From: an uncultured Kordiimonas sp.
GTDB taxonomy: Bacteria; Pseudomonadota; Alphaproteobacteria; Sphingomonadales; Kordiimonadaceae
NCBI GenBank assembly: GCA_947500295.1
Contig: CANMRM010000001.1
Span: forward strand, 186,001-250,000
Length of the DNA: 64,000 nt
Direction of reading: 5' to 3'
The notes beneath the pieces were generated by a model. The model was not told the origin of the DNA, searched no databases, and saw only the letters and a list, made by a program, of their open reading frames with translations. Below, piece by piece: positions 1-64,000 of this stretch. The position numbers and the translations under genes were made by a program. Position 1 is the stretch's first letter. Each line of letters begins with the position of its first letter.

Positions 1-849
1 CTGTTGGTGTTTGGGCCCGGCTACAGTGCCGAGCCCTTTATGCAGCGGGCGCTTGAAAGCGGCTGGAAGGTTTCTGCGACCTGGCGGCGCCCGGAAGCGA
101 AAGCGGAATTGCGGGCGCACGGCATTACACCCGTGGAATTTGACACCGGCGCTAACCTGCCGGGCGACACAACGCATTGCCTGGTCTCCATCGCACCGCG
201 CCCCGAAGGCGATCCCGTGCTCAATGCCTTCGGTCTGCAACTAAGAAGCCAGCGGGCGCTGCGCTGGGTTGGCTATCTCTCGAGCACCAATGTGTACGGC
301 GATCATGAAGGGGCATGGGTTGATGAGACGTCGCTGACGCAGCCAAGTCTCGACCGCGGCAAAAGGCGGCTTTTGGCGGAAGACGCCTGGACGGAATTGG
401 GGTTCGCTGTCGGCGCTGCTGTGCATATCTTCAGGCTCGCGGGCATATATGGGCCCGGGAAAAATGCGATCCGGTCCGTATTGGACGGCAAGGCACGCAG
501 GGTGATCAAGCCGGGGCAGGTATTTGGCCGCATTCACCGGGACGACATCGCGGACGCTCTTTGGCGGGCGGCGCAATCAGGCCTGCCCAGCAACGTGTTC
601 AACCTTGCGGACGACCTGCCATCACCGCCGCAGGATGTGATAGAAGCGGCCTCAAGGCTTTTGGGCGTTGACCCGCCACCCGCGGTATCGCTTGATGATG
701 CAGACCTGAGCCCGATGGGGCGCAGTTTTTACGCAGAAAACAAAAGGGTCAGCAACCAGAAAGCTAAGGACCTGCTCGGGTGGGACCCCGCATGGCCTGA
801 CTATCACCAGGCGTTAGCAAAACTGCTCAAGGAAGAAACCGGCGGATAA
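1..849 (+). CDS. NAD(P)-dependent epimerase/dehydratase-like SDR protein (5' end outside window)
   Basis: The reading frame is open from base 1 and the first visible residues, LLVFGPGYSAEPF, already form the first beta strand and the glycine-rich nucleotide loop of a Rossmann fold, so only a few N-terminal residues are missing. A YLSSTNVYG segment near residue 98 and IFRLAGIYGPG near residue 143 are typical of extended short-chain dehydrogenases of the YeeZ-like type. The true substrate cannot be read from sequence; a cytosolic NAD(P)-linked sugar or small-molecule oxidoreductase is likely. It ends 17 bases before the convergent stress-protein gene. Family call is firm, function is not. Confidence 0.8.
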   Translation: MLVFGPGYSAEPFMQRALESGWKVSATWRRPEAKAELRAHGITPVEFDTGANLPGDTTHCLVSIAPRPEGDPVLNAFGLQLRSQRALRWVGYLSSTNVYGDHEGAWVDETSLTQPSLDRGKRRLLAEDAWTELGFAVGAAVHIFRLAGIYGPGKNAIRSVLDGKARRVIKPGQVFGRIHRDDIADALWRAAQSGLPSNVFNLADDLPSPPQDVIEAASRLLGVDPPPAVSLDDADLSPMGRSFYAENKRVSNQKAKDLLGWDPAWPDYHQALAKLLKEETGG

Positions 850-866
850 CACCGGCGCCCTGATGC

Positions 867-1421
867 TCAGGCCATTTCATCCACCTGATCATAGGTCATG
901 GTGCCGGGAATGATGAACACCGGGCAAGGCAGGTGACTGATTGCGGTGCCAGTGAAGTAGTCCACGAGCGGGCCGGGGCCGCCGTCGTCGCCAGCCCCCA
1001 GAACCAGGCCAAAAATATCGTCACGTGATTCCAGGTATTTGACCATCGCTTCCTGCGGATCACCCTCAACTACGGCCATTTCCGGCTCAACGCCACAATA
1101 GTCATGCAACTGTTGCGCGACACCGGACAGGAGTTCTTCCGCTTCTTCGAACGCTTCTTCCCGCATGCGATCAGCAACAGCCATCCAGTGCTGAAACTCG
1201 CCCGGGCGGATACAATGGAAAAGGATGAGGCCACCGCCTGTGATATGCACGGCGCGCGCGGCGGCAAAACGAATTGCCACCTTGCTTTCCGGCGAATCGT
1301 CAACCACCACCACAAGTTTGCGATGGCGTTTGGCCACTGGCCGGATCGGACCGTGAATATCTTCAACCAAGCCTTTGTCCCCTTCAGTGCCTAGCTTGGC
1401 AGGCAAATGCGCTGCTTGCAA
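867..1421 (-). CDS. Universal stress protein family protein
   Basis: A 184-residue cytosolic protein with one UspA domain. After a 30-residue basic leader, KLVVVVDDSPESKVAIRFA is the first strand and the D-S motif of the family, and the C-terminal half has LVLGAGDDGGPG ... GTAISHLPCPVFIIPG. The usual nucleotide-binding pattern is G-x2-G-x9-G-(S/T); here GDDG is followed by ten residues before GT, so ATP binding is plausible but not assured. Convergent with the upstream epimerase gene and probably monocistronic. Stress-response signalling is known for the family; the specific role here is not known. Confidence 0.85.
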   Translation of the reverse strand: MQAAHLPAKLGTEGDKGLVEDIHGPIRPVAKRHRKLVVVVDDSPESKVAIRFAAARAVHITGGGLILFHCIRPGEFQHWMAVADRMREEAFEEAEELLSGVAQQLHDYCGVEPEMAVVEGDPQEAMVKYLESRDDIFGLVLGAGDDGGPGPLVDYFTGTAISHLPCPVFIIPGTMTYDQVDEMA

Positions 1422-1451
1422 GCCGCGAAAGCACCGACAATGCCTAGCGGG

Positions 1452-2480
1452 TTACTTCAGCAGGATATTGCTGACCTCACGCAACTGAGTGCGTGCTCTC
1501 AACAGGTAAAAGCCTTGCATCGACAGATGATTGGCCAGAATACCGTCCACTGCGCCATTGGCGACAATCAGGGGGTCCAGCGTTGCAGCTGAGCTCATTG
1601 ACTTCAGAAGGTCGTCATAAAGCGCGGCAATTTCGCGGTTTTCGATCACATCCGCAAAATCCTTGCGAATCGCCTTCAGAAGGATCGTGTAGGCATAGAC
1701 CTGCCCCTTCACCTGATAAAAAAGGTCGTCCGCGCCAAAGTCCGGCACAATGCCGCCGGCGTGATCACCAATATAGGTATCAAGCGATGCAGAGGATGCA
1801 CCGAGGTCCAGCGCGATCCGGTCAAGGGTCGCAAGCAGATTGTCCGACCGGCGGTCAAACACCGACTGGCCTGTGCCCAGCTGCGCGTTGTAGCTTTCCA
1901 GCTGACCCAGAGCTTCCATATAATACTGGTCCGAAGGCTTGGTTGGCAGAAGGCTGGTGGACATGTCGATGATCCAGCGCTCAGGCTCGATCGAGAGGTT
2001 ACTTGCCGCTTTTTCGAGATTCTCGTCCACAGAGCTTGACCCGCGACGGCGACCGAGCTGATCCCTGAGCTCAAAAGAGAAACGAGACACAGCCCCCATG
2101 ATACCCTTCTGAAAGTTAGGCGTGTTATCAATCCACCAACCCGGAACAAGGAAAGGATCGTTTGGAGTCCAGTTGTGCAGCTCGGTTTCCCGGCGCACAA
2201 GATAGGTGACAGCCGCAACGGTTGCAGACCCGCCGGGGGGAGCGACAGAGTCGACGGCGAGCGAATCGTCAACGCGATGAACAATCGGCATACCGATCAA
2301 AATATAGGCGAAAAAAACCACCGGCGTGCCAACAGCAACCTTGCGCCAGGTACTACCGGAAACGGTCCTCAGCCAGCCGCCGATATAGCGCCAGAACGCG
2401 GCAATGCCGCGACCGAGCCACCCCAGAAGGGCCGCCACCTGCTCCTTTATCCACAGCCATATTTCCTTTGCCACCTTCAC
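1452..2480 (-). CDS. DUF2333 family membrane-anchored protein
   Basis: 342 residues. The N-terminal 45 residues are rich in tryptophan and amphipathic, followed by one clear transmembrane helix (about residues 50-68, VGTPVVFFAYILIGMPIV) and a large soluble part expected to be periplasmic. The run HNWTPNDPFLVPGWW and the later ERWIIDMS region match what is conserved in DUF2333 proteins. No function is established for this family. It lies 30 bases downstream of the stress protein start on the same strand but runs into it, so the two may share a transcript. Family assignment from memory of conserved segments. Confidence 0.8.
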   Translation of the reverse strand: MKVAKEIWLWIKEQVAALLGWLGRGIAAFWRYIGGWLRTVSGSTWRKVAVGTPVVFFAYILIGMPIVHRVDDSLAVDSVAPPGGSATVAAVTYLVRRETELHNWTPNDPFLVPGWWIDNTPNFQKGIMGAVSRFSFELRDQLGRRRGSSSVDENLEKAASNLSIEPERWIIDMSTSLLPTKPSDQYYMEALGQLESYNAQLGTGQSVFDRRSDNLLATLDRIALDLGASSASLDTYIGDHAGGIVPDFGADDLFYQVKGQVYAYTILLKAIRKDFADVIENREIAALYDDLLKSMSSAATLDPLIVANGAVDGILANHLSMQGFYLLRARTQLREVSNILLK

Positions 2481-2658
2481 GCTCCTCGCAATTTTTCCGC
2501 TGTCTTGACGGTTATTTTGACAATTATGTGTTGATTTCTACACCTGGAAACAAGGTTTCGGGGGCTTTTTTGGCCAAAAAAGAACAGAATACGCCAAAAA
2601 ATAATATGTCCGGGCGATCGGGCTTGCGCTCACATCGACAGCAGCCTATTCAATCGCC

Positions 2659-3027
2659 ATGTCTCGCTGGATTTTCAAAATTTTACGCAGTGCAGAATGG
2701 CAGACCGCCAAATCAACAGATTGCTTTGCTGGCTCACCAGCAGATGTGGCTGACGGATTCATCCATTTCTCCACATTTAGCCAGCTGGCCGGTACGGCAA
2801 AAAAACATTTCGCCAACGAAACGGCTGTTGAGCTGCTTGCCTTCGACCCGGCCCTGTGGCCGGAAACCCTGCTGAGATGGGAGCCTTCCCGCGATGGAGA
2901 CCTGTTCCCGCACCTCTATGGCCCGCTTGATGTCTCGAAAGCAGCGGGTCATTGGCCCCTGACTAAAAGCAATCAGGGAACCTTTGACCTTTCAGGGCCA
3001 GAAGAATGGATGGCGCGTCATGATTGA
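2659..3027 (+). CDS. DUF952 domain-containing protein
   Basis: A 122-residue cytosolic protein covering one DUF952 domain: FIHFSTFSQLAGTAKKHF (residues 34-51) and the later DLFPHLYGPLDVSKA are family hallmarks. No biochemical function is firmly known. Its stop codon overlaps the start of pyrD by eight bases, so the two are translationally coupled; DUF952 next to pyrD recurs in alphaproteobacteria, which suggests co-expression rather than a shared pathway. Start chosen at the ATG giving MSRWIFK; the 178 bases upstream are shared with the divergent DUF2333 gene. Confidence 0.85.
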   Translation: MSRWIFKILRSAEWQTAKSTDCFAGSPADVADGFIHFSTFSQLAGTAKKHFANETAVELLAFDPALWPETLLRWEPSRDGDLFPHLYGPLDVSKAAGHWPLTKSNQGTFDLSGPEEWMARHD

Positions 3028-4102
3028 TCTTTTCCCGTTTGCCAAACCTTTCATCCATGCGCTTGATCCCGAAAAAGCACATGGATTGACAATTGCAATG
3101 CTGCGGCGCGGTGTCACCGGCATGACCCGTCGGCCCCGCCGCTACAAAAACCTGAAGACAGAAGTCTTTGGCCTGTCGTTCGACAACCCTGTCGGGCTGG
3201 CAGCTGGTTTTGACAAGGATGCAGAAGCGCTCGCAGGTGCGCAGGCCATGGGCTTCGGCTTTGTAGAAGCCGGTACCGTCACCCCCAAAGCCCAGCCCGG
3301 AAACGACAAGCCCCGGCTGTTCCGTTTAACCGCCGACAAAGCGGTGATCAATCGCTTTGGCTTCAACAACAAAGGCGTTGACGCCTTTGCGCGCCGCCTG
3401 GAAACGTTCAAGCCGTCCTATGGACCAGGTCGCAGCATTGTTGGTGCCAATGTCGGCGCCAACAAGGAAACCGAGGACCGCACGGCAGACTATGAAACCT
3501 GTATCGACCGGCTCTATGGCCTGAGCAACTATTTTACGGTCAACATCTCCAGCCCGAACACACCGGGCCTGCGAGCCCTCCAGTCTCGTGCCGCTCTTGA
3601 AGACCTTGTGAACCGTGTGCTTGCGGTTCGCACCCGGAAAATGAAAGAGGGCAAACCCCGCATACCCATACTGGTCAAAATCGCACCGGACCTGACAGAA
3701 GACGATATATCAGATATTGCGGCTATTGCTTTGTCGAATGACATCGATGGCCTTATCGTCAGCAACACAACGATAGAGCGCCCGGCAAGCCTGACATCTA
3801 AAGACAGGGCTGAAGCGGGTGGCCTGTCCGGCAGACCATTGCTGGAGCCGTCAACTGACATGCTGCGCAGGGTGTATGCAGCAACAGAGGGCAAGGTTCC
3901 GCTCGTCGGCGTCGGCGGCATAGGTTCAGGGGCTGATGCCTATGCAAAAATCCGGGCAGGCGCATCACTGGTGCAGTTATATTCTGCGCTTGTCTATGAA
4001 GGGCCCGGCCTCGTTGAGCGGATCAAGCGCGACCTGTCGCGCCGCTTGAGAAAAGACGGGTATGAAACCATTTCACAAGCAGTAGGCGCGGACCACCTGT
4101 AG
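3020..4102 (+). CDS. pyrD: Quinone-dependent dihydroorotate dehydrogenase
   Basis: 360 residues, usual for class 2 enzymes. It oxidises dihydroorotate to orotate in pyrimidine synthesis with FMN, passing electrons to membrane quinone. The N-terminal helical region for membrane association (IDLFPFAKPFIHALDPEKAH) is present, followed by NPVGLAAGFDKDA near residue 57, the catalytic-serine loop VNISSPNTPGL near 174-184, and the FMN phosphate site LVGVGGIGSG near 294. The frame extends upstream to 2984, but the ATG at 3020, overlapping the DUF952 stop, fits the family N-terminus. Confidence 0.97.
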   Translation: MIDLFPFAKPFIHALDPEKAHGLTIAMLRRGVTGMTRRPRRYKNLKTEVFGLSFDNPVGLAAGFDKDAEALAGAQAMGFGFVEAGTVTPKAQPGNDKPRLFRLTADKAVINRFGFNNKGVDAFARRLETFKPSYGPGRSIVGANVGANKETEDRTADYETCIDRLYGLSNYFTVNISSPNTPGLRALQSRAALEDLVNRVLAVRTRKMKEGKPRIPILVKIAPDLTEDDISDIAAIALSNDIDGLIVSNTTIERPASLTSKDRAEAGGLSGRPLLEPSTDMLRRVYAATEGKVPLVGVGGIGSGADAYAKIRAGASLVQLYSALVYEGPGLVERIKRDLSRRLRKDGYETISQAVGADHL

Positions 4103-4133
4103 ACTGACCAGTCTCGCACTGACCATCACGCAA

Positions 4134-5018
4134 TCAGGCAATCAGGTTTACACCATTTCTAGGCTGGCCGCCTTGCGTCTCAGCAAAATTAGCCGCCTGA
4201 TTAAGGGCCGCCTGGGAAAAAGCTTCCTGTGCGGCGAGGTTGGTCGCGAAAGAACGGGTGCCTGCCGGATCCTGGTCAGCGTTTGCGTCACCACGTGGCC
4301 GCTCCTCTACAGCTTCTGACCTTTGGTCATTGAGTTCCGCCTGCGCCTCCCGGATCCCGGCCTCGGCCTGAGCCGCGACGGCCCGGTCCTGGCCAGAAGG
4401 CTTGGCAGGCGCAAGAGCAGAACGGCGCACGGTTTCCAGTTTGCGGATCGTGGCCTCCGGATCACCCGCAACGGTCCCGGTATCGATTTGAACACGACCC
4501 GACACTGCATATCGAATGCCGTCCGGGCCAGTGACATACTCATAGGTTGGCCTGCCCGCGTAAGCGCCGCCAACTGCCGCGTGTGCCGCCTCATGCGATC
4601 GCACTTCGCGGTCAATGGCCTGCAGTTCACGCACGTAGGCCTGTTCTTCCTCGGTTAGGCCCTGCGCATTGACGTCGTCATCCGGCTCGGCGGCGGCGTC
4701 TGCTGACCGTGCCACTCTTTGCGATGCAACAGATGGTGTTGGTGCTGCCGGGGGTCGGGGCGGCGCAAGTGGTTTGCCTTCTTCGCTTTCCTGAACAGCC
4801 AGAGCCGTTGCACCCTCGCTGCCGATTGGTCTTCCAAACGGAGACTGCTCATCCGAACTGCGACCGGAGGTATTGTCCTCCTGCACAATCGGTTCTCGTG
4901 GGCGGCGCAGTGCATCAGCAGCATTCGGCAAGTCAGGCTGCAGCTCGCGCGGAATGATTGCGCGACGAATATTTGGCGGCGCTGCACCAAAGGTTGGCAG
5001 TATGGAACCACTGGACAT
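4134..5018 (-). CDS. Putative SprA-related metalloprotease family protein
   Basis: 294 residues. The first 115 residues are low-complexity, rich in Pro, Ala, Glu and Arg, with no signal peptide. Around residues 120-215 is a conserved core with REVRSHEAAHAAVGGAYAG, containing an HEAAH zinc-protease-like motif, followed by YEYVTGPDGIRYAVSG. This matches the SprA-related family, often named putative metalloprotease CJM1_0395. The C-terminus is predicted helical. Protease activity is inferred from the motif only; substrate and partners unknown. Convergent with pyrD, 31 bases apart. Confidence 0.75.
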   Translation of the reverse strand: MSSGSILPTFGAAPPNIRRAIIPRELQPDLPNAADALRRPREPIVQEDNTSGRSSDEQSPFGRPIGSEGATALAVQESEEGKPLAPPRPPAAPTPSVASQRVARSADAAAEPDDDVNAQGLTEEEQAYVRELQAIDREVRSHEAAHAAVGGAYAGRPTYEYVTGPDGIRYAVSGRVQIDTGTVAGDPEATIRKLETVRRSALAPAKPSGQDRAVAAQAEAGIREAQAELNDQRSEAVEERPRGDANADQDPAGTRSFATNLAAQEAFSQAALNQAANFAETQGGQPRNGVNLIA

Positions 5019-5094
5019 GCAGGGATTTTACCATATTTACGCCCGATTTGGTCAAATCAAATTTTGGCTACCGGATTCCGACCCGCTTTACCGC

Positions 5095-5622
5095 CTAAAA
5101 GGCATCGGGGGGCGGTGGCCGGTTATGTCGCCGGCGCGGCGGCCCGTCAGGCCCACGGTGCGAGCGCCGAAACAGGTCTGCAGCGACAGCACGCCTGGTG
5201 TCCGCATCAAGCGTTGCTACAAATTCAAGGATCACACGCCGCATGGTCAGGTGCGTATCCCGCATCAGCACTTCATGTTCGGCAATGCGGGCAGAAAGCG
5301 TTTCCATGTCAACTTCTTCCGCCATCAGAAGTTCCCGGATCTGCTTCTCGTTCTGGCGTAACTTGCGACCATTTTGCCGGAGGAAATCCCGATTGTCGGC
5401 AAGCAGGCGGCCCGCTGCGCGTTTTTCCTCTTCTGACAGATACTGACCCAGAGCACGTACATTCAAACCGCCCGAGCTGATATCACCCGGCCTTGGTCCG
5501 CCCTCCATTTGATTGACGCGCGGGCCCACAACGCGTTTGCCGATTGCAAATCCGATTGAAAACACATTGACCGCAAGCGACAAGGCAAGCGCGGCAACAA
5601 TCCATTTTGTCGACTTACTCAT
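5095..5622 (-). CDS. Periplasmic heavy-metal sensor/resistance-like protein (CnrX/CpxP-like)
   Basis: 175 residues. One N-terminal hydrophobic segment (WIVAALALSLAVNVFSIGFAIG) acts as anchor or signal; the rest is a helical periplasmic domain of the CpxP/Spy/CnrX type: LSEEEKRAAGRLLADNRDF, then a long Arg/Glu-rich helix and the H/M-containing helix AEHEVLMRDTHLTMRR. The tail is Pro/Arg rich with three histidines. The gene follows an ECF sigma factor and a single-pass membrane protein on the same strand, the composition of cnrYXH-type metal-sensing operons. I infer a role in sensing metal or envelope stress; ligand unknown. Confidence 0.75.
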   Translation of the reverse strand: MSKSTKWIVAALALSLAVNVFSIGFAIGKRVVGPRVNQMEGGPRPGDISSGGLNVRALGQYLSEEEKRAAGRLLADNRDFLRQNGRKLRQNEKQIRELLMAEEVDMETLSARIAEHEVLMRDTHLTMRRVILEFVATLDADTRRAVAADLFRRSHRGPDGPPRRRHNRPPPPDAF

Positions 5623-5652
5623 GAGGATGTCATCTCCTGGTCTATGTTTGCC

Positions 5653-6060
5653 CTATGCACCGTCAGTTCCGCCGCTCAGGTAAAAGGTTTCTTCTTCACC
5701 GCCAAACAAGCCGGCGCTGATATCAAAATCGTCAAAAACCTGCGGTTCCTCTGCCATTTCCAGCCCGGTCACAATGCCGGAGACAAGAAGCACAGCAGCA
5801 AAAGCTCCCTGTGATATCAGTCCACGGGCAGACAGCAGGCGCGAAGGCTCGAACCAGGCGTCTATCAGACCGGACAGGGACCAGCCATCTGACACAGCTG
5901 AAGCTTGTGCCCGTTGCTGCGGGTGGCGATCAGGAATACCGGCAAGGCTGTTGAGGAAGGCCTGACTATCTGCCTCCCCTTGCCCTTGCGTCTCGCGGCG
6001 GGCTTTGGCAAACACCATGTCCAGGTCTGTATCGGTTATCTGTTTTCTGTCTTCTGCCAT
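5653..6060 (-). CDS. Single-pass membrane protein, candidate anti-sigma factor
   Basis: 135 residues. No recognised domain. An acidic/polar N-terminal cytosolic part (residues 1-85) includes TDTDLDMVFAKARRE, then one transmembrane helix near residues 90-108 (GAFAAVLLVSGIVTGLEM), then a short acidic periplasmic tail. The ATG at 6060 has AGGAG eight bases upstream, so it is preferred to the longer frame from 6078. It sits directly after an ECF sigma gene, whose stop is 11 bases upstream of this start, and before a CnrX-like sensor. Position and topology suggest an anti-sigma factor like CnrY; this is inference. Confidence 0.6.
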   Translation of the reverse strand: MAEDRKQITDTDLDMVFAKARRETQGQGEADSQAFLNSLAGIPDRHPQQRAQASAVSDGWSLSGLIDAWFEPSRLLSARGLISQGAFAAVLLVSGIVTGLEMAEEPQVFDDFDISAGLFGGEEETFYLSGGTDGA

Positions 6061-6070
6061 GGCAGCTCTC

Positions 6071-6646
6071 CTAAACAAAGGCCGACAAAAGGTCGGCTTT
6101 CTCTGTTTTCAGTTCTTCTCTCATTTTGGCGCGTGCCCGCATCAGCAAGCTTTCAAAAGCCTTGATGTTTAACGCCATAATGTCCGCGGCCTCCTGGTTG
6201 GAGTAGCCGTCGAGATAGCTCAGCGACAAGGCCTGGCTATGTCGGTCCGGCATCCGGGCGAGCGCCGCCATCAGGATGCCTGTGGTGCCACTTGCTTCCA
6301 GCGCCGCCTGTGCATCCGGCCGATCATCAGCTGCGTCAAAGCCTTCTGGCAAAGCATCCGGTTTCTTGCGCCGTATTTCATCGAGGCATCTGTTCACCAC
6401 CACTCTGTGGAACCATGTGGTGAACCGTGCCTTGCTCGCATTAAAACTGGCAGGCCGCGTCCAGAGCTTTAAAAAAGCTTCCTGCACCATTTCTTCCGCC
6501 AGGGCCAAGTCTCCACAAGTGCGCATGGCAATGGCCCGAAAGCGCAAGCCATGGCGCTCGACAAGGCCTGCAAAAGCCTGCCGGTCGCCTTCACAGACCA
6601 GCGCAACGAGCTGTTCGTCGCTAACCTCAATGTGGCTGTCACGCAC
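6071..6646 (-). CDS. ECF-type RNA polymerase sigma factor
   Basis: About 191 residues. Region 2 (DRQAFAGLVERHG ... AEEMVQEAFLKLWTRP ... FTTWFHRVVVNRCLDEIRR) binds core polymerase and the -10 element; after a 45-residue linker, region 4 (LPDRHSQALSLSYLDGYSNQEAADIM-like, given here in part: SLSYLDGYSNQEAADIM) binds the -35. No extra C-terminal domain. The frame opens at a TTG at 6670, but GTG at 6646 lies about 11 bases after AAAGAGG and is preferred; the start is uncertain. First gene of a three-gene operon with a membrane protein and a periplasmic sensor, so it is probably released by an envelope signal and likely autoregulated. Confidence 0.88.
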   Translation of the reverse strand: MRDSHIEVSDEQLVALVCEGDRQAFAGLVERHGLRFRAIAMRTCGDLALAEEMVQEAFLKLWTRPASFNASKARFTTWFHRVVVNRCLDEIRRKKPDALPEGFDAADDRPDAQAALEASGTTGILMAALARMPDRHSQALSLSYLDGYSNQEAADIMALNIKAFESLLMRARAKMREELKTEKADLLSAFV

Positions 6647-6901
6647 TCGGGTATTAACCTCTTTAACCAACGCCTTGTTTCTGCGCTGTTTATAATACGC
6701 TACGGTGCTTCAAACCCTTCGTACTAATTTGGACTTTATGCAAAAAGACGACTTGCCGCATAAGCAACGTCAGTTTTTTGTTCAACTGGCACCTTGGCTC
6801 GTCTATCACAGGACCGTAACATTGGCGCAGTAAGCCGCTAGTCGCGGACGACATTGATCGGCACATGGGACTTTAGCCGCAAGAAAACAGAGGAAACGTC
6901 T

Positions 6902-8209
6902 ATGAAAATCGCAGTTATCGGCACTGGCTACGTTGGATTGGTGTCTGGCACATGTTTTTCAGAATATGGACATCACGTTACCTGTGTCGACAAAGACGCG
7001 GCAAAAATAGAAGCCCTGAAAGACGGCATCATCCCGATTTTTGAACCCGGGCTCGATGTGATGGTGGCCCGCAATCAGGCCGCAGGGCAACTGCAGTTCA
7101 CCACGTCACTGGCTGATGCCATGGACGGTGCCGAAGCCGTTTTCATCGCCGTTGGCACGCCGAGTCGGCGCGGTGATGGCCACGCCGATCTACAGTATGT
7201 ATTTGCCGCCGTTGAAGAACTGGCAGATTACATCAAAGATTTCACCGTTGTGGTGACCAAGTCGACGGTACCGGTAGGAACTGGTGCAGAGATAAAAAAA
7301 CGATTACTGGCAAAGCTCGACCCGTCGCTGTTTAGCGTGGCGTCAAACCCGGAATTTTTGCGGGAAGGCGCAGCCATCGAAGACTTTATGCGACCTGACC
7401 GTGTGGTTGTTGGCGTGGAGGATGAAAGAGCGCAGGCTGTGATGCGCGAGCTATACCGCCCTTTGAACCTGAACGAGTCACCCCTTGTATTTACCGGACG
7501 GGAAACCGCCGAGATCATCAAATATGCCGCCAACGCTTTCCTTGCGACCAAAATCAGCTTCATTAACGAGATGGCCGACCTGTGTGAAGAAGTGGGCGCG
7601 GATGTACAGTCCGTGGCCAAGGGCATTGGCCTGGACAAACGCATTGGTGGCAAGTTTTTACATGCCGGGCCCGGTTTCGGCGGCAGCTGCTTCCCGAAAG
7701 ATACACGTGCACTTGTGCACTCAGCGGACGATTACGGCGTACCCATGCGGATTGTGCGGTCGGTTGTTGAGGTTAACGAAGCCCGCAAACTGGCAATGGC
7801 CGAAAAAGTGATCAATGCCGCAGGCGGATCGGTTGATGGCAAGCGAATTGCCGTGTTGGGATTGACCTTCAAGCCCAACACAGATGACATGCGCGAGAGC
7901 CCATCGCTGGATATTATCCCGGCGCTCCAGAAAGCCGGGGCGGACGTACATGCATTTGATCCAAAAGGTATGACGGAAGCCCGGGAAATGCTTGAAAATG
8001 TCACTTTCCATGAGGATGCTTACGGCACCATGGACAACGCGGATGCGTTGGTGATTGTTACCGAGTGGAATCAGTTCAGGGCGCTGGACCTTGCGCAGGT
8101 GAAAGACCGCATGAGAACACCGCTGATGGTGGATTTGCGTAACATCTATGGCCGGGCCGACCTCGAAGATCATGGCTTCACCTACGTTGGTGTGGGCCGC
8201 CGCCCATAA
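6902..8209 (+). CDS. ugd: UDP-glucose 6-dehydrogenase
   Basis: 435 residues, usual family length. It oxidises UDP-glucose twice with NAD+ to UDP-glucuronate, a precursor for surface polysaccharides. The N-terminal Rossmann motif GTGYVGLVSGTCF (residues 8-20), the linker region GKFLHAGPGFGG and the catalytic cysteine in GSCFPKDT (about residue 260) are intact, as is the C-terminal LGLTFKPNTDDMRESPS segment. Start at ATG 6902, preceded by GAGGAAA; the frame continues upstream without support. Followed after 11 bases by a MATE transporter, so the two probably form an operon. Confidence 0.96.
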   Translation: MKIAVIGTGYVGLVSGTCFSEYGHHVTCVDKDAAKIEALKDGIIPIFEPGLDVMVARNQAAGQLQFTTSLADAMDGAEAVFIAVGTPSRRGDGHADLQYVFAAVEELADYIKDFTVVVTKSTVPVGTGAEIKKRLLAKLDPSLFSVASNPEFLREGAAIEDFMRPDRVVVGVEDERAQAVMRELYRPLNLNESPLVFTGRETAEIIKYAANAFLATKISFINEMADLCEEVGADVQSVAKGIGLDKRIGGKFLHAGPGFGGSCFPKDTRALVHSADDYGVPMRIVRSVVEVNEARKLAMAEKVINAAGGSVDGKRIAVLGLTFKPNTDDMRESPSLDIIPALQKAGADVHAFDPKGMTEAREMLENVTFHEDAYGTMDNADALVIVTEWNQFRALDLAQVKDRMRTPLMVDLRNIYGRADLEDHGFTYVGVGRRP

Positions 8210-8220
8210 GCCTTGAGCGC

Positions 8221-9573
8221 ATGTCAGCAGGCGACAATAGGCTAGAGAAATCTCCGGAACATATTTCTGCGAACCGTCAGGTTTGGGCTATCGCCGGGCC
8301 GGCTATTATCGCCAATTCGTCTGCCCCGCTTGTGGGACTGGTCGACACATGGGCCATCGGCCACCTGCCTGTAGCGACACACCTGGCGGCGGTGGGGGTC
8401 GGCGCAACGGTTTTCAGTTTCCTGTTTTGGGCGTTTGGTTTCATGCGCATGAGCACAACAGGTCTTGTCGCGCAGGCAAACGGAAGAAATGACCGGCCCG
8501 GAATGGAGCGCACCGTCGTACGGTCGCTCGTTTTTGGGTTTTCAATTGCAGTGGGCCTCATTGGGCTCCAATCGCTATTGTTTGATGCCAGTTTGCTGGC
8601 GCTGTCGCCTGCTCCTGCCATCTCGGCACTCTACCAATCCTATTTCGACATTCGAATCTGGTCAGCGCCAGCCGTGCTGGCCACCTATGGCATCACCGGG
8701 TTTCTTATCGGTGTGAAAAAGGCGCAGGCCGCTTTGGTGCTCCAATTGGTTCTGAACATCAGCAATGGCAGCCTCAACCTGTTGTTTGTGCTGGGTTTCG
8801 ATATGGGTGTCGAAGGGATTGCGCTTGGATCGCTGATCGCAGAATGGCTGGCCGCCGTCACCGGTCTTGTCATGCTTGCGCGGTATTTTGGCGCAGTGTC
8901 TCTGCTGACCACGCTGGGCGAGCGCACGTTGTGGACAGTTATGGGCTTTCTGAAACTTGCGCAAACCAACGGGTTTATCTTTGTCCGTACGCTGCTGTTG
9001 ATGACGGCACTGACGATGGTGATGCGGGAAGCCAATTCGATCAGCGAGGCGGCTGTTGCAGCAAGCCATGTGATGAATGTTTTCATGCTGCTGATCAGTT
9101 TGGGGCTTGATGGCTTTGCCTACGCTGTGGAGGCGCTTGCAGGCGCTGCATATGGAAAAGGTGTGCGGCACGACTTTAAAAAATGGGTGCGGGTAACAAA
9201 CAAGTGGGCTCTTCTGGCAGCCCTAATCTACACGGTGGGGTTTTACCTGTTTGGAGAGATGGTCATTGCCCTGCTGACCGACGTTGAAGCTGTTCGTGTG
9301 GAAGCCTTGTCGGCTTTGCCGGTGATTGTCTGGCTGCCGATAGTATCGGTGTGGTGCTACCAGTTTGATGGCATTTTCATTGGCGCCACGGCGGCAGGCG
9401 CCATGATGATTACCATGGCGCTTTCCTTCATCGTTTTCATTGGCGTGGTTGGCAGCCTGACTGAAGCCTATGGCCTGATGGGCCTCTGGCTTGCCGTTGT
9501 TATCTTCTCCGCCTGCCGAGGCCTGACGCAGGCGGTCTATTATCCCGTGATTCTGCGCAAGCTACGCCGTTAG
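8221..9573 (+). CDS. MATE family efflux transporter (DinF-like)
   Basis: 450 residues with about twelve hydrophobic segments in two halves, as in MATE cation-drug antiporters. The opening WAIAGPAIIANSSAPLVGLVDT and the FLFWAFGFMRMSTTGLVAQA segment are typical of the DinF branch. It acts in the inner membrane; DinF-type substrates include organic cations and possibly oxidised metabolites, but nothing in the sequence fixes the substrate. It starts 11 bases after ugd, suggesting cotranscription, although a polysaccharide role is not implied by the family. Confidence 0.9.
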   Translation: MSAGDNRLEKSPEHISANRQVWAIAGPAIIANSSAPLVGLVDTWAIGHLPVATHLAAVGVGATVFSFLFWAFGFMRMSTTGLVAQANGRNDRPGMERTVVRSLVFGFSIAVGLIGLQSLLFDASLLALSPAPAISALYQSYFDIRIWSAPAVLATYGITGFLIGVKKAQAALVLQLVLNISNGSLNLLFVLGFDMGVEGIALGSLIAEWLAAVTGLVMLARYFGAVSLLTTLGERTLWTVMGFLKLAQTNGFIFVRTLLLMTALTMVMREANSISEAAVAASHVMNVFMLLISLGLDGFAYAVEALAGAAYGKGVRHDFKKWVRVTNKWALLAALIYTVGFYLFGEMVIALLTDVEAVRVEALSALPVIVWLPIVSVWCYQFDGIFIGATAAGAMMITMALSFIVFIGVVGSLTEAYGLMGLWLAVVIFSACRGLTQAVYYPVILRKLRR

Positions 9574-9608
9574 TCTGACAAAAAGGCTGCCAAGACAGAG
9601 CCAAAAAC

Positions 9609-9950
9609 TCAAAGGATATCAAGCACGCTTTCGGGTGGGCGGCCTAGCGCGGCTTTATTGTCGTTGATAACGACAGGCCGCTCGATCAGTTTGGGCGTGT
9701 TTACCATTGCCTGCACAAGGGCATCGCCTTCAGCATCCTTCAGCCCCTGGTCCTTGTATTCAGCTTCACCAGTGCGCATGAGAGCACGCGGGTCGATATC
9801 CAGCATGGTCAGCACGTCCCTGATTTCGGCCGCGCTCGGCGCGTCTTCCTGATACAGGCGAACAGTTGGTTTCAAACCTTTTTCTTCGAGAAGGGTAAGG
9901 GTTTGGCGGGACTTGCTGCAACGGGGGTTGTGCCAGATCGTAAGTGACAT
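9609..9950 (-). CDS. arsC: Arsenate reductase (glutaredoxin-type)
   Basis: 113 residues, the usual ArsC length. It reduces arsenate to arsenite using glutaredoxin and glutathione. The catalytic loop HNPRCSKSRQT holds the nucleophilic Cys near residue 11; the downstream arginines expected to bind arsenate correspond to RTGEAEYK near residue 59 and the C-terminal IERPVVI segment. No arsB, acr3 or arsR lies nearby, so it stands alone and may act as a housekeeping member of the ArsC/Spx-like family rather than in an arsenic operon. Glutathione synthetase is encoded in the same window. Confidence 0.9.
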   Translation of the reverse strand: MSLTIWHNPRCSKSRQTLTLLEEKGLKPTVRLYQEDAPSAAEIRDVLTMLDIDPRALMRTGEAEYKDQGLKDAEGDALVQAMVNTPKLIERPVVINDNKAALGRPPESVLDIL

Positions 9951-9982
9951 GATGGCTCCACGGTATTAAAAAAAACGACATT

Positions 9983-10057
9983 TGGAGCGGGTGAAGGGAA
10001 TCGAACCCTCGACACCGAGCTTGGGAAGCTCGTGCTCTACCACTGAGCTACACCCGC
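9983..10057 (-). tRNA. tRNA-Gly (anticodon CCC)
   Basis: Read on the minus strand, the acceptor stem GCGGGTG pairs with CACCCGC, the D arm is GCTC-AGTGGTA-GAGC, the anticodon stem is CGAGC/GCTCG with loop TTCCCAA (anticodon CCC at loop positions 3-5), the T arm is GAGGG-TTCGATT-CCCTT, and the discriminator T is followed by an encoded CCA. Total 75 bases including CCA. It reads GGG codons. It lies between arsC and metZ. Confidence 0.95.
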
Positions 10058-10150
10058 CCGCTCCTGCCTGTTTGCCGCAATACCGCATGGAACTCAACAG
10101 ACATTTGCTGGTTGTGCACGCAAGAATTCCTTTTAATGGCAGGGAAAACA

Positions 10151-10216
10151 GGCCTTGACGCACCGGGTCCATAAGGCCAACGTGGCGGCGAGTTAAAGAC
10201 ACATGCGTTCAGGAGG
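10151..10216 (+). promoter_or_regulatory. Structured metZ leader, candidate SAM-II-type riboswitch
   Basis: Perfect six-base stem GGCCTT (10151-10156) / AAGGCC (10173-10178) encloses a 16-base loop that begins GACGCACCGGG. Downstream, GTGGCG (10182-10187) can pair with the loop strand CGCAC with one bulged base, giving a pseudoknot, and GAGTTAAAGA follows just before the ribosome-binding site AGGAGG (10211-10216). Stem, loop size, downstream pairing strand and TAAAGA next to the start codon follow the layout of SAM-II riboswitches, which precede methionine genes in alphaproteobacteria. The match is by eye and imperfect. Confidence 0.42.
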
Positions 10217-10221
10217 TTTGC

Positions 10222-11433
10222 ATGAAGGACCGCACCGGGAAAGACCGTACGATCAGCAGCAACTGGGCCCGCCAGACCCAGATGGTGCGCGCGGGTTCCA
10301 TGCGGTCCAATCTGGACGAGATGTCCGAGGCGCTGTTCCTGACTTCCGGCTTTGCCTACGAAACCGCAGAAGAAGCGGAGGCACGCTTTGATGGCCGCGC
10401 CGAAGGCTTCACCTATTCACGCCAGACAAACCCGACGGTTGCCATGTTCGAAGAACGCATGGCCGTGCTGGAAGGCGCGGAGGTGGCGCGCGCAACCGGT
10501 ACCGGCATGGCGGCGATGACAGCATCACTATTGGCAGGCCTGAAGGCGGGGGACCATGTGGTGGGTGCACGAGCGCTCTTTGGCAGCTGCCGCTGGCTCC
10601 TTGATGAGCTACTGCCTCGTTACGGTATCGAAACAACCCTGGTGGATGGCCGTGACCTCGACGCCTGGAAAGCCGCGGCAACGTCCAGTACCAAGGTATT
10701 TTTCCTCGAAACGCCAGCCAACCCGACGCTGGAAATCATCGACCTGAAGGCCGTGGCTGACATTGCCCATGAAAACGACGCGCTGCTGGTCGTCGACAAT
10801 GTTTTCGCCACGCCCGTCTTGCAAAGGCCGATGGAGCTTGGCGCAGATATCGTCTGCTATTCCGCAACCAAACACATCGACGGGCAGGGCCGGTGCCTTG
10901 GCGGTGTCGTGCTTTGTGACAAAAAATTCGACGAGGATTTTCTGTACCCCTACTACCGCCACACGGGCTGCGCCATGTCGCCCTTCAATGCCTGGGTGAT
11001 GCTGAAGGGGCTTGAAACCCTGAGCTTGCGCGTTCGGGCCATGTGCGACAGCGCCGAAACCGTGGCAGCGGCGATGGCAGACCGTCTCTCGGACGTGCGG
11101 CACCCGGCCCGGAAGGATTTTGCCCAGCATACGCTTGCCATGAGCCAGATGAGCCGCGGCGGCACCATGGTGGTGACCGAACTGCCGGGCGGTCGCGAGC
11201 AGGCGTTTGCCTTCCTTAACGCGCTTGAAATCATTGATATTTCCAACAACCTCGGAGACAGCCGCTCGATCGCCACCCACCCCTGGAGCACAACTCACAA
11301 AGCCCTTGCCGAAGACGCGCGCCTCGAGCTTGGCATCACACCAGGCCTGCTTCGGCTGTCAGTTGGCCTTGAAGACCCGACCGACCTTGTCGCCGACATC
11401 GCACGGGCGCTTGATACTGCCGGGGTCAGGTAA
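10222..11433 (+). CDS. metZ: O-succinylhomoserine sulfhydrylase
   Basis: 403 residues, PLP-dependent Cys/Met metabolism enzyme. It makes homocysteine from O-succinylhomoserine and sulfide in methionine synthesis. Seen: the FTYSRQTNPTV substrate/PLP-phosphate segment near residue 63, ATGTGMAAMT near 91, DNVFATPVLQ near 192, and the PLP lysine in YSATKHIDGQGR (Lys217). The pattern fits MetZ better than cystathionine gamma-synthase, judged from overall resemblance. Strong AGGAGG at six bases from the ATG. Followed after three bases by apaG, an arrangement common in alphaproteobacteria. The leader may sense S-adenosylmethionine. Confidence 0.92.
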   Translation: MKDRTGKDRTISSNWARQTQMVRAGSMRSNLDEMSEALFLTSGFAYETAEEAEARFDGRAEGFTYSRQTNPTVAMFEERMAVLEGAEVARATGTGMAAMTASLLAGLKAGDHVVGARALFGSCRWLLDELLPRYGIETTLVDGRDLDAWKAAATSSTKVFFLETPANPTLEIIDLKAVADIAHENDALLVVDNVFATPVLQRPMELGADIVCYSATKHIDGQGRCLGGVVLCDKKFDEDFLYPYYRHTGCAMSPFNAWVMLKGLETLSLRVRAMCDSAETVAAAMADRLSDVRHPARKDFAQHTLAMSQMSRGGTMVVTELPGGREQAFAFLNALEIIDISNNLGDSRSIATHPWSTTHKALAEDARLELGITPGLLRLSVGLEDPTDLVADIARALDTAGVR

Positions 11434-11436
11434 CAT

Positions 11437-11856
11437 ATGGAAGACCTTATCGATGGCGCCATGACCTTTGAAGCAGAGACTGCCGGTGTCCGGGTATTGG
11501 TGCAGGCCTATTTTCTCGAGGAACAATCAGACGAAGCCCAGGCGCAGTTCGTGTGGGCATACCGGATAAAAATCATCAACGAAAGCAGTAAGACCGTACA
11601 GCTTTTGAACCGCCACTGGATCATCACGGACGCTAACGGCAAAGTGCAGGAAGTTGAAGGCGAAGGCGTGATCGGAGAACAGCCCGTCATCGGAACGGGC
11701 CAGTCTTTCGTCTACACGAGCGGCACGCCTCTTTCGACCTCCAGCGGCTTCATGCACGGCTCTTATGAGATGCAAGACGAGAACGGCGACCATTTTTTTG
11801 TTGAGATACCAACATTCTCGCTTGATAGTCCCTATTATTCGCTGAAGGTAAACTGA
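11437..11856 (+). CDS. apaG: ApaG domain protein
   Basis: 139 residues, single ApaG domain of an immunoglobulin-like all-beta fold. Family markers are FVWAYRIKIINESSKTVQLLNRHWIITDANG (seen at about residues 39-69, shortened here) and the GTGQSFVYTSGTPL segment near residue 88. ApaG has been linked to cobalt/magnesium resistance and diadenosine tetraphosphate levels in enterobacteria; its molecular role is unclear. It is three bases from metZ and eight bases before trkH, so all three are probably one transcript. Confidence 0.93.
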   Translation: MEDLIDGAMTFEAETAGVRVLVQAYFLEEQSDEAQAQFVWAYRIKIINESSKTVQLLNRHWIITDANGKVQEVEGEGVIGEQPVIGTGQSFVYTSGTPLSTSSGFMHGSYEMQDENGDHFFVEIPTFSLDSPYYSLKVN

Positions 11857-11863
11857 GGCCCCC

Positions 11864-13312
11864 ATGCTGGATTTGCGCCCGGTTCTTTACACCCTCGGCT
11901 CGCTGGTGCTGATGCTGGCGGGTGGTATGTTCGTGCCGGTTTTGTTTGACCTGCTGGCAGGCAACCCTGATTGGGAAATCTTTGTCCTGGCCGCGTTTCT
12001 GTCGGCCAGCGTTGGCGGCATGTTCATGCTCGCGAACAGGGGCACCGGTGATGCCCTCAACCTTCGACAGGCGTTTCTCCTGACCTTCCTGGCGTGGGCA
12101 GCATTGCCTGCATTTGCCGCCTTGCCACTTGCGTTTTCGGAACTGAACCTCAGCTACACGGACGCCTATTTCGAAGCCATGAGCGGCCTGACCACAACCG
12201 GCTCCACCGTTATCACGGGGCTTGATGACGCCCCGCCCGGTATCCTGATGTGGCGCGCCCTGCTTCAATGGTTCGGCGGCATTGGCATCGTTGTGATGGC
12301 CGTGGCTGTCCTGCCTATGCTGCAGGTTGGCGGGATGCAGGTTTTCAAGGCAGAAAGCTTTGACACCGTTGAAAAAATCCTGCCGCGGGCCGGCCAGATC
12401 TCGGGCGTGATCAGCGGGGTTTATGTTGCGCTCACAGCTCTTTGCATGTTCGCCTATCTTGTTGCCGGCATGGGTGCGTTTGACGCACTCGCCCATGCCA
12501 TGACAACGATCGCAACCGGTGGCTTTTCGACCTCGGATGCATCCATGGGCAAATTCGACAGCTTCAGTATCGACATGCTTTCAACCCTGTTCATGATTGT
12601 CGGCTCCATTCCGTTTATCCTGTATCTGCAGGTTCTCAGGGGCAGGCCACTCGCGCTCTGGCGGGACGAACAGGTCCGTGGCTTCCTTCAACTTGTTTTT
12701 TTTCTGTGTGTGTCGGTTGTCGCCTGGCTCATGGTCTGGAAAGGGTTTTCACTGCCCGAAGCCGTGCGCTTCGGCATTTTCAATATCATTTCAATCCTCA
12801 CCGGAACCGGATACTCCACCATCGATTACAGCCAGTGGGGCAGCTTTTCCGCCACGCTCTTCTTTATGGTGATGTTTATCGGCGGCTGCGCCGGGTCAAC
12901 AAGCTGCGGTATCAAGATCTTCCGGTTTCAGGTTCTTTTGAAATCCATGAAAAGCTGGATCGATCATATCCTGCAACCCAACGGCGTCTTTATCGCTCGC
13001 TACAACGGAAGACCGATCCGGGAAGACGTTCGAAATTCGGTTATGAGTTTCCTGACCCTTTTTCTTGGCAGCTTTCTGGTATTGTCGCTGGCGATAGCAG
13101 CAACAGGCACTGACTGGATTACTGCCTTTTCCAGCGCGGGTACAGCGCTTGCTAATGTAGGCCCCGGGCTCGGCGAAGACGTGGGCCCGGCCGGAACCTT
13201 CGGTGGCCTGTCTGATGCAGCGAAATGGCTGATGTCACTTGGCATGCTAGCAGGCAGGCTTGAGCTTTTTTCCGTCCTTGTTTTGTTGTCACCCCGGTTC
13301 TGGCGGGCCTGA
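11864..13312 (+). CDS. trkH: Trk/Ktr-type potassium uptake membrane subunit TrkH
   Basis: 482 residues with about ten hydrophobic segments. TrkH forms the K+-translocating pore in the inner membrane and works with the cytosolic NAD-binding TrkA, which is not in this window. Four P-loop-like filter segments are seen, including EAMSGLTTTGSTVI near residue 104, TTIATGGFSTSD near 210, ISILTGTGYSTIDY near 310 and SSAGTALANVGPGLG near 425. Placed after metZ and apaG with short spacing, a linkage without an obvious pathway reason. Confidence 0.94.
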   Translation: MLDLRPVLYTLGSLVLMLAGGMFVPVLFDLLAGNPDWEIFVLAAFLSASVGGMFMLANRGTGDALNLRQAFLLTFLAWAALPAFAALPLAFSELNLSYTDAYFEAMSGLTTTGSTVITGLDDAPPGILMWRALLQWFGGIGIVVMAVAVLPMLQVGGMQVFKAESFDTVEKILPRAGQISGVISGVYVALTALCMFAYLVAGMGAFDALAHAMTTIATGGFSTSDASMGKFDSFSIDMLSTLFMIVGSIPFILYLQVLRGRPLALWRDEQVRGFLQLVFFLCVSVVAWLMVWKGFSLPEAVRFGIFNIISILTGTGYSTIDYSQWGSFSATLFFMVMFIGGCAGSTSCGIKIFRFQVLLKSMKSWIDHILQPNGVFIARYNGRPIREDVRNSVMSFLTLFLGSFLVLSLAIAATGTDWITAFSSAGTALANVGPGLGEDVGPAGTFGGLSDAAKWLMSLGMLAGRLELFSVLVLLSPRFWRA

Positions 13313-13384
13313 TTTCAATCTTTTGAACCCGTTTCACCGTATTGTGTTCAACCAATGTTCATTTGGGCGGCATAAAGTGAGCGG

Positions 13385-14224
13385 ATGAAACTGATTATTG
13401 TCATGGTAGCGATTTTTCTCGCTGTGCCGGTGTATGCACAGGAAGCGGCTCCCGGCTGGTCTGCCTATCAGGCGGGTGACTTTAATGTTGCCCGTAGCGA
13501 AGCAGCGGCTGGTGCCAGCCAGTCCGATAGCGCAGACGCCTATGCACTCGCCTGCAGGGCAGGTCTCGTGGTCGGTGGTTTCCTCGAATCCGGAAAAGCT
13601 GCGGTCGACAGTCTTCACAAGGCCCTCAGGGATTGCGAACATGCCCTGTCACTGGAACCTGCGCATTATGTCGCCGGCCTCAGCCATGCGATAGCATTGG
13701 GGTTTGAAGGCCTGCGATTGAGAAAAGCATCCTATGCCAGGGCATCAAAACGTGAGATCGAGGCCCTGATCAAAAAATATCCGGACAATGCACTGGCCCT
13801 CGGGGCTCTTGCCGGTTGGCATGCTGCTGTGGCCCGCGAAGGCTGGCTTGCTCGGGTGTTTCTGGGCGCAAGCAGGACGCGCGCGGCAACACTATATAGC
13901 CGGGCAACCAGGCTACCGAACGCCGAGTTTCCGTTGACCTATGAATACATCCGGTTTCTGGCGGCAGGCAAAGCTGATGACCGGGCAACAGCCGCAACAA
14001 TGATCGAAGGCGCCATTGAGGCAGGCGCGAAAGATGGTCTGGATATCTTGCTTCTGGACCGGAGCAGCGAGGTGCTGAAGGCAATCAGGGCCATGTCAAA
14101 ACAACAACTCCGCGACAGCCTGAGGGCTGCAACACCCTTTAGTGACATTGACGAATGGGGAACGCCTGAACACACGTCTGTGGCCCCTTATCCGCTCCGG
14201 AAACCTCTGAAAACCAATGACTAG
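13385..14224 (+). CDS. Secreted TPR-like protein of unknown function
   Basis: 279 residues. A signal peptide (MKLIIVMVAIFLAVPVYAQE) with a probable cleavage after YAQ or VYA sends it to the periplasm. The rest is helical with TPR-like pairs: WSAYQAGDFNVARSEA, LRDCEHALSLEPAHYVAGL and KYPDNALALGALAGWHA. No catalytic motif seen. The stop overlaps the start of the cytochrome b561 gene by eight bases and two YceI genes follow, so it belongs to that operon; it may act as an adaptor for the envelope redox or lipid-binding proteins, which is inference. Confidence 0.75.
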   Translation: MKLIIVMVAIFLAVPVYAQEAAPGWSAYQAGDFNVARSEAAAGASQSDSADAYALACRAGLVVGGFLESGKAAVDSLHKALRDCEHALSLEPAHYVAGLSHAIALGFEGLRLRKASYARASKREIEALIKKYPDNALALGALAGWHAAVAREGWLARVFLGASRTRAATLYSRATRLPNAEFPLTYEYIRFLAAGKADDRATAATMIEGAIEAGAKDGLDILLLDRSSEVLKAIRAMSKQQLRDSLRAATPFSDIDEWGTPEHTSVAPYPLRKPLKTND

Positions 14225-14795
14225 GCCGCGCACATACAACAAGGTCGCTATCCTTTTGCACTGGCTTATCGCCGGTTGCTTTGTCGGCTTGTTTTGTGTT
14301 GGTTTTTATATGGCACGCCTTGGTGACGATGCGCTCTCCCTCAAGTTCACCCTGTATCAATGGCACAAGTCTTTCGGCATTACGGTGTTGCTGCTTGCCG
14401 TCATACGGCTGGCTTGGCGTTTCACCCATACGCCGCCAGCCATTCTTGCATCAGGTTGGCAGGCATATGCTGCAAAGGCGGCGCACGGAGCACTCTACAC
14501 CCTTACCCTGCTGATCCCTCTTGTGGGCTGGGCAATGGTGTCCGCCTCTCCCTGGAATATTCCGACGGTGCTTTTTGGTTTCATCCCGTGGCCACATCTA
14601 CCGTTGCTGCCGGATTTAGCTGACAAACGGGCAGCTGAAGACGTGCTGAAGCTGGTCCATATGAGCCTTGCATACGGAACCGCCTTCCTGGTGCTGGCCC
14701 ATGCAGGGGCCGCTTTCCATCATCATTTTCGGTTGCGGGACAATACGCTCGTCAGAGTAGTCCCTTTTTTGCAGGAGCCTCCCCATGACCCGTAA
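14217..14795 (+). CDS. Cytochrome b561-type membrane protein
   Basis: 192 residues with four transmembrane helices. Conserved histidines for two b hemes are in KVAILLHWLIAG (residues 9-20), YQWHKSFGI (near 46), AHGALYTL (near 92) and YGTAFLVLAHAGAAFHHHF (near 150-168). Such proteins move electrons between the quinone pool and a periplasmic acceptor. The C-terminus overlaps the next gene, a YceI protein, by eleven bases. Cytochrome b561 beside YceI recurs in proteobacteria, suggesting a shared role with the isoprenoid-binding YceI partner. Confidence 0.9.
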   Translation: MTRPRTYNKVAILLHWLIAGCFVGLFCVGFYMARLGDDALSLKFTLYQWHKSFGITVLLLAVIRLAWRFTHTPPAILASGWQAYAAKAAHGALYTLTLLIPLVGWAMVSASPWNIPTVLFGFIPWPHLPLLPDLADKRAAEDVLKLVHMSLAYGTAFLVLAHAGAAFHHHFRLRDNTLVRVVPFLQEPPHDP

Positions 14796-15366
14796 GTCAT
14801 TTCCAAGGATACTTGCTGTGTCAGCTCTTCTGATTTCGTCACTTGCCGGGCGGCCAGCATTTGCAACACCCTGGAATATGGTGCCGGAAGAAAGCGCTGT
14901 CCGGTTTTCCGGGCTGCAGACAGGCAACCCCTTTGACGGCACTTTCAGTACATTTGGCGCCGACATTCAGTTTGACCCTTCAGCGCCTGAGCGGGCGTAT
15001 GTTCGTGCAGTCATTGACGCCACCACCGCAGCGACAGGAGACAGCCAGCGGGACGAAGCAATGCGCGGTCGGGAATGGTTCCATGTCGCACGTTTCCAGA
15101 ACATTGTCTTTGAAGCATCTGGCTTCAAAAAACTCAACGACAGCCAGTATGAAGCAGAAGGCACCCTAACTGTTCTCGGTGTGGATCATCCATTTACACT
15201 GCCGTTCGACCTTGTGATTGCAAAAGAGCGCGCCGTCATGACAGCCAGTTTGATCCTCAATCGACGCACACTTGGCATCGGCACCGGACCATGGTCCGAG
15301 GGAAAATGGGTCGGTCTTGACGTTACCCTGGACATCATTGTTACTGCCACGAAGGACACCCCCTGA
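14785..15366 (+). CDS. Periplasmic YceI family protein
   Basis: 193 residues. Signal peptide ISSLAGRPAFA ends near residue 25. The YceI lipocalin-like barrel follows, starting WNMVPEESAVRFSG, with the GNPFDGTFSTFGADIQFDP strand pair, the MRGREWFHVARFQNI loop near residue 92 and the LTVLGVDHPFTLPFDL repeat. YceI barrels bind long polyprenyl or amide lipids in the periplasm. It overlaps both neighbours by a few bases, so expression is tightly coupled to cytochrome b561 and the second YceI gene. Confidence 0.92.
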   Translation: MTRKSFPRILAVSALLISSLAGRPAFATPWNMVPEESAVRFSGLQTGNPFDGTFSTFGADIQFDPSAPERAYVRAVIDATTAATGDSQRDEAMRGREWFHVARFQNIVFEASGFKKLNDSQYEAEGTLTVLGVDHPFTLPFDLVIAKERAVMTASLILNRRTLGIGTGPWSEGKWVGLDVTLDIIVTATKDTP

Positions 15367-15998
15367 TGAAGGCTTCCAATCCCCTGAAAATGCTGATGCT
15401 TGCTGCAAGCTTTTTGGCTCTGTCAGCCTGCGCAGCGATCGCGTCGGTTGTCTATCCACTCAATGAAAATGCCGACAAGGCCCGCGCTGGCGCCTACAGG
15501 CTTGATGACGACCACGCCAGTGTTCTATTTGGGCTGAACCATTTTGGGTTTTCCGAATTTCGCGGACGGTTTGACACCTTCTCCGGCTCACTCGACCTGA
15601 ACGCAGAAGCACCAGAGACCAGTGCCGTAACAATTGACATAGATATTTCCGGCCTGCACACCGGCGTCTCCGAACTGGACGAAAAGCTGTTTGCAACCAA
15701 CATGTTTGATGTCGCGGCGCACCCGTTTGCCAACTTTACTTCCACATCAATCACACGCCTGTCGGAAAATGAAGCGCGTATAGACGGCGTGCTCACGATC
15801 AAGGGTGTGGGCAAGCCGATCTCGCTGGATGCCCGGTTTATCGGGAGCGGCGTTAACCCCCTGACAGGACGACAGACTGCAGGATTTAGTGCCACGGGTG
15901 TGCTTAAACGGTCCGACTATGGTCTTGACGAATGGCTGCCGTTTGTCGGGGATGAGGTCGCGCTCGAAATCGATGTCGAGTTTGCAGAAATGCGCTAG
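15366..15998 (+). CDS. YceI family lipoprotein
   Basis: 210 residues. An N-terminal signal ending in the lipobox LSAC (Cys near residue 22) predicts a lipid-anchored protein, unlike the soluble YceI just upstream. The barrel begins YRLDDDHASVLFGLNHFGFSEF and contains DEKLFATNMFDVAAHPFANF and GVLTIKGVGKPISLDARF, the two best conserved YceI stretches. The ATG overlaps the previous stop by one base. Two YceI copies, one free and one anchored, suggest a hand-over of a hydrophobic ligand between membrane and periplasm; inference. Confidence 0.9.
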   Translation: MKASNPLKMLMLAASFLALSACAAIASVVYPLNENADKARAGAYRLDDDHASVLFGLNHFGFSEFRGRFDTFSGSLDLNAEAPETSAVTIDIDISGLHTGVSELDEKLFATNMFDVAAHPFANFTSTSITRLSENEARIDGVLTIKGVGKPISLDARFIGSGVNPLTGRQTAGFSATGVLKRSDYGLDEWLPFVGDEVALEIDVEFAEMR

Positions 15999-16007
15999 TA
16001 GCGTGGA

Positions 16008-16421
16008 TCAATCCACGGTTTTTTGCCGGGCCGCGATACCGCGTTCGATGGCCGCAGCTGTCAAGCGGTCCACGTCAAGATAGTGCCGGAACATTTCCAG
16101 AAGGCGCAATTCTTCCTGGGTCAAATTGCTGTCCGATGCCGCCACTTCGCACGCCAGCGCATACACCAGATCATAATGGGTCTCGGGCATAGCCTCTTCG
16201 ATAAGACCCAGAACCGCATCAAGCCCCTCTTCGCTTTGCAGCAACTGGGTACAGGTCTCTGTGTCCGTGCGCAGACGCTCAATGTTATAGCCGCGAAAAG
16301 CAGGAAGGTAACCAACAAGGCCTGTCATGCGCGTCAGTTCCGTATCCGTCATATGGTCATCGGAGGCCGAAACAGTGACCATGGTGTAGACAAGGGCGGT
16401 TTCCGGGCTGATCGTCGACAT
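16008..16421 (-). CDS. TerB family (tellurite-resistance-like) protein
   Basis: 137 residues, all-helical cytosolic protein with the TerB-like pattern of acidic residues in VSASDDHMTDTELTRM (residues 17-32) and VAASDSNLTQEELRLLEMF (near 94-112), the two pseudo-repeats that bind metal in TerB. No other ter genes nearby, so tellurite resistance itself is not implied. Convergent with the YceI gene nine bases away. Single-domain TerB proteins are common in alphaproteobacteria and their role is unknown. Confidence 0.8.
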   Translation of the reverse strand: MSTISPETALVYTMVTVSASDDHMTDTELTRMTGLVGYLPAFRGYNIERLRTDTETCTQLLQSEEGLDAVLGLIEEAMPETHYDLVYALACEVAASDSNLTQEELRLLEMFRHYLDVDRLTAAAIERGIAARQKTVD

Positions 16422-16538
16422 GTTTTTCTCCTTCTGGGAGGGATTGCTCTCGGGAGCTTCCTCTTTTGGCGACCCTAATTTGACCGGCGGTGCGAGACAA
16501 GCGAAATAGACGGCAAAACCGCAAAAAATGATGGACCC

Positions 16539-17540
16539 TCAGAAGAACCAGAACCTGCGTTTTCGGACCGGTGGTTTCGGACTCTCATCGGGGGTTTGAA
16601 AATAGCGTGCCTCGTCCGCATGGTCGACCAGACCATACCGACGCCAGACACCCCTGACAGCCTGCAGCGTGGGCTCATCTGCAGCCATCAAAACAGCACG
16701 ATGCACGCCAAAGCAATAGACATCCTCGCGGTCCAGAATAGGCAACAACGCATCAACCCGGGCCGGATCTTCCGCAGCACTTCTAAAAAGAGTCACTTGT
16801 GGCCGCGCGCGCGTAACATAGGTTCGGTCGAGCAAACCCGGTTTTGAAAGCAGATAGGCAAAATAAAAATAGAACTCCGTATAGTCTTTACTGCCGGTGA
16901 AGAAACTGTGAAAACTCGTTTTTTCTTTGGCCTCTACCTCAATGATCAGGTGCCGGGCGATTTCAGCCGACATCAGGAAAGGCGTCGCAGTCGGCAGGGC
17001 CGCAAAGCCCGGAGCCGGGGTGCTGACGTTGAAATAACGACAGGCGTTCTCAAATTTTACCTTGAACTTTTCATTAAAGTCGTATCGATGTGTCCGCAAT
17101 TGACCATCATCAGAGATAAATGTCTGTAGGCTAACCGGTCGTATCAAGTGGTTTTTACTGTCGAGGATCAGATAGTTTGGTGAGATGGTATGGTGAGCGG
17201 CCAACAATTTCAGTGACTGCTGGCTACGCCAGTCCGTGCGTTTCAGTTTTTGGCCTGCAATGTCTCGACCATCAATAACTTTGGTGCGGGCGGCAAGTGG
17301 CCCGAGTTCAGGCAAAATCTGCTCTTCATAAAATTGAAGGAAGACTTCAGGGCGCCGGTCATTGACGATATAGAGGATTTGCGAAAACACATCCGGTGCA
17401 AATAATCTGAGCGAGCGCGCCTGAAGCTGCAGCATTTTCAGCTCACCAGTGAAGCCAACTACCACCAGGTCAATGCCAGCTTCCAATTCCATCCTGCCGG
17501 GAACTGTGTTTGAGTTCCCGACAGGTTTACTAGATGGCAT
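16539..17540 (-). CDS. DUF6492 family protein (glycosyltransferase-like)
   Basis: 333 residues, no signal peptide or membrane segment. The opening strand IDLVVVGFTGELKMLQLQARSL, the ILYIVNDRRPE segment near residue 60, the ISPNYLILDSKNHLIRP segment near 130 (a D-x-K variant where GT-A enzymes have a metal-binding D-x-D) and FYFYFAYLLSK near 225 fit DUF6492 proteins, which resemble GT-A glycosyltransferases. Activity and sugar are unknown. It begins 78 bases after the secreted beta-helix gene on the same strand, so the two are likely cotranscribed, perhaps in making or trimming an extracellular glycan; inference. Confidence 0.7.
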   Translation of the reverse strand: MPSSKPVGNSNTVPGRMELEAGIDLVVVGFTGELKMLQLQARSLRLFAPDVFSQILYIVNDRRPEVFLQFYEEQILPELGPLAARTKVIDGRDIAGQKLKRTDWRSQQSLKLLAAHHTISPNYLILDSKNHLIRPVSLQTFISDDGQLRTHRYDFNEKFKVKFENACRYFNVSTPAPGFAALPTATPFLMSAEIARHLIIEVEAKEKTSFHSFFTGSKDYTEFYFYFAYLLSKPGLLDRTYVTRARPQVTLFRSAAEDPARVDALLPILDREDVYCFGVHRAVLMAADEPTLQAVRGVWRRYGLVDHADEARYFQTPDESPKPPVRKRRFWFF

Positions 17541-17618
17541 GACAATATGGCTTTCATGGGAGGGTTAGATCACATTCTACGCCAATTCTAGTCCTGCGTG
17601 ATGCAAGATCAATATGTT

Positions 17619-18758
17619 TTAACCGCAAATCGGCCCTTGATCCGGGTCGCAACCATTACCACCAGATCCACCACCGCCTTCGCCGGGCAAGTTGCCATTG
17701 ACGCGTACGTTATTGAAGACGCTGTTAGAGTGGTTAGTGCTCGGACTCCGGACCACTATGTAAGAGCTCGGATTCCGGTTATAGACCCGGTTGTAAGCAA
17801 CCGTGTTGAAAGTTGCATGGTCTAAGTCGCTGGCACTGCTGCCATAAGGATAACCGTCATCCTGGTTGCAATAGCCCTGCGTGCCACCCCTTGAACCAAC
17901 ATCGACCGCTTTATTACTCCCAGAATAGTTTTCATAGTAGAAGTCATTGTCTTCGATTTCGTTATGGCTTGGCGTCGTATGCCGGATTTCACCGCCTTCT
18001 CCGCAGTTGCGATACAGATAGATGCCACCACGATGCAGGCCTTTGAACGTGTTGCGTTTTATCTGATTATAGTCCGAGGCATCAACGGCTAGTTGCTCGC
18101 GGTCACTCTGGTTACCGCGCATCCAGAAATAATTGTCGGTGATAACGGCGCCCGTCGATTCCGCGCCAAGATATAGTGCCGGCGCACTCGACGTTCCTCC
18201 GAGGTAGGAATTTTTCAGTTTGAACCGCTTAACACCGCGGCGAACATAAATACCGACCCGGCTGGTCGTCGTCACCTCGATATTATCGAACGTGATGTTG
18301 TCCGGCGCCTGGGCGCGCAGGGTTTGAACAGCATTTGCCGTTTTATCGATATCAAGATAGGCACGGTTCCCCTGAACGCCAATCCGCCCGAATACGTCGC
18401 AGTTCTTAACCGTGACATTTTCCACCGGATCATAGTTTCGTTCACCATTTACCCAGGTCACTCGGGACTGCACACTGATGATGTACTCGTCGTCAAAGTT
18501 ATTCACGATCGTCGCACCATTACAGTTCATGATGAGTCCGTTCGAGGCAGAACCTTCGATAATGATCTGCTTGGTGATGTAGTCTGACGATGTCAGCACC
18601 AGGTTGCAGTCAACGATAACCGAGTCCAGAGAGCCGCTTGATGCAGCTCGAACCTCGGATATTTTTGCCGCCCCGCATGCGCCAGGGTTGGCTTTCGCTT
18701 CGTCGCCATAGTTAAAGAGCGCGACAGCAACTGCCGCAATTAGCAATTGATATTTCAT
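17619..18758 (-). CDS. Secreted right-handed parallel beta-helix protein
   Basis: 379 residues. Signal peptide MKYQLLIAAVAVALFNYG...AKA, then a run of beta-helix coils full of short V/I-N/D-N steps: VKNCDVFGRIGVQGNRAYLDI, ITFDNIEVTTTSRVGIYVRR, FKLKNSYLGG, VITDNYFWMRG, and IEDNDFYYENYSG. Such folds occur in pectate-lyase-like and other polysaccharide-active proteins; no catalytic triad is evident by eye. The tail is glycine rich with two cysteines. Start chosen at 18758 because AGGGG stands just upstream; the frame reaches 18800. That ribosome-binding site is buried in a hairpin. Base composition looks less GC-rich than its neighbours. Confidence 0.8.
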   Translation of the reverse strand: MKYQLLIAAVAVALFNYGDEAKANPGACGAAKISEVRAASSGSLDSVIVDCNLVLTSSDYITKQIIIEGSASNGLIMNCNGATIVNNFDDEYIISVQSRVTWVNGERNYDPVENVTVKNCDVFGRIGVQGNRAYLDIDKTANAVQTLRAQAPDNITFDNIEVTTTSRVGIYVRRGVKRFKLKNSYLGGTSSAPALYLGAESTGAVITDNYFWMRGNQSDREQLAVDASDYNQIKRNTFKGLHRGGIYLYRNCGEGGEIRHTTPSHNEIEDNDFYYENYSGSNKAVDVGSRGGTQGYCNQDDGYPYGSSASDLDHATFNTVAYNRVYNRNPSSYIVVRSPSTNHSNSVFNNVRVNGNLPGEGGGGSGGNGCDPDQGPICG

Positions 18759-18765
18759 TTCTCGA

Positions 18766-18807
18766 CCCCTTGTTATTGAGAAATATTGTCTCAATAACAT
18801 TAAGGGG
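18766..18807 (-). promoter_or_regulatory. Hairpin sequestering the ribosome-binding site of the beta-helix gene
   Basis: Plus-strand left arm CCCCTT (18766-18771) plus GTTATTGAGA (18772-18781), loop of seven bases (18782-18788), right arm TCTCAATAAC (18789-18798), a three-base bulge, then AAGGGG (18802-18807). In the minus-strand mRNA this is a 16-base-pair stem whose last six bases, AAGGGG, are the ribosome-binding site seven bases from the ATG at 18758. As drawn, translation would need the stem to open. It could be an RNA thermometer-like or protein-bound switch, or alternatively a DNA operator. Confidence 0.7.
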
Positions 18808-18964
18808 ACATTGCTCTAAAATCAACTAAATAGTGTATTTTTTATAACTAGTTCTCGCATTAATGGTTTTTAGTGACGGATTACGCCCTGGTAAGTTTGG
18901 TTTGTAATGTGAGGCTAGATCAGGACACCAGGTCCACTTGGTCACCAACTAGCAGGCAGACGCT

Positions 18965-21754
18965 CTACTGAAAAAAGTCGTGGGTTTGCGCAACAGCTTC
19001 GCCGAGACCTACGCGCTCGACTGTCACACCCTCGGGAAAGGCATCCAGGAGCCGTGTGGGTGTCTGGCCATCAAGCATAACAAAAATACCGCGGTCATCG
19101 GCGCGGCGCACCAGCCGGCCATAGGCCTGGGAAAGTTTGAGGCGGGTCAGCATCTCATCGTAGGCACGCCCGCCAAATGCAGCGCGCCTCGCGCGGTGTA
19201 ACAACGTCGGGCGCGGCCAGGGCACCCGGTCGAAGACAATCAGCCTTAAACTGTCACCCGGCACATCCACACCGTCCCGCACAGCGTCAGTTCCCAGCAG
19301 ACAGGCGTCACGGTCATCCCGGAAGATATCCACCAGGGTCGCAGTGTCCACCGGGTCTACATGCTGCCCATAAAGTGGTAAGCCCGCCGCTTCGAGGTCG
19401 GCGGCAATATGATGATAGGTTGCCCGCAGGCGGCTTATTGCGGTGAACAAGCCCAGCGCACCGCCCGCGGACGCCAGAAAAAGTTCCCGATATGCCGCGC
19501 CCACCTGAAGCGCGTCTGCCTTGTTAACATCTCCGACAATGAGAACCTTGGTGTGATCGGCATAGTCAAACGGGGAGGCGACACTGAGCCGCCGCGGCGG
19601 CACGGTAAGATGCTGCGCGCCTGTGCGCATGTCAGCTGAAGACCAGTCATCCGAATGCCCGGCCTTGTCCCGCAGGGTCGCGGATGTGATGAGCGCTCCG
19701 TGCGCATTGTTGAGCACAATGTCGGCAAATGGTTTTGTCGGGTCAACAAAATGGCGGCAGTAGGCGATGTCACGCTCACGGCCGTCAATACGGTCCACCT
19801 CCAGCCAGTCGACAAACTCGCCCGGCGCCGGGCTGCCGAAGCTTTCAGCCATGCTCGCCCACATACCAACCACGTCTGCACGCAGTTTGAGCGACCGTGC
19901 GGATGCCTCAAGCCTGCCTCGTGTGGTGCTGTCCAGCGTGTCGCTTTCGTCATCGAGCTTGACCGCGAGCGCCGCTGCCAGCGCCGCCATTGGTTTCGAA
20001 AGCGAAACGAATGCTTCGGAAAGACTGTGTGCCGCTGGCGCAAGGCCGTCGATCGGGTCGGTGATCGGCGCTTCGATACCATGCGGGCCAGCGCTATTGG
20101 TCCGCGCCAACACCTGCGCGCGTGCGAGCATCAGAAAACTTTCAAACCGGGTCATCGCCGCCGCCCCGGTAACACGGCCCAGCCAGTTGTCAGATGGCAG
20201 GGTGCGTGCGGCTTCCAGCACTTCGTCCATCAACGCCCGACACTGAATATCGTCGGCAATGAGTTCTTCGAGCCGGGACTTGAGACCCCGGGCGCGAGTA
20301 CTGCCGCCTGATTCCTTGCCGCGGATCCAGCGCCTTAGCTCTGCACCTTCAAGGCCTGAAAGGCGCACGGAAAACGCGCTGTCTGCCGCCTCAAACACAT
20401 GGTGACCCTCGTCAAACACCAGCCTGCGCGGCAAATCAGGGTCATCACCCCGGGTTGCCGCCTGAGTGACCACAAGCGCGTGGTTTGCAACCACAAGGTC
20501 CGCGTGCTTGGCCCGGCGTGCTGTTTTTTCGACAAAACATTTGCGAAAGTGTGCGCAGGCTGAATAGAGGCATTCACCGCGCCTGTCTGTCAGCCCTGCA
20601 ATCCGGCCGACGCCAAAATGTGCACCGAGCCAGCTAGGAAAATCACCGCCAATCATGTCCCCGTCACGCGTGAAGCGCGCCCAGCGCACCACAAGACCGA
20701 TGAGCACCCGGTCGCGGTCAACACCCGGTGCGGCGCCGGCAGGCGCCTTGTTCATGTTGGCGCGCATCATCACCGCACGCAGTGTTTCCTCGATATTCAG
20801 GAGACAGGCATAATTCTCGCGGCCCTTGCGAATGACAGCGCGTTTTGCCTTGACCTTTGGGTCCGGATACAGCTTCGAGAGCTCCTGGTCCAGCTGGCGC
20901 TGCAGGTTTTTTGTATAGGTCGAGAGCCACACGGGCCCATCGTTCTTTTCAGCCCACAGGCTCGCAGGCGCTATGTAGCCGAGCGTCTTACCCGTACCTG
21001 TCCCACCCTCCAGCAGCTGCAGGTTCGGGCTTTCCGCCACTTCCCTTGGCCTGAAGACATGGGTGGCGGCAGCGGCAAAGCGTTGCTGGCCCTCGCGGGT
21101 TTCTGCCCGCTCCCCTAAAAGTTCTGCCAGACGACTTTTGCTTTCATCTGCATCGACAGACTCATCACCCGGCGGGGGTGGGGGTGCGCCATCTTCCCAT
21201 TCGCGGAGCGCCGACCATACCGACAGGCCGTCTTCGCGGCTATGGTCCGGGTAGGCCTCCAGGGCTTTAAGCACAAGCGGCCCCCACGGCCATCCGGCGC
21301 GCGCCATCATCATCGCAACACGGGAGGCGCCTGCGCGGTAACGATAGGTCTGTGCGGCCGGGTCTTCCAGCAATCGCCCCGCGATCACCTGGACCGCCAA
21401 ACAGTCATCCTCCGGGTTCCCGGTGTCAACGGGGACTGTGAGCGCGGCAGCAAGCCCGCCGATCGTTGGCAGGCAGTAGCGGGCGGGTCGCAAAAATGCG
21501 AAAAGCTCCAACACGTCGTAGGCGTTCAAAGCCGGTAAGCCGAGGCGCCGCGCGGCAAGCACACGATTTACCATAAGATGAGGGCGCGTGCTCAGAGTGT
21601 CACTCGCCTCGTCAAGTGACAGGTTTTCAAATGCACCATCCTCGGTAAGGATTGTCGCTGATGTCACCCCGATGACAGCAACCGGTAACGCCTCAAGGGA
21701 CGCATTGTCCTTTTCAGCATCAATTAACAGGTCATGGGGAGCATAGTCTGACAT
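18965..21754 (-). CDS. DinG/XPD-like ATP-dependent DNA helicase with Fe-S cluster motif
   Basis: 929 residues, superfamily 2. Walker A is GGTGTGKTLGY near residue 253, the DEAH-type box is DEGHH near 449, and four cysteines (NYACLL, GECLYSACAH, RKCF) between them match the iron-sulfur domain of XPD/DinG helicases. C-terminal motifs include LLGTDAVRDGVDVPGD and QAYGRLVRRADDRG. The N-terminal 200 residues precede the helicase core and lack the exonuclease motifs of Gram-positive DinG. It unwinds 5'-to-3' in known relatives, resolving damaged forks or R-loops. Monocistronic by position. Confidence 0.88.
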   Translation of the reverse strand: MSDYAPHDLLIDAEKDNASLEALPVAVIGVTSATILTEDGAFENLSLDEASDTLSTRPHLMVNRVLAARRLGLPALNAYDVLELFAFLRPARYCLPTIGGLAAALTVPVDTGNPEDDCLAVQVIAGRLLEDPAAQTYRYRAGASRVAMMMARAGWPWGPLVLKALEAYPDHSREDGLSVWSALREWEDGAPPPPPGDESVDADESKSRLAELLGERAETREGQQRFAAAATHVFRPREVAESPNLQLLEGGTGTGKTLGYIAPASLWAEKNDGPVWLSTYTKNLQRQLDQELSKLYPDPKVKAKRAVIRKGRENYACLLNIEETLRAVMMRANMNKAPAGAAPGVDRDRVLIGLVVRWARFTRDGDMIGGDFPSWLGAHFGVGRIAGLTDRRGECLYSACAHFRKCFVEKTARRAKHADLVVANHALVVTQAATRGDDPDLPRRLVFDEGHHVFEAADSAFSVRLSGLEGAELRRWIRGKESGGSTRARGLKSRLEELIADDIQCRALMDEVLEAARTLPSDNWLGRVTGAAAMTRFESFLMLARAQVLARTNSAGPHGIEAPITDPIDGLAPAAHSLSEAFVSLSKPMAALAAALAVKLDDESDTLDSTTRGRLEASARSLKLRADVVGMWASMAESFGSPAPGEFVDWLEVDRIDGRERDIAYCRHFVDPTKPFADIVLNNAHGALITSATLRDKAGHSDDWSSADMRTGAQHLTVPPRRLSVASPFDYADHTKVLIVGDVNKADALQVGAAYRELFLASAGGALGLFTAISRLRATYHHIAADLEAAGLPLYGQHVDPVDTATLVDIFRDDRDACLLGTDAVRDGVDVPGDSLRLIVFDRVPWPRPTLLHRARRAAFGGRAYDEMLTRLKLSQAYGRLVRRADDRGIFVMLDGQTPTRLLDAFPEGVTVERVGLGEAVAQTHDFFQ

Positions 21755-21846
21755 GCGCCGAGCATAGCTTCGGGACTCTAAAAATACATGGCAAAAATGA
21801 CGCTGTGTTCGAACGCAGCCTCTTTTGTCACTTTTTGGTGTTTTTC

Positions 21847-21875
21847 TTGACGCAAGGCCGCAGAATGCATAGGGT
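21847..21875 (+). promoter_or_regulatory. Putative housekeeping promoter for lysK
   Basis: TTGACG (21847-21852) and TAGGGT (21870-21875) are separated by exactly 17 bases, about 48 bases upstream of the lysK start codon. The -35 is one base from consensus; the -10 is weak but of a type seen in alphaproteobacteria. Confidence 0.45.
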
Positions 21876-21923
21876 CCGCCGCCTTGAAGAATATCTGAAT
21901 TCTAGATTAAAAGAGTGAAACCC

Positions 21924-23504
21924 ATGACCGGAAACATCGATCTCGCGCTCGCCTCCAAAGCCTGGCCTTTTGTAGAAGCCGAGAAGCTCGTCAAACGCTT
22001 CAAGGACGGTGTATCGGACAAGGGATACATTCTGTTTGAGACGGGGTATGGGCCTTCAGGGCTGCCACATCTTGGCACTTTTGGGGAAGTCGCGCGCACA
22101 ACCATGGTGATGCGCGCGTTTCAGGAAATCTCCGACCTTCCGACAAAATTGATCTGCTTTTCGGATGATATGGACGGCCTGAGGAAAGTGCCGACCAACG
22201 TGCCGAACCAGGAGCTTCTCGCAGAAGCCCTCGGCAAACCGCTGACGGTTGTGCCAGATCCCTTCGGCACCCATGACAGTTTCGGCGCACACAATAACGC
22301 CCGGCTTCAGGCCTTCCTTGACCAGTATGGCTTTGAGTATGAGTTTCTGTCCTCGACCGATTGCTACAAAAGCGGCCGGTTTGACCAAACACTCATCAAA
22401 ATCTGCCAGCGCTATGACAAGGTCATCAACGTGATCCTGCCAACCCTCGGCGAGGAGCGCCGCCAGACCTACAGCCCGTTCCTGCCGCTGTGCCCTGAAA
22501 CCGGGGTTGTGCTGCAGGTGCCTGTGCGTATCGAAGACCCGGATACCGGCATCATCAGCTTCGAAGCCACGTCCGGCAAACGATATGAAGTGCCGGTCAC
22601 TGGCGGCAACGCCAAATGCCAATGGAAGGTGGACTGGGCCATGCGCTGGGACGCGCTCGACGTCGATTACGAGATGGCAGGCAAGGATCTGGACGAAAGC
22701 GTCAAGCTGTCGTCGATCATCCGGCGCATTCTGGGGGGCAAACCACCTGAGGCACTTTCGTACGAAATGTTCCTCGACCAGAACGGCCAGAAGATTTCAA
22801 AGTCCAAAGGTAACGGCATCTCCATTGAAGAATGGCTTGCCTATGCCGCGCCTGAAAGCCTGTCGCTTTATATGTTCCAGTCGCCGCGGAAAGCCAAACG
22901 TCTTTATTTTGATGTGATCCCGAAGGCCGTTGACGAATATTACACCTTCGTCTCCAAGTTTCATGAGCAGGAGCCTGCCGACCAGTACAAGAACCCCGCC
23001 TGGCACATTCATGGTGGCGACGTGCCAACCGTGGATTTGCCGATTTCTTTTGCCCTGCTGCTGAATCTGGTTTCGGTTGCGCACGCAGAAGACAAAGAAA
23101 CCCTGTGGGGGTTTGTTGGCAATTATGTGGAAGGCGCGAGCGCAGAAAAATACCCAACGCTCGATATGCTGATGGACTATGCGATCCGCTACTATGATGA
23201 CTTCGTCAAACCCTCAAAAAGCTTCAGGCTGGCAACGGAGCAGGAAACGGTGGCATTTGAGAGCCTGAAAACGCGGCTTGGCGCGCTTGGTGCCGGTACG
23301 CATGATCCGGAAGTGATCATGACCGAGGTTTTCTCTGCCGGTAAGGACGCCGGGATTGAAAACCTGCGCGAATGGTTCAAGGCCTGCTACGAAGTGCTTA
23401 TTGGCCAGTCGCAAGGCCCGCGCATGGGCGGCTTCATTGCGCTTTATGGCATCAAGGAAACCATTGATTTGATCGACGAGGCGCTCGCTGGCAAGTTTGT
23501 CTAG
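21924..23504 (+). CDS. lysK: Lysyl-tRNA synthetase, class I
   Basis: 526 residues, class I LysRS rather than the class II form of most bacteria. It charges tRNA-Lys with lysine. The HIGH-type signature is seen as SGLPHLGTFGE near residue 47 and the KMSKS loop as GQKISKSKGNGIS near 288. The C-terminal helical bundle that binds the anticodon stem is present. The ATG at 21924 is preferred to an in-frame GTG three codons upstream. Class I LysRS is usual in many alphaproteobacteria and archaea, so this supports the lineage call. Confidence 0.96.
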   Translation: MTGNIDLALASKAWPFVEAEKLVKRFKDGVSDKGYILFETGYGPSGLPHLGTFGEVARTTMVMRAFQEISDLPTKLICFSDDMDGLRKVPTNVPNQELLAEALGKPLTVVPDPFGTHDSFGAHNNARLQAFLDQYGFEYEFLSSTDCYKSGRFDQTLIKICQRYDKVINVILPTLGEERRQTYSPFLPLCPETGVVLQVPVRIEDPDTGIISFEATSGKRYEVPVTGGNAKCQWKVDWAMRWDALDVDYEMAGKDLDESVKLSSIIRRILGGKPPEALSYEMFLDQNGQKISKSKGNGISIEEWLAYAAPESLSLYMFQSPRKAKRLYFDVIPKAVDEYYTFVSKFHEQEPADQYKNPAWHIHGGDVPTVDLPISFALLLNLVSVAHAEDKETLWGFVGNYVEGASAEKYPTLDMLMDYAIRYYDDFVKPSKSFRLATEQETVAFESLKTRLGALGAGTHDPEVIMTEVFSAGKDAGIENLREWFKACYEVLIGQSQGPRMGGFIALYGIKETIDLIDEALAGKFV

Positions 23505-23511
23505 TTGGGAG

Positions 23512-24201
23512 TCAAAGGCCTACTGTAAGCTTGGCGAAAATAGCGCCGTCTTCAGAGATGCCGTTTGACTGAACCAATTGCAAAACCGGCTCAAGGTTGA
23601 CTTCTGCTGCCTGTTTTGCTGGCGCTTTCGCAAGACTGTCATTGATCAATCGCTGAAACTTCTCTTCGGCCATGGGCTCAAGTACAAGCCAGTGGTCGAC
23701 TTCTGCAGCAACATCGCCAGCGACCGCCAAAATCTCACCCGCAGTGAGCACAGGGTTATGAATTTCGCCGGCGGCTTGATCGATGCCTTTCATCCAAAGG
23801 TCGAAGGCTTCGGCGCATTTCTGGGAGGGAATGCTCGTATCGTACCAGCAATCCAGAAACATAACATACCGCCGCGCAACCCGAACGCATTCCGTGACCG
23901 AAGTCGTAAAATCGGCAAAGTGATGCAACGAAAACTCTGAGACAACAATATCGAATGCGTCGTCATCAAAAGGAAGAGACTCTGCCACTGCATTGACTAT
24001 CTTCAGTCCCCCTGAGCCAGCGCCGCCAGCTTCTGGGTCGACCCCAGATGCAACAATGCCGGCGTCATTGAGCGACCGAATGAGACCGCCGTCTCCACAG
24101 CCGACATCAAGCACACTTGACGGTGCCTGATCGAGAACCACGCGTTTGAAGCGGTTCCGATAGACTGCCTGTGGCGTCATATGCAATTCAAAGGCTCCCA
24201 T
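23512..24201 (-). CDS. Class I SAM-dependent methyltransferase
   Basis: About 229 residues. The SAM-binding motif I is SVLDVGCGDGGLIRSL near residue 35, motif II/III around DAFDIVVSEFSLHHF near 83. A UbiE/Methyltransf_11 type enzyme; substrate unknown. No membrane segment. Starts at 24216 (GTG) and 24201 (ATG) are both possible, neither with a strong ribosome-binding site. It is convergent with lysK, seven bases apart, and is followed in the opposite sense of transcription by the XRE pair upstream; the ten-base gap suggests it may be the last gene of that operon. Confidence 0.82.
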   Translation of the reverse strand: MGAFELHMTPQAVYRNRFKRVVLDQAPSSVLDVGCGDGGLIRSLNDAGIVASGVDPEAGGAGSGGLKIVNAVAESLPFDDDAFDIVVSEFSLHHFADFTTSVTECVRVARRYVMFLDCWYDTSIPSQKCAEAFDLWMKGIDQAAGEIHNPVLTAGEILAVAGDVAAEVDHWLVLEPMAEEKFQRLINDSLAKAPAKQAAEVNLEPVLQLVQSNGISEDGAIFAKLTVGL

Positions 24202-24225
24202 TCTAGGAACAACCACTTCACTGTA

Positions 24226-24420
24226 TCACGCTTCCGGTGAGAAAATTTCTTCGATCGCCATACCAAAGGTCCGAGAGATCGTGAAAGCGAGTGGCAGGCT
24301 CGGATCATATTTGCCCTTCTCAATCGCGATCACCGTCTGGCGTGATACACCAAGCCGGTCTGCGAGATCGGCCTGTGACCAGCTCTTCTCAGCACGCAGA
24401 ACCTTCAACCGGTTTTTCAT
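24226..24420 (-). CDS. Small XRE-family transcriptional regulator
   Basis: 64 residues, essentially one helix-turn-helix: MKNRLKVLRAEKSWSQADLA then DRLGVSRQTVIAIEKGKYDP, ending MAIEEIFSPEA. This is the YozG-like type that commonly accompanies a small membrane protein. Its ATG overlaps the stop of the membrane protein gene by four bases (ATGA), so the pair is coupled. A palindrome upstream of the operon (24854-24869) is a possible operator for autoregulation. Confidence 0.9.
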   Translation of the reverse strand: MKNRLKVLRAEKSWSQADLADRLGVSRQTVIAIEKGKYDPSLPLAFTISRTFGMAIEEIFSPEA

Positions 24421-24800
24421 TGGTATTTCCGTGCCACAAAAATCTGCGCCAGCCCCTGAACGCCAAGCAGCAGGGGCAATATCCAGATGGTATCCAGAGC
24501 GGGAAAGCCAACGCCCTCCAGAAAACCATACGCAAAGGTCCCGAAGCCGACGAGCACAAACGCGACAAGCGTTGCATCCATGGCTTTGCGGTATTGCAGT
24601 TCGTCCCATGCCCGACTGAAGATAAACACGGCGCGGGCAAACATCAGTACAGGAATCATGGGCAGCAATACCAGTAGCGCCTGCTGCCATTGCGGCAGCT
24701 CCGCACCGGAAATAAAGGTGTTTACCGAGAACAAGACGGCGGCATACACCGAAAAGGCAATGATCAGATCCCTGGTGTATTTTTTTGCTGCTGCATTCAT
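24417..24800 (-). CDS. Small integral membrane protein paired with XRE regulator
   Basis: 127 residues with four hydrophobic segments: LIIAFSVYAAVLFSVNTF, ALLVLLPMIPVLMFARAVFIF, ATLVAFVLVGFGTFAYGFL and IWILPLLLGVQGLAQIFVA. No recognised domain beyond resemblance to membrane partners of YozG-like regulators. GGAG-type ribosome-binding site upstream of ATG 24800. Function unknown; the pair may sense a membrane signal. Confidence 0.8.
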   Translation of the reverse strand: MNAAAKKYTRDLIIAFSVYAAVLFSVNTFISGAELPQWQQALLVLLPMIPVLMFARAVFIFSRAWDELQYRKAMDATLVAFVLVGFGTFAYGFLEGVGFPALDTIWILPLLLGVQGLAQIFVARKYQ

Positions 24801-24853
24801 TTGAGGCTCCTGCTTTCTTGTCGTGACCGGGCAGATTGGTGTTTAGCACCCTT

Positions 24854-24869
24854 CACTTTATGTTAAGTG
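24854..24869. promoter_or_regulatory. Palindrome upstream of the membrane protein/XRE operon
   Basis: CACTT (24854-24858) and AAGTG (24865-24869) form a perfect inverted repeat around six bases, 54 bases upstream of the first start codon and in the gap to the divergent hydrolase gene. A possible operator for the small XRE regulator; short, so chance is not excluded. Confidence 0.3.
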
Positions 24870-24976
24870 TGCTTTACATAGTGGACCACATCGACCATGT
24901 CAAGCTACCTTTACATTCATGATTGTGATTTTGAGTAGGGCGCTCATCCGGGCTAACAGATACCTCATGAAAGGAA

Positions 24977-25732
24977 GTGTCTGTGTATATCACCATGCGC
25001 ACCATCATCGTCATAACTGCCGTGGCATTGTTCATGCCGAAACCCCATGTGTTTGCTGCGCCGGAAGAGGTCTCATTTCGAACCATAGACGGTATTGATA
25101 TCTCGGCCACCCTGTCTGAACCACGGGGAAATCATGGTCCGCTTCCTGCTGTGATTTTCATTCACCAGGGTGGGTCAAACAAAAGCGAATGGACACGACA
25201 GAGGGTGTTTTCTGATGTCGTCAATGCAGGCATGGTTGCGCTCGCCTACGACGTGCGAGGGCATGGCCAGTCAGGGGGAAGGGCTGATTTTACGACCCTG
25301 TTTGATGACCCGCTGCAAGCACCATTCGATCTGGTTGCGGCCATCAGATACCTGATTGGGACAGGGAAAGCAGACGAGCACAGGATTGCGATTGTCGGCG
25401 CCTCGATTGGGTCAAACCTCGCGGTCATGGCAGCAGGCCGACCGGATTTACCCGTTAAAACCGCTGTCGCCATATCCGGGAAGACGTCAGCGGTGTACAA
25501 TCTGGCCGGTGTACCAAAAGAAGCGCTTTCTTTCCGCTCGGTTTTTCATATTGCGTCAGCCGGCGAGCAAAAAGGACTACGCGCCAAATGGGCCAAAGAA
25601 CTTTTTGACCTAACCGGCGACCCCAGAAAGATTGAAATCATCGAAAACTCGGACGGGCATGGCGTTTCCATTTTTGAAGACGATCCAGCGCTTGCGGACC
25701 AGGTCATGGCCTGGCTTAAAGCAACCCTATAG
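24977..25732 (+). CDS. Exported alpha/beta hydrolase (dienelactone hydrolase-like)
   Basis: 251 residues from the first possible start. A signal peptide (RTIIVITAVALFMPKPHVFA) suggests a periplasmic enzyme. Fold markers are AVIFIHQGGSNKSEW (oxyanion region), YDVRGHGQSGG, the nucleophile elbow IVGASIGSN with Ser near residue 144, and a C-terminal histidine in NSDGHGVSIF. Starts at GTG 24977, GTG 24983 or ATG 24995 are possible; AAGGAA at 24971-24976 best serves the second. Substrate unknown. A terminator follows the stop. Confidence 0.8.
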   Translation: MSVYITMRTIIVITAVALFMPKPHVFAAPEEVSFRTIDGIDISATLSEPRGNHGPLPAVIFIHQGGSNKSEWTRQRVFSDVVNAGMVALAYDVRGHGQSGGRADFTTLFDDPLQAPFDLVAAIRYLIGTGKADEHRIAIVGASIGSNLAVMAAGRPDLPVKTAVAISGKTSAVYNLAGVPKEALSFRSVFHIASAGEQKGLRAKWAKELFDLTGDPRKIEIIENSDGHGVSIFEDDPALADQVMAWLKATL

Positions 25733-25762
25733 AAAAAGCCCCGCTCTCAGGCGGGGCTTTTG
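25733..25762. terminator. Bidirectional intrinsic terminator
   Basis: AGCCCCGC (25737-25744), loop TCTCAG, GCGGGGCT (25751-25758), with a run of T on both strands (four or more). It lies between the converging hydrolase gene and grpE and can serve both. Confidence 0.9.
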
Positions 25763-25782
25763 GAATTCTTGAGTGAGTTTGA

Positions 25783-26400
25783 TCAGGCCTCGGTATCAAC
25801 AGCCTTGGCTTCGCCTTTGGCCACACCGACCATCGCAGGGCGCAAGAGCCGGTCCTTGATCACATAACCGGCTGCAACCACCTGCATAACACTGCCGGGT
25901 GCATGGTCAGGCGTCGGCACCTCAAACATGGCCTGATGGAATTTGTGGTCGAACTTTTCGCCGACTTCGGGCTCCACCTTCTGGATACCATATTTTTCCA
26001 TGGTATTCAGGAGTTCCCGCTCGGTCATTTCGACGCCCTCGACAAAGGCTTTCATATCTTCGGCAACATCGTCAGGCATTGCGTCAAGCGCACGGCGCAG
26101 ATTGTCGCTAACGGTCAGCATGTCGCGTGCAAAACCGGTCACAGCATATGCGCTGGCGTCCGCGCGGTCACGGTCAGCGCGGCGGCGAACATTTTCCGTT
26201 TCGGCACGTGCCCGCAGAACCTGGTCCTTCAGTGTTGCCACTTCTTCCATCAGAGCGGCTACAGGATCGTCCTCGATTTCGGTGTCGACATCTTCTGGCA
26301 TGGCGTCAGGTGCGTCAGCGTGTGCCTCTTCACCCGCCATGGCCTCAACGTCCTTATGTTCTTCCGTATCTTCCGCTGGCTTTTTTTCTTCTGCGCTCAT
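25783..26400 (-). CDS. grpE: GrpE, nucleotide exchange factor of DnaK
   Basis: 205 residues. Acidic, disordered N-terminus (residues 1-45), a coiled-coil segment [19 protein letters not shown], then [18 protein letters not shown] and the beta-wing domain [17 protein letters not shown] ... [18 protein letters not shown], all GrpE hallmarks. It releases ADP from DnaK in the cytosol. It follows hrcA by 26 bases, the usual heat-shock operon of alphaproteobacteria; dnaK and dnaJ lie 28 kb away. Confidence 0.97.
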
Positions 26401-26426
26401 GTCGCGGCTTCCCTTAACTCATCAAA

Positions 26427-27467
26427 CTATTTCAGCAGGCGGCCCACCACCTGGGCGGTATAATCAACCATTGGCACAATGCGGGCATAATTCAGCCGGG
26501 TAGGACCAATTACGCCGATCACGCCAACGATCTTGTTCGCGCCATTCATATAGGGAGAAACCACCAGAGATGAACCCGACAGCGAAAATAAATTATTCTC
26601 CGAGCCAATGAAAAGGCGCACGCCGCGCCCGTCTTTGGCGAGTTCCATCAATTTGATCAAGTCTTTTTTGCGCTCAAGCTCGTCAAAAAGCCGTTTCATA
26701 TGCTCGAGGTCGTCAGTGGCCTGCACATTTTCGAGCAAATTGCTGTGGCCCGAAACAATCAAGGTAGATGGCAGTTGCTCATCACCCGCCCAGACGGCAA
26801 GGCCGCTCGAAACCACTTTTTCGGCAAGGGCATCAAGTTCGCTTTGCCGTGTTTTCAATTCGGCTTCAATGCCCTCAATCACATCATCAAGCGCCCGTCC
26901 CGCGAGCCGGGCATTCAGAAAATTGGTTGCCTGCACCAGAGCAGATGTCGGCAAGCCGACAGGGATATCGATCAACCGGTTTTCAACAACGCCGTCTTCC
27001 GTCACAAGAACCACAAGCGCCTTGCCCGATGAAATGGGCACAAACTCGATATGGCGGATGCGGGCGTCCTGATGGGGCACCATCACCAGCGAAGCACACT
27101 GCGAAAGGCCGGAGAGAGCTTTGCTGGCGTCTGACAGCACATCTTCAATCTGCTTGCCCGTAACGGCGCACTGGCCCTTGATCGCCTCGCGCTCTTCGCG
27201 GGTAAGGTTGCCAACCTCCATCATGCCATCGACAAACAATCTGAGGCCCAGGTCCGTCGGCACCCGCCCGGCTGACGTATGGGGGGAGGCAATAAGCCCT
27301 GCCTCTTCGAGGTCAGACATGACATTTCGGATGGTGGCGGCCGACACACTGATACCGTCCGCGCGGCTGATCGTCCGAGAGCCCACCGGGTCCCCGGTAT
27401 CCAGATAGGTTTCCACTATCTGCTGGAAGATAGAGCGGGACCGGTCTGTCAGCTGCGCGATCGACAT
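26427..27467 (-). CDS. hrcA: Heat-inducible transcription repressor HrcA
   Basis: 346 residues. Winged-helix N-terminus beginning [19 protein letters not shown], with [11 protein letters not shown] and [17 protein letters not shown] in the recognition region, followed by the regulatory GAF-like and dimerisation parts ([17 protein letters not shown] and [17 protein letters not shown] at the end). It represses chaperone genes through CIRCE operators; no CIRCE was found in this window, so its main target, usually groESL, should be elsewhere. ATG 27467 with GGAGAG nine bases upstream is preferred over longer frames. Confidence 0.96.
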
Positions 27468-27522
27468 ACTGTTTTGCTCTCCAATTTCGTTACAGGCCAT
27501 TTCAGTTATAGGCTTGGCGAAA

Positions 27523-27551
27523 AGCGTAAAAAGACACCTGCGTTTCGTCAA
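27523..27551 (-). promoter_or_regulatory. Putative housekeeping promoter of hrcA-grpE
   Basis: Read on the minus strand, TTGACG (27546-27551) and TACGCT (27523-27528) are 17 bases apart, about 55 bases before the hrcA start. No sigma-32 type element was seen here. Confidence 0.5.
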
Positions 27552-27588
27552 TGCCGGAAAAAAGGCATCTGACAGTCCGCGAAGGTCT

Positions 27589-27617
27589 TTGACCTATATG
27601 GGCATCAACGTTAGAAG
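27589..27617 (+). promoter_or_regulatory. Putative promoter of rph
   Basis: TTGACC (27589-27594) and TAGAAG (27612-27617) spaced by 17 bases, about 58 bases upstream of the rph ATG at 27676. The -10 is weak. Confidence 0.35.
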
Positions 27618-27675
27618 AGGCAACGGGCAGCCTGAGGCATGCCCGAGTGTATTTATCGACATCGAAGGATCCTTT

Positions 27676-28401
27676 ATGCGACCGAGCGGACGGACACACG
27701 ACGAAATGCGGGCGATCGAAATGATCCCAGGCTTTGCCAAACATGCCGAAGGCAGTTGTTTTGTTAAATTTGGCGACACACACGTGTTGGTAACTGCAAC
27801 CTATGAAGAACGGACACCACCCTGGCTGCGCGATAGCGGAAAAGGCTGGATTACCGCCGAGTATGGCATGTTGCCCCGTGCAACGCATGGCCGCGTGGCC
27901 CGCGAAGCCGCCAAGGGCAAACAGTCCGGCCGCACGCAGGAAATCCAGCGGTTGATTGGCCGGGCGCTGAGAGCGGTGGTCGACCTTGAACTTATGGGCG
28001 AACGGCAAATCCGCCTTGATTGTGATGTCATTCAAGCGGACGGAGGAACACGCACAGCGTCAATCTCGGGTGCCTATGTTGCCCTTAACCAGTGCTTTGA
28101 CTGGCTGATCGACAAAGGCGAGCTTGCTGTTTCCCCTTTTACCGACAGTGTCGCGGCTATTTCATGCGGCATCTTCAACGGCAATCCAGTGCTTGATCTG
28201 GACTACCCTGAAGACAGCGCCGCTGCGACCGATGCCAATTTTGTGCTGACAGGCGGCGGCGGCATTGTCGAGATCCAGTCGACCGCCGAGGAAGAACCCT
28301 TTTCTGAAGAAGAATTCATGCGCCTGCTGAGGCTGGCTCGCATCGGCTGTGATGGCATCAAGCGCGCGCAGGATGCGGCCATCGCTTCCTATCGGGGCTA
28401 A
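27676..28401 (+). CDS. rph: Ribonuclease PH
   Basis: 241 residues, standard length. A phosphorolytic 3'-5' exoribonuclease that trims tRNA 3' ends. It opens [12 protein letters not shown], and contains [16 protein letters not shown] near residue 40, ARGTHGR-type region as [20 protein letters not shown] near 67, and [21 protein letters not shown] near 115 for phosphate binding. ATG 27676 follows GAAGGA; the longer frame to 27514 has no family support. Four bases before rdgB. Confidence 0.97.
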
Positions 28402-28405
28402 GCGC

Positions 28406-29008
28406 ATGGCGCGGCAGTTCAACGGCAACAAACTGGTGATCGCGAGCCACAACAAAGGCAAGGTTCGCGAGATTGGCGAGCTGCTCGCACCCTTTGGTGT
28501 TGAAACTGTCTCGGTGGGTGATCTGGGGTTTCCGGTACCCGTGGAGGATGCTGATACATTTATTGGCAATGCAGAGATCAAGTCCCTGGCAGCGGCAAAA
28601 GCATCCGGTCTGCCATCGCTCTCCGACGACAGCGGTCTGGAGGTGCATGGTCTTGGTGGGGAGCCCGGAATCTACACAGCAGACTGGGCCGGTCCAGACA
28701 GGGACTTCAATATCGGCATGAAGGCCGTAACGGACAAATTGGGAGACAACCCGAACCGTGGCGCCAACTTCACATGCGCATTGTCACTTGCCTGGCCGGA
28801 TGGCCACAGGGAGAGCTTTGAGGGCAAGGTCTTTGGATCCGTGACATGGCCAATGCGCGGGGAAAAAGGCTTTGGCTACGATCCCATTTTTGTGCCCCGA
28901 GGTCACGACGTGACTTTCGCTGAAATGGAACCCGCGGAAAAACATGCCATGAGCCACCGCGCTGACGCGTTCCGGCAATTGATCGATGCCTGCTTCAAAA
29001 CCAGCTGA
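28406..29008 (+). CDS. rdgB: RdgB/HAM1 non-canonical purine NTP pyrophosphatase
   Basis: 200 residues. It hydrolyses dITP, XTP and related triphosphates to monophosphates, keeping them out of DNA. Seen: LVIASHNKGKVREIGELL at the N-terminus, the metal-binding SLSDDSGLEV near residue 71, and the C-terminal GFGYDPIFVP near 152 and MSHRADAFRQL. ATG 28406 chosen; it lies five bases after rph. Its 3' end overlaps hemW by 23 bases. Confidence 0.97.
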   Translation: MARQFNGNKLVIASHNKGKVREIGELLAPFGVETVSVGDLGFPVPVEDADTFIGNAEIKSLAAAKASGLPSLSDDSGLEVHGLGGEPGIYTADWAGPDRDFNIGMKAVTDKLGDNPNRGANFTCALSLAWPDGHRESFEGKVFGSVTWPMRGEKGFGYDPIFVPRGHDVTFAEMEPAEKHAMSHRADAFRQLIDACFKTS

Positions 29009-30191
29009 CCCACCCGTGTTGGAAGGAACAGACGCGGACGCGGACGCAGCCATCTATGTCCACTGGCCCTTTTGCGCCAAAAAATGTCCCTATTGCGATT
29101 TTAACAGCCATGTGCGGGAGCAGGTCGACCAGAAAGCATGGCAACAGGCCATGCTGCGGGAGATAGAGACCTTTGCTGCAAATTTCCCGAACCTGAAAGC
29201 AGCATCAATTTTTTTTGGCGGTGGTACACCTAGTTTGATGCCACCGGACACCACCGCCGCAATCATAGACGCGGTCCAGCGTTTTTGGACACCTGAACAT
29301 CCAATCGAAATCACCCTAGAAGCCAATCCGTCAAGCGTGGAAGCAGCCCGTTTTTCGGAGTATGCCGCTGCCGGGGTTAATCGGGTTTCGATTGGAGTTC
29401 AAAGCTTTAAGGATATGTCTTTAAAGTTTCTTGGCAGACTGCATTCAGCGGCCGAAGCCGAGCAGGCAATAAAAGTTGCGCGAGACAACTTTTCCCGCGT
29501 AAGCTTCGATCTGATATACGCCCTTCCTCAACAATCACTTGAAGATTGGCGCACAGAACTGCGGCATGCCCTGGAGTTTTCACCGTCCCACCTGTCGCTC
29601 TACCAATTAACGATCGAAGAAGGCACGGCTTTTTATCATCAGTTCCAACGCGGGAAATTTACCTTGCCGGGTGAAGACGACGCGGCCGCCTTGTTCGAGC
29701 TTACACAGGAAATGACGGCCGAGGCAGGCTTGCCCGCTTATGAAGTATCCAACCACGCGCGACCAAGTGAACAGTCTCGGCACAATCTTGCCTACTGGCA
29801 AGGCCGACCCTATGTAGGCATTGGCCCGGGCGCACATGGGCGCCTGCCTTCAGACCGAAAGGGTGCAGCCATCGCACACCAGCAGGTTCGCCGCCCGGAA
29901 GACTGGCTGAATGCGGTTGCCGCGTCAGGTGTCGGCCTCCTGGACGTTGAGACAATTGAGCCTGAAGAGCGCGCCATTGAGGCGATTATGATGGGCCTGA
30001 GGCTCGCAAAGGGCGTCTCAAGGGTCGATTTTGAGAACCAGTTCGCTCGAAAACTGGACAGTATGCTAGATGCCCGATCAACAACAGAACTGCGCGCAAG
30101 CGGCTATGTATTTGATGAAGCAGGGCACGTCGGGCTTACTCCCAAGGGCGCACCCCTCCTTAACTTTATCTTGAAAAAGCTGCTGGCATAA
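28986..30191 (+). CDS. hemW: HemW, radical SAM heme chaperone (coproporphyrinogen dehydrogenase-like)
   Basis: 401 residues. The radical SAM cluster motif is FCAKKCPYC (C-x3-C-x2-C) near residue 28, followed by FFGGGTPSLMP near 74 and GVQSFKDMSLKFLGR near 136. HemW inserts heme into respiratory enzymes; it is often mislabelled HemN, which has a different N-terminus. The start at 28986 gives a 15-residue leader and a 23-base overlap with rdgB; later starts such as near 29016 are possible. rph-rdgB-hemW is a conserved alphaproteobacterial operon. Confidence 0.95.
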   Translation: MPASKPADPPVLEGTDADADAAIYVHWPFCAKKCPYCDFNSHVREQVDQKAWQQAMLREIETFAANFPNLKAASIFFGGGTPSLMPPDTTAAIIDAVQRFWTPEHPIEITLEANPSSVEAARFSEYAAAGVNRVSIGVQSFKDMSLKFLGRLHSAAEAEQAIKVARDNFSRVSFDLIYALPQQSLEDWRTELRHALEFSPSHLSLYQLTIEEGTAFYHQFQRGKFTLPGEDDAAALFELTQEMTAEAGLPAYEVSNHARPSEQSRHNLAYWQGRPYVGIGPGAHGRLPSDRKGAAIAHQQVRRPEDWLNAVAASGVGLLDVETIEPEERAIEAIMMGLRLAKGVSRVDFENQFARKLDSMLDARSTTELRASGYVFDEAGHVGLTPKGAPLLNFILKKLLA

Positions 30192-30222
30192 GTGGGCGGG
30201 CAAGAAAACAGCGATTTCAAGT

Positions 30223-30834
30223 TTAAACAGGGGTGAAAATACGCCGAATATAGTCTCGACACAGCTGCACCTGTTGAGGCAACAATTCAGGATTCTCGAG
30301 AGTACGTGAGAGAATGATGCCGCCCTCCACACTTGAAAGAACCTGGTCCGCAAGCATGTCAAGGTCAACTGGCTCTTGCGGAGGGTAAGCTTCGACAACC
30401 TTGTCCAGCTGCTGGCGATAAAGGGTTCGCCACCGCATCACATTGTACGCGTTGAGCTTCTTGATGTCCTCGTTAAACAGTTGATGCTGGTAACAATAAG
30501 ACGCAACCATACAACCGGGATGCAAACCGGGAATGTCCCGCAGAATATCGCAAAGAAGATCAAGCACCATCAATAGCTGCTCAAGCGGGTCTTTCGTTGA
30601 AGCTTCGACCCTGGCAAACATATCATCAAGAATCTCATCTTCCTGATCCATGTAACGCTGAAACAGGTTTTTTGCGAGGTCCCCCTTGTCTTTAAAATGG
30701 TAAAAGAACCCGCTTTTGGTGATACCTGTCGCCGCAATGATCTCATCAATGGATGTCGCAGCGAAGCCTTTCTCCAGAACAGATTGCTCCGCCGCGTCCA
30801 GAATAGCGGACCGTGCATTGCGCCCTTTGCTCAT
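30223..30834 (-). CDS. TetR/AcrR family transcriptional regulator
   Basis: 203 residues. The DNA-binding domain is at the N-terminus: ARSAILDAAEQSVLEKGF, ATSIDEIIAATGITKSGFFYHFKDK, with the recognition helix near residues 36-46. The C-terminal helical domain (VLDLLCDILRDIPGLHPGC) would bind a ligand. ATG 30834 is preferred to the longer frame from 30909. It is divergent from a fatty-acid hydroxylase-type gene, which it most likely controls together with the following methyltransferase gene; two palindromes lie in the gap. Confidence 0.92.
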   Translation of the reverse strand: MSKGRNARSAILDAAEQSVLEKGFAATSIDEIIAATGITKSGFFYHFKDKGDLAKNLFQRYMDQEDEILDDMFARVEASTKDPLEQLLMVLDLLCDILRDIPGLHPGCMVASYCYQHQLFNEDIKKLNAYNVMRWRTLYRQQLDKVVEAYPPQEPVDLDMLADQVLSSVEGGIILSRTLENPELLPQQVQLCRDYIRRIFTPV

Positions 30835-30910
30835 GACCCTCTCCAATAAACTACAAAGCTCTACATGAAGAACCGAGGATTTCTGCGCCTTTCGGCCATA
30901 CTGCACCAAC

Positions 30911-30921
30911 GGTACAGTACC
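30911..30921. promoter_or_regulatory. Palindrome, candidate TetR operator
   Basis: GGTACAGTACC is a perfect 11-base palindrome (five-base arms, one central base), 77 bases upstream of the TetR start and 87 upstream of the divergent desaturase gene. GTAC-containing palindromes are frequent TetR-family operators. Confidence 0.4.
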
Positions 30922-30970
30922 ATAAGTACACTAGCCTTCGCACACATTATGTTCGATATGCGCCTCTCTC

Positions 30971-30987
30971 GTCGCAGGCGCTGCGAC
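30971..30987. promoter_or_regulatory. Second palindrome before the desaturase-like gene
   Basis: GTCGCAG (30971-30977), GCG, CTGCGAC (30981-30987): seven-base perfect arms around three bases, 20 bases upstream of the ATG at 31008. Could be an operator or a hairpin in the 5' leader next to the GGGG ribosome-binding site. Confidence 0.4.
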
Positions 30988-31007
30988 AATAGATTGGGGA
31001 AATACAT

Positions 31008-31730
31008 ATGTTAAGTTTTTTTGATTGGATGTTCATTGGCATGTTTGCCGGTTTCATTATTTTGGACCAGCTGGTACGCGCACGTAAATTTCCGGCCGTC
31101 AGCGGATGGCGGCTCAAGGGTATCGCCAGCTTCATCGTTTATTTTTACCTCGTCGGATACTCGCCTATCCTGTGGGACAATTCACTTGGTGCCTATACGT
31201 TGTTTGATGCCTCGTCCCTGCCGCAGACTGTAGCAATTCCGGTTGGTTTTCTAGTATTGCAATTTGGTATCTACTGGTGGCACCGCATGATGCACAATGT
31301 TGATTTTGTTTGGCGCTGGCTGCACCAAATGCACCATAGCGCGGAACGTGTCGATATATTTGGCGCTTTTTACTTCCACCCCTTTGATATGATCGGTTGG
31401 GCCTTCATTGGAAGCCTCATGCTTGTCGGGGTGTTCGGGTTAAGCGGGGAGGCCGCGGCAGTGGTAAACACAATGGCTGCCTTTTGCTCCATGTTTCAGC
31501 ACACAAACATCCGAACACCGCACTGGCTCGGTTACATTGTGACACGCCCTGAAAGCCATTCTGTGCACCATGAAAGGGATCACCATGCAAACAACTATGG
31601 AGATATTCCGCTATTTGACATGGTGTTTGGCACCTTCGTTAACCCGAAAAACTGGAATAAAAAAGCCGGTTTCTTTGATGGCAGTTGTGGACGGCTTGTT
31701 GACCTTCTTCTGGGTCGCAAGCTCGTTTAA
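31008..31730 (+). CDS. Sterol desaturase/fatty acid hydroxylase family membrane protein
   Basis: 240 residues with about four to five membrane helices. The di-iron histidine boxes are complete: YWWHRMMH near residue 90, WLHQMHHSAE near 104 and HSVHHERDHHANNYGD near 184. These enzymes hydroxylate or desaturate acyl chains or isoprenoids with O2. Substrate is unknown here. It follows a divergent TetR gene and precedes a homocysteine S-methyltransferase gene by 22 bases. This trio interrupts a gene order otherwise conserved between hemW and the LpoA-like gene. Confidence 0.9.
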   Translation: MLSFFDWMFIGMFAGFIILDQLVRARKFPAVSGWRLKGIASFIVYFYLVGYSPILWDNSLGAYTLFDASSLPQTVAIPVGFLVLQFGIYWWHRMMHNVDFVWRWLHQMHHSAERVDIFGAFYFHPFDMIGWAFIGSLMLVGVFGLSGEAAAVVNTMAAFCSMFQHTNIRTPHWLGYIVTRPESHSVHHERDHHANNYGDIPLFDMVFGTFVNPKNWNKKAGFFDGSCGRLVDLLLGRKLV

Positions 31731-31752
31731 CAATCGAACCGGAGGACGTATC

Positions 31753-32706
31753 ATGACACAGTATCGTGTCGAACTACCACAGCTTGGTGACCGCCTGTTC
31801 ATCTCGGATGGCGGTCTGGAAACCACCCTTCTGTTCAAGGAAGGGTGGGATCTCCCACATTTCGCCGCCTTTGACCTTCTGAAAGACCAAAAGGGCACGG
31901 AAGCTCTTGTAAACTATTACCTGCCGTACCTCGCCATCGCCCGCGACCACGGTGTGGGCTTCATTCTTGAAACACCAACCTGGCGTGCGAACAATGATTG
32001 GGGTGAAATTCTGGGCTACAACGCCGACCAGCTAGCAGCCGCGAATCGCAGATCAATCAAGCTTCTCCAGCACATCCGCGACAACCATCAGAATGATGTG
32101 GGCCCGATGGTGGTAAGCGGTTGTGTTGGACCGCGCGGCGATGGCTATGCGGTGGAAACACAGATGACGGTAGCTGACGCCAAAGACTACCATATGCCAC
32201 AACTCGTGGCATTTGCCGAGGCAGGCGCTGACATGGCATCCGCTATCACCATGACCAATGGCGCCGAAGCCGCAGGCATAGTGCTTGCTGCCCAAGCGGC
32301 AAACCTGCCGGTCGCCATTTCTTTTACTGTTGAGACCGACGGTAAACTGCCAAGTGGTGAAACATTGGGAGAGGTTATAGGCGCCGTAGACCAGCAGACC
32401 GGCTCCTATCCTGCCTACTATATGGTCAACTGCGCGCACCCAACCCACTTTGAGCATCTGCTTGACCAGGCCGAACCCTGGGTTGGGCGGGTCAGGGGTG
32501 TGCGTGCCAACGCATCACAGTGCAGTCATGCCGAGCTTGACGAAGCCACCGAGCTTGATGACGGCAATCCACAGGAACTTGGTATGCAGTATGCGGCCCT
32601 GTGCGGAAAACTGCCGAACGTGCGTGTACTGGGCGGGTGCTGCGGAACCGACCATCGGCACATTCGCGAGATTGCCAACAGCTGTGCACCCTTGTTTGGT
32701 CGCTAG
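31753..32706 (+). CDS. Homocysteine S-methyltransferase family protein
   Basis: 317 residues, a Zn-dependent barrel. DGGLETTLLFKEGWDLPHF near residue 18 is the family start; zinc ligands are expected at the Cys in VNCAHPTHF near 223 and the vicinal pair GGCCGTDHRH near 296. Relatives transfer a methyl from S-methylmethionine or SAM, or betaine, to homocysteine; which donor is used cannot be told. GGAGG at 31741 supports ATG 31753; a longer frame overlapping the desaturase is rejected. Linkage to a TetR-controlled hydroxylase suggests a catabolic or osmolyte role rather than routine methionine synthesis; inference. Confidence 0.9.
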   Translation: MTQYRVELPQLGDRLFISDGGLETTLLFKEGWDLPHFAAFDLLKDQKGTEALVNYYLPYLAIARDHGVGFILETPTWRANNDWGEILGYNADQLAAANRRSIKLLQHIRDNHQNDVGPMVVSGCVGPRGDGYAVETQMTVADAKDYHMPQLVAFAEAGADMASAITMTNGAEAAGIVLAAQAANLPVAISFTVETDGKLPSGETLGEVIGAVDQQTGSYPAYYMVNCAHPTHFEHLLDQAEPWVGRVRGVRANASQCSHAELDEATELDDGNPQELGMQYAALCGKLPNVRVLGGCCGTDHRHIREIANSCAPLFGR

Positions 32707-32725
32707 GTTTTTTGGTTACGCTCTG

Positions 32726-34144
32726 TCAGTTTTTCAGCGCGTAGCCAAAGGCCGGGAAACTCTGCGGCGCAGGGTCCACCACCTGAAACCCCCGACGATT
32801 CACTTCGAGAATAGCCAGGGATCGCTCGGTTGTACCGTCCGGTAAAAACCGGAACAAACCGTCGACACCAACAAACCCTTCGGGAGACAACAGGCGTTCA
32901 ATCGAAAAGCGCGGGTCCCGGTCCAACATGGAGGGCGCACCTACTCCTTCGCCATCCGTTGCCTGGGCGGGCTCGCGCGCCAGTTTGGCCACCAACGCCA
33001 CCGCATCGTAGGCAAGCGTCGCAATCCTCGGGGCTGTCATGCCGTAAGTCTCTTCAAACCTGTTTAGAAAGGCTGTTGGCCCGCTCGGGTCAGGTGCAGC
33101 AAACCAGCCACCCTGAAGCGGCGGCTCACCAAGAAGCCCAACATCATTCCATAGCCCGGTGCCCAGCAATTTCACCCGATTGGGGTCAATTTCGTAAAAA
33201 GGCAGAAGCGGCGCAAGAGTGCGCATGAGGGCACCGCCTTCCGGCACGAGAACCGCATCAAATGAAACACCTTCCATCACTTCCGCGTCTTCAAGCTTTT
33301 CAGCGATTTCGTCCGTGACATCATCGCGAAGCGATCTCAGAAAGCGCACCTCCTGTCTTACATCATCGCGGCGCTCATCATAGCTCGCCAACCGCTTGAC
33401 AGGCTCGAACAAAGCGTCAGGGTCAGGGGGATAACTCTCTATGGCAGCAATGGTCACATCAGCCAGTGCCGCTGTATCACCAAATGCCAACCGTATCCTG
33501 TTGCCATAGCGACCCTCAGGCACAAGCGCGCCGATATCGCTTAAACCCTGACCGGACGCATAGTCTATGATCCGCTTAACTTCCGCCTCCGGCAAAAAGC
33601 CCATCACAAAACGCCCAAGCGCTGCCACACTGCTGTCATTGGAGAAACCAATCATAGGTACCCCTGCTGGCCCAAGGATGTCGCCCGCGGCCTGGACATT
33701 CGTGCGCAAAAGTGGTCCCAGTACTATGCTTGCGTTGGCATAAATAGCTTCTTGCGCGCGGCGTTCCGCAATGTCCGGATCACCGGCTGTATCCATTGGC
33801 AGTAGCCGGATACGCGGATCATACGCATCGAAAAGCGCCATAGTTGCCGCCTTCAACAGAGCGTTTCCCGTTGCCTGTTCGGCACCGGAAAGCGGTAAAA
33901 GCAGGCCAACAATGATAGGCTTGTCATCAGGGTCGGAAACCATCTCCTGGGCTGCTTGTTCCGGCGGAACTGTCGGCTGCTCATCGGCTACAACTTCCTG
34001 GCTCTCCCGCGACGGAACTACAGAGACAGGGGGCGGTACACTGCCGCCGCATGCCGCCACCACAAGAGCAACACATAGCACCAGGGGCTGGCGCCGAAAC
34101 CGCAAAGTTAAATGTTTAATCGCGCTTGCGTACATTGGAACCAT
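32726..34144 (-). CDS. LpoA-like lipoprotein, penicillin-binding protein activator family
   Basis: 472 residues. Lipoprotein signal with lipobox VAAC (Cys about residue 32), a Pro/Glu-rich linker to about residue 75, then a type I periplasmic-binding fold: IIVGLLLPLSGAEQATGNAL, DTAGDPDIAERRAQEAI, VLGPLLRTNVQAAG and GVPMIGFSNDSSV. Enterobacterial LpoA activates PBP1A from the outer membrane; alphaproteobacterial homologues are usually annotated this way. Divergent from rsmI, the standard arrangement. The start codon context is weak; MVPMYAS at 34144 or the ATG three codons in. Confidence 0.87.
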   Translation of the reverse strand: MVPMYASAIKHLTLRFRRQPLVLCVALVVAACGGSVPPPVSVVPSRESQEVVADEQPTVPPEQAAQEMVSDPDDKPIIVGLLLPLSGAEQATGNALLKAATMALFDAYDPRIRLLPMDTAGDPDIAERRAQEAIYANASIVLGPLLRTNVQAAGDILGPAGVPMIGFSNDSSVAALGRFVMGFLPEAEVKRIIDYASGQGLSDIGALVPEGRYGNRIRLAFGDTAALADVTIAAIESYPPDPDALFEPVKRLASYDERRDDVRQEVRFLRSLRDDVTDEIAEKLEDAEVMEGVSFDAVLVPEGGALMRTLAPLLPFYEIDPNRVKLLGTGLWNDVGLLGEPPLQGGWFAAPDPSGPTAFLNRFEETYGMTAPRIATLAYDAVALVAKLAREPAQATDGEGVGAPSMLDRDPRFSIERLLSPEGFVGVDGLFRFLPDGTTERSLAILEVNRRGFQVVDPAPQSFPAFGYALKN

Positions 34145-34347
34145 AGTGTTTGTTGACAGGGGATCACCTGAGATACTGCAGTTACTGCCGCGACAGTAGG
34201 CCGAAACATTTGGGCTGTAAATTGGCAGCTGCTTGCAATCAATATTTTTGTCTTCCAGATGAGTTCGGTCCGTGCAGAACTAACAGGCAAAGGTGGCAGA
34301 AATTCGATGAGGACCAGAAGGTGCAGGGCGTAAAAACAGCTGATAAC

Positions 34348-35208
34348 ATGCATGAGCAACAGGCCGCGCCCTTGAAGGCGGGACTGTATATTGTTGCGAC
34401 ACCAATCGGAAACCTCGGTGACATAAGCAAACGCGCACTGGACATCCTGCGATCTGTCGACGTAATTGCCTGCGAGGACACGCGGGTCACCGCAAAGCTT
34501 CTCAACGCTTTTTTGATCAAAAAACCAATGATGGCCTACCACGAACACAACGGTGAACAACAGCGCCCCAAAATAGAGGGAATGATCCGGGAAGGAAAGG
34601 CCGTCGCCCTGGTCTCGGACGCGGGAACCCCGCTGATTTCAGACCCTGGCTACAAACTAGTTGGCGACCTGACTGAGGCCGGGCTTTATGTGACCACGAT
34701 ACCAGGCCCTTCTGCTGTGATTGCAGCGCTGACCCTGGCGGGGTTGCCAACAAATCGCTTCCTGTTTTTGGGGTTTCCACCCAACAAGAGAAAATCTCGC
34801 CAGGACTGGTTCACCAGGGAGCAAAAAACAAACGCAACACTGGTGTTCTATGAAAGCGGACGACGGCTGAAAGAAAGCCTGACAGACGCACGTCTCGCAT
34901 TGGGCGACCGAAAGGCTGCCATCTGCCGCGAGATCAGCAAGAAGTTTGAAGAAGTTGTCCGGGGCGACATTACGGACCTTATTGAAAAGCTTGAGCAGGA
35001 TGGTCCGCCAAAAGGCGAAATTGTCGTTGTGATTGAAGGTGGTCAGGTGAAGGCCAGCCATGACAACGTCGATATCGACGCCGACGCCTTGTTGGAAAAG
35101 GCACTGGCGCATATGTCGGTGAAATCCGCATCGACATTTGTCGCAGAAGTAACCGGCCGCCGGAAAAAAGAGCTCTATGCCAAAGCGTTAGACCTTGCAA
35201 AAAAATGA
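34348..35208 (+). CDS. rsmI: 16S rRNA (cytidine1402-2'-O)-methyltransferase
   Basis: 286 residues from ATG 34348. It methylates C1402 in the ribosomal P site with SAM. Family features: GLYIVATPIGNLGDIS near residue 10, CEDTRVTAKLL near 36, ALVSDAGTPLISDPGY near 87 and the ESGRRLKESL segment near 168. A GTG at 34321 preceded by GAGG is an alternative start. The stop overlaps yraN (ATGA). Confidence 0.96.
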   Translation: MHEQQAAPLKAGLYIVATPIGNLGDISKRALDILRSVDVIACEDTRVTAKLLNAFLIKKPMMAYHEHNGEQQRPKIEGMIREGKAVALVSDAGTPLISDPGYKLVGDLTEAGLYVTTIPGPSAVIAALTLAGLPTNRFLFLGFPPNKRKSRQDWFTREQKTNATLVFYESGRRLKESLTDARLALGDRKAAICREISKKFEEVVRGDITDLIEKLEQDGPPKGEIVVVIEGGQVKASHDNVDIDADALLEKALAHMSVKSASTFVAEVTGRRKKELYAKALDLAKK

Positions 35209-35582
35209 ACGGCCAGCCGCCACCAAACAAAAGACGAAAGGCCGAGCAACGCGGCAGGAATGCAGAGATGCTGGCCTCGTTGTTGTTGCGCACCAAAGGC
35301 TACAATATTCTGGAACAGCGGTACCGTTGTGTGGCGGGCGAGGTTGATATCATCGCCAGAAAAGGGGAATTATTCGTCTTCGTCGAAGTGAAAGCCCGAA
35401 ATCGGAGAACCGAAGCCCTGGAAAGCATTTTGCCAAGGCAACGCAGGCGCATCGAAGCAGCTGCCGAGATTTGGTTAAGCGGCCAGCAATCACAGGAATT
35501 TGCAGTCCGTTTTGATGTGATTACAGTTGCACCGTTTCAGGTTCCATCCCATATGAAGGATGCGTGGCGGCCCGGTGAATAG
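35205..35582 (+). CDS. YraN family protein (UPF0102)
   Basis: 125 residues. A restriction-endonuclease-like fold with GEVDIIARKGELFVFVEVKAR (D ... E-x-K pattern near residues 48-65), preceded by RGRNAEMLASLLL. Nuclease activity for the family is suspected, not well proven. Start codon overlaps the rsmI stop by four bases, and the rsmI-yraN pair is conserved in many bacteria. Confidence 0.92.
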   Translation: MNGQPPPNKRRKAEQRGRNAEMLASLLLRTKGYNILEQRYRCVAGEVDIIARKGELFVFVEVKARNRRTEALESILPRQRRRIEAAAEIWLSGQQSQEFAVRFDVITVAPFQVPSHMKDAWRPGE

Positions 35583-35655
35583 AAACTGCTTGATTTTCAG
35601 GTGATTTTCCAAGAAGAAAGCCCGCTAAGATATTGATTATATTAAGGATTTACTC

Positions 35656-36615
35656 ATGACCTCAACCAAGCGACAGGTCGCCTTTCAGATGGACCCCATG
35701 GAGGGGCTCAACATTGATGGCGACAGCACATTTGTCTTGATGCTGGAGGCGCAGGCCAGGGGTTACACATTGTGGCACTATCTGGCTGAAGACCTTTCCT
35801 ATCGGGATGGGGTGGTTTATGCTCAGGCACGACGCGTTGAAGTGCGCAAGGAAAAAGGCAACCATTTTTCCTTCCTGACAGAGCATGAGAAACTGGACCT
35901 GAGGGAAGTTGATGTGGTCTGGATGCGACAGGACCCGCCGTTTGACATGTCCTACATCTCAGCAACACATTTGCTGGACCTTGTGGCGGGTGAAACATTG
36001 GTTATGAACAACCCGACCGAGGTCAGGAACGCGCCGGAAAAACTTTTTGTCACCCAGTTCAAGGATCTGATGCCACCAACCCTGATCACACGGCGTGAAG
36101 ATGAAGTGAAGGCTTTCCGGGCCGACCATGGGGAAATCATTGTCAAACCGCTTTATGGAAATGGTGGAGCAGGTGTATTTCACCTGAAAGCGGACGATTC
36201 AAATCTGGGTAGCCTGATGGAAATGTTTCTGGAAAGCTCCCGCGAACCGGTGATGGTCCAGAAATTCCTGCCTGAGGTCAGACAAGGTGATAAACGCATT
36301 ATTTTGATCGACGGGGAAGCCGTTGGCGCCATAAACCGGGTGCCGGCAGCCGGCGAAGTGCGGTCCAACCTGGTGGCGGGCGGACAAGCCGTTCGATCAG
36401 ACCTCACGGAAAGGGAAAGGGAAATCTGCGCGGCCATTGGCCCAGACCTGAAAAACCGCGGACTCACCTTTGTGGGCATTGATGTAATCGGTGACTGGCT
36501 GACAGAAATCAACGTCACCTCACCCACAGGCCTTCAGGCGGTCAACCAGTTTGATGGGACCAGGCTCGAAGCACAGATATGGGATGCGGTGGAAACCAAA
36601 CTGGAGCGCCGTTAA
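35656..36615 (+). CDS. gshB: Glutathione synthetase
   Basis: 319 residues, ATP-grasp enzyme joining gamma-glutamylcysteine and glycine. The N-terminal QMDPMEGLNIDGDSTF segment, DVVWMRQDPPFDMSY near residue 87, the ATP-grasp loop KPLYGNGGAGVF near 161 and the C-terminal EINVTSPTGLQA are characteristic. Cytosolic. It sits 73 bases after yraN, convergent with parB. gshA is not in the window. Glutathione would also serve the ArsC at 9.6 kb. Confidence 0.97.
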   Translation: MTSTKRQVAFQMDPMEGLNIDGDSTFVLMLEAQARGYTLWHYLAEDLSYRDGVVYAQARRVEVRKEKGNHFSFLTEHEKLDLREVDVVWMRQDPPFDMSYISATHLLDLVAGETLVMNNPTEVRNAPEKLFVTQFKDLMPPTLITRREDEVKAFRADHGEIIVKPLYGNGGAGVFHLKADDSNLGSLMEMFLESSREPVMVQKFLPEVRQGDKRIILIDGEAVGAINRVPAAGEVRSNLVAGGQAVRSDLTEREREICAAIGPDLKNRGLTFVGIDVIGDWLTEINVTSPTGLQAVNQFDGTRLEAQIWDAVETKLERR

Positions 36616-36630
36616 GCGGGTCTTTGCGAA

Positions 36631-37566
36631 TTAGAAACCGCACACCCCGAGTTTTGAGCACAATTCATCCAGTTCTTCCAATGACTTGTAAGAGATAGTT
36701 ACCGCTCCGCCTTCACCCTGGTGGTCAATGGTCACTTTCATGGAGAGGGCTGCAGAAAGATCCTTTTCAAGCGCTATCGTGTCTGCGTCTTTCTTGGAAC
36801 CAGAACTCATTCTGCCACCGGGCGTGGGCTCCCGGCGTTTGACTGTGCCTGTTTTGGCTGCGGCCTCAGTCTGGCGCACGCTCATTCCGTCGGCAATCAC
36901 TTTGCCAGCGAGGGATACGGGGTCATCTGCGGTCAATAGTGCGCGCGCGTGCCCCATGGTCAGACGACCCTCATCTACCAGATCACGGACTTTTTGTGGC
37001 AGGTTAAGCAGCCGCATCAAGTTGGTGATATGACTACGGCTTTTACCAACAATGCCCGCAAGCACTTCCTGGGTATGGCCAAACTCATCTATTAGTCGCC
37101 GATACGCCGTGGCTTCTTCAATGGCAGAAAGGTCTTCCCGCTGGATATTTTCAACAATGGCGACCTCAAGCACTTCTGTATCATCAAGATCCCGCACAGT
37201 AACCGGCACTTCATGGATGCCTGCTTTCTGGGCAGCCCGCCAGCGCCGCTCTCCTGCAACTATCTGATACTTTTCCGGACCGACCTGACGGACCAGTATG
37301 GGCTGCAAAAGCCCTTTTTCTTTGATGGATAAAGCGAGTTCTTCAAGCGCTGCTTCATCAAAACGGTATCGGGGCTGGGCACTATTGCGCTCCAGAAACT
37401 CTATCGGTAGTCGGCGACGCCCTAAGGCCCCGGCGGCGGGTGGGCCTGATGCTGAATCAGCGCCGCCAGCGGACGATTGACTTGCTTCGTCGTCAATTAT
37501 CGGTCGGTCATCCCCCAGAAGTGCTGACAGCCCTCTGCCGAGCCCTTTTTTCACCGTTTTTGCCAT
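36631..37566 (-). CDS. parB: Chromosome partitioning protein ParB
   Basis: 311 residues. After a Gly/Ala-rich linker, the CTP-binding N-domain shows LPIEFLERNSAQPRYRF and VAGERRWRAAQKAG (GERRxRA, near residue 106), then the helix-turn-helix that reads parS (HTQEVLAGIVGKSRSHITNL near 172) and a C-terminal dimerisation part. ParB loads at parS, spreads, and segregates the origin with ParA. Three parS sites lie within 5 kb. Follows parA by 30 bases. Confidence 0.97.
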   Translation of the reverse strand: MAKTVKKGLGRGLSALLGDDRPIIDDEASQSSAGGADSASGPPAAGALGRRRLPIEFLERNSAQPRYRFDEAALEELALSIKEKGLLQPILVRQVGPEKYQIVAGERRWRAAQKAGIHEVPVTVRDLDDTEVLEVAIVENIQREDLSAIEEATAYRRLIDEFGHTQEVLAGIVGKSRSHITNLMRLLNLPQKVRDLVDEGRLTMGHARALLTADDPVSLAGKVIADGMSVRQTEAAAKTGTVKRREPTPGGRMSSGSKKDADTIALEKDLSAALSMKVTIDHQGEGGAVTISYKSLEELDELCSKLGVCGF

Positions 37567-37596
37567 GAATCACCTGTAACTCTTTGTTTGATATGA

Positions 37597-38397
37597 TTAT
37601 GCTGCATCTGCAGCGGCATCTCTGCTTAGAAGTTCACGCGCAAGATCAATATAGGCACGACTGCCGGTGCATCTGTGGTCATACAAAAGGGCGGGTTTAC
37701 CAAAGCTCGGTGCTTCAGACACCCTGACATTGCGCGGAATAACCGTTTTAAAAACCTTGTCTCCGAGATAGTCGCGCACGTCACCCGCAACCTGAACCGC
37801 GAGGTTGTTGCGCTTATCAAACATTGTGAGCACCACGCCGTTAATTGTCAGCATTGGGTTCAGGCCGGAACGAACCTGCTCGACCGTCTTCAGCAAAAGA
37901 CTAAGGCCCTCAAGGGCAAAAAACTCGCACTGCAAAGGCACGAGGACCGAATCAGCGGCAACAAGTGCATTGATGGTCAATAGGCTGAGGGAAGGCGGGC
38001 AGTCTATCAGAATATAGTCGTACTGCTCTCGCACCTGCGCCTTTTCCAGAGCATAACGAAGCCGAAAGTTACGCTGGGGCAACTCTGCCAGTTCCAGGTC
38101 AGCACCTGACAGGTCAATTGTGGACGGAATTATGTGTAGCCCAGGGATTTCACTTTCCAGCGTTGCATCCGCAAGGGGTGCGGCCCCCAAGACAACATCA
38201 TAGGATGTGATGTCACGGCTTGCCCTGTCGACACCAAAGCCAGTGCTGGCATTGCCCTGCGGATCAAGGTCTATCACCAGCACGCGCTTCTTCACTGCCG
38301 CGATGGCTGTTGCCAGATTTATCGCCGTTGTCGTCTTGCCTACGCCGCCTTTTTGATTGGCAACTGCAATGATGCTCGCGCGTACCCCGTCCTGCAT
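37597..38397 (-). CDS. parA: Chromosome partitioning ATPase ParA
   Basis: 266 residues. Deviant Walker A NQKGGVGKTTTAINLATAI near residue 13, Walker A' as DLDPQGNASTGFG near 43, and DYILIDCPPSLSLLT near 120. It binds the nucleoid and moves ParB-parS complexes. ATG 38397 (MQDGVRAS) is preferred to the 24-base longer frame. Between rsmG, 33 bases upstream, and parB; the whole rsmG-parA-parB block is conserved near replication origins. Confidence 0.97.
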   Translation of the reverse strand: MQDGVRASIIAVANQKGGVGKTTTAINLATAIAAVKKRVLVIDLDPQGNASTGFGVDRASRDITSYDVVLGAAPLADATLESEIPGLHIIPSTIDLSGADLELAELPQRNFRLRYALEKAQVREQYDYILIDCPPSLSLLTINALVAADSVLVPLQCEFFALEGLSLLLKTVEQVRSGLNPMLTINGVVLTMFDKRNNLAVQVAGDVRDYLGDKVFKTVIPRNVRVSEAPSFGKPALLYDHRCTGSRAYIDLARELLSRDAAADAA

Positions 38398-38430
38398 GAA
38401 GGAACCCCTAAATCCAAACAATTCAACGGC

Positions 38431-39099
38431 TTATTTTCTTTTTATGTCAGAAAGCCTGAGGATAACGCCCGATGGGCTGGACTGGCTCTTAAACCGTTCG
38501 ACAGTCATATTCCATGAAGCAGTAGCTTGGGTCAATTCTTCTTCTGCGCCTTCCCCCTTGAGAAGCCACATTTCTATACCTGGAGACAGGAACGGCTGTG
38601 CCCATTCCAGAAGTTGATGCACTTTGGCACAGGCGCGTGACGTGATGATGTCAATTGGTTTGGCTGGTACATGCTCAATGCGTTCATTAATAACTGTCGC
38701 CTCCGCGTCCGTCTGCCGCGCAATTTGATTCATAAATACACACTTCCGCCCGTTGGACTCCACCAAATCGACACGCCCAATCCCCATGATTGCGAGCACG
38801 AGGCCCGGAAACCCGGCACCTGAGCCGATATCAAGAAGCTGCAGCTCCTTTCCCGGATGGCGGGCCTTGATGAACGGAAACAATTGCGCCGAATCCAGAA
38901 AATGACGCCTCCAGCGGTCATCCATAGTGGAGTTTGCCACGAGGTTTTTTGCCCGCTGCCACTTTGCCAGCTCGTCAGCATACAGGGTCAAGGCATCCAG
39001 TGTTTCACGTGAAACATCAAAGTCATTTGAAAGGTCTTGGGGCCCATACAACGAAGACAAAAACTGAACCCCTTTAGGCGGCGCGGCGCTTTTTGACAT
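38431..39099 (-). CDS. rsmG: 16S rRNA (guanine527-N7)-methyltransferase
   Basis: 222 residues. It methylates G527 of 16S rRNA; loss gives streptomycin resistance in other species. SAM motif [17 protein letters not shown] near residue 80 and [18 protein letters not shown] near 147 are typical. The N-terminal VSRETLDAL stretch is encoded by a parS site within the gene. Start at 39099 overlaps the mnmG 3' end by 26 bases, as is usual. Confidence 0.95.
39001..39016. promoter_or_regulatory. parS site 1 (inside rsmG)
   Basis: TGTTTCACGTGAAACA, a perfect 16-base palindrome identical to the ParB-binding consensus. It lies in rsmG codons for VSRET, the well-known intragenic position. Confidence 0.96.
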
Positions 39100-40966
39100 G
39101 CGCCAGAAGAATTGTGAGTGCTGCCGGTGTAACGCCCGCGATGCGCGCGGCGGCACCCAGTGTAGAGGGGCGCGCCGTCGCGAACTTTTCTTTCATTTCG
39201 TTTGAGAGACCTTCGATACGATCAAAAACCAGATCATCCGGAATTTCCAGGGCTTCGTCTTTTCTGAAGGCGTCGACATCCTGTTGCTGGCGCTCCAGAT
39301 AACTCCGATACATCGCGTCTATCTCGACCTGGCGTGCGATGCTTGGCTCGATATGCTCAAGCTCGTCGGGCCAGATAGCCTGCAGCATTTGGAAGTCGAT
39401 ATCGGAAAACCCCAGCAATGTGACAGCAGAGCGACGTACACCGTCCTGGTTGATCTTCAGTCCATAGCGTCCAGCTTCGTTTGGCGTCAATGAAAGCGCG
39501 TCTAGAGTGGCGCGCGCTTTTTCCAGCGCTCGCTTTTTCTCCCGAAACACCGACAGTCGGCCCTCGCCAACAAGCCCGATTTTCTCGCCTTTCTCTGTCA
39601 ACCGCTGGTCAGCATTGTCAGCCCGCAGGGTCAGGCGATACTCCGCCCGGCTCGTGAACATGCGATAAGGTTCTCGTGTACCCTGTGTCACGAGATCATC
39701 AATCATCACTCCTATGTAGCCATCTGCACGGTCAAGAATGAAAGTGTCCTGCAGCGAGCCTGCAGTTGCCAATGCGGCATTTGCTCCGGCAACAAGGCCT
39801 TGCGCCGCAGCCTCTTCATAGCCCGTTGTCCCATTAATCTGACCCGCCAAATACAAACCTGTTGCCCGCCGGGTTTCCAGGGTGGGTTTCAGTTCACGAG
39901 GGTCGACAAAATCATATTCGATGGCATAGCCGGGCCTGACAATCACAGCGTTTTCCAGGCCCGGAATTGAACGAATCATCTTTTCCTGAACATCTTCTGG
40001 CAGGCTTGTGGATATACCATTGGGATACACCGTGTGGTCATCCAGCCCTTCGGGCTCCAGGAAAACCTGATGACTGTCCTTTTCAGCAAATCGAACAACC
40101 TTATCTTCAATCGAAGGGCAGTATCGAGGGCCGTTGCTGTCAATCTGGCCGGAGTACATGGGTGCCCGATGCAGGTTTTCGCGGATAATTTTATGTGTCT
40201 CTTCGGTCGTTCGGGTCAGGTAACAACTGATCTGCGGAACTTTGATCTCGGATGTTAAGAACGAGAAGGGAGTAGGGGGCGTGTCACCTGGTTGCTCGAT
40301 ACATTGAGACCAGTCAATGGTCCGTCCATCCAGCCGCGCCGGAGTTCCTGTTTTCAAGCGGCCCAGTTCGAAGCCAAGCTTCTCCAGCGTGAGCGACAGA
40401 CCTTCGGCCGGCGCATCACCCACACGCCCAGCCGGTATCTGTTTCTCTCCCATATGAATGAGGCCTCGCAGGAACGTTCCGGTCGTCAGAATAACAGCCT
40501 TGCCGGAAATCCTCTTGCCAGCATCCGTTACAATGCCCTTGCACACGGGTTTGGTTTCTGTTCCACAGGCAGCTCCCCCATCCTGAAAGATCAGATCCTC
40601 AACAGCCCCTGCTTCAATCGTGAGATTGGGATACTCAAGGAGAATTGACTGCATCGCCTCTCGGTAGAGTTTGCGATCCGACTGGCAACGCGGACCCTGA
40701 ACCGCCGGGCCTTTGCGGCGGTTAAGCAGCCGGAACTGAATGCCGGATGCATCTGCAACCCGCCCCATAACGCCGTCCAGCGCGTCAATCTCCCGCACAA
40801 GGTGACCTTTGCCCAGCCCGCCAATAGCAGGGTTACACGACATCTCGCCAATGGTTTCAAGCTTGTGTGTGATCAAGAGAGTGCGCGCACCAACGCGTGC
40901 AGCCGCAGCTGACGCCTCACAGCCAGCGTGCCCACCCCCGATAACAATGACGTCATAATCCGACAT
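39074..40966 (-). CDS. mnmG: tRNA uridine-5-carboxymethylaminomethyl modification enzyme MnmG (GidA)
   Basis: 630 residues. With MnmE it modifies U34 of several tRNAs using FAD, tetrahydrofolate and glycine. FAD motif [15 protein letters not shown] near residue 5, [21 protein letters not shown]-type region (seen as [14 protein letters not shown] near 38), and [21 protein letters not shown] near 370 (split here) mark the family. The catalytic cysteine region [18 protein letters not shown] is intact. Between mnmE and rsmG in the standard order. Confidence 0.97.
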
Positions 40967-41082
40967 GCCCGATCATAACCCGCAATTCTTTGTGCGGCCC
41001 TGTGCCGCTCAAAAGCCGCCACCGTATAATAACGTTTAAACCTGAAGTCAAAGAGAACCAAACCCCCTGAGCGCCACCGTCA

Positions 41083-41098
41083 TGTTTCACGTGAAACA
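41083..41098. promoter_or_regulatory. parS site 2 (mnmE-mnmG gap)
   Basis: TGTTTCACGTGAAACA, identical to the consensus, in the 170-base gap upstream of mnmG. This gap holds no other feature I can support. Confidence 0.96.
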
Positions 41099-41136
41099 TG
41101 GAGGCAACCACACCCGTCTGGTTTCAGGGCCACTGT

Positions 41137-42507
41137 CTATTTTCCGATACAAAAGTCAGAAAAAACGACGTCCAGCATATCTTCAACACCCACTCTGCCG
41201 GTGATCCGCCCGATAGACCGAACAGCCATTCGCACATCTTCCGCCGCCAAAACCGTATCCTGACCAGCATTTTGGGAAAACCGTTTCAGGTGGCCACATG
41301 CTTCCTGCAGCGACTGAAGGTGTCTCAGCCGGGTCAGGGTGGGCGCCTCTCTCAAGCTCATCTGATTTGACACCACCTGCTGCACCTGAGCAAACAAATC
41401 ATCCAGGCCATCTCCAGATTGGGCAGATACACCCAGTGTCGCAAGTGATCCTGTCGACGCCTGATGTTTCACGTGGAACATCTTGTCCTTTATTCTGTCC
41501 GTTTGCGTCACAACCAAAATCGATCGCTGATCAACCCACTTCCTCATCGCATCGGGGATGGAGGGCCACTGGTCAGCCCGAACCAGAACAAGCCTCAGGT
41601 CAGCGTCCTCCGCCCGCACAAGCGCCCGTCGAACACCTTCTTTCTCCACATCACCAGCCCCCTCTCGCACCCCGGCAGTGTCAACAAGGCGAACCGGAAA
41701 ACCGCCAAGATCCAGCTGAACCTCAATGACGTCCCGTGTCGTCCCGGCTTCATCGGACACGATCGCCACATCCGCCTTTGCAAGTGCATTCAACAAGGTG
41801 GATTTGCCAACATTAGGCTCGCCAACAATCGTTATCCGAAACCCGTGGCGCATCATGCGGCCACGACCTCCATCATCAATATGTTGTGTAATTTCAGACA
41901 TAACAGTCAATATATTGGGCAAGACCGCGCCTGACACCCCTTCCGGCAAATCCTCGTCCGGGAAATCAATGTCTGCTTCCAGGTGGGCCAGATGCTCCAT
42001 CAGGCGCCCGCGCCAGCCATCGTAAAGCTGCCTGAGTTCGCCGTCCATCTGCCGCAAGGCCTGGTCCTTTTGGGCTGCTGTCTGAGCGTGAATCAGATCA
42101 TTCAGCCCCTCGGCTTCCGTTAAATCGATCTTACCATGTTCAAAAGCACGACGAGAAAACTCTCCCGGTTCTGCAGGGCGCAGACCTTCAATACCAGACA
42201 AAGCGTTCAAAACTCCCTCAACCACCGCCCGGCCGCCATGAAGGTGAAATTCGACCACATCCTCACCGGTAAAGCTCGAGGGTGCTCTAAACAACAGCAC
42301 CAACGCCCGGTCCAGAACAGCTTCTGACTGGCGGTCCTTAAGTGTCCGAAGTGTTGCAATGCGAGGCTCTGGCATCGCTTCCCCAGTCAAGAGAGACAAG
42401 GCCTGCAGCGCGGCGGTGCCTGACACCCTTACAACCGCTACGCCAGCTGTTCCCGGTCCGCTCGATAAAGCATAAATTGTGTCGGACAAAGTCATGGTGA
42501 AGGTCAT
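41137..42507 (-). CDS. mnmE: tRNA modification GTPase MnmE (TrmE)
   Basis: 456 residues. N-terminal folate-binding domain (TIYALSSGPGTAGVAVVRVSG near residue 10, split), helical domain, and an inserted G domain with GEPNVGKSTLLNAL near 227, DEAGTTRDVIE near 254 and VDTAGVREGAGDVE near 275. The C-terminal CIGK motif with the catalytic cysteine is complete. Partner of MnmG. A parS site is embedded in the G-domain coding sequence. Start at ATG 42507 or four codons later. Confidence 0.97.
   Translation of the reverse strand: MTFTMTLSDTIYALSSGPGTAGVAVVRVSGTAALQALSLLTGEAMPEPRIATLRTLKDRQSEAVLDRALVLLFRAPSSFTGEDVVEFHLHGGRAVVEGVLNALSGIEGLRPAEPGEFSRRAFEHGKIDLTEAEGLNDLIHAQTAAQKDQALRQMDGELRQLYDGWRGRLMEHLAHLEADIDFPDEDLPEGVSGAVLPNILTVMSEITQHIDDGGRGRMMRHGFRITIVGEPNVGKSTLLNALAKADVAIVSDEAGTTRDVIEVQLDLGGFPVRLVDTAGVREGAGDVEKEGVRRALVRAEDADLRLVLVRADQWPSIPDAMRKWVDQRSILVVTQTDRIKDKMFHVKHQASTGSLATLGVSAQSGDGLDDLFAQVQQVVSNQMSLREAPTLTRLRHLQSLQEACGHLKRFSQNAGQDTVLAAEDVRMAVRSIGRITGRVGVEDMLDVVFSDFCIGK
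41465..41480. promoter_or_regulatory. parS site 3 (inside mnmE, one mismatch)
   Basis: TGTTTCACGTGGAACA differs from the consensus palindrome at one base; similar single-change sites are bound by ParB in other bacteria. It encodes MFHVKH in mnmE. Confidence 0.85.
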
Positions 42508-42655
42508 TCCCTGGCAAACTTCCCTCCGTCAATCATGGCTGGGAGCTGGCGGTTTTTTCTTGCTCGAGGTCTTGTTGCACATTAGCAAAGACAGACGCAA
42601 CCCACGGCGCGCTATGTTAGCTTTGTGAGAACCTGGTTGTTACCCTAGGGGGGTC

Positions 42656-43150
42656 ATGTCTCAACTTTCAATGCATACGCCGGTAATCGACCTGACGCTG
42701 TCTGAGCTGGACGGCGCCATCATTGCCCTCGATTGGGGCTGGAGCCCATTTCAGGAACCTTCGCCTCTTCTTCTGGAAGCAAAACGGCAGCTTGACGCTT
42801 ATTTCGACGGCGACCTCACGCAGTTTAATTTGCCCCTAAAGCCCATGGGCACCAAGCACCAGGAAAAGGTATGGCGTGCAATGCAGGAAATTCCATACGG
42901 CAAAACAAGAACTTACGGTATAGTCGCCAAGGAAATCGGATCAGCTGCCCAGGCTGTGGGATCAGCGTGCGGCAGAAATCCGATTCCGATTTTAATTCCC
43001 TGCCATAGAATTGTCGCGCATGCCGGGAAACTCGGTGGATATTCAGGGGACGGCGGGTTGTATACCAAGCGAGCCCTTCTCGTACTGGAAGGCGCATTGA
43101 GCATCGAAGAAGGTTTTGCGCTGGAGCACGCTGGCGCACTTGACAGCTAA
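42656..43150 (+). CDS. ogt: Methylated-DNA-[protein]-cysteine S-methyltransferase
   Basis: 164 residues. Suicide enzyme moving alkyl groups from O6-alkylguanine to its own cysteine. The active-site motif PIPILIPCHRIVAHAGKLGG (Cys near residue 116) and the DNA-reading helix-turn-helix EKVWRAMQEIPYGKTRTYG near 67 are complete. No AdaA domain, so the Ogt type. 148 bases upstream, shared with divergent mnmE, hold the promoter region; no other gene there. Confidence 0.93.
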   Translation: MSQLSMHTPVIDLTLSELDGAIIALDWGWSPFQEPSPLLLEAKRQLDAYFDGDLTQFNLPLKPMGTKHQEKVWRAMQEIPYGKTRTYGIVAKEIGSAAQAVGSACGRNPIPILIPCHRIVAHAGKLGGYSGDGGLYTKRALLVLEGALSIEEGFALEHAGALDS

Positions 43151-43202
43151 GCTGTCATGTTTCGAAGATAGAAAACGGAAACGAAATTTGGGAGACGGTA
43201 CA

Positions 43203-43907
43203 ATGGCGGAAACATTGAAAATCCATGCAACTGATGGCAGTGGCAGTTTTGACGCCTATGTCGCTCGCCCCGCCAGCAACGAGGGGCCGGTTATCATCGC
43301 CCTTCAGGAAATATTCGGGGTCAACGCCGGCATGCGCCAGATTTGCGATGACCTTGCCGAAAAAGGCTATATTGCCGTGTGTCCGGACCTTTTCTGGCGG
43401 ATGAAACCTGGTGTTGATATCACCGACAAAACGCAGGAGGAGTGGGATGAAGCCTTTGGTTATTTCCAAAACTTCGACCATCCAAAGGGCATGGAAGATA
43501 TTGCAGCGACAGTAAGTGCCGCCCGCACTATTGAAGGCGGAACCGGCAAGGTGGGTGCCGTTGGGTATTGTCTGGGTGGTTTGCTGGCTTACAAAACCGC
43601 TGTTGAAACCGATGCAGACGCCTGTGTTTCCTATTATGGTGTTGGCATTGAGACAAAGCTCGACGAGAAAGACCGGATTGCCAACCCGCTGCTGATGCAC
43701 ATTGCGGAAGAAGATGGCTTTGTAGATAAAGACGCACAAGCAGCGATCAAGGACGGTCTGAAAGATAACGCCCATATCACAATCTATAGCTACGCCGGCG
43801 TTGATCATGCGTTTGCCCGTCCCGATGGTGTCAATTGGGACACGGGCGCAGCAAACCTTGCCAATGCCCGTACAGCCAGCTTTTTTGAAACTGCGCTTAA
43901 AGACTGA
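43203..43907 (+). CDS. Dienelactone hydrolase family protein
   Basis: 234 residues, cytosolic alpha/beta hydrolase. The family nucleophile is a cysteine in GAVGYCLGGLLAYKT near residue 120; Asp in HIAEEDGFVDKD near 170 and His in GVDHAFARPDG near 200 complete the triad. The QEIFGVNAGMRQICDDLA segment near 38 is also typical. Role beyond hydrolysis of a lactone or ester is unknown. GGAG precedes ATG 43203. Five bases before the quinone oxidoreductase gene, likely one operon. Confidence 0.92.
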   Translation: MAETLKIHATDGSGSFDAYVARPASNEGPVIIALQEIFGVNAGMRQICDDLAEKGYIAVCPDLFWRMKPGVDITDKTQEEWDEAFGYFQNFDHPKGMEDIAATVSAARTIEGGTGKVGAVGYCLGGLLAYKTAVETDADACVSYYGVGIETKLDEKDRIANPLLMHIAEEDGFVDKDAQAAIKDGLKDNAHITIYSYAGVDHAFARPDGVNWDTGAANLANARTASFFETALKD

Positions 43908-43911
43908 GCGC

Positions 43912-44886
43912 ATGAGTTATGCAATCAGATTCGCTAAAACTGGCGGACCAGAGGTTCTGAAGTGGGAGAAGGTCGATGTACCGCCCCCTGGTGCCGGTGA
44001 GGTGAGGATCAGGCATACTGCAATCGGCCTCAATTTTATTGATACCTACCACCGGGCCGGCCTTTACCCCATGCCGCTTCCCGCCATTCCCGGTATCGAG
44101 GGTGTCGGTGTTGTAGAAGCGGTGGGTGAGGGAGTTGCAACACTGAAAGAAGGGGACCGTGTGGGCTATCCCGCCGGCCCCGCCGGAGCATATTCCCAGA
44201 TACGCAACATACCCGCAGATCGTTTGGTGGAAATTCCGGACTCCGTCACCGATCAGGAAGCAGCAGCGCTCCTACTTAAAGGCTGCACCGTCGAATTTCT
44301 GATACGCCGGCTTTACCATGTGAACCCTGGCGACACTGTTTTGTGGCATGCGGCTGCAGGCGGGGTCGGCATCCTTGCATGCCAATGGCTTAGCTCTATC
44401 GGCGCCACGGTCATCGGCACGGTAGGGTCGGAGGATAAAGCCGCGTTTGCGAAAGAAAATGGCTGCACCCATACCATTCTCTATAGTGAACAGAATTTTG
44501 AAGACGCTGTAATGGACATCACAGATGGCCAGGGTGTTCCTGTTGTTTATGACAGCGTGGGTGCCGCTACCTTCGATCAGTCAATTAATTGTCTCAAAAA
44601 GCGCGGCATGATGGTGACCTTCGGTAATGCCACTGGGCCTGTACCGCCCGTTTCGCCCGCACTATTGGCACAAAAGGGGTCTTTGATCCTGACACGACCC
44701 AGCCTGATGGACTATGTGGCGGAACGTGATGACCTCATTTCGTCTAGCGCCTCGGTAATGATGAAGATCGCGACAGGATCACTCAAAGCCAATATTCGAC
44801 AGATTTTTGCCCTTGAACATGCGGCTCAGGCACATATCGCACTCGAAGCTCGCAAGACCAGCGGCCAAACAATTTTAACGCCGTAA
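43912..44886 (+). CDS. NADPH:quinone oxidoreductase (zeta-crystallin type)
   Basis: 324 residues, zinc-free medium-chain dehydrogenase. FAKTGGPEVLKWEKVDVPPP at the N-terminus (residues 6-25), GLNFIDTYHRAGLYPMPLP near 39, and the NADPH loop HAAAGGVGILACQWLSSIG near 145 match QorA. It probably reduces quinones by one electron or enones with NADPH. Start at ATG 43912, close behind the dienelactone hydrolase; the alpha/beta hydrolase follows after ten bases. Confidence 0.92.
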   Translation: MSYAIRFAKTGGPEVLKWEKVDVPPPGAGEVRIRHTAIGLNFIDTYHRAGLYPMPLPAIPGIEGVGVVEAVGEGVATLKEGDRVGYPAGPAGAYSQIRNIPADRLVEIPDSVTDQEAAALLLKGCTVEFLIRRLYHVNPGDTVLWHAAAGGVGILACQWLSSIGATVIGTVGSEDKAAFAKENGCTHTILYSEQNFEDAVMDITDGQGVPVVYDSVGAATFDQSINCLKKRGMMVTFGNATGPVPPVSPALLAQKGSLILTRPSLMDYVAERDDLISSSASVMMKIATGSLKANIRQIFALEHAAQAHIALEARKTSGQTILTP

Positions 44887-44896
44887 CTCAAGGGCC

Positions 44897-45607
44897 ATGA
44901 TGCATCCGTCTGTCCACCTTGTTCCGGGGACAATGTGCAATCAACGCTTGTGGACCAGGTTGCTTGAACACATGAACCGGGTTGATGCCAGCCTCAGCGC
45001 TCCTGCTGATGCAGTGACTCTGGACAAAATGATTGCCGATGTCGCATCTGAGGTGCCCAAGGGTGCTCATCTGGTGGGGTTTTCGTTCGGTGGATATCTG
45101 GCTGCCGAGGCTGTGTTCCGCTATCAGCTGCCTGTCGCCAGCCTCACACTGATAGCGACAGCTATTCAAGGGTTGCCTGCGCAGGAAAAGGCATTGCGCC
45201 GCTCAAATGCCACTTTGTTACAACGTTCAGAATATCGTGGTACATCAACAAAACGGCTGAAGAAGTTTCTGCATCCGGAAAATGTTCAAAATAATGAGTT
45301 GAAGGAAACCATCCTTGCGATGGAGAAAGACCTTGGACAGGACGTCCTCGTCCGCCAACTGTTGCAGTCTATGGATCGAAGAAATTTGCTTCCTGTTCTG
45401 AGCAAAATCTCATGTCCCATGTTTCTGATTTCAGCAACTGACGACATATTGGTCGATAACAGTGCAATCGAGGACGGCGTTCGCCAACTGCATGTTATGC
45501 ACACCAAAATCAGATCTACCGATGCCGCTACAGGCCACATGATCCCCCTGGAAGCACCACAGTTATTAGCCCGCATTCTCGGCGAAAATTTTGCCTCCAT
45601 AAAATAA
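44897..45607 (+). CDS. Alpha/beta hydrolase
   Basis: 236 residues. VHLVPGTMCNQRLWTRLLE (oxyanion region), nucleophile elbow HLVGFSFGGYLAAEA with Ser near residue 59, an Asp in LISATDDILVDNS near 178 and a final His in ATGHMIPLEAPQ near 215. Substrate unknown. Last gene of a likely three-gene operon with two other small-molecule enzymes; ends just before the rho terminator. Confidence 0.87.
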   Translation: MMHPSVHLVPGTMCNQRLWTRLLEHMNRVDASLSAPADAVTLDKMIADVASEVPKGAHLVGFSFGGYLAAEAVFRYQLPVASLTLIATAIQGLPAQEKALRRSNATLLQRSEYRGTSTKRLKKFLHPENVQNNELKETILAMEKDLGQDVLVRQLLQSMDRRNLLPVLSKISCPMFLISATDDILVDNSAIEDGVRQLHVMHTKIRSTDAATGHMIPLEAPQLLARILGENFASIK

Positions 45608-45632
45608 AAAGGCCCACCAGAAGTGAGCCTTT
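45608..45632 (-). terminator. Intrinsic terminator downstream of rho
   Basis: Minus strand: AAAGGC-T-CAC, loop of five, GTG-G-GCCTTT with one internal mismatch, then TTATTTTAT. The T-rich tract is on the minus strand, so it chiefly serves rho; the plus strand has only a short T run for the hydrolase gene. Confidence 0.75.
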
Positions 45633-45658
45633 AGTGAAGAACCTGTTTTCCAGGAAAA

Positions 45659-46915
45659 TCAGTTGTTCATCTGGTTGAAGAAGTCTTCATTGTTCTTGGC
45701 GTCCTTGAGCTTGGCAAGGAGGAACTCCATAGCGTCCACGGTGCCCATCGGTGTAAGGATACGGCGCAGCACCCACATCTTCGACAGCGTACCAGGGTCG
45801 ACAAGAAGTTCTTCTTTCCGTGTACCCGACTTGAGGATATCGATCGCCGGGAAGACGCGTTTATCGGCCACTTTACGATCCAGCACGATCTCGCTGTTGC
45901 CCGTACCTTTGAATTCCTCAAAGATCACTTCATCCATGCGGCTGCCGGTTTCAATGAGCGCTGTTGCAATGATCGACAGGGATCCGCCTTCTTCAATGTT
46001 TCGCGCGGCACCAAAGAAACGCTTGGGCCTTTGGAGAGCATTGGCGTCAACACCACCCGTCAAGACTTTACCGCTTGATGGCACAACCGTGTTGTAGGCC
46101 CGTGCAAGACGCGTGATACTATCAAGCAGGATCACAACATCCTTACCATGCTCAACAAGCCGCTTGGCTTTTTCAATCACCATCTCGGAAACCTGAACAT
46201 GCCGCGATGCGGGCTCATCAAAAGTCGATGACACCACTTCACCGTTCACGCTTCGCTGCATGTCGGTTACTTCTTCAGGCCGCTCATCAATAAGAAGCAC
46301 GATCACGTAGCATTCGGGATGATTGGCTGTAATCGACTTGGCAATATTCTGCAGCAGTACGGTTTTACCGGTCCGTGGCGGTGCCACAATCAGCGCACGC
46401 TGGCCCTTACCGATCGGTGCAACCAGGTCAATCACCCGCGGTGACTTGTCCTTAACCGTCGGATCGTCAGGGTCAAGCTTAAGCCGATCATCCGGATAGA
46501 GCGGTGTCAGGTTATCAAAATGCACCTTGTGCTTGGTTTTTTCCGGCTCATCAAAATTGATCGACGATACCTTGAGCAGAGCAAAATATCGCTCGCCGTC
46601 CTTGGGCGCGCGAATTTGACCCTCAACCGTATCGCCGGTCCGCAGCGCAAATCGCCTGATTTGGCTCGGGCTCACATAAATGTCGTCCGGTCCCGGCAAA
46701 TAGTTGGCTTCCGGACTACGAAGAAAACCGAAGCCGTCAGATAGAATTTCAATAACGCCGCCGCCGGATATCTCAACGTCGTCTTCAGCCAGTTGTTTCA
46801 AAATAGCGAACATCATGTCCTGCTTGCGCATGCTGCTCGCATTTTCGACACCAGCTTCTTCGGCAAGCGACAAAAGGTCGGCTGGTGATTTTTGTTTTAG
46901 ATCCTGTAGATGCAT
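45659..46915 (-). CDS. rho: Transcription termination factor Rho
   Basis: 418 residues, usual length. N-terminal helical part ([17 protein letters not shown]), cold-shock-like RNA-binding domain ([18 protein letters not shown] near residue 50), Walker A as [16 protein letters not shown] near 175, Walker [16 protein letters not shown] near 257, and the Q/R loops. Hexameric RNA helicase ending untranslated transcripts. ATG 46915 preferred over an upstream TTG. The 287-base gap to hemJ holds a long leader, possibly for autoregulation, and a small hairpin near 47124-47142; no gene seen. Confidence 0.97.
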
Positions 46916-47202
46916 GGGATCGCCCAAAATGTTGTTGATGGAATACTAAACCGCGTAATGGATGGACTGTTTCAATCCTGGGTTTTTTAAAAGTGAAGAG
47001 CCGAGTAGACCTCGGTTAAATTACTGGCTTGATGTATTCGATTGTCTCGCTACCGCCAGAAAATGATTGCCCCAACCTTTGTGTTCAAATTAAGCCAACA
47101 AAAATTAAGGGGAGTTATGACATGCGGACAGACTCGGTCCGCGAAAGTCAGGCTACCATCAATCGCTCAGGTGTCAAGGTTTTTGCGCTGTATCCAGAAA
47201 AT

Positions 47203-47646
47203 CTAGAATGGTTTCACGATCGCCAGAACGACAACGATGATAATCACGACCGCTGGCACTTCATTAACCAGTCGGTAAAATTTTTCACTGCGCGTCCTGT
47301 TACCGGCCGAAATCGACTTGCGCTCCTTGCTCAACATGCCGTGGAAACCGGAAAAAAGGAAAACCAGCAAAAGCTTTGCATGAAGCCACCCACCAGCATC
47401 AAGACCAATGTGTGCCACCAGTGTCAGCCCCAAAATCCAGGCAAGTGTCATTGCCGGGTTGATAATGATTTTCATCAGTCTGGCTTCACGGTCGATCCAG
47501 CGGGCATCTTCATCACTGCCAACTTCATATTGCATGTGATAAGCGAAAAACCTCGGCAACATGAACATGCCGGCCATCCAGAATATGACGAAGATAATAT
47601 GTACAGCTTTCACCCAGAGGTATGCGCCGCCCAAAAAACCTTCCAT
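47203..47646 (-). CDS. hemJ: Protoporphyrinogen oxidase HemJ
   Basis: 147 residues with four membrane helices. WVKAVHIIFVIFWMAGMFMLPRFF near residue 11 carries the conserved histidine; GGWLHAKLLLVFLFSGFHGML near 85 the second histidine pair. HemJ converts protoporphyrinogen IX to protoporphyrin IX and replaces HemG/HemY. It is 39 bases from hemE, the preceding-step neighbourhood in heme synthesis, and in the order rho-hemJ-hemE usual for alphaproteobacteria. Confidence 0.94.
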   Translation of the reverse strand: MEGFLGGAYLWVKAVHIIFVIFWMAGMFMLPRFFAYHMQYEVGSDEDARWIDREARLMKIIINPAMTLAWILGLTLVAHIGLDAGGWLHAKLLLVFLFSGFHGMLSKERKSISAGNRTRSEKFYRLVNEVPAVVIIIVVVLAIVKPF

Positions 47647-47685
47647 AACACTGCTCCAATCATATAAGCTTTTGTTATATATGAA

Positions 47686-48717
47686 CTATCTACGAAACGC
47701 TTGCACTGTTTCCGACAGAAGTTTCACATTCTCTGGCGGTGTTTCCGGTACAAACCCATGACCAAGATTGAAGATATGAGGGCCGGATTTCAAAGTTTCG
47801 AGAATCCGGTTTGCTTCTTCAACCATTGGTTTGCCACCTGCAACAACAAGATGAGGATCGATATTGCCCTGGACACAAACTGAAGGCTGAAGTTTATCCG
47901 CCGCCCAATCAAGCGGCACACCGGTATCAAGCGAAACAGCATTCACCCCGGTTTTTGCGACAAACCTTTCATATTGTGCACCGGCAAGACGCGGGAAACC
48001 GATTATGGGAGTGTCCGGATGGCGTGCGCGCACGCGAGACACGATCTCGCGAGTCGGTTCAATGATCCAGGCATCAAACATCGGCTCCGGTATCGCCGCT
48101 GCCCAACTGTCAAATATTTGAACAGCATCCGCGCCCGCCTCAATTTGCCGGCAGAGATATTCTGCAGTCGCTTCAACAAGGAGCTCCAGCATTCGGCTAA
48201 ACAACTCAGGATTGCCGTACCCCAGTTGTCGGGCGGCACCATGATCTTTGCTGCCGGAACCTTCAATCATGTATGTAAGAACCGTCCAGGGCGCACCGGC
48301 AAACCCGAGCAGTGTTTTGTCTTCAGGTAAGGCTTTTTTCAACCTCGCTACCGTTTCGTAGACGGGTGCGACTTTATCGTGAAAGCCGGCCATCCCCAGT
48401 TTTGAGAATGTAGCGTTATCCCTCACCGGTGTCAGCTTTGGGCCGACCCCTGCTTCAAACCAAACATCCTGCCCCAGACCATCTGGCACCACCAGAATAT
48501 CGGCAAACAGTATGGCACCGTCCATATCGTATCGCCGGATTGGCTGAAGCGTAACTTCGGCTGCTTTTTCAGGGCTGTAACAAAACTCCATGAAACTCTT
48601 CGTTGAAGCCCGTACTTCCCTGTATTCAGGAAGGTAACGGCCGGCCTGACGCATGAACCAGAAGGGAACTCTTTCCCCGGGGTTTCCTGTTAGGGTTTCA
48701 AGCAACAGTTTGCGCAT
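47686..48717 (-). CDS. hemE: Uroporphyrinogen decarboxylase
   Basis: 343 residues. It decarboxylates uroporphyrinogen III to coproporphyrinogen III. PFWFMRQAGRYLPEYR near residue 19 holds the substrate arginines, and GFAGAPWTVLTYMIEG near 130 and FDSWAAAIPEPMF near 196 are typical. ATG 48717 with AAGGGA upstream is chosen over the longer frame from 48792. Its upstream side is the candidate replication origin. Confidence 0.97.
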   Translation of the reverse strand: MRKLLLETLTGNPGERVPFWFMRQAGRYLPEYREVRASTKSFMEFCYSPEKAAEVTLQPIRRYDMDGAILFADILVVPDGLGQDVWFEAGVGPKLTPVRDNATFSKLGMAGFHDKVAPVYETVARLKKALPEDKTLLGFAGAPWTVLTYMIEGSGSKDHGAARQLGYGNPELFSRMLELLVEATAEYLCRQIEAGADAVQIFDSWAAAIPEPMFDAWIIEPTREIVSRVRARHPDTPIIGFPRLAGAQYERFVAKTGVNAVSLDTGVPLDWAADKLQPSVCVQGNIDPHLVVAGGKPMVEEANRILETLKSGPHIFNLGHGFVPETPPENVKLLSETVQAFRR

Positions 48718-48865
48718 GGAATGGTGTCCCTTGGATGGAAAGTATTTTGAATACCTGAGCCGTATAACCGAAGACGGTTTGTATCGCACCAACCCTCAAT
48801 AAATAATAGAATTAAATATAGGAATGTTGTTTTTGTGGATGCCTGTGAAAAATGGGGATAATCAG

Positions 48866-48874
48866 TTATCCACA
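48866..48874 (+). promoter_or_regulatory. DnaA box (perfect)
   Basis: TTATCCACA, identical to the strong DnaA-binding consensus, next to the AT-rich part of the candidate origin. Confidence 0.8.
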
Positions 48875-49010
48875 GGGTTTTCCAGACTATCCCAGAAGGA
48901 CTTGTCGCTGATTTCCATATCACTTTGGTTGATGTAAAACATCGGAAAACTTATAAATAAGTGCATATATATCAATATCTTTTGGGCAAGGTATTCTTGC
49001 ACAGATCTAT

Positions 49011-49019
49011 TGTGGATAG
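49011..49019 (-). promoter_or_regulatory. DnaA box (one mismatch)
   Basis: TGTGGATAG on the plus strand, i.e. CTATCCACA on the minus strand, one base from the consensus. Confidence 0.5.
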
Positions 49020-49168
49020 CGGGGAAAACTGCAAAATCTGGTAGGGAGCTGTTCTCTTTTTCCAATTTATTCCAGGTGTGTGAGTAAAAATAACATCCGT
49101 GCGGAAAGCTGTGGCGGCGATTCTGGAGAAAAAAGTTACCGTGGATGTTCAATCGGTTGTCAGATAGG

Positions 49169-49177
49169 TTATCCACA
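49169..49177 (+). promoter_or_regulatory. DnaA box (perfect)
   Basis: TTATCCACA again, in the same orientation as the first, 303 bases further on; TTGTTCACG four bases downstream is a weaker match. Confidence 0.8.
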
Positions 49178-49256
49178 AGGTTGTTCACGGCGGTGAATGC
49201 GACTCGAAAACAAACACACACATCAGTACCACGTCATCAAAGCAGGGCAGTAAACC

Positions 49257-50129
49257 ATGAATTTGTCGAACAACCGTGGAAACAAAGGGGAGTTCCATCT
49301 GCACCTAGTATCCGACTCCACGGGTGAAACCCTTGAAGCGATTGTTTCCGCCGCCCTCGTCCAATTTGAAGGTGTTGAAGTACACAAGCACTATTGGCCG
49401 CTGGTTAGAAGCGCCATGCAGATGAACAGATTGATGGAGGATATCAAGGAACACCCTGGTTTGATCATGTATACGCTGGTCAATCCGGAAATCCGTGACG
49501 TGCTGGAGAAGGAATGCCGAGCGGCCAATCTGCCCGTTTTGCCGATCCTGGATCCGGTTATCAATCTGCTTGGTTCCTATTTTGGTGTGCAGGCGTCTCA
49601 CAAGCCGGGGCGACAGCATATGCTTGATGCCGACTATTTTGAGCGCATTGATGCGCTCCAGTTTTCTATGGCCCATGATGATGGTCAACTCATCGAGGAC
49701 CTGCCGCAGGCTGACATAATTCTTGTCGGGGTTTCGCGGTCATCCAAGACCCCAACCAGTATCTATCTGGCCAATAAGGGGTACAAGACCATGAATGTAC
49801 CTTTTGTTCCGCACGTTCCTATGCCGCCGTTGCTTGATATCTTGCGCGACAAATTTGTGATCGGTCTGACAACAAGCCCGGAGCGGCTGGCGCAAATCAG
49901 AACCAACCGGCTGCGGTCAATAAATGAAGATGAGGAGGGCAGTTACACCGACCTCCAGCTCATTCAGGATGAAATCAAGCTTTGCCGGCGATATTGCACC
50001 GATCGCGGCTGGCAAACCATTGACGTTACGCGCCGTTCCATTGAGGAGTCGGCAGCGGCAATTCTCAACAGATACCAACAGTGGCTGGATGCCAGGGGCA
50101 TCAAAAAACCAGTTGCAGCACCCGATTGA
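49257..50129 (+). CDS. ppsR: Pyruvate, phosphate dikinase/PEP synthase regulatory protein (PSRP, DUF299)
   Basis: 290 residues. Bifunctional kinase/pyrophosphorylase that switches PEP synthase or pyruvate phosphate dikinase off and on. FHLHLVSDSTGETLEAIVSA at the start (residues 12-31) and the P-loop ILVGVSRSSKTPTSIYLANK near 155 are diagnostic. This is the RP001-type gene that flanks the origin in alphaproteobacteria. First gene of ppsR-maf-aroE-coaE-dnaQ; AGGGCAG precedes the ATG. Confidence 0.95.
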   Translation: MNLSNNRGNKGEFHLHLVSDSTGETLEAIVSAALVQFEGVEVHKHYWPLVRSAMQMNRLMEDIKEHPGLIMYTLVNPEIRDVLEKECRAANLPVLPILDPVINLLGSYFGVQASHKPGRQHMLDADYFERIDALQFSMAHDDGQLIEDLPQADIILVGVSRSSKTPTSIYLANKGYKTMNVPFVPHVPMPPLLDILRDKFVIGLTTSPERLAQIRTNRLRSINEDEEGSYTDLQLIQDEIKLCRRYCTDRGWQTIDVTRRSIEESAAAILNRYQQWLDARGIKKPVAAPD

Positions 50130-50140
50130 CGGCCGGATTG

Positions 50141-50740
50141 ATGACTGGACCTTTGATATTGGCATCTGGCAGCAAAACACGCCGACACATGCTTGAACAA
50201 GCCGGCGTTGCCGTTGACGTTTTCCCGGCAACCCTTGATGAAGCAGCGGTAAAAGCCAGTTTGATCGAAACCGGAGCGCCAGCGCGAGATATTGCTGACG
50301 CGCTGGCTGATGCCAAAGCGCGGTCTGTCAGCTATCAACATCCCGACAGGCTCATCCTGGCAGCCGACCAGATATTGGTGCAGGATGATGTTGTTTTCTC
50401 CAAAGCAGAAACAAAAGAAGCAGCCAGACGCACGCTCCAACAACTATCAGGCAATCAGCATCAACTTGTTTCAGCTGCTGTCATTTATGATGGGAATTCA
50501 CCGGTGTGGCGGCATGTATCCGCGGCCAAACTTCAGGTCCGGGAGCTCTCTGACAATTTCATTGACGGGTACCTTGACCAACTGGGGGATGACGCTTTCT
50601 GGAGCGTCGGCTGTTATCAGCTTGAAGGTTTGGGTGCGCAACTTTTTGAACAGATTGACGGCGATTTTTTCACCATTCTGGGACTACCGCTTGTTCCTGT
50701 TCTTGATTTTCTTCGTCGGCGAGGCATGTTGCCTGTCTGA
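50141..50740 (+). CDS. maf: Maf-type nucleoside triphosphate pyrophosphatase
   Basis: 199 residues. Maf proteins hydrolyse modified or canonical NTPs and are linked to septum control. ILASGSKTRRHMLEQAG at the N-terminus (family ASxSxxR), LILAADQILVQDD near residue 73 with the catalytic aspartate, and the C-terminal FFTILGLPLVPVLDFLR fit. Start ATG 50141, eleven bases after ppsR; the frame overlapping ppsR is rejected. Confidence 0.92.
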   Translation: MTGPLILASGSKTRRHMLEQAGVAVDVFPATLDEAAVKASLIETGAPARDIADALADAKARSVSYQHPDRLILAADQILVQDDVVFSKAETKEAARRTLQQLSGNQHQLVSAAVIYDGNSPVWRHVSAAKLQVRELSDNFIDGYLDQLGDDAFWSVGCYQLEGLGAQLFEQIDGDFFTILGLPLVPVLDFLRRRGMLPV

Positions 50741-50776
50741 CACATATCCATTCAACTCAGAAACAGAAGTAATTCC

Positions 50777-51658
50777 GTGAACAACCCGATAGACGCTGAT
50801 CAGACTAATAATATACATCGGACGGCGGTTATCGGGTCGCCGATCGGTCAGTCCCTGTCGCCGTTGATGCACAGCTACTGGTTCCGGTCTGAGAGAATGA
50901 GCGGCAGTTACGAGGCACTGGAAGTGAGCGCTGAAGAGCTGGAAACGGCTCTGTCAAATTTCTGCTCGCGGGGCTATGCCGGATTTAATGTGACGGTGCC
51001 GCACAAAACGGCGATTGTGCCTTTGCTTGACAGGGTGACACCTCTTGCCCGTCAGATGGGGGCGGTCAACACGGTAAAAATCAATGCTGATGGTACGACC
51101 ACAGGCATAAATACCGATGGAATCGGTTTCCTGAAACACCTCAATTTAACCGTGCCGGGGTGGGCAAAAGACAAGCCCGTCTTATTGTTGGGATCTGGCG
51201 GTGCAGCAAGGGCCGCAGCGCTTGCACTGCTGAATGATAAAACACCGATGATCATGATGTGTAACCGTACGCGCGAAAAAGCGGAGGCAATTGCCTCAGA
51301 CATTGGACGTGGCCGAATAACAACGGTCGACTGGGCTGACAGGGACGATGCTGTGATGGGCGCAGGCCTTGTAGTGAATACCACAACTCTGGGCATGACC
51401 GGGCAACCCTCGCTGGATTTGGACCTTGCCAAAGCCGGGCCTGACACCGTGGTGTACGATATTGTTTATAAACCGCTTGTAACGCCTCTCATCGCGGCCG
51501 CACGGGCGCGTGGCCTGAAAACAGTCGATGGATTGGGCATGCTGGTTTACCAGGGCGCGGCAGCTTTCAAGGCCTGGTTTGACCGGGATGTCGGTTTTGA
51601 CGATGGCCTGCGTGTCAAACTTCTTGCAGCCCTGAAGGAATCGGAGCCAACACCATGA
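50777..51658 (+). CDS. aroE: Shikimate dehydrogenase
   Basis: 293 residues with a GTG start. It reduces 3-dehydroshikimate with NADPH in aromatic amino-acid synthesis. Substrate site [15 protein letters not shown] near residue 20, catalytic Lys in [11 protein letters not shown] near 75, and the NADPH loop [15 protein letters not shown] near 137 are intact; [14 protein letters not shown] closes the fold. Overlaps coaE by four bases. Confidence 0.96.
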
Positions 51659-52251
51659 TGATTGTTGGGCTTACAGGTTCTATCGGTATGGGAAAGTCCG
51701 AGACTGCAAAGATGTTTGCGGCCCTCAATGTCCCGGTCTTTGACGCAGATGCAACTGTGCATGCGCTACAAGCCAGGGGTGGTCCTGCTTTACCTGCTAT
51801 TGAACAGGCATTTCCAGGTGTTGTTGTGGATGGTGTGCTTGACCGCGATGCACTTGGCGAGCTGGTTTTTGCCGACCCGGGGGCAAAAGCCCGACTGGAA
51901 GCCATCATTCATCCGATGGTGGGTGAAGTGAGACAACGATTTTTTGAAGAAGCGTCAGCGGCGGGGCACAAATATGTCGTGCTCGACATACCATTGTTAT
52001 TTGAAACCGGCGGCGACAAGGCCTGTGACAGAATAGTTGTTGTCTCGGCCCCGGCTGAAATTCAGCGTAGCCGTGTACTTGCACGATCCGGGATGACGCC
52101 CGAAAAGTTCGACAATATTCTGGCGCGCCAGACGCCGGACGCGAAAAAAAGAGCTGGTGCCGACTATGTCATTGAAACGGACAAGGGCTTCGAGCATGCT
52201 CAGGCGCAGGTTGCCCGACTGGTGGCAGAGTTTGAGGAACAGACGCAATGA
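51655..52251 (+). CDS. coaE: Dephospho-CoA kinase
   Basis: 198 residues. Last step of coenzyme A synthesis. P-loop [17 protein letters not shown] near residue 5, DADATVHAL near 33, [17 protein letters not shown] near 109 and the R-x-x-x-R lid [10 protein letters not shown] near 138. Start overlaps the aroE stop (ATGA), and its own stop overlaps dnaQ the same way, so aroE-coaE-dnaQ are coupled. Confidence 0.96.
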
Positions 52252-52916
52252 CCCGAGAGCTTATTTTCGATACCGAAACCACCGGGTTTGATCCGCTTAC
52301 TGGTGATCGTTTGATCGAAATCGGGCTGGTGGAAATGGTGAACCGCTCTCTTACCGGGTCGAACTACCATGCCTATGTCAATCCGGAGCGGGACGTACCG
52401 GAAAGTGCCTTTAAAATCCACGGACTTTCAACAGAGTTTCTCAAGGACAAACCTGTTTTTTCCGACGTCATGGATGAGTTTCTTGGTTATGTCGGAGATG
52501 ACAGCGTGCTGGTGGCACACAACGCCGAGTTTGACATGCGTTTCATAAACTGGGAGCTGGAAAATGCGGGCAAGCCCGTCTTACACACCAAGCGCTTCAT
52601 AGACACGCTGGCGATTGCGCGCACAAAATTTCCCGGCGCGGCAAACAGCCTGGATGCCCTGTGTAAGCGTTTTGGCGTCAACAACACGCACCGAACCCTG
52701 CACGGCGCTCTGCTGGATGCTGAAATTCTGGCAGATGTCTACATCGAGCTTTTGGGGGGCAGACAGGCAGGGCTTGACCTTGCAGTTGAAAAAACAGTGG
52801 TGGCGGCAGGCCCCAAAAAAGAACGACAGAAACGCAGCTTTCCGGTTAGCGATGAAGAGCTGACAGCGCACAAGGAGTTTGTGGCTACCCTGAGCAACCC
52901 CCTTTGGTTGAACTAA
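52248..52916 (+). CDS. dnaQ: DNA polymerase III epsilon subunit (proofreading exonuclease)
   Basis: 222 residues. 3'-5' exonuclease of the replicase. Exo [21 protein letters not shown] near residue 5, Exo [16 protein letters not shown] near 86 and Exo [21 protein letters not shown] near 150 with catalytic His and Asp. The C-terminal tail would bind the alpha subunit. Convergent with lepB, only three bases between stop codons. Confidence 0.96.
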
Positions 52917-52919
52917 AGG

Positions 52920-53717
52920 TCAGTCGATCGAGTTGAAGAAACGGCCGAGTGGTACGCCAATCGGGCAAAATATATCCTTGCCCTGATCACAATCATAAAG
53001 ACTGAATGTTGTAATGTCGGCGCGACCAACCATGAAAGCAGCGGGAACATATCCAATGTCGTTCAGGTTGCGACTGTCCGATGAGCCGTCGCGGTTGTCC
53101 CCCATCATGAAATAGTGCCCTGGCGGCACAACATAAGGGCCCACATTGTCATAAAGCCCGCTGTCTGTGCTTTCGTAGATACGATGCACAACGCCGTTTG
53201 GCAGTGTTTCGTCATATTCTTTCACCCGGCGCTGGGCGCCGTTGTAGCTGGTGTAGTTGAGTTCGCGCACCAGTGTGCGCTCAACGATCTGGTCGTTAAT
53301 GTACAGTCGGCCACCTCGCATTTGGATGCGATCTCCGGGCAAGCCGATAACCCGTTTTATGAAATCCTCATACCCCCGCTTTGGCAGGGTAAAGACCGCC
53401 ACGTCCCCGCGCTCAGGCGCGTCAGCGAACAGGCGATCTTCGGGAATAAAGGACGGGTCGAAGAAAAAGCTATAGCGGTTGTAGCCATATGAAAGCTTGG
53501 AAACAAAAATGCGGTCTCCAACCTCCAGTGTTGGTTCCATGCTGCCGCTGGGAATATGGAAGCTTGCCCAGCCGAAAATACTGAACACGACGTAAAAGGA
53601 AAAAATGACCAGCACGTCTTTAACAAGCGCGACCGTTTCATTTTTTTTAGTGTCGGCTTTGCCAGGTGCGGCAGCACCGTTTTTGGCTGACTTTTCCGGG
53701 GAGTTCTCTGCTGTCAC
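52920..53717 (-). CDS. lepB: Signal peptidase I
   Basis: 265 residues. A Lys/Ala-rich 30-residue N-terminus, one transmembrane segment (VLVIFSFYVVFSIFGWASF), then the periplasmic protease with the catalytic serine in IPSGSMEPTLEVGD near residue 58, catalytic lysine in DFIKRVIGLPGD near 120 and GHYFMMGDNRDGSSDSR near 208. It cleaves signal peptides. Alone here, without lepA, rnc or acpS. Its 5' gap to dnaK is described separately. Confidence 0.96.
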   Translation of the reverse strand: MTAENSPEKSAKNGAAAPGKADTKKNETVALVKDVLVIFSFYVVFSIFGWASFHIPSGSMEPTLEVGDRIFVSKLSYGYNRYSFFFDPSFIPEDRLFADAPERGDVAVFTLPKRGYEDFIKRVIGLPGDRIQMRGGRLYINDQIVERTLVRELNYTSYNGAQRRVKEYDETLPNGVVHRIYESTDSGLYDNVGPYVVPPGHYFMMGDNRDGSSDSRNLNDIGYVPAAFMVGRADITTFSLYDCDQGKDIFCPIGVPLGRFFNSID

Positions 53718-54094
53718 CTGAGTGCCTTTGTTTATTGTGTTGTTTACCTGGGATTGTCTTCCAGCACCGCCTGTCGGGCGGCAAGTTTACCGGCGCTGGG
53801 CATCAATGCAATCATTGATTCCCGGTTACATCTGCTCACGCCTTGTCTTTTTCAATAGGCTCAAGCCCTAAAGATTAGGTAAAAGTCGTTGGATTTCCAG
53901 CCTCTATTCTATGAAATTTAATTGAATGCAACCCTTGCGAAGCGGTGGCCTCATCCCTATATAGGCGCTGAAACCGGTGGGCTTCGGGTTGTTGTCGGGT
54001 CCACCAACTTTGGAAAAATTCAAAGCCCAAGAGGTTACGAATGGGTGCCAAATGAGGGCCCTGGTAATCGGCTGTAAAAGGGATGAGGTAAATT
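53718..54094. other. lepB-dnaK intergenic region
   Basis: 377 bases without a credible gene. It holds a nested hairpin in the lepB leader (CCAGC 53761 / GCTGG 53795 enclosing CCGCC / GGCGG), and the dnaK heat-shock promoter at 53934-53962. I see nothing else I can support. Confidence 0.5.
53934..53962 (+). promoter_or_regulatory. Heat-shock (RpoH, sigma-32) promoter of dnaK
   Basis: CTTG (53934-53937), 18 bases, CCTATAT (53956-53962). This matches the alphaproteobacterial RpoH consensus CTTG-N17/18-CYTATNT, 132 bases before the dnaK ATG. Confidence 0.78.
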
Positions 54095-56023
54095 ATGGGT
54101 AAAGTAATCGGTATCGATCTGGGTACGACAAACTCGTGCGTATCCATCATGGACGGGTCCAAACCAAAAGTAGTTGAGAACGCAGAGGGCGCGCGTACAA
54201 CGCCGTCAATTGTTGGCTTTTCGGATGATGGCGAACGCCTTGTTGGTATGCCGGCAAAACGTCAGGCTGTTACCAACCCGACAGACACGCTTTTCGCGAT
54301 CAAACGGTTGATCGGTCGCACTTTCGACGACCCGACAACGCAAAAAGACAAGGGCATGGTTCCTTACGAAATCGTCAAATCTGATGGTGGCGATGCGTGG
54401 GTTGAAGCCAAGGGTGAGAAATATTCCCCGAGCCAGATCTCTGCGATGATCCTGCAGAAAATGAAAGAAACCGCCGAAAGCTATCTTGGCGAAGACGTGG
54501 ACCAGGCCGTCATCACGGTTCCGGCCTACTTCAATGACGCACAGCGTCAGGCAACAAAAGACGCCGGCAAGATTGCAGGCCTCGAAGTGCTGCGGATCAT
54601 CAACGAGCCGACAGCCGCCGCTCTGGCCTACGGACTTGAAAAAGAAGATGGTCACACAATTGCTGTGTTTGACCTGGGCGGTGGTACATTTGACGTGTCC
54701 ATCCTTGAAATCGGCGACGGTGTATTTGAAGTGAAGTCCACGAACGGGGATACGTTCCTTGGCGGTGAAGACTTCGATATGCGCCTTGTGGATTATCTTG
54801 CTGACGAGTTCAAAAAAGAGAACACAATCGACCTGCGGCAAGACAAGATGGCCCTTCAGCGTCTCAAGGAAGCTGCGGAAAAAGCCAAGATTGAATTGTC
54901 TTCTTCACAACAGACCGAGGTGAACCTGCCATTTATCACGGCTGATGCTTCCGGTCCGAAGCACCTGCAAATCAAAATGACGCGGGCGAAGCTTGAAAGC
55001 CTGGTTGAAGATCTTGTGAAGCGTACGCTTGAGCCTTGCAAAAAGGCACTCAAGGATGCCGGTCTTGCTGCTGGTGAAATTGACGATGTAATCCTCGTCG
55101 GTGGCCAGACCCGTATGCCGAAAATCCAGGAGATCGTGAAAGACTTCTTTGGGCGCGAACCCCACAAGGGTGTTAACCCTGACGAAGTTGTAGCGATGGG
55201 TGCTGCTATTCAGGCTGGCGTTCTGCAGGGAGACGTGAAAGACGTGCTTCTGCTGGATGTTACGCCGCTGTCGCTTGGAATTGAGACGCTGGGCGGCGTA
55301 TTCACCCGTCTTATTGAGCGCAACACAACGATCCCGACGAAGAAGTCTCAGGTATTCTCTACAGCTGAAGACAACCAGGGCGCCGTGACAATCCGCGTGT
55401 TCCAGGGTGAGCGGGAGATGGCTGCAGACAACAAATTGCTTGGCCAGTTTGATCTTGTGGGTATTCCGGCCGCACCACGCGGTGTTCCGCAGATCGAAGT
55501 AACTTTCGACATCGACGCCAACGGTATCGTGAATGTGTCTGCGAAAGACAAAGGCACAGGCAAAGAGCAGCAGATCCGCATTCAGGCTTCTGGTGGTCTG
55601 TCGGACGATGATATCGATGCAATGGTCAAGGATGCGGAAGCAAACGCTGAAGCAGACAAGGTCCGCAAAGAGCTTGTCGAAGCCAAGAACCAGGGCGAAG
55701 CGCTTATCCACACTGCTGAAAAGAATGTGGAAGAGCACAAGGACAAGGTTTCAGACGAAGATAAAGCTGCGATTGAAACAGCCATTACTGAGTTGAAAAC
55801 CGAGCTCGAAGGCGAAGACGTTGAGGCCATCAAGGCAAAAACTGAAGCGCTGGCGCAAGCTTCGATGAAGCTTGGTGAAGCCATCTACAAAGAAGCGCAG
55901 GAAGCAGGCGGCGATGCCGCGGCTGCTGATGCCGCGGCTCAGGCTGCTGAAGCTGGTGAAAAAGCTGAAGACGATGTTGTTGATGTTGACTTCGAAGAAG
56001 TCGACGAAGACGACAAGAAGTAA
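54095..56023 (+). CDS. dnaK: Chaperone protein DnaK (Hsp70)
   Basis: 642 residues. ATPase domain with [14 protein letters not shown] near residue 5, [20 protein letters not shown] near 138, [16 protein letters not shown] near 193 and [13 protein letters not shown] near 333; linker [14 protein letters not shown] near 388; then the substrate domain and an acidic Ala-rich tail ending EEVDEDDKK. Folds proteins with DnaJ and GrpE. Alphaproteobacterial length and tail. Followed by a hairpin and dnaJ. Confidence 0.98.
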
Positions 56024-56051
56024 TCGGGTGGTTTGACCACACCCCAGGTTA

Positions 56052-56082
56052 ATGCCGCTTCAGCTTGTTGCTGGAGCGGCAT
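56052..56082 (+). other. Stem-loop between dnaK and dnaJ
   Basis: ATGCCGCT-T-CAGC, loop TTGTT, GCTG-G-AGCGGCAT: thirteen pairs with one T-G pair. No T run follows on either strand, so it is not a typical terminator; it may be an RNA processing or stabilising element that sets the dnaK:dnaJ ratio. Confidence 0.65.
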
Positions 56083-56142
56083 CGTCACAACAGGGGGTGG
56101 TCATCCTCTCAGGCTTTTCGTTAAAGCTTCGGGACAAAGCCA

Positions 56143-57276
56143 ATGGCAAAAACAGATTATTATGAGCTTCTGGGCGTCGGCAAGGACGCTGATGCGGCAA
56201 CGCTGAAAAAAGCGTTTCGTAAAAAAGCGATGGAGTTTCACCCGGACCGGAACCCGGACAACCCGGAAGCGGAAAAAAAATTCAAAGAATTCGGTGAAGC
56301 CTACGATGTCCTGAAAGACCCGGACAAAAGAGCAGCATATGACCGATACGGACACGCTGCTTTCGAAAACGGCATGGGGGGTCCGGGCGGCGGCGCTGGT
56401 GCTGGTGGGTTTGATTTCTCAGACGTTTTTGAAGAGTTTTTTGGTGACTTCATGGGCGGCGGTCGACGCGGTGGCCGGCGCGGGCCCGCGCGCGGGTCCG
56501 ACCTGCGGTTCAATATGGAGATTTCGCTTGAAGATGCCTACAACGGCAAAACCGACCAGATCACCATCCCGACATCGGTTTCCTGTGAACCGTGTAGTGG
56601 GTCGGGTGCTGAACCCGGTTCGAGCCCTGAGGCATGTTCAACATGCGGCGGGGCTGGCAAGGTCCGGGCAAATCAGGGCTTCTTCATGGTCGAGCGCACT
56701 TGTCCCAGTTGCCAGGGCAATGGCCAGATAATCACCAACCCATGCAAAGTGTGTCGCGGTGCGGGCAAGGTGCAGAAAGAAAAGACGCTTCAGGTTAAAA
56801 TACCAAAGGGCGTTGAGGAAGGCACGCGCATTCGCCTGTCGGGCGAGGGCGAAGCCGGAGCAAACGGCGCGCCGTCCGGTGACCTTTATATTTTCCTGAC
56901 CATCAAACCGCATGTCCTTTTCAAGCGTGATGCCGACCTGCTGTTCTGTCAGGTTCCCATCCCGATGGCGACCGCAACACTTGGTGGAAACATCGAAGTG
57001 CCAACAATCGAAGGCAAAAGGGCCCGTATCAAAATTCCTGCTGGCACGCAGAGCGGCAGGCAGTTTCGCCTCAAGGGCAAGGGCATGCCCGAGCTTAATG
57101 GCGGGTTTGTGGGCGACATGATCATCGAAACGCAAGTTGAAACGCCCGTCAATCTGACGAAACGTCAGAAAGAACTGATGGAGGAGTTTGCTGCCGAAGG
57201 GGGTGATACTGTGTCCCCGCAGTCGGAAGGTTTTTTTACCAAGGTAAAAGAACTTTGGGATGATTTGACCGAATAG
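56143..57276 (+). CDS. dnaJ: Chaperone protein DnaJ (Hsp40)
   Basis: 377 residues. J domain with [20 protein letters not shown] and the HPD triad near residue 33, Gly/Phe-rich linker (residues 76-115), four CxxCxGxG zinc repeats between about 145 and 205 ([32 protein letters not shown]), and the C-terminal substrate domain. Stimulates DnaK ATPase. 119 bases after dnaK, likely one transcript with the hairpin between, ending in a strong terminator. Confidence 0.98.
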
Positions 57277-57305
57277 TGCGGGCTCAATTGCCTGCCAAAA
57301 TATAG

Positions 57306-57331
57306 AAGCCGCCTTAACAGGCGGCTTTTTT
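57306..57331 (+). terminator. Intrinsic terminator after dnaJ
   Basis: AAGCCGCC (57306-57313), loop TTAACA, GGCGGCTT (57320-57327) then a T run to 57331. Thirty bases beyond the dnaJ stop. Confidence 0.93.
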
Positions 57332-57361
57332 GTCGGATAATGCGACCTTGCGGTAACAGGT

Positions 57362-59362
57362 TTATCTGGTGTCTGTCGTCAGCATAATGTCGCTCACTGA
57401 TGAAGTGAGCTCAACATGGGCAATTTGTTGCCCTGCAACCGAGTATTGGAGGATCGCTCCCTGGCCGGTTTCAAGGTGGCCGGTTTCAAGGTGGCGGGTT
57501 TCACTGTTGCTGGATGTTCCGAGAAGGGTTCCCTCGACATTGGCTGCAATGCAGTAGAATGTGTCATTACGTACCGAGTAAGTAAGATATCGACCAACGA
57601 GCATTGGCCCGCAGTTGGCCACAAGGCGCTGGCCAGCTTCCGTATATACGGCGCCCGTCTGATCTACAGACACCTTCATCTCTGGGCTTGCCAGCAGAAA
57701 TGCTTCATTTCCCGCAGATGCCAATGGCTCCTGGTTGCTCATTTCAACATCATATCTCTGCCAGAAACCGTCTTCTCGCAGGCTGTAGCTCAGCCGGTTT
57801 TCGCCCACCCAACTTGCTCCATACGCGGGAAGCGCCGTCTCAATGATATGAACCGTTTCGCCGGTTTCGGCCTCTATAATATGTAAGCCCTGGCTGGTGA
57901 CGGCCAACAAAAAACGGTCATCGAATGACCAATCCAGGGACACGACTGACACCCCCTTTTTGGCGAGAGCAAAGCGACGCAGGGTTTCGTCCCCAAGGTT
58001 TTGGATCCAGATCATGCTGTCGCCACTGCGTTTTGACACAAATGCCAGCTGTCTTTCATCCCGCGAAATCGCCGGGCTGTAATCCATCACTGAAGAGTTG
58101 AGCGAGAGCGGCAACGCGCCATTGAGCCATATGTCCCGGTTGTGAAGATAAGATGTAAACACATATCCGGCTGCCGTGAGTTGGGGCTCTTTTATTCGCC
58201 GGGAGTCCGAGACAAGAACGCGCGATTCGTTGGTCAAATAACTGGTTTCAATCAGCTGGTAGGAGGGGTGCATGTCAGGATGTACGACGGTGCCGGGCTG
58301 TTGGCCCCATGCGGCCTGGTCAACCCTGAAAGGCCATTCGATCAGGCGCTGGAAACTATTGGTGTTTATGTTCAGTTCAAATGCAGTGGTTTGCCCCGCT
58401 TGCTGATCACTGAGCATGAGGACACGCCCCTGCATTTTGCCGACTGAAACAAAATGATTTCCGCGCCCAACGGCAAGAGGTTGGGATAACCGGCGTTTTG
58501 AGTTTGAAGCCAAATCGAATGCAAACACGACGGCAGGGTCATAGGGGCCAACCCTTTCGGTAAAATAAAGCTGAGTGCCATCACGGCTGAATGCCAGTGT
58601 CATTTGGCCAGCCTGTGGACATTCATAGAGGTTTTGAGGTGCTGCCGGTGTTGCCTCGGAAAAGCGCACGAAATGAATGAAGCAGCTTGTATTGTCGCGA
58701 TACTGATAGGCAAGGGCAGTACCGTCCGGGTGCCACGCCGCAGATGTGGCCCAACCACCAGACACACCGATAGCGCTGAGGGTAGCGGCTGAACCGTCCA
58801 CAATGTGGAGGTCCGCACCTTGATGGGTCCGTATCGATACCACCGTTTTTGTCCCGTCCGGAGAAACAGCGGCACCAAACTGCTCGCCAGCCTGCCGTAC
58901 CAGCGGCCTCAAGCTTCTGTCGCTGTTTGCGTCAATTCCGGGTATTGAACTGAGCCATGCAAACCCTGCGAATGCAGCGGCAATCAGCGCCGTACCAACG
59001 ATGAAACCCGTCGGCGATTTTTTGCGCTCAGGCGTTGGCAGTGAAACACCGGGAGAAACAGGCGCCGCGAGCCGGTATCCCACTTTGGGCACCGTCACGA
59101 TGTATTTTTTGATTTCGCTGTTGTCCCCCAACGCCTTTCGCAATTGTACAACCACCCGATTGATGGCGCCGTCGGTAACAATTTGGCCGCCCCAGACGTC
59201 TTTGATCAATTCGTCGCGGCTGATATCCTGCCCCGGGTTTTGTGCGAAGTGTTTTAGAAGCGCAGCGGTTTTTGGCTCAAGGCGCTGATGTCCTGAACGG
59301 CTTTGCAGCACGTTGGTTGCCGCATCAAAGTTGAAGTCACCCACTCGCCAATTCAAAATCAA
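57362..59362 (-). CDS. CadC/ToxR-like membrane regulator with TolB-like periplasmic region
   Basis: About 666 residues. Cytosolic OmpR-type winged helix at the N-terminus: VGDFNFDAATNVLQSRSG, ALLKHFAQNPGQDISRDELI, KDVWGGQIVTDGAINRVVVQ, KKYIVTVPKVGYRL. One membrane helix near residues 123-142 (GFIVGTALIAAAFAGFAWLS), then a large periplasmic part of repeated WD40/TolB-like strands (AWHPDGTALAYQYRD, LAFSRDGTQLYFTER, AISRDERQLAFVSKR, SLDWSFDDRFLLAV). It would couple an envelope signal to transcription. The start is a TTG at 59362 or 59356, after AGAGGG. Divergent from a secreted protein/serine hydrolase pair, its likely target. Confidence 0.85.
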   Translation of the reverse strand: MILNWRVGDFNFDAATNVLQSRSGHQRLEPKTAALLKHFAQNPGQDISRDELIKDVWGGQIVTDGAINRVVVQLRKALGDNSEIKKYIVTVPKVGYRLAAPVSPGVSLPTPERKKSPTGFIVGTALIAAAFAGFAWLSSIPGIDANSDRSLRPLVRQAGEQFGAAVSPDGTKTVVSIRTHQGADLHIVDGSAATLSAIGVSGGWATSAAWHPDGTALAYQYRDNTSCFIHFVRFSEATPAAPQNLYECPQAGQMTLAFSRDGTQLYFTERVGPYDPAVVFAFDLASNSKRRLSQPLAVGRGNHFVSVGKMQGRVLMLSDQQAGQTTAFELNINTNSFQRLIEWPFRVDQAAWGQQPGTVVHPDMHPSYQLIETSYLTNESRVLVSDSRRIKEPQLTAAGYVFTSYLHNRDIWLNGALPLSLNSSVMDYSPAISRDERQLAFVSKRSGDSMIWIQNLGDETLRRFALAKKGVSVVSLDWSFDDRFLLAVTSQGLHIIEAETGETVHIIETALPAYGASWVGENRLSYSLREDGFWQRYDVEMSNQEPLASAGNEAFLLASPEMKVSVDQTGAVYTEAGQRLVANCGPMLVGRYLTYSVRNDTFYCIAANVEGTLLGTSSNSETRHLETGHLETGQGAILQYSVAGQQIAHVELTSSVSDIMLTTDTR
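57463..57507 (-). repeat. 15-bp tandem repeat inside the CadC-like gene
   Basis: Two exact copies of GGCCGGTTTCAAGGT (57463-57477 and 57478-57492) and a third with three changes (57493-57507). In frame, it encodes repeats of the pentapeptide HLETG near the C-terminus. Copy-number change would keep the frame. Confidence 0.9.
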
Positions 59363-59532
59363 TACCCTCTGCGGTGTTGCCCCGTACGAAAATCACAAAA
59401 AATCATGAAAAGTCATCTTTGCGGCACGACGAACAGCTGCTGTCTGGTGTTTTTCATACTTGCAGCAAGCTTATCGCATCAGAAAAGCGTTTCAACACCT
59501 GAACCTTGAGACGCAACAGAGATACCTTGCGC

Positions 59533-59565
59533 GCGGCACTCGTTCCTACCCTGAGCGAGTGCCGC
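59533..59565. promoter_or_regulatory. Perfect 10-bp inverted repeat between the CadC-like gene and its divergent neighbour
   Basis: GCGGCACTCG (59533-59542) and CGAGTGCCGC (59556-59565), 13 bases apart, 29 bases upstream of the ATG at 59595. A candidate operator for the CadC-like regulator or a hairpin in the leader of the NTF2-like gene. Confidence 0.55.
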
Positions 59566-59594
59566 CTACCATAAACACTGAAAGGAACGAATCC

Positions 59595-60023
59595 ATGAAA
59601 CATTTGGTTCGCGCTCTGGTGATTGGAGCATGTGCGACGATCATGACAAACGGCGTCTTTGCAAACGACTTTGCCGAGGTTGGCAAGGTTATTCAAAAAT
59701 ACTTTGATGGAACAGAGAAAGGGCAGTTGCAGCTGTTGCGTGAAGCTTTTTTGCCGACGGCTGAAATCCAGTATGTACTGGAGGACGGGTCACTTGGGCG
59801 GCTGCCATTTCCGGAATATGTTTCCCGTTTTCAACAAGGGCGACAGATTGAGCGCTACGGTCGTCTTGTTAGCATGGACGTCACTGGCAGCACAGCTGTG
59901 GCCAAGGTCGAGATTTTCATGGCAAGCCGGGACAGGGTCTACACAGATTATATTCTGTTGTTAAAACTGGCGGATGGGTGGCGCATCAGCAATAAGGTGG
60001 CAACGTTTCGTGACAAGTTCTGA
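59595..60023 (+). CDS. Exported NTF2-like (lumazine-binding/SnoaL-type) protein
   Basis: 142 residues. A signal peptide (LVRALVIGACATIMTNGVFA) then a cone-shaped NTF2 fold: VIQKYFDGTEKGQLQLLREAF, FPEYVSRFQQGRQIERYGR and the strand LVSMDVTGSTAVAKVEIFMA with LADGWRISNKV at the end. This is the putative lumazine-binding DUF3828/PF12893-like type; ligand unknown. AAAGGA precedes ATG 59595; the longer frame is rejected. 102 bases before the serine hydrolase on the same strand. Confidence 0.82.
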   Translation: MKHLVRALVIGACATIMTNGVFANDFAEVGKVIQKYFDGTEKGQLQLLREAFLPTAEIQYVLEDGSLGRLPFPEYVSRFQQGRQIERYGRLVSMDVTGSTAVAKVEIFMASRDRVYTDYILLLKLADGWRISNKVATFRDKF

Positions 60024-60125
60024 CATGTATTGATGTTAGCAGGCGCTTACCGGGATGGTTGGGTATCGTTATCCTTGACATCCCGGAGCCAAAAAAAGAG
60101 CCTGTCCCTTTCAAGGGGGCCCAAT

Positions 60126-61346
60126 ATGAGAATGGCTTTTTTCAGCGCGCTACTATTGTTCGGCCTGTCAGCGTCGGCTCAGGATAACCGGCCCGATGGT
60201 GTAACGGGGGCAACGTGGCAATTCGGGCCACTCAATCGTTGGGCCTATACACATATCCGCGAAATCCTGCCGACCAAGGATATTCCAAACGACTATCGGA
60301 CTGTGAGGCCCCTCAAGGGCCTCTCAGTTGCAGCTGACGATCTGGCCCTCGAACTTGATGGCAAGCCGGCAATGTTGTCCGAGGTGATGAAGCGACACTT
60401 TATGGACGGCGTACTCGTCCTGAAAAATGGTCGGGTTGTGGCGGAACTCTATGGCGGCACGCTGACACCTGAGCGGACACATCTCCTGTGGTCAGTTAGC
60501 AAAACGGTAACGGGAATGACGGCCGCCAGCGTTGCTGCAGATGGCCTTATCGACCTTGAAAAAACAGTCGCCCACTATGTGCCGGAACTGGCAGGCACCG
60601 GATGGGCAGACAACAGCCTGCGATTGCTTCTGGACATGCAGGACACGTCCAACTGGAATGAAGACTATGCCGCACCGGATAGTACCGTACGGCGGCAGGA
60701 TTGCTCGGACGGCTTGCTTACAGGCTCGATGTGTGAAGGTGTTCCTGTGGTTGGCAATTATGGTTTCTTGCCCGGCGTTGGTCGGGACGAAAGCCGTAGA
60801 GGCAGGTTTGTCTACAAATCGGGCACGACCGATGTCATTGCCTGGGTGCTGGAGGCTGCGACTGGAAAAAGATTTGCCGACCTTGTATCCGAGCGGCTTT
60901 GGAAACCCATGGGGGCAGAGCGCAGCGCCGGCGTCACCGTGGATGTGTCAGGTTTCACTCTGGCCAGTGGCGGCATGGTCGCAACATTGCGGGATATCGC
61001 CCGCATAGGCCAGCTCATGCTGGATAGGGGACGTGCCGGTGATAGACAGGTCATTCCTGCTGCATGGGTTGAGGACATTTTCGGGCAGTCAGGAGACCCT
61101 TCATGGTCGGGACCTGCGCCGGATGGGTTTGCCCCCTATTACCGCTCTTTCGTATGGGGGCTCGGTGATGGCCGGGGCACGGTGCAGGCTCGCGGCGTGC
61201 ACGGACAGTTTATTGATGTGTCGCCTTCTACCGAAACCGTTGTTGCTATATTTTCGAGTTGGCCGGATGTGGAAGGCGGCGCGCCCGGCGTAGGGCATGA
61301 CGGTACCCAGGCCGTGATAGACGCCATCAAAAAGGCGCTATACTAG
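60126..61346 (+). CDS. Exported serine hydrolase (class C beta-lactamase family)
   Basis: 406 residues with signal peptide AFFSALLLFGLSASAQ. The penicillin-binding/beta-lactamase motifs are LLWSVSKTVTGMTAAS (S-x-x-K near residue 125), FVYKSGTTDVIAW (Y-x-S near 232) and GVHGQFIDVS (H-x-G-like near 358). Enzymes of this family include esterases, peptidases and 6-aminohexanoate dimer hydrolase, so antibiotic resistance is not implied. AAGGGGG precedes ATG 60126. Stop overlaps the convergent cupin gene by four bases. Confidence 0.87.
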   Translation: MRMAFFSALLLFGLSASAQDNRPDGVTGATWQFGPLNRWAYTHIREILPTKDIPNDYRTVRPLKGLSVAADDLALELDGKPAMLSEVMKRHFMDGVLVLKNGRVVAELYGGTLTPERTHLLWSVSKTVTGMTAASVAADGLIDLEKTVAHYVPELAGTGWADNSLRLLLDMQDTSNWNEDYAAPDSTVRRQDCSDGLLTGSMCEGVPVVGNYGFLPGVGRDESRRGRFVYKSGTTDVIAWVLEAATGKRFADLVSERLWKPMGAERSAGVTVDVSGFTLASGGMVATLRDIARIGQLMLDRGRAGDRQVIPAAWVEDIFGQSGDPSWSGPAPDGFAPYYRSFVWGLGDGRGTVQARGVHGQFIDVSPSTETVVAIFSSWPDVEGGAPGVGHDGTQAVIDAIKKALY

Positions 61347-61834
61347 CCGTCTTCATCAAGCCAATAATCGACATCTTCATTCTTCAGCCATACTTTTTGG
61401 CTTTCCTTCGCCGGTGTGCCGCCGGGGGCAACGCCGCCAAAGACACCGAATTTTCCGGAATTCGGATAATACACCACATCCGTTTTCTCCATAGTCGACA
61501 TGCAGAGGTATTCGGCAACCTGCCCGGAGGTGTTGGTCAGTTGGTGCGCCTCACCCGTACCTGCGGGCAATGTCACATAGTCGCCCTGACTAAGCTGTTG
61601 ATCTGTTCCGGCGACCGTTAGGGTAAGAGACCCCTTGAGGACCAGGATGGCTTCGTCGTTGGCATAGTGAAAATGTGCCGGACATGGTGACTGGCCTGGC
61701 TCAAGCCGGTACAGGCTACAACCTAAATTGCATGTGTCGGCGCCGAGTGTCAGATGCTTGCGCTCAACCCCATACTTACCGGGCCCCTCAAAAAGCAACC
61801 AGTCAAGTTTGTCGATATTGATGACCTTGGTCAC
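61343..61834 (-). CDS. Cupin domain-containing protein
   Basis: 163 residues, single cupin barrel. Motif 1 is CPAHFHYANDEAILVLKGSLTL near residue 52 (given here across H-x-H and E positions), motif 2 GTGEAHQLTNTSG near 92. Metal binding through these His/Glu residues is likely; substrate unknown. The opening LDWLLFEGPGKYGVERK is shared with other uncharacterised cupins of this type. Convergent with the serine hydrolase gene and 36 bases before the TetR gene's 3' end on the same strand. Confidence 0.87.
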   Translation of the reverse strand: MTKVINIDKLDWLLFEGPGKYGVERKHLTLGADTCNLGCSLYRLEPGQSPCPAHFHYANDEAILVLKGSLTLTVAGTDQQLSQGDYVTLPAGTGEAHQLTNTSGQVAEYLCMSTMEKTDVVYYPNSGKFGVFGGVAPGGTPAKESQKVWLKNEDVDYWLDEDG

Positions 61835-61870
61835 AATCCTCCCCTTCTTATTGCTTGGGTGGCGCTTGCC

Positions 61871-62503
61871 TCAGCTTTGCCTGGACGCCATCAGGTAAGG
61901 GGCAAGCAGCTGGGAAATTTCGTCGATCAGTGCTTCAGCCACTGTTTCGTCATTTTCTTCGATCGCCTGATCAACCAGTACGGACAGGGTTGTAACGGCT
62001 GTACGCAACACCAGTTCTTCCCTGTCCGCCCTGACTATTGTACCGGTTTTTGCGAGGATTTCCCGAAAAATGTCTGCGAGGGCGCTGCGCGGGCCGGGAG
62101 TTACGTCCCACAAACTATTTTGGCTGTTCAGCCAGCGCGTCAGAGCGCGAAAGTTGTCGTGACAACGAGCCGCTTCCCAAAATGTGTGCAAAAGCGATTT
62201 GATGACAGATTCCAGAGGCAGGTTTGCCGGCAGGGATTCGAGGGCCTTCAGCACACTGTTTTCGATGGTGCGATACGCACTGTCATGCAGCCGATCGAGA
62301 ATATCGTCTTTGTCATCAAAGTAGCGATACACAGACCCTACCGGGACGCCGGCTTTCATGGCAATCCGTGTTGTTGTCAGCTCATGAACAGGTACATGTA
62401 CCAGGAGTTCGCCGGCTGCTCTCAGAATTGCGGCCTGTCTTTCTTTTGCCCGGGCCTGTTTGGGGGCGGGTTTGTTGTTTTTCACCTGATCTGCTTTGTT
62501 CAC
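61871..62503 (-). CDS. TetR/AcrR family transcriptional regulator
   Basis: About 210 residues. DNA-binding domain RQAAILRAAGELLVHVPVHE, LTTTRIAMKAGVPVGSVYRYF with the recognition helix ending in VGSVYRYF, then the ligand domain WLNSQNSLWDVTPGPRSALA and AVTTLSVLVDQAIEENDE. GTG 62503 has AGGA eight bases upstream and leaves a palindrome 50 bases upstream as operator; ATG 62566 or 62578 in the same frame are alternatives that would place that palindrome at or just inside the coding sequence. Divergent from the beta-helix/cytochrome pair it probably controls. Start uncertain, family firm. Confidence 0.85.
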   Translation of the reverse strand: MNKADQVKNNKPAPKQARAKERQAAILRAAGELLVHVPVHELTTTRIAMKAGVPVGSVYRYFDDKDDILDRLHDSAYRTIENSVLKALESLPANLPLESVIKSLLHTFWEAARCHDNFRALTRWLNSQNSLWDVTPGPRSALADIFREILAKTGTIVRADREELVLRTAVTTLSVLVDQAIEENDETVAEALIDEISQLLAPYLMASRQS

Positions 62504-62552
62504 TTTCGCATCCTGCCGCTTTTTATCGACTATACTGTCCGGACACAAAAAG

Positions 62553-62565
62553 TGAAACAGTTTCA
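62553..62565. promoter_or_regulatory. Palindrome, candidate operator for the divergent TetR and beta-helix genes
   Basis: TGAAACAGTTTCA: six-base perfect arms around one base, seven bases before a plus-strand TTGACA (62572-62577) that could be a -35. Position between the divergent genes fits a TetR operator. Confidence 0.5.
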
Positions 62566-62632
62566 TTTTTATTGACATTGGATAGCTCGTTGCGGCACCT
62601 TGCCTGCTGCAAACATTCTTTAGGGGGAAGCT

Positions 62633-63874
62633 ATGCGCCAAATTGCAGGCCTTTGGATCGTAACATTGATCGCAACAGTGTTTTCTTTTTCCGTTACCGC
62701 CCAGACAATTGTTGAGGTGTCGATCGACGGCGACTTTCAGGAAAACCTGCAGGAAGCTCTTATTCTTGCGGAACCAGGTAGTATTATCCAATTGCCTGCC
62801 GGGAGGTTTGACCTCAAAACAGCTCTGTCACTTGATGTGCCAAACATAACGGTGCGGGGGGCAGGCATGGAGCAAACTGTGCTGTCTTTCGCTGGTCAGG
62901 TTGCAGGATCAGAAGGCTTGCTGGTTACCTCTGATGGTGTGTGGCTCGAAGGCTTTGCGGTGGAAGATACGCCGGGCGATGGCATCAAAGCAAAGGGTGT
63001 GGATCAAATTTCGTTCAAGGATATCCGTGTGGAGTGGACGCGTGGTCCTCATGCGGAAAACGGTGCATACGGTCTTTACCCTGTCGAAAGCAAAAACGTG
63101 CTGATTGATGGTGCACTTGTCAAAGGTGCATCGGACGCCGGCATCTATGTCGGACAAAGCCAACATATTATAGTGCGTAACAGCCGCGCCGAATACAATG
63201 TTGCGGGCATTGAAATCGAAAACAGCTATTATGCGGATGTTTTTGACAATGTCGCGACGTACAACACGGGTGGCATTCTGGTTTTTGACCTGCCCAACCT
63301 GCCACAGATGGGGGGGCATAGTGTCCGTGTGTTCAACAATCGATCGGTAAACAACGACACAGCCAATTTTGCACCCGAAGGCAATATCGTGGCGACCGTG
63401 CCAAAAGGTACCGGCTTGCTGATTATGGCCAACCACAATATCGAAATTTTCGGCAATGAATTTTCGGATAATGCGTCGGTAAATCTTTTGTTGGCAGCCT
63501 ACCCGCGAGAATACAATGACGAAAATTACAATCCCTTACCAAGAGGGATCTATATCCATGGAAATCGCTATGGTCGTGCCGGTTGGGAACCGGACATGGC
63601 GGTGGCGGAGCTGATTGCACCGGCGACGGGTCTGCCGATTCCAGATATCGTCTGGGACGGGGCCGTGGACGGAATATGGTCGGCTTTCTTCGGGCCGGAT
63701 GAGGAAGACCGTATCATCGTCAAGGAAACCGATGGAACCACTTTTGCCAACCTGCAATTTGTCAAAGACCTGATCCTGCCATGGGGAGCTGACGTGAAGA
63801 CAGACCTTTCTGATCACGAAGGGCGGCGGGCACCCATTGAACCGGTACGGCTACCACAGGAAGAAACGGAATAG
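62633..63874 (+). CDS. Secreted parallel beta-helix protein (paired with SO2930-type cytochrome)
   Basis: 413 residues. Signal peptide to about residue 24 (VTLIATVFSFSVTAQ). A right-handed beta-helix follows: ALILAEPGSIIQLPAGRFDL, ITVRGAGMEQTVLSFAGQ, VWLEGFAVEDTPGDGIKAKG, ISFKDIRVEW, HIIVRNSRAEYNVAGIEIEN, NIEIFGNEFSDNASVNLLLA. The C-terminal 100 residues are outside the helix. It matches the family described as the beta-helix member of a two-gene pair, with the next gene as the cytochrome member. Function unknown. AGGGGGA precedes the ATG. Confidence 0.88.
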   Translation: MRQIAGLWIVTLIATVFSFSVTAQTIVEVSIDGDFQENLQEALILAEPGSIIQLPAGRFDLKTALSLDVPNITVRGAGMEQTVLSFAGQVAGSEGLLVTSDGVWLEGFAVEDTPGDGIKAKGVDQISFKDIRVEWTRGPHAENGAYGLYPVESKNVLIDGALVKGASDAGIYVGQSQHIIVRNSRAEYNVAGIEIENSYYADVFDNVATYNTGGILVFDLPNLPQMGGHSVRVFNNRSVNNDTANFAPEGNIVATVPKGTGLLIMANHNIEIFGNEFSDNASVNLLLAAYPREYNDENYNPLPRGIYIHGNRYGRAGWEPDMAVAELIAPATGLPIPDIVWDGAVDGIWSAFFGPDEEDRIIVKETDGTTFANLQFVKDLILPWGADVKTDLSDHEGRRAPIEPVRLPQEETE

Positions 63875-63886
63875 GGAAATCCGGGG

Positions 63887-64000
63887 ATGTTTCGAGTACT
63901 CACGGCTATCGCCCTGTTGTCATCTTGTTTTACCGGAGCCGCCTTCGCGTTTCAGGTGAACGACAGTGCCTTGCTGGAAAAGCGGCCGCAGCGACTGCTT
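63887..64000 (+). CDS. N-terminus of probable SO2930-family diheme cytochrome c (3' end outside window)
   Basis: Only 38 residues are visible: MFRVLTAIALLSSCFTGAAF then AFQVNDSALLEKRPQRLL. The lipobox-like LLSSC or the later AFA cleavage indicates export. The opening after the signal, ending KRPQRLL, fits how these cytochromes begin, and the position 12 bases after the beta-helix gene supports it. No heme motif is within the window, so the call rests mainly on context. Confidence 0.6.
   Translation, partial: MFRVLTAIALLSSCFTGAAFAFQVNDSALLEKRPQRLL

Follow-up and report, generated by a model that had tools for sequence, protein, structure and literature searches.

A TetR-linked beta-helix/diheme cytochrome pair in an uncultured Kordiimonas as a candidate exported redox complex with a P460-like heme domain

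Our analysis suggests that a beta-helix gene and a diheme cytochrome gene lying side by side in an uncultured Kordiimonas encode one exported redox complex, in which the beta-helix would be the substrate partner, a cytochrome P460-like heme would carry out the oxidation, a class I c heme would receive the electrons and a TetR-family protein would repress both genes. We put the probability of this reading at about 0.5. In functional terms, the likeliest role of the pair is that of a heme-dependent oxidase or dehydrogenase outside the cytoplasm. The proposal draws on the conserved pairing and occasional fusion of the two proteins, the exchange of the beta-helix for another partner in some relatives, the distant likeness of the first heme domain to cytochrome P460/c'-beta, and a conserved operator and linked TonB receptor around the pair.

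Organization of the locus

The window, as we call the whole 64,000-nucleotide stretch analysed (G000:C1:186001-250000), ends inside the cytochrome gene, so the reading was continued into the genome (Table 1). The original prediction had described a beta-helix gene followed after 12 bases by a probable exported cytochrome gene, had named the two families as TIGR03805 and TIGR03806, and had expected two CxxCH motifs once the sequence was extended. Each of these points was borne out: the family-model search placed both proteins above their curated NCBIfam cut-offs, the cytochrome ATG stands 12 bases from the beta-helix stop, and the gene continuation past 64000, checked on the genome, encodes CKGCH at 179 and CAHCH at 256. 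The cytochrome also matches PF00034, showing that a class I c heme is present. Both proteins are probably exported, judging by eye from their hydrophobic N-termini. The divergent TetR gene that had been proposed likewise has the expected domains, TetR_N (PF00440, 43.0 bits against a cut-off of 24) and TetR_C_15 (PF17918). Its listed frame, 61871-62791, is over-long, and by eye the GTG at 62503, which AGGA precedes, makes a more likely start.

Table 1. Features of the pair locus in window coordinates.
Feature	Position	Strand	Evidence
TetR-family regulator, divergent	61871-62503 (GTG start at 62503 inferred)	-	PF00440 and PF17918
Operator-like inverted repeat AAAGTGAAACAGTTTCATTTT	62549-62569; core TGAAACAGTTTCA 62553-62565	.	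conserved core pattern; single strong site in genome
TTGACA, probable -35 element of the pair's promoter	62572-62577	+	sequence; 6 bases past operator core
Probably exported parallel beta-helix protein, TIGR03805, 413 aa	62633-63874	+	404.4 bits to TIGR03805 (cut-off 141.5)
Diheme cytochrome gene, TIGR03806	first 114 bases 63887-64000; genome L002:5887-6939 = window-equivalent 63887-64939, 350 aa	+	profile score 431.9 bits (cut-off 313.3), two CxxCH

Upstream of these genes the window contains dnaK and dnaJ (54095-57276), and in the window genome dapB is the gene after the cytochrome, 57 bases on. In two relatives (L042 and L044) the pair comes directly after dnaJ and is followed by dapB, which suggests a conserved chromosomal place. 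A small cupin gene adjoins the TetR gene in the window (61343-61834); none is found beside TetR in the nine Kordiimonadales loci L036-L044, and L127 has a 163-aa frame at the equivalent position.

Pairing, fusion and exchange of the partner

The survey of pairing looked for a beta-helix upstream only. It covered 142 loci, and setting aside 8 repeat contigs and 2 loci at contig ends left 132 that were testable. Of these, 114 have a same-strand beta-helix gene upstream; in 94 the two genes overlap or lie no more than 15 bases apart, some overlaps being the product of over-long frames, and in two they are far apart (412 and 1220 bases). In five more loci (L164-L168) the beta-helix is fused to the cytochrome, N-terminal in every case, and one chain of 881 aa scores above both the TIGR03805 and the TIGR03806 cut-offs. 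The claim that this is a recurring pair thus stands, and pairing together with fusion is strong evidence for one complex, the formation of which we consider well supported. In L164 and L165 the fused chain is followed by a second TIGR03806-like cytochrome, which is possibly the arrangement of Shewanella SO_2930/SO_2931.

Thirteen of the 132 loci came out of the upstream survey without a beta-helix, including L136 and L177, where a separate reading of the locus found one, and L058, which was assigned to none of the partner groups. Four proteins from three genomes (L169-L172) carry a GSDH domain N-terminal to the cytochrome domain in one chain, two of the four with CBM26 starch-binding modules; the three GSDH-fused cytochromes that were scored reached 151-234 bits, below the TIGR03806 cut-off of 313.3. 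GSDH is the next gene, and the beta-helix absent, in L079, L087 and L094, while neither partner was found beside the cytochrome in L055, L062 and L070. With GSDH fused (4) or adjacent (3) in seven loci that have no beta-helix, the beta-helix would fill the slot of a substrate partner, and the two proteins seem to occupy the same slot.

At least 586 stretches encoding cytochrome relatives were confirmed, the best 80 of which were kept, and 37 of 398 genomes sampled across the phylum exceed the family cut-off; among the matches listed, the nearest named relatives are from Kordiimonas and related MAGs. A genome of the same genus has a second, diverged copy of the pair (L201, G018 contig 3); downstream of it lie TetR and a TonB receptor, and its region contains the operator motif.

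A P460-like first heme domain

The first heme domain is probably a distant relative of cytochrome P460/c'-beta. In HHalign comparisons with PF16694 proteins it reached 93.0% (P 3.5e-7; 86.8% in global mode), against controls of 0.4% for the beta-helix, 0.2% for TetR, 0.2% for the reversed profile, 0.1-0.4% for five column shuffles, 0.1-2.3% with 16 unrelated families and 21.5% for the second heme domain, which has only the heme motif in common. With the CxxCH columns masked on both sides the value was 43% (P 2.5e-4; 17% in global mode), and comparisons with single P460 subgroups gave 3.2% (the subgroup with M. capsulatus-like proteins), 48.4% and 78.5%. The structure was compared through a heme-free model (pLDDT 94.5) of a 73% identical homologue, L036. 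Foldseek with this model returned nothing significant, its best hit (E 0.14) not being a P460. After realignment of the candidates for this homologue, the top 15 of the 49 listed rows were all cytochrome c'-beta/P460, within residues 22-229, at Z 7.4-5.3, the next row being at 3.7; the best VIA Z, 7.4, is below 8, and a Z below 8 is weak by itself. Searches of solved structures with the cytochrome sequence gave no match, and absence of a fold from the structure lists was not counted as evidence. A Pfam scan of the cytochrome gave no PF16694 match at E up to 0.05, so we file the protein as a probable distant fold relative and not as a member of PF16694. A canonical stand-alone P460-family protein is encoded elsewhere in the window genome (L214, G000:C2:435971-436357; PF16694 69 bits, CVACH).

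The residues of the putative heme pocket point the same way. In the profile alignment K102 falls in the column of McP460 Lys78, the cross-link position, and R74 in that of the capping Arg50, the roles of McP460 Arg50, Lys78 and Asp102 being those set out in Table 2 of PMC11928373. In the aligned McP460 chain, index 33 is R, 61 is K and 85 is D; adding an offset of 17 turns these into 50, 78 and 102, and Met104, as named in PMC6427953, fits the same offset. The window cytochrome has all of R74, K102, E121, R123, H183, H260 and M326. Among 114 homologue rows, up to 8 of which duplicate a protein (repeat contigs, cut differently), K102 is found in 114, as read from the profile alignment only (106 rows in the main alignment, and 8 gapped rows, L136 and seven others, read again); 113 rows have E121, 112 have R123, and all 114 have the two proximal histidines. 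R74 is present in 112 rows and replaced by His in two GSDH fusions; NsP460 carries His at the same place, according to PMC11928373. Glu121 or Arg123 may be the counterpart of the distal carboxylate, an uncertain assignment. Among His and Met positions, conservation of 95% or more is confined to H183, H258 (113 of 114 rows), H260 and M326, which leaves heme 1 with no evident sixth ligand unless His258 serves, as it could; Met326 fits the second heme. Taken together, the profiles and the model lend indirect support to a P460-like fold and pocket.

The beta-helix protein

The AlphaFold2 model of the beta-helix (pLDDT 94.9) finds its best structural matches in AlgE4/AlgE6 (Z 33) and RbmB (Z 30), with an rmsd of 2.5-3.1 over about 290-303 aligned residues and 16-18% identity. 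An alignment of 96 homologues shows 46 positions with at least 97% conservation. These include W135, Y146, Y149, D168, Y172, Q175, E194, E196, N197 and F218; none of the 46 is a His or Cys, and the protein has no evident redox cofactor. The repeat pattern suggests that many of the conserved residues share one face, which would be a binding site or interface. The AlgE4 epimerase has a catalytic histidine; with no conserved histidine in the beta-helix family, catalysis of the AlgE type (mannuronan C5-epimerization) is unlikely. Weaker likenesses lead to NosD (7osf, Z 28.1) and PF05048 (38.2 bits), and identity with the NosD copper-maturation protein was rejected at 34.2 bits to TIGR04247, for which the cut-off is 300.

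TetR and its operator

Of 20 same-family loci, 18 have a TetR gene of the same profile next to the pair; the exceptions are L125 and L128. The 13-base palindrome that had been noticed beside TTGACA is present and is conserved beyond chance: the stretch from TetR to the pair contains its pattern, TGAAANNNTTTCA, in 27 of the 32 regions, where shuffled sequence gives 0.0009 occurrences per region. The 32 include two repeats (L116 of L037, L117 of L039) and L201, whose region is 3.1 kb long with TetR on the other side; the strict count leaving these aside is 24 of 29. The five regions that lack the pattern are L040, L047, L124, L176 and L197, and degenerate forms can be seen by eye in L040 and L047. 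Most regions with the operator have TTGAC after it, which places the operator at a promoter. This conservation in TetR-bearing alphaproteobacterial loci supports a putative control of the pair by TetR through the palindrome. When the 21-base operator was searched in its own genome with up to 3 mismatches, only 3 other places were found, each with 3 mismatches; in the lack of a second strong operator, the genome's own regulon was set aside as a clue to the substrate.

A linked TonB receptor and other neighbours

Nine of 20 same-family loci have a TonB receptor as the next gene, and one lies at most two genes away in 21 of 139 loci, a set that includes 8 repeat contigs (L126, for instance, repeats L041). 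A profile seeded only with seven pair-linked receptors from Kordiimonadales gave 543-748 bits to intact pair-linked receptors outside the seed group (L179-L181, L184, L188, L201) and 32-221 bits to other receptors in the loci, including opposite-strand ones two genes off in L198 and L199; a specific receptor subfamily therefore travels with the pair. Pieces of pair-linked receptors scored 330 bits in L046, at a contig end, and 368 and 274 bits in L136. The window genome has no TonB receptor beside the pair and no close copy elsewhere, the best match being 159 bits over residues 7-239. In L130, L131, L132 and L135 a dapB-like frame lies downstream of the receptor, and since dapB follows the cytochrome in the window genome, the receptor came or went between cytochrome and dapB. 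Four plasmid records are found among the pair loci; in the one examined, L136 of Novosphingobium, the TonB receptor gene lies upstream of the pair and is interrupted by an IS5-family transposase.

No dominant pathway appeared in the neighbour scan, which covered 106 of 136 dereplicated neighbours outside Kordiimonadales (AraC 5, beta-lactamase fold 4, TonB 4, ABC 3, P450 2, sulfatase 2). The P450s were assigned by Pfam in L060 and L198, with similar frames, by similarity, in L062 and L199; L198 also has an FAD_binding_2 enzyme, KstD-like by eye, and NmrA, and L166 has FadL. A steroid or terpenoid pathway, considered on account of these neighbours, was not retained, as the lineages are too few. 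L198 and L199, both 1.4-Mb alphaproteobacterial genomes, share a same-strand run of FAD_binding_2 enzyme, NmrA, cytochrome P450, beta-helix, cytochrome and GFA-like protein, three of these genes having a Pfam basis, in L198. The hints about the substrate conflict: the beta-helix fold, GSDH, CBM26 and sulfatase neighbours point to a carbohydrate, whereas P450, FadL and FAD_binding_2 neighbours in a few loci point to a hydrophobic compound.

Discussion

In the mechanism that we favour, the beta-helix, apparently with a groove, would form the substrate side and bind its substrate, probably a glycan or other organic molecule, along the strongly conserved face. The N-terminal domain of the cytochrome, with its P460/c'-beta-like fold and an open, probably lysine-modified heme, would be the likely site of oxidation; in this heme 1 pocket His183 would be the proximal ligand, with Arg74 above the heme, Lys102 at the cross-link position and Glu121 nearby, and the C-terminal class I c heme (His260/Met326) would take the electrons away. 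TetR, acting at the TGAAANNNTTTCA operator, would keep the pair repressed in the absence of a ligand derived from the substrate, and in some relatives the specific TonB receptor may import the substrate or the product. The extracytoplasmic oxidation suggested in the original prediction is plausible, with the P460-like heme pocket now as the candidate site. A much wider generalization, which we find doubtful, would make TIGR03806 a large unrecognized class of lysine-cross-linked P460-type enzymes. Either the beta-helix or GSDH, as interchangeable partners, would present these enzymes with the substrate, an organic compound that is probably a polymer or carbohydrate-like, and they would oxidize it outside the nitrogen chemistry linked so far to P460 hemes.

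The main rival, possible and clearly less probable than a complex with its own oxidizing heme, is that the cytochrome serves as an electron relay only, accepting the electrons of its partner (GSDH, the beta-helix or an unseen enzyme), while the P460-like domain is a structural remnant. GSDH-type dehydrogenases require an electron acceptor, and a relay would account for the cytochrome after GSDH in one chain and for the class I c heme (PF00034). It would not need the near-invariant Lys102, Arg74, Glu121 and Arg123, however, and a beta-helix with neither conserved Cys or His nor an evident redox cofactor also speaks against it. These same pocket residues, together with the fold, resemble P460/c'-beta and could instead suggest that a small molecule (hydroxylamine, NO or peroxide) is detoxified or sensed while the beta-helix serves as scaffold; NH2OH is a substrate of known P460s, and a gas-binding role has been proposed for c'-beta proteins (PMC11928373). 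We hold this to be improbable, since it accounts neither for the TonB linkage nor for the partner, beta-helix or GSDH, that the cytochrome usually has.

GSDH partners, which suggest the oxidation of organic substrates, also weigh against an outer-membrane electron outlet to external acceptors, as assumed for Shewanella SO_2930/SO_2931; we judge such a role a little less probable again. In its favour, one network paper lists SO_2930 and SO_2931 among outer-membrane or extracellular c-type cytochromes, another paper groups SO2931 with Fe/Mn oxide reduction, and a lipobox-like start is found in 4 of 4 fusion chains inspected (of five). The location of SO_2930/SO_2931 is itself inferred in those papers, and SO_2931 would belong to the TIGR03806-type family. 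The 7osf and PF05048 matches, finally, would agree with a NosD-like maturation role, in which the beta-helix delivers a metal or matures a heme protein and binds no substrate. This is the least credible of the alternatives and very unlikely in our view: NosD ranks under polysaccharide epimerases and lyases, a NosFY-like partner is not consistently present (ABC_tran in 3 of 106 neighbours), and loci with GSDH have the cytochrome but no beta-helix.

Comparison with known systems

The pair is already known as two families with no described function: the NCBIfam names of TIGR03805 and TIGR03806 state none, and we found no functional study of the pair in the open-licence PMC literature. Nor did we find in that literature or in the family names the P460-like reading, the exchange with GSDH, the beta-helix fusions, the receptor subfamily or the conserved operator, and the words diheme, multi-domain, fused, fusion and beta-helix have 0 occurrences in the 2025 review PMC11928373. 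The cytochrome family is widespread, and an unlabelled diheme cytochrome becomes a testable enzyme; the exchange of partners between beta-helix and GSDH, with the linked TonB receptor, provides a concrete basis for substrate screens.

Compared with the TIGR03805/TIGR03806 pair at large (the latter being the NCBIfam 'SO2930 family diheme c-type cytochrome'), the window pair passes both cut-offs and has the order and close spacing of most relatives examined; it differs in that TetR and the operator are linked to it, while the TonB gene of some relatives is not beside it. For the beta-helix, the AlgE mannuronan C5-epimerases and the RbmB polysaccharide lyase are the nearest solved folds (Z 33-30), but sequence identity is low (16-18%) and the window family has no conserved histidine. 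The GSDH fusions (PF07995, glucose/sorbosone dehydrogenase fold) share a related cytochrome module and the partner-first domain order, with the GSDH fold in place of the beta-helix and CBM26 in two of four. With cytochrome P460/c'-beta (PF16694; McP460, NeP460) the window cytochrome probably has in common a beta-sheet domain with a CxxCH near its C-terminal end, and by profile alignment a Lys at the cross-link column and an Arg at the cap column. It differs in its greater length, in a sequence that has diverged beyond the reach of the Pfam model, in carrying a class I cytochrome c domain in the same chain and in belonging to a family usually paired with a beta-helix.
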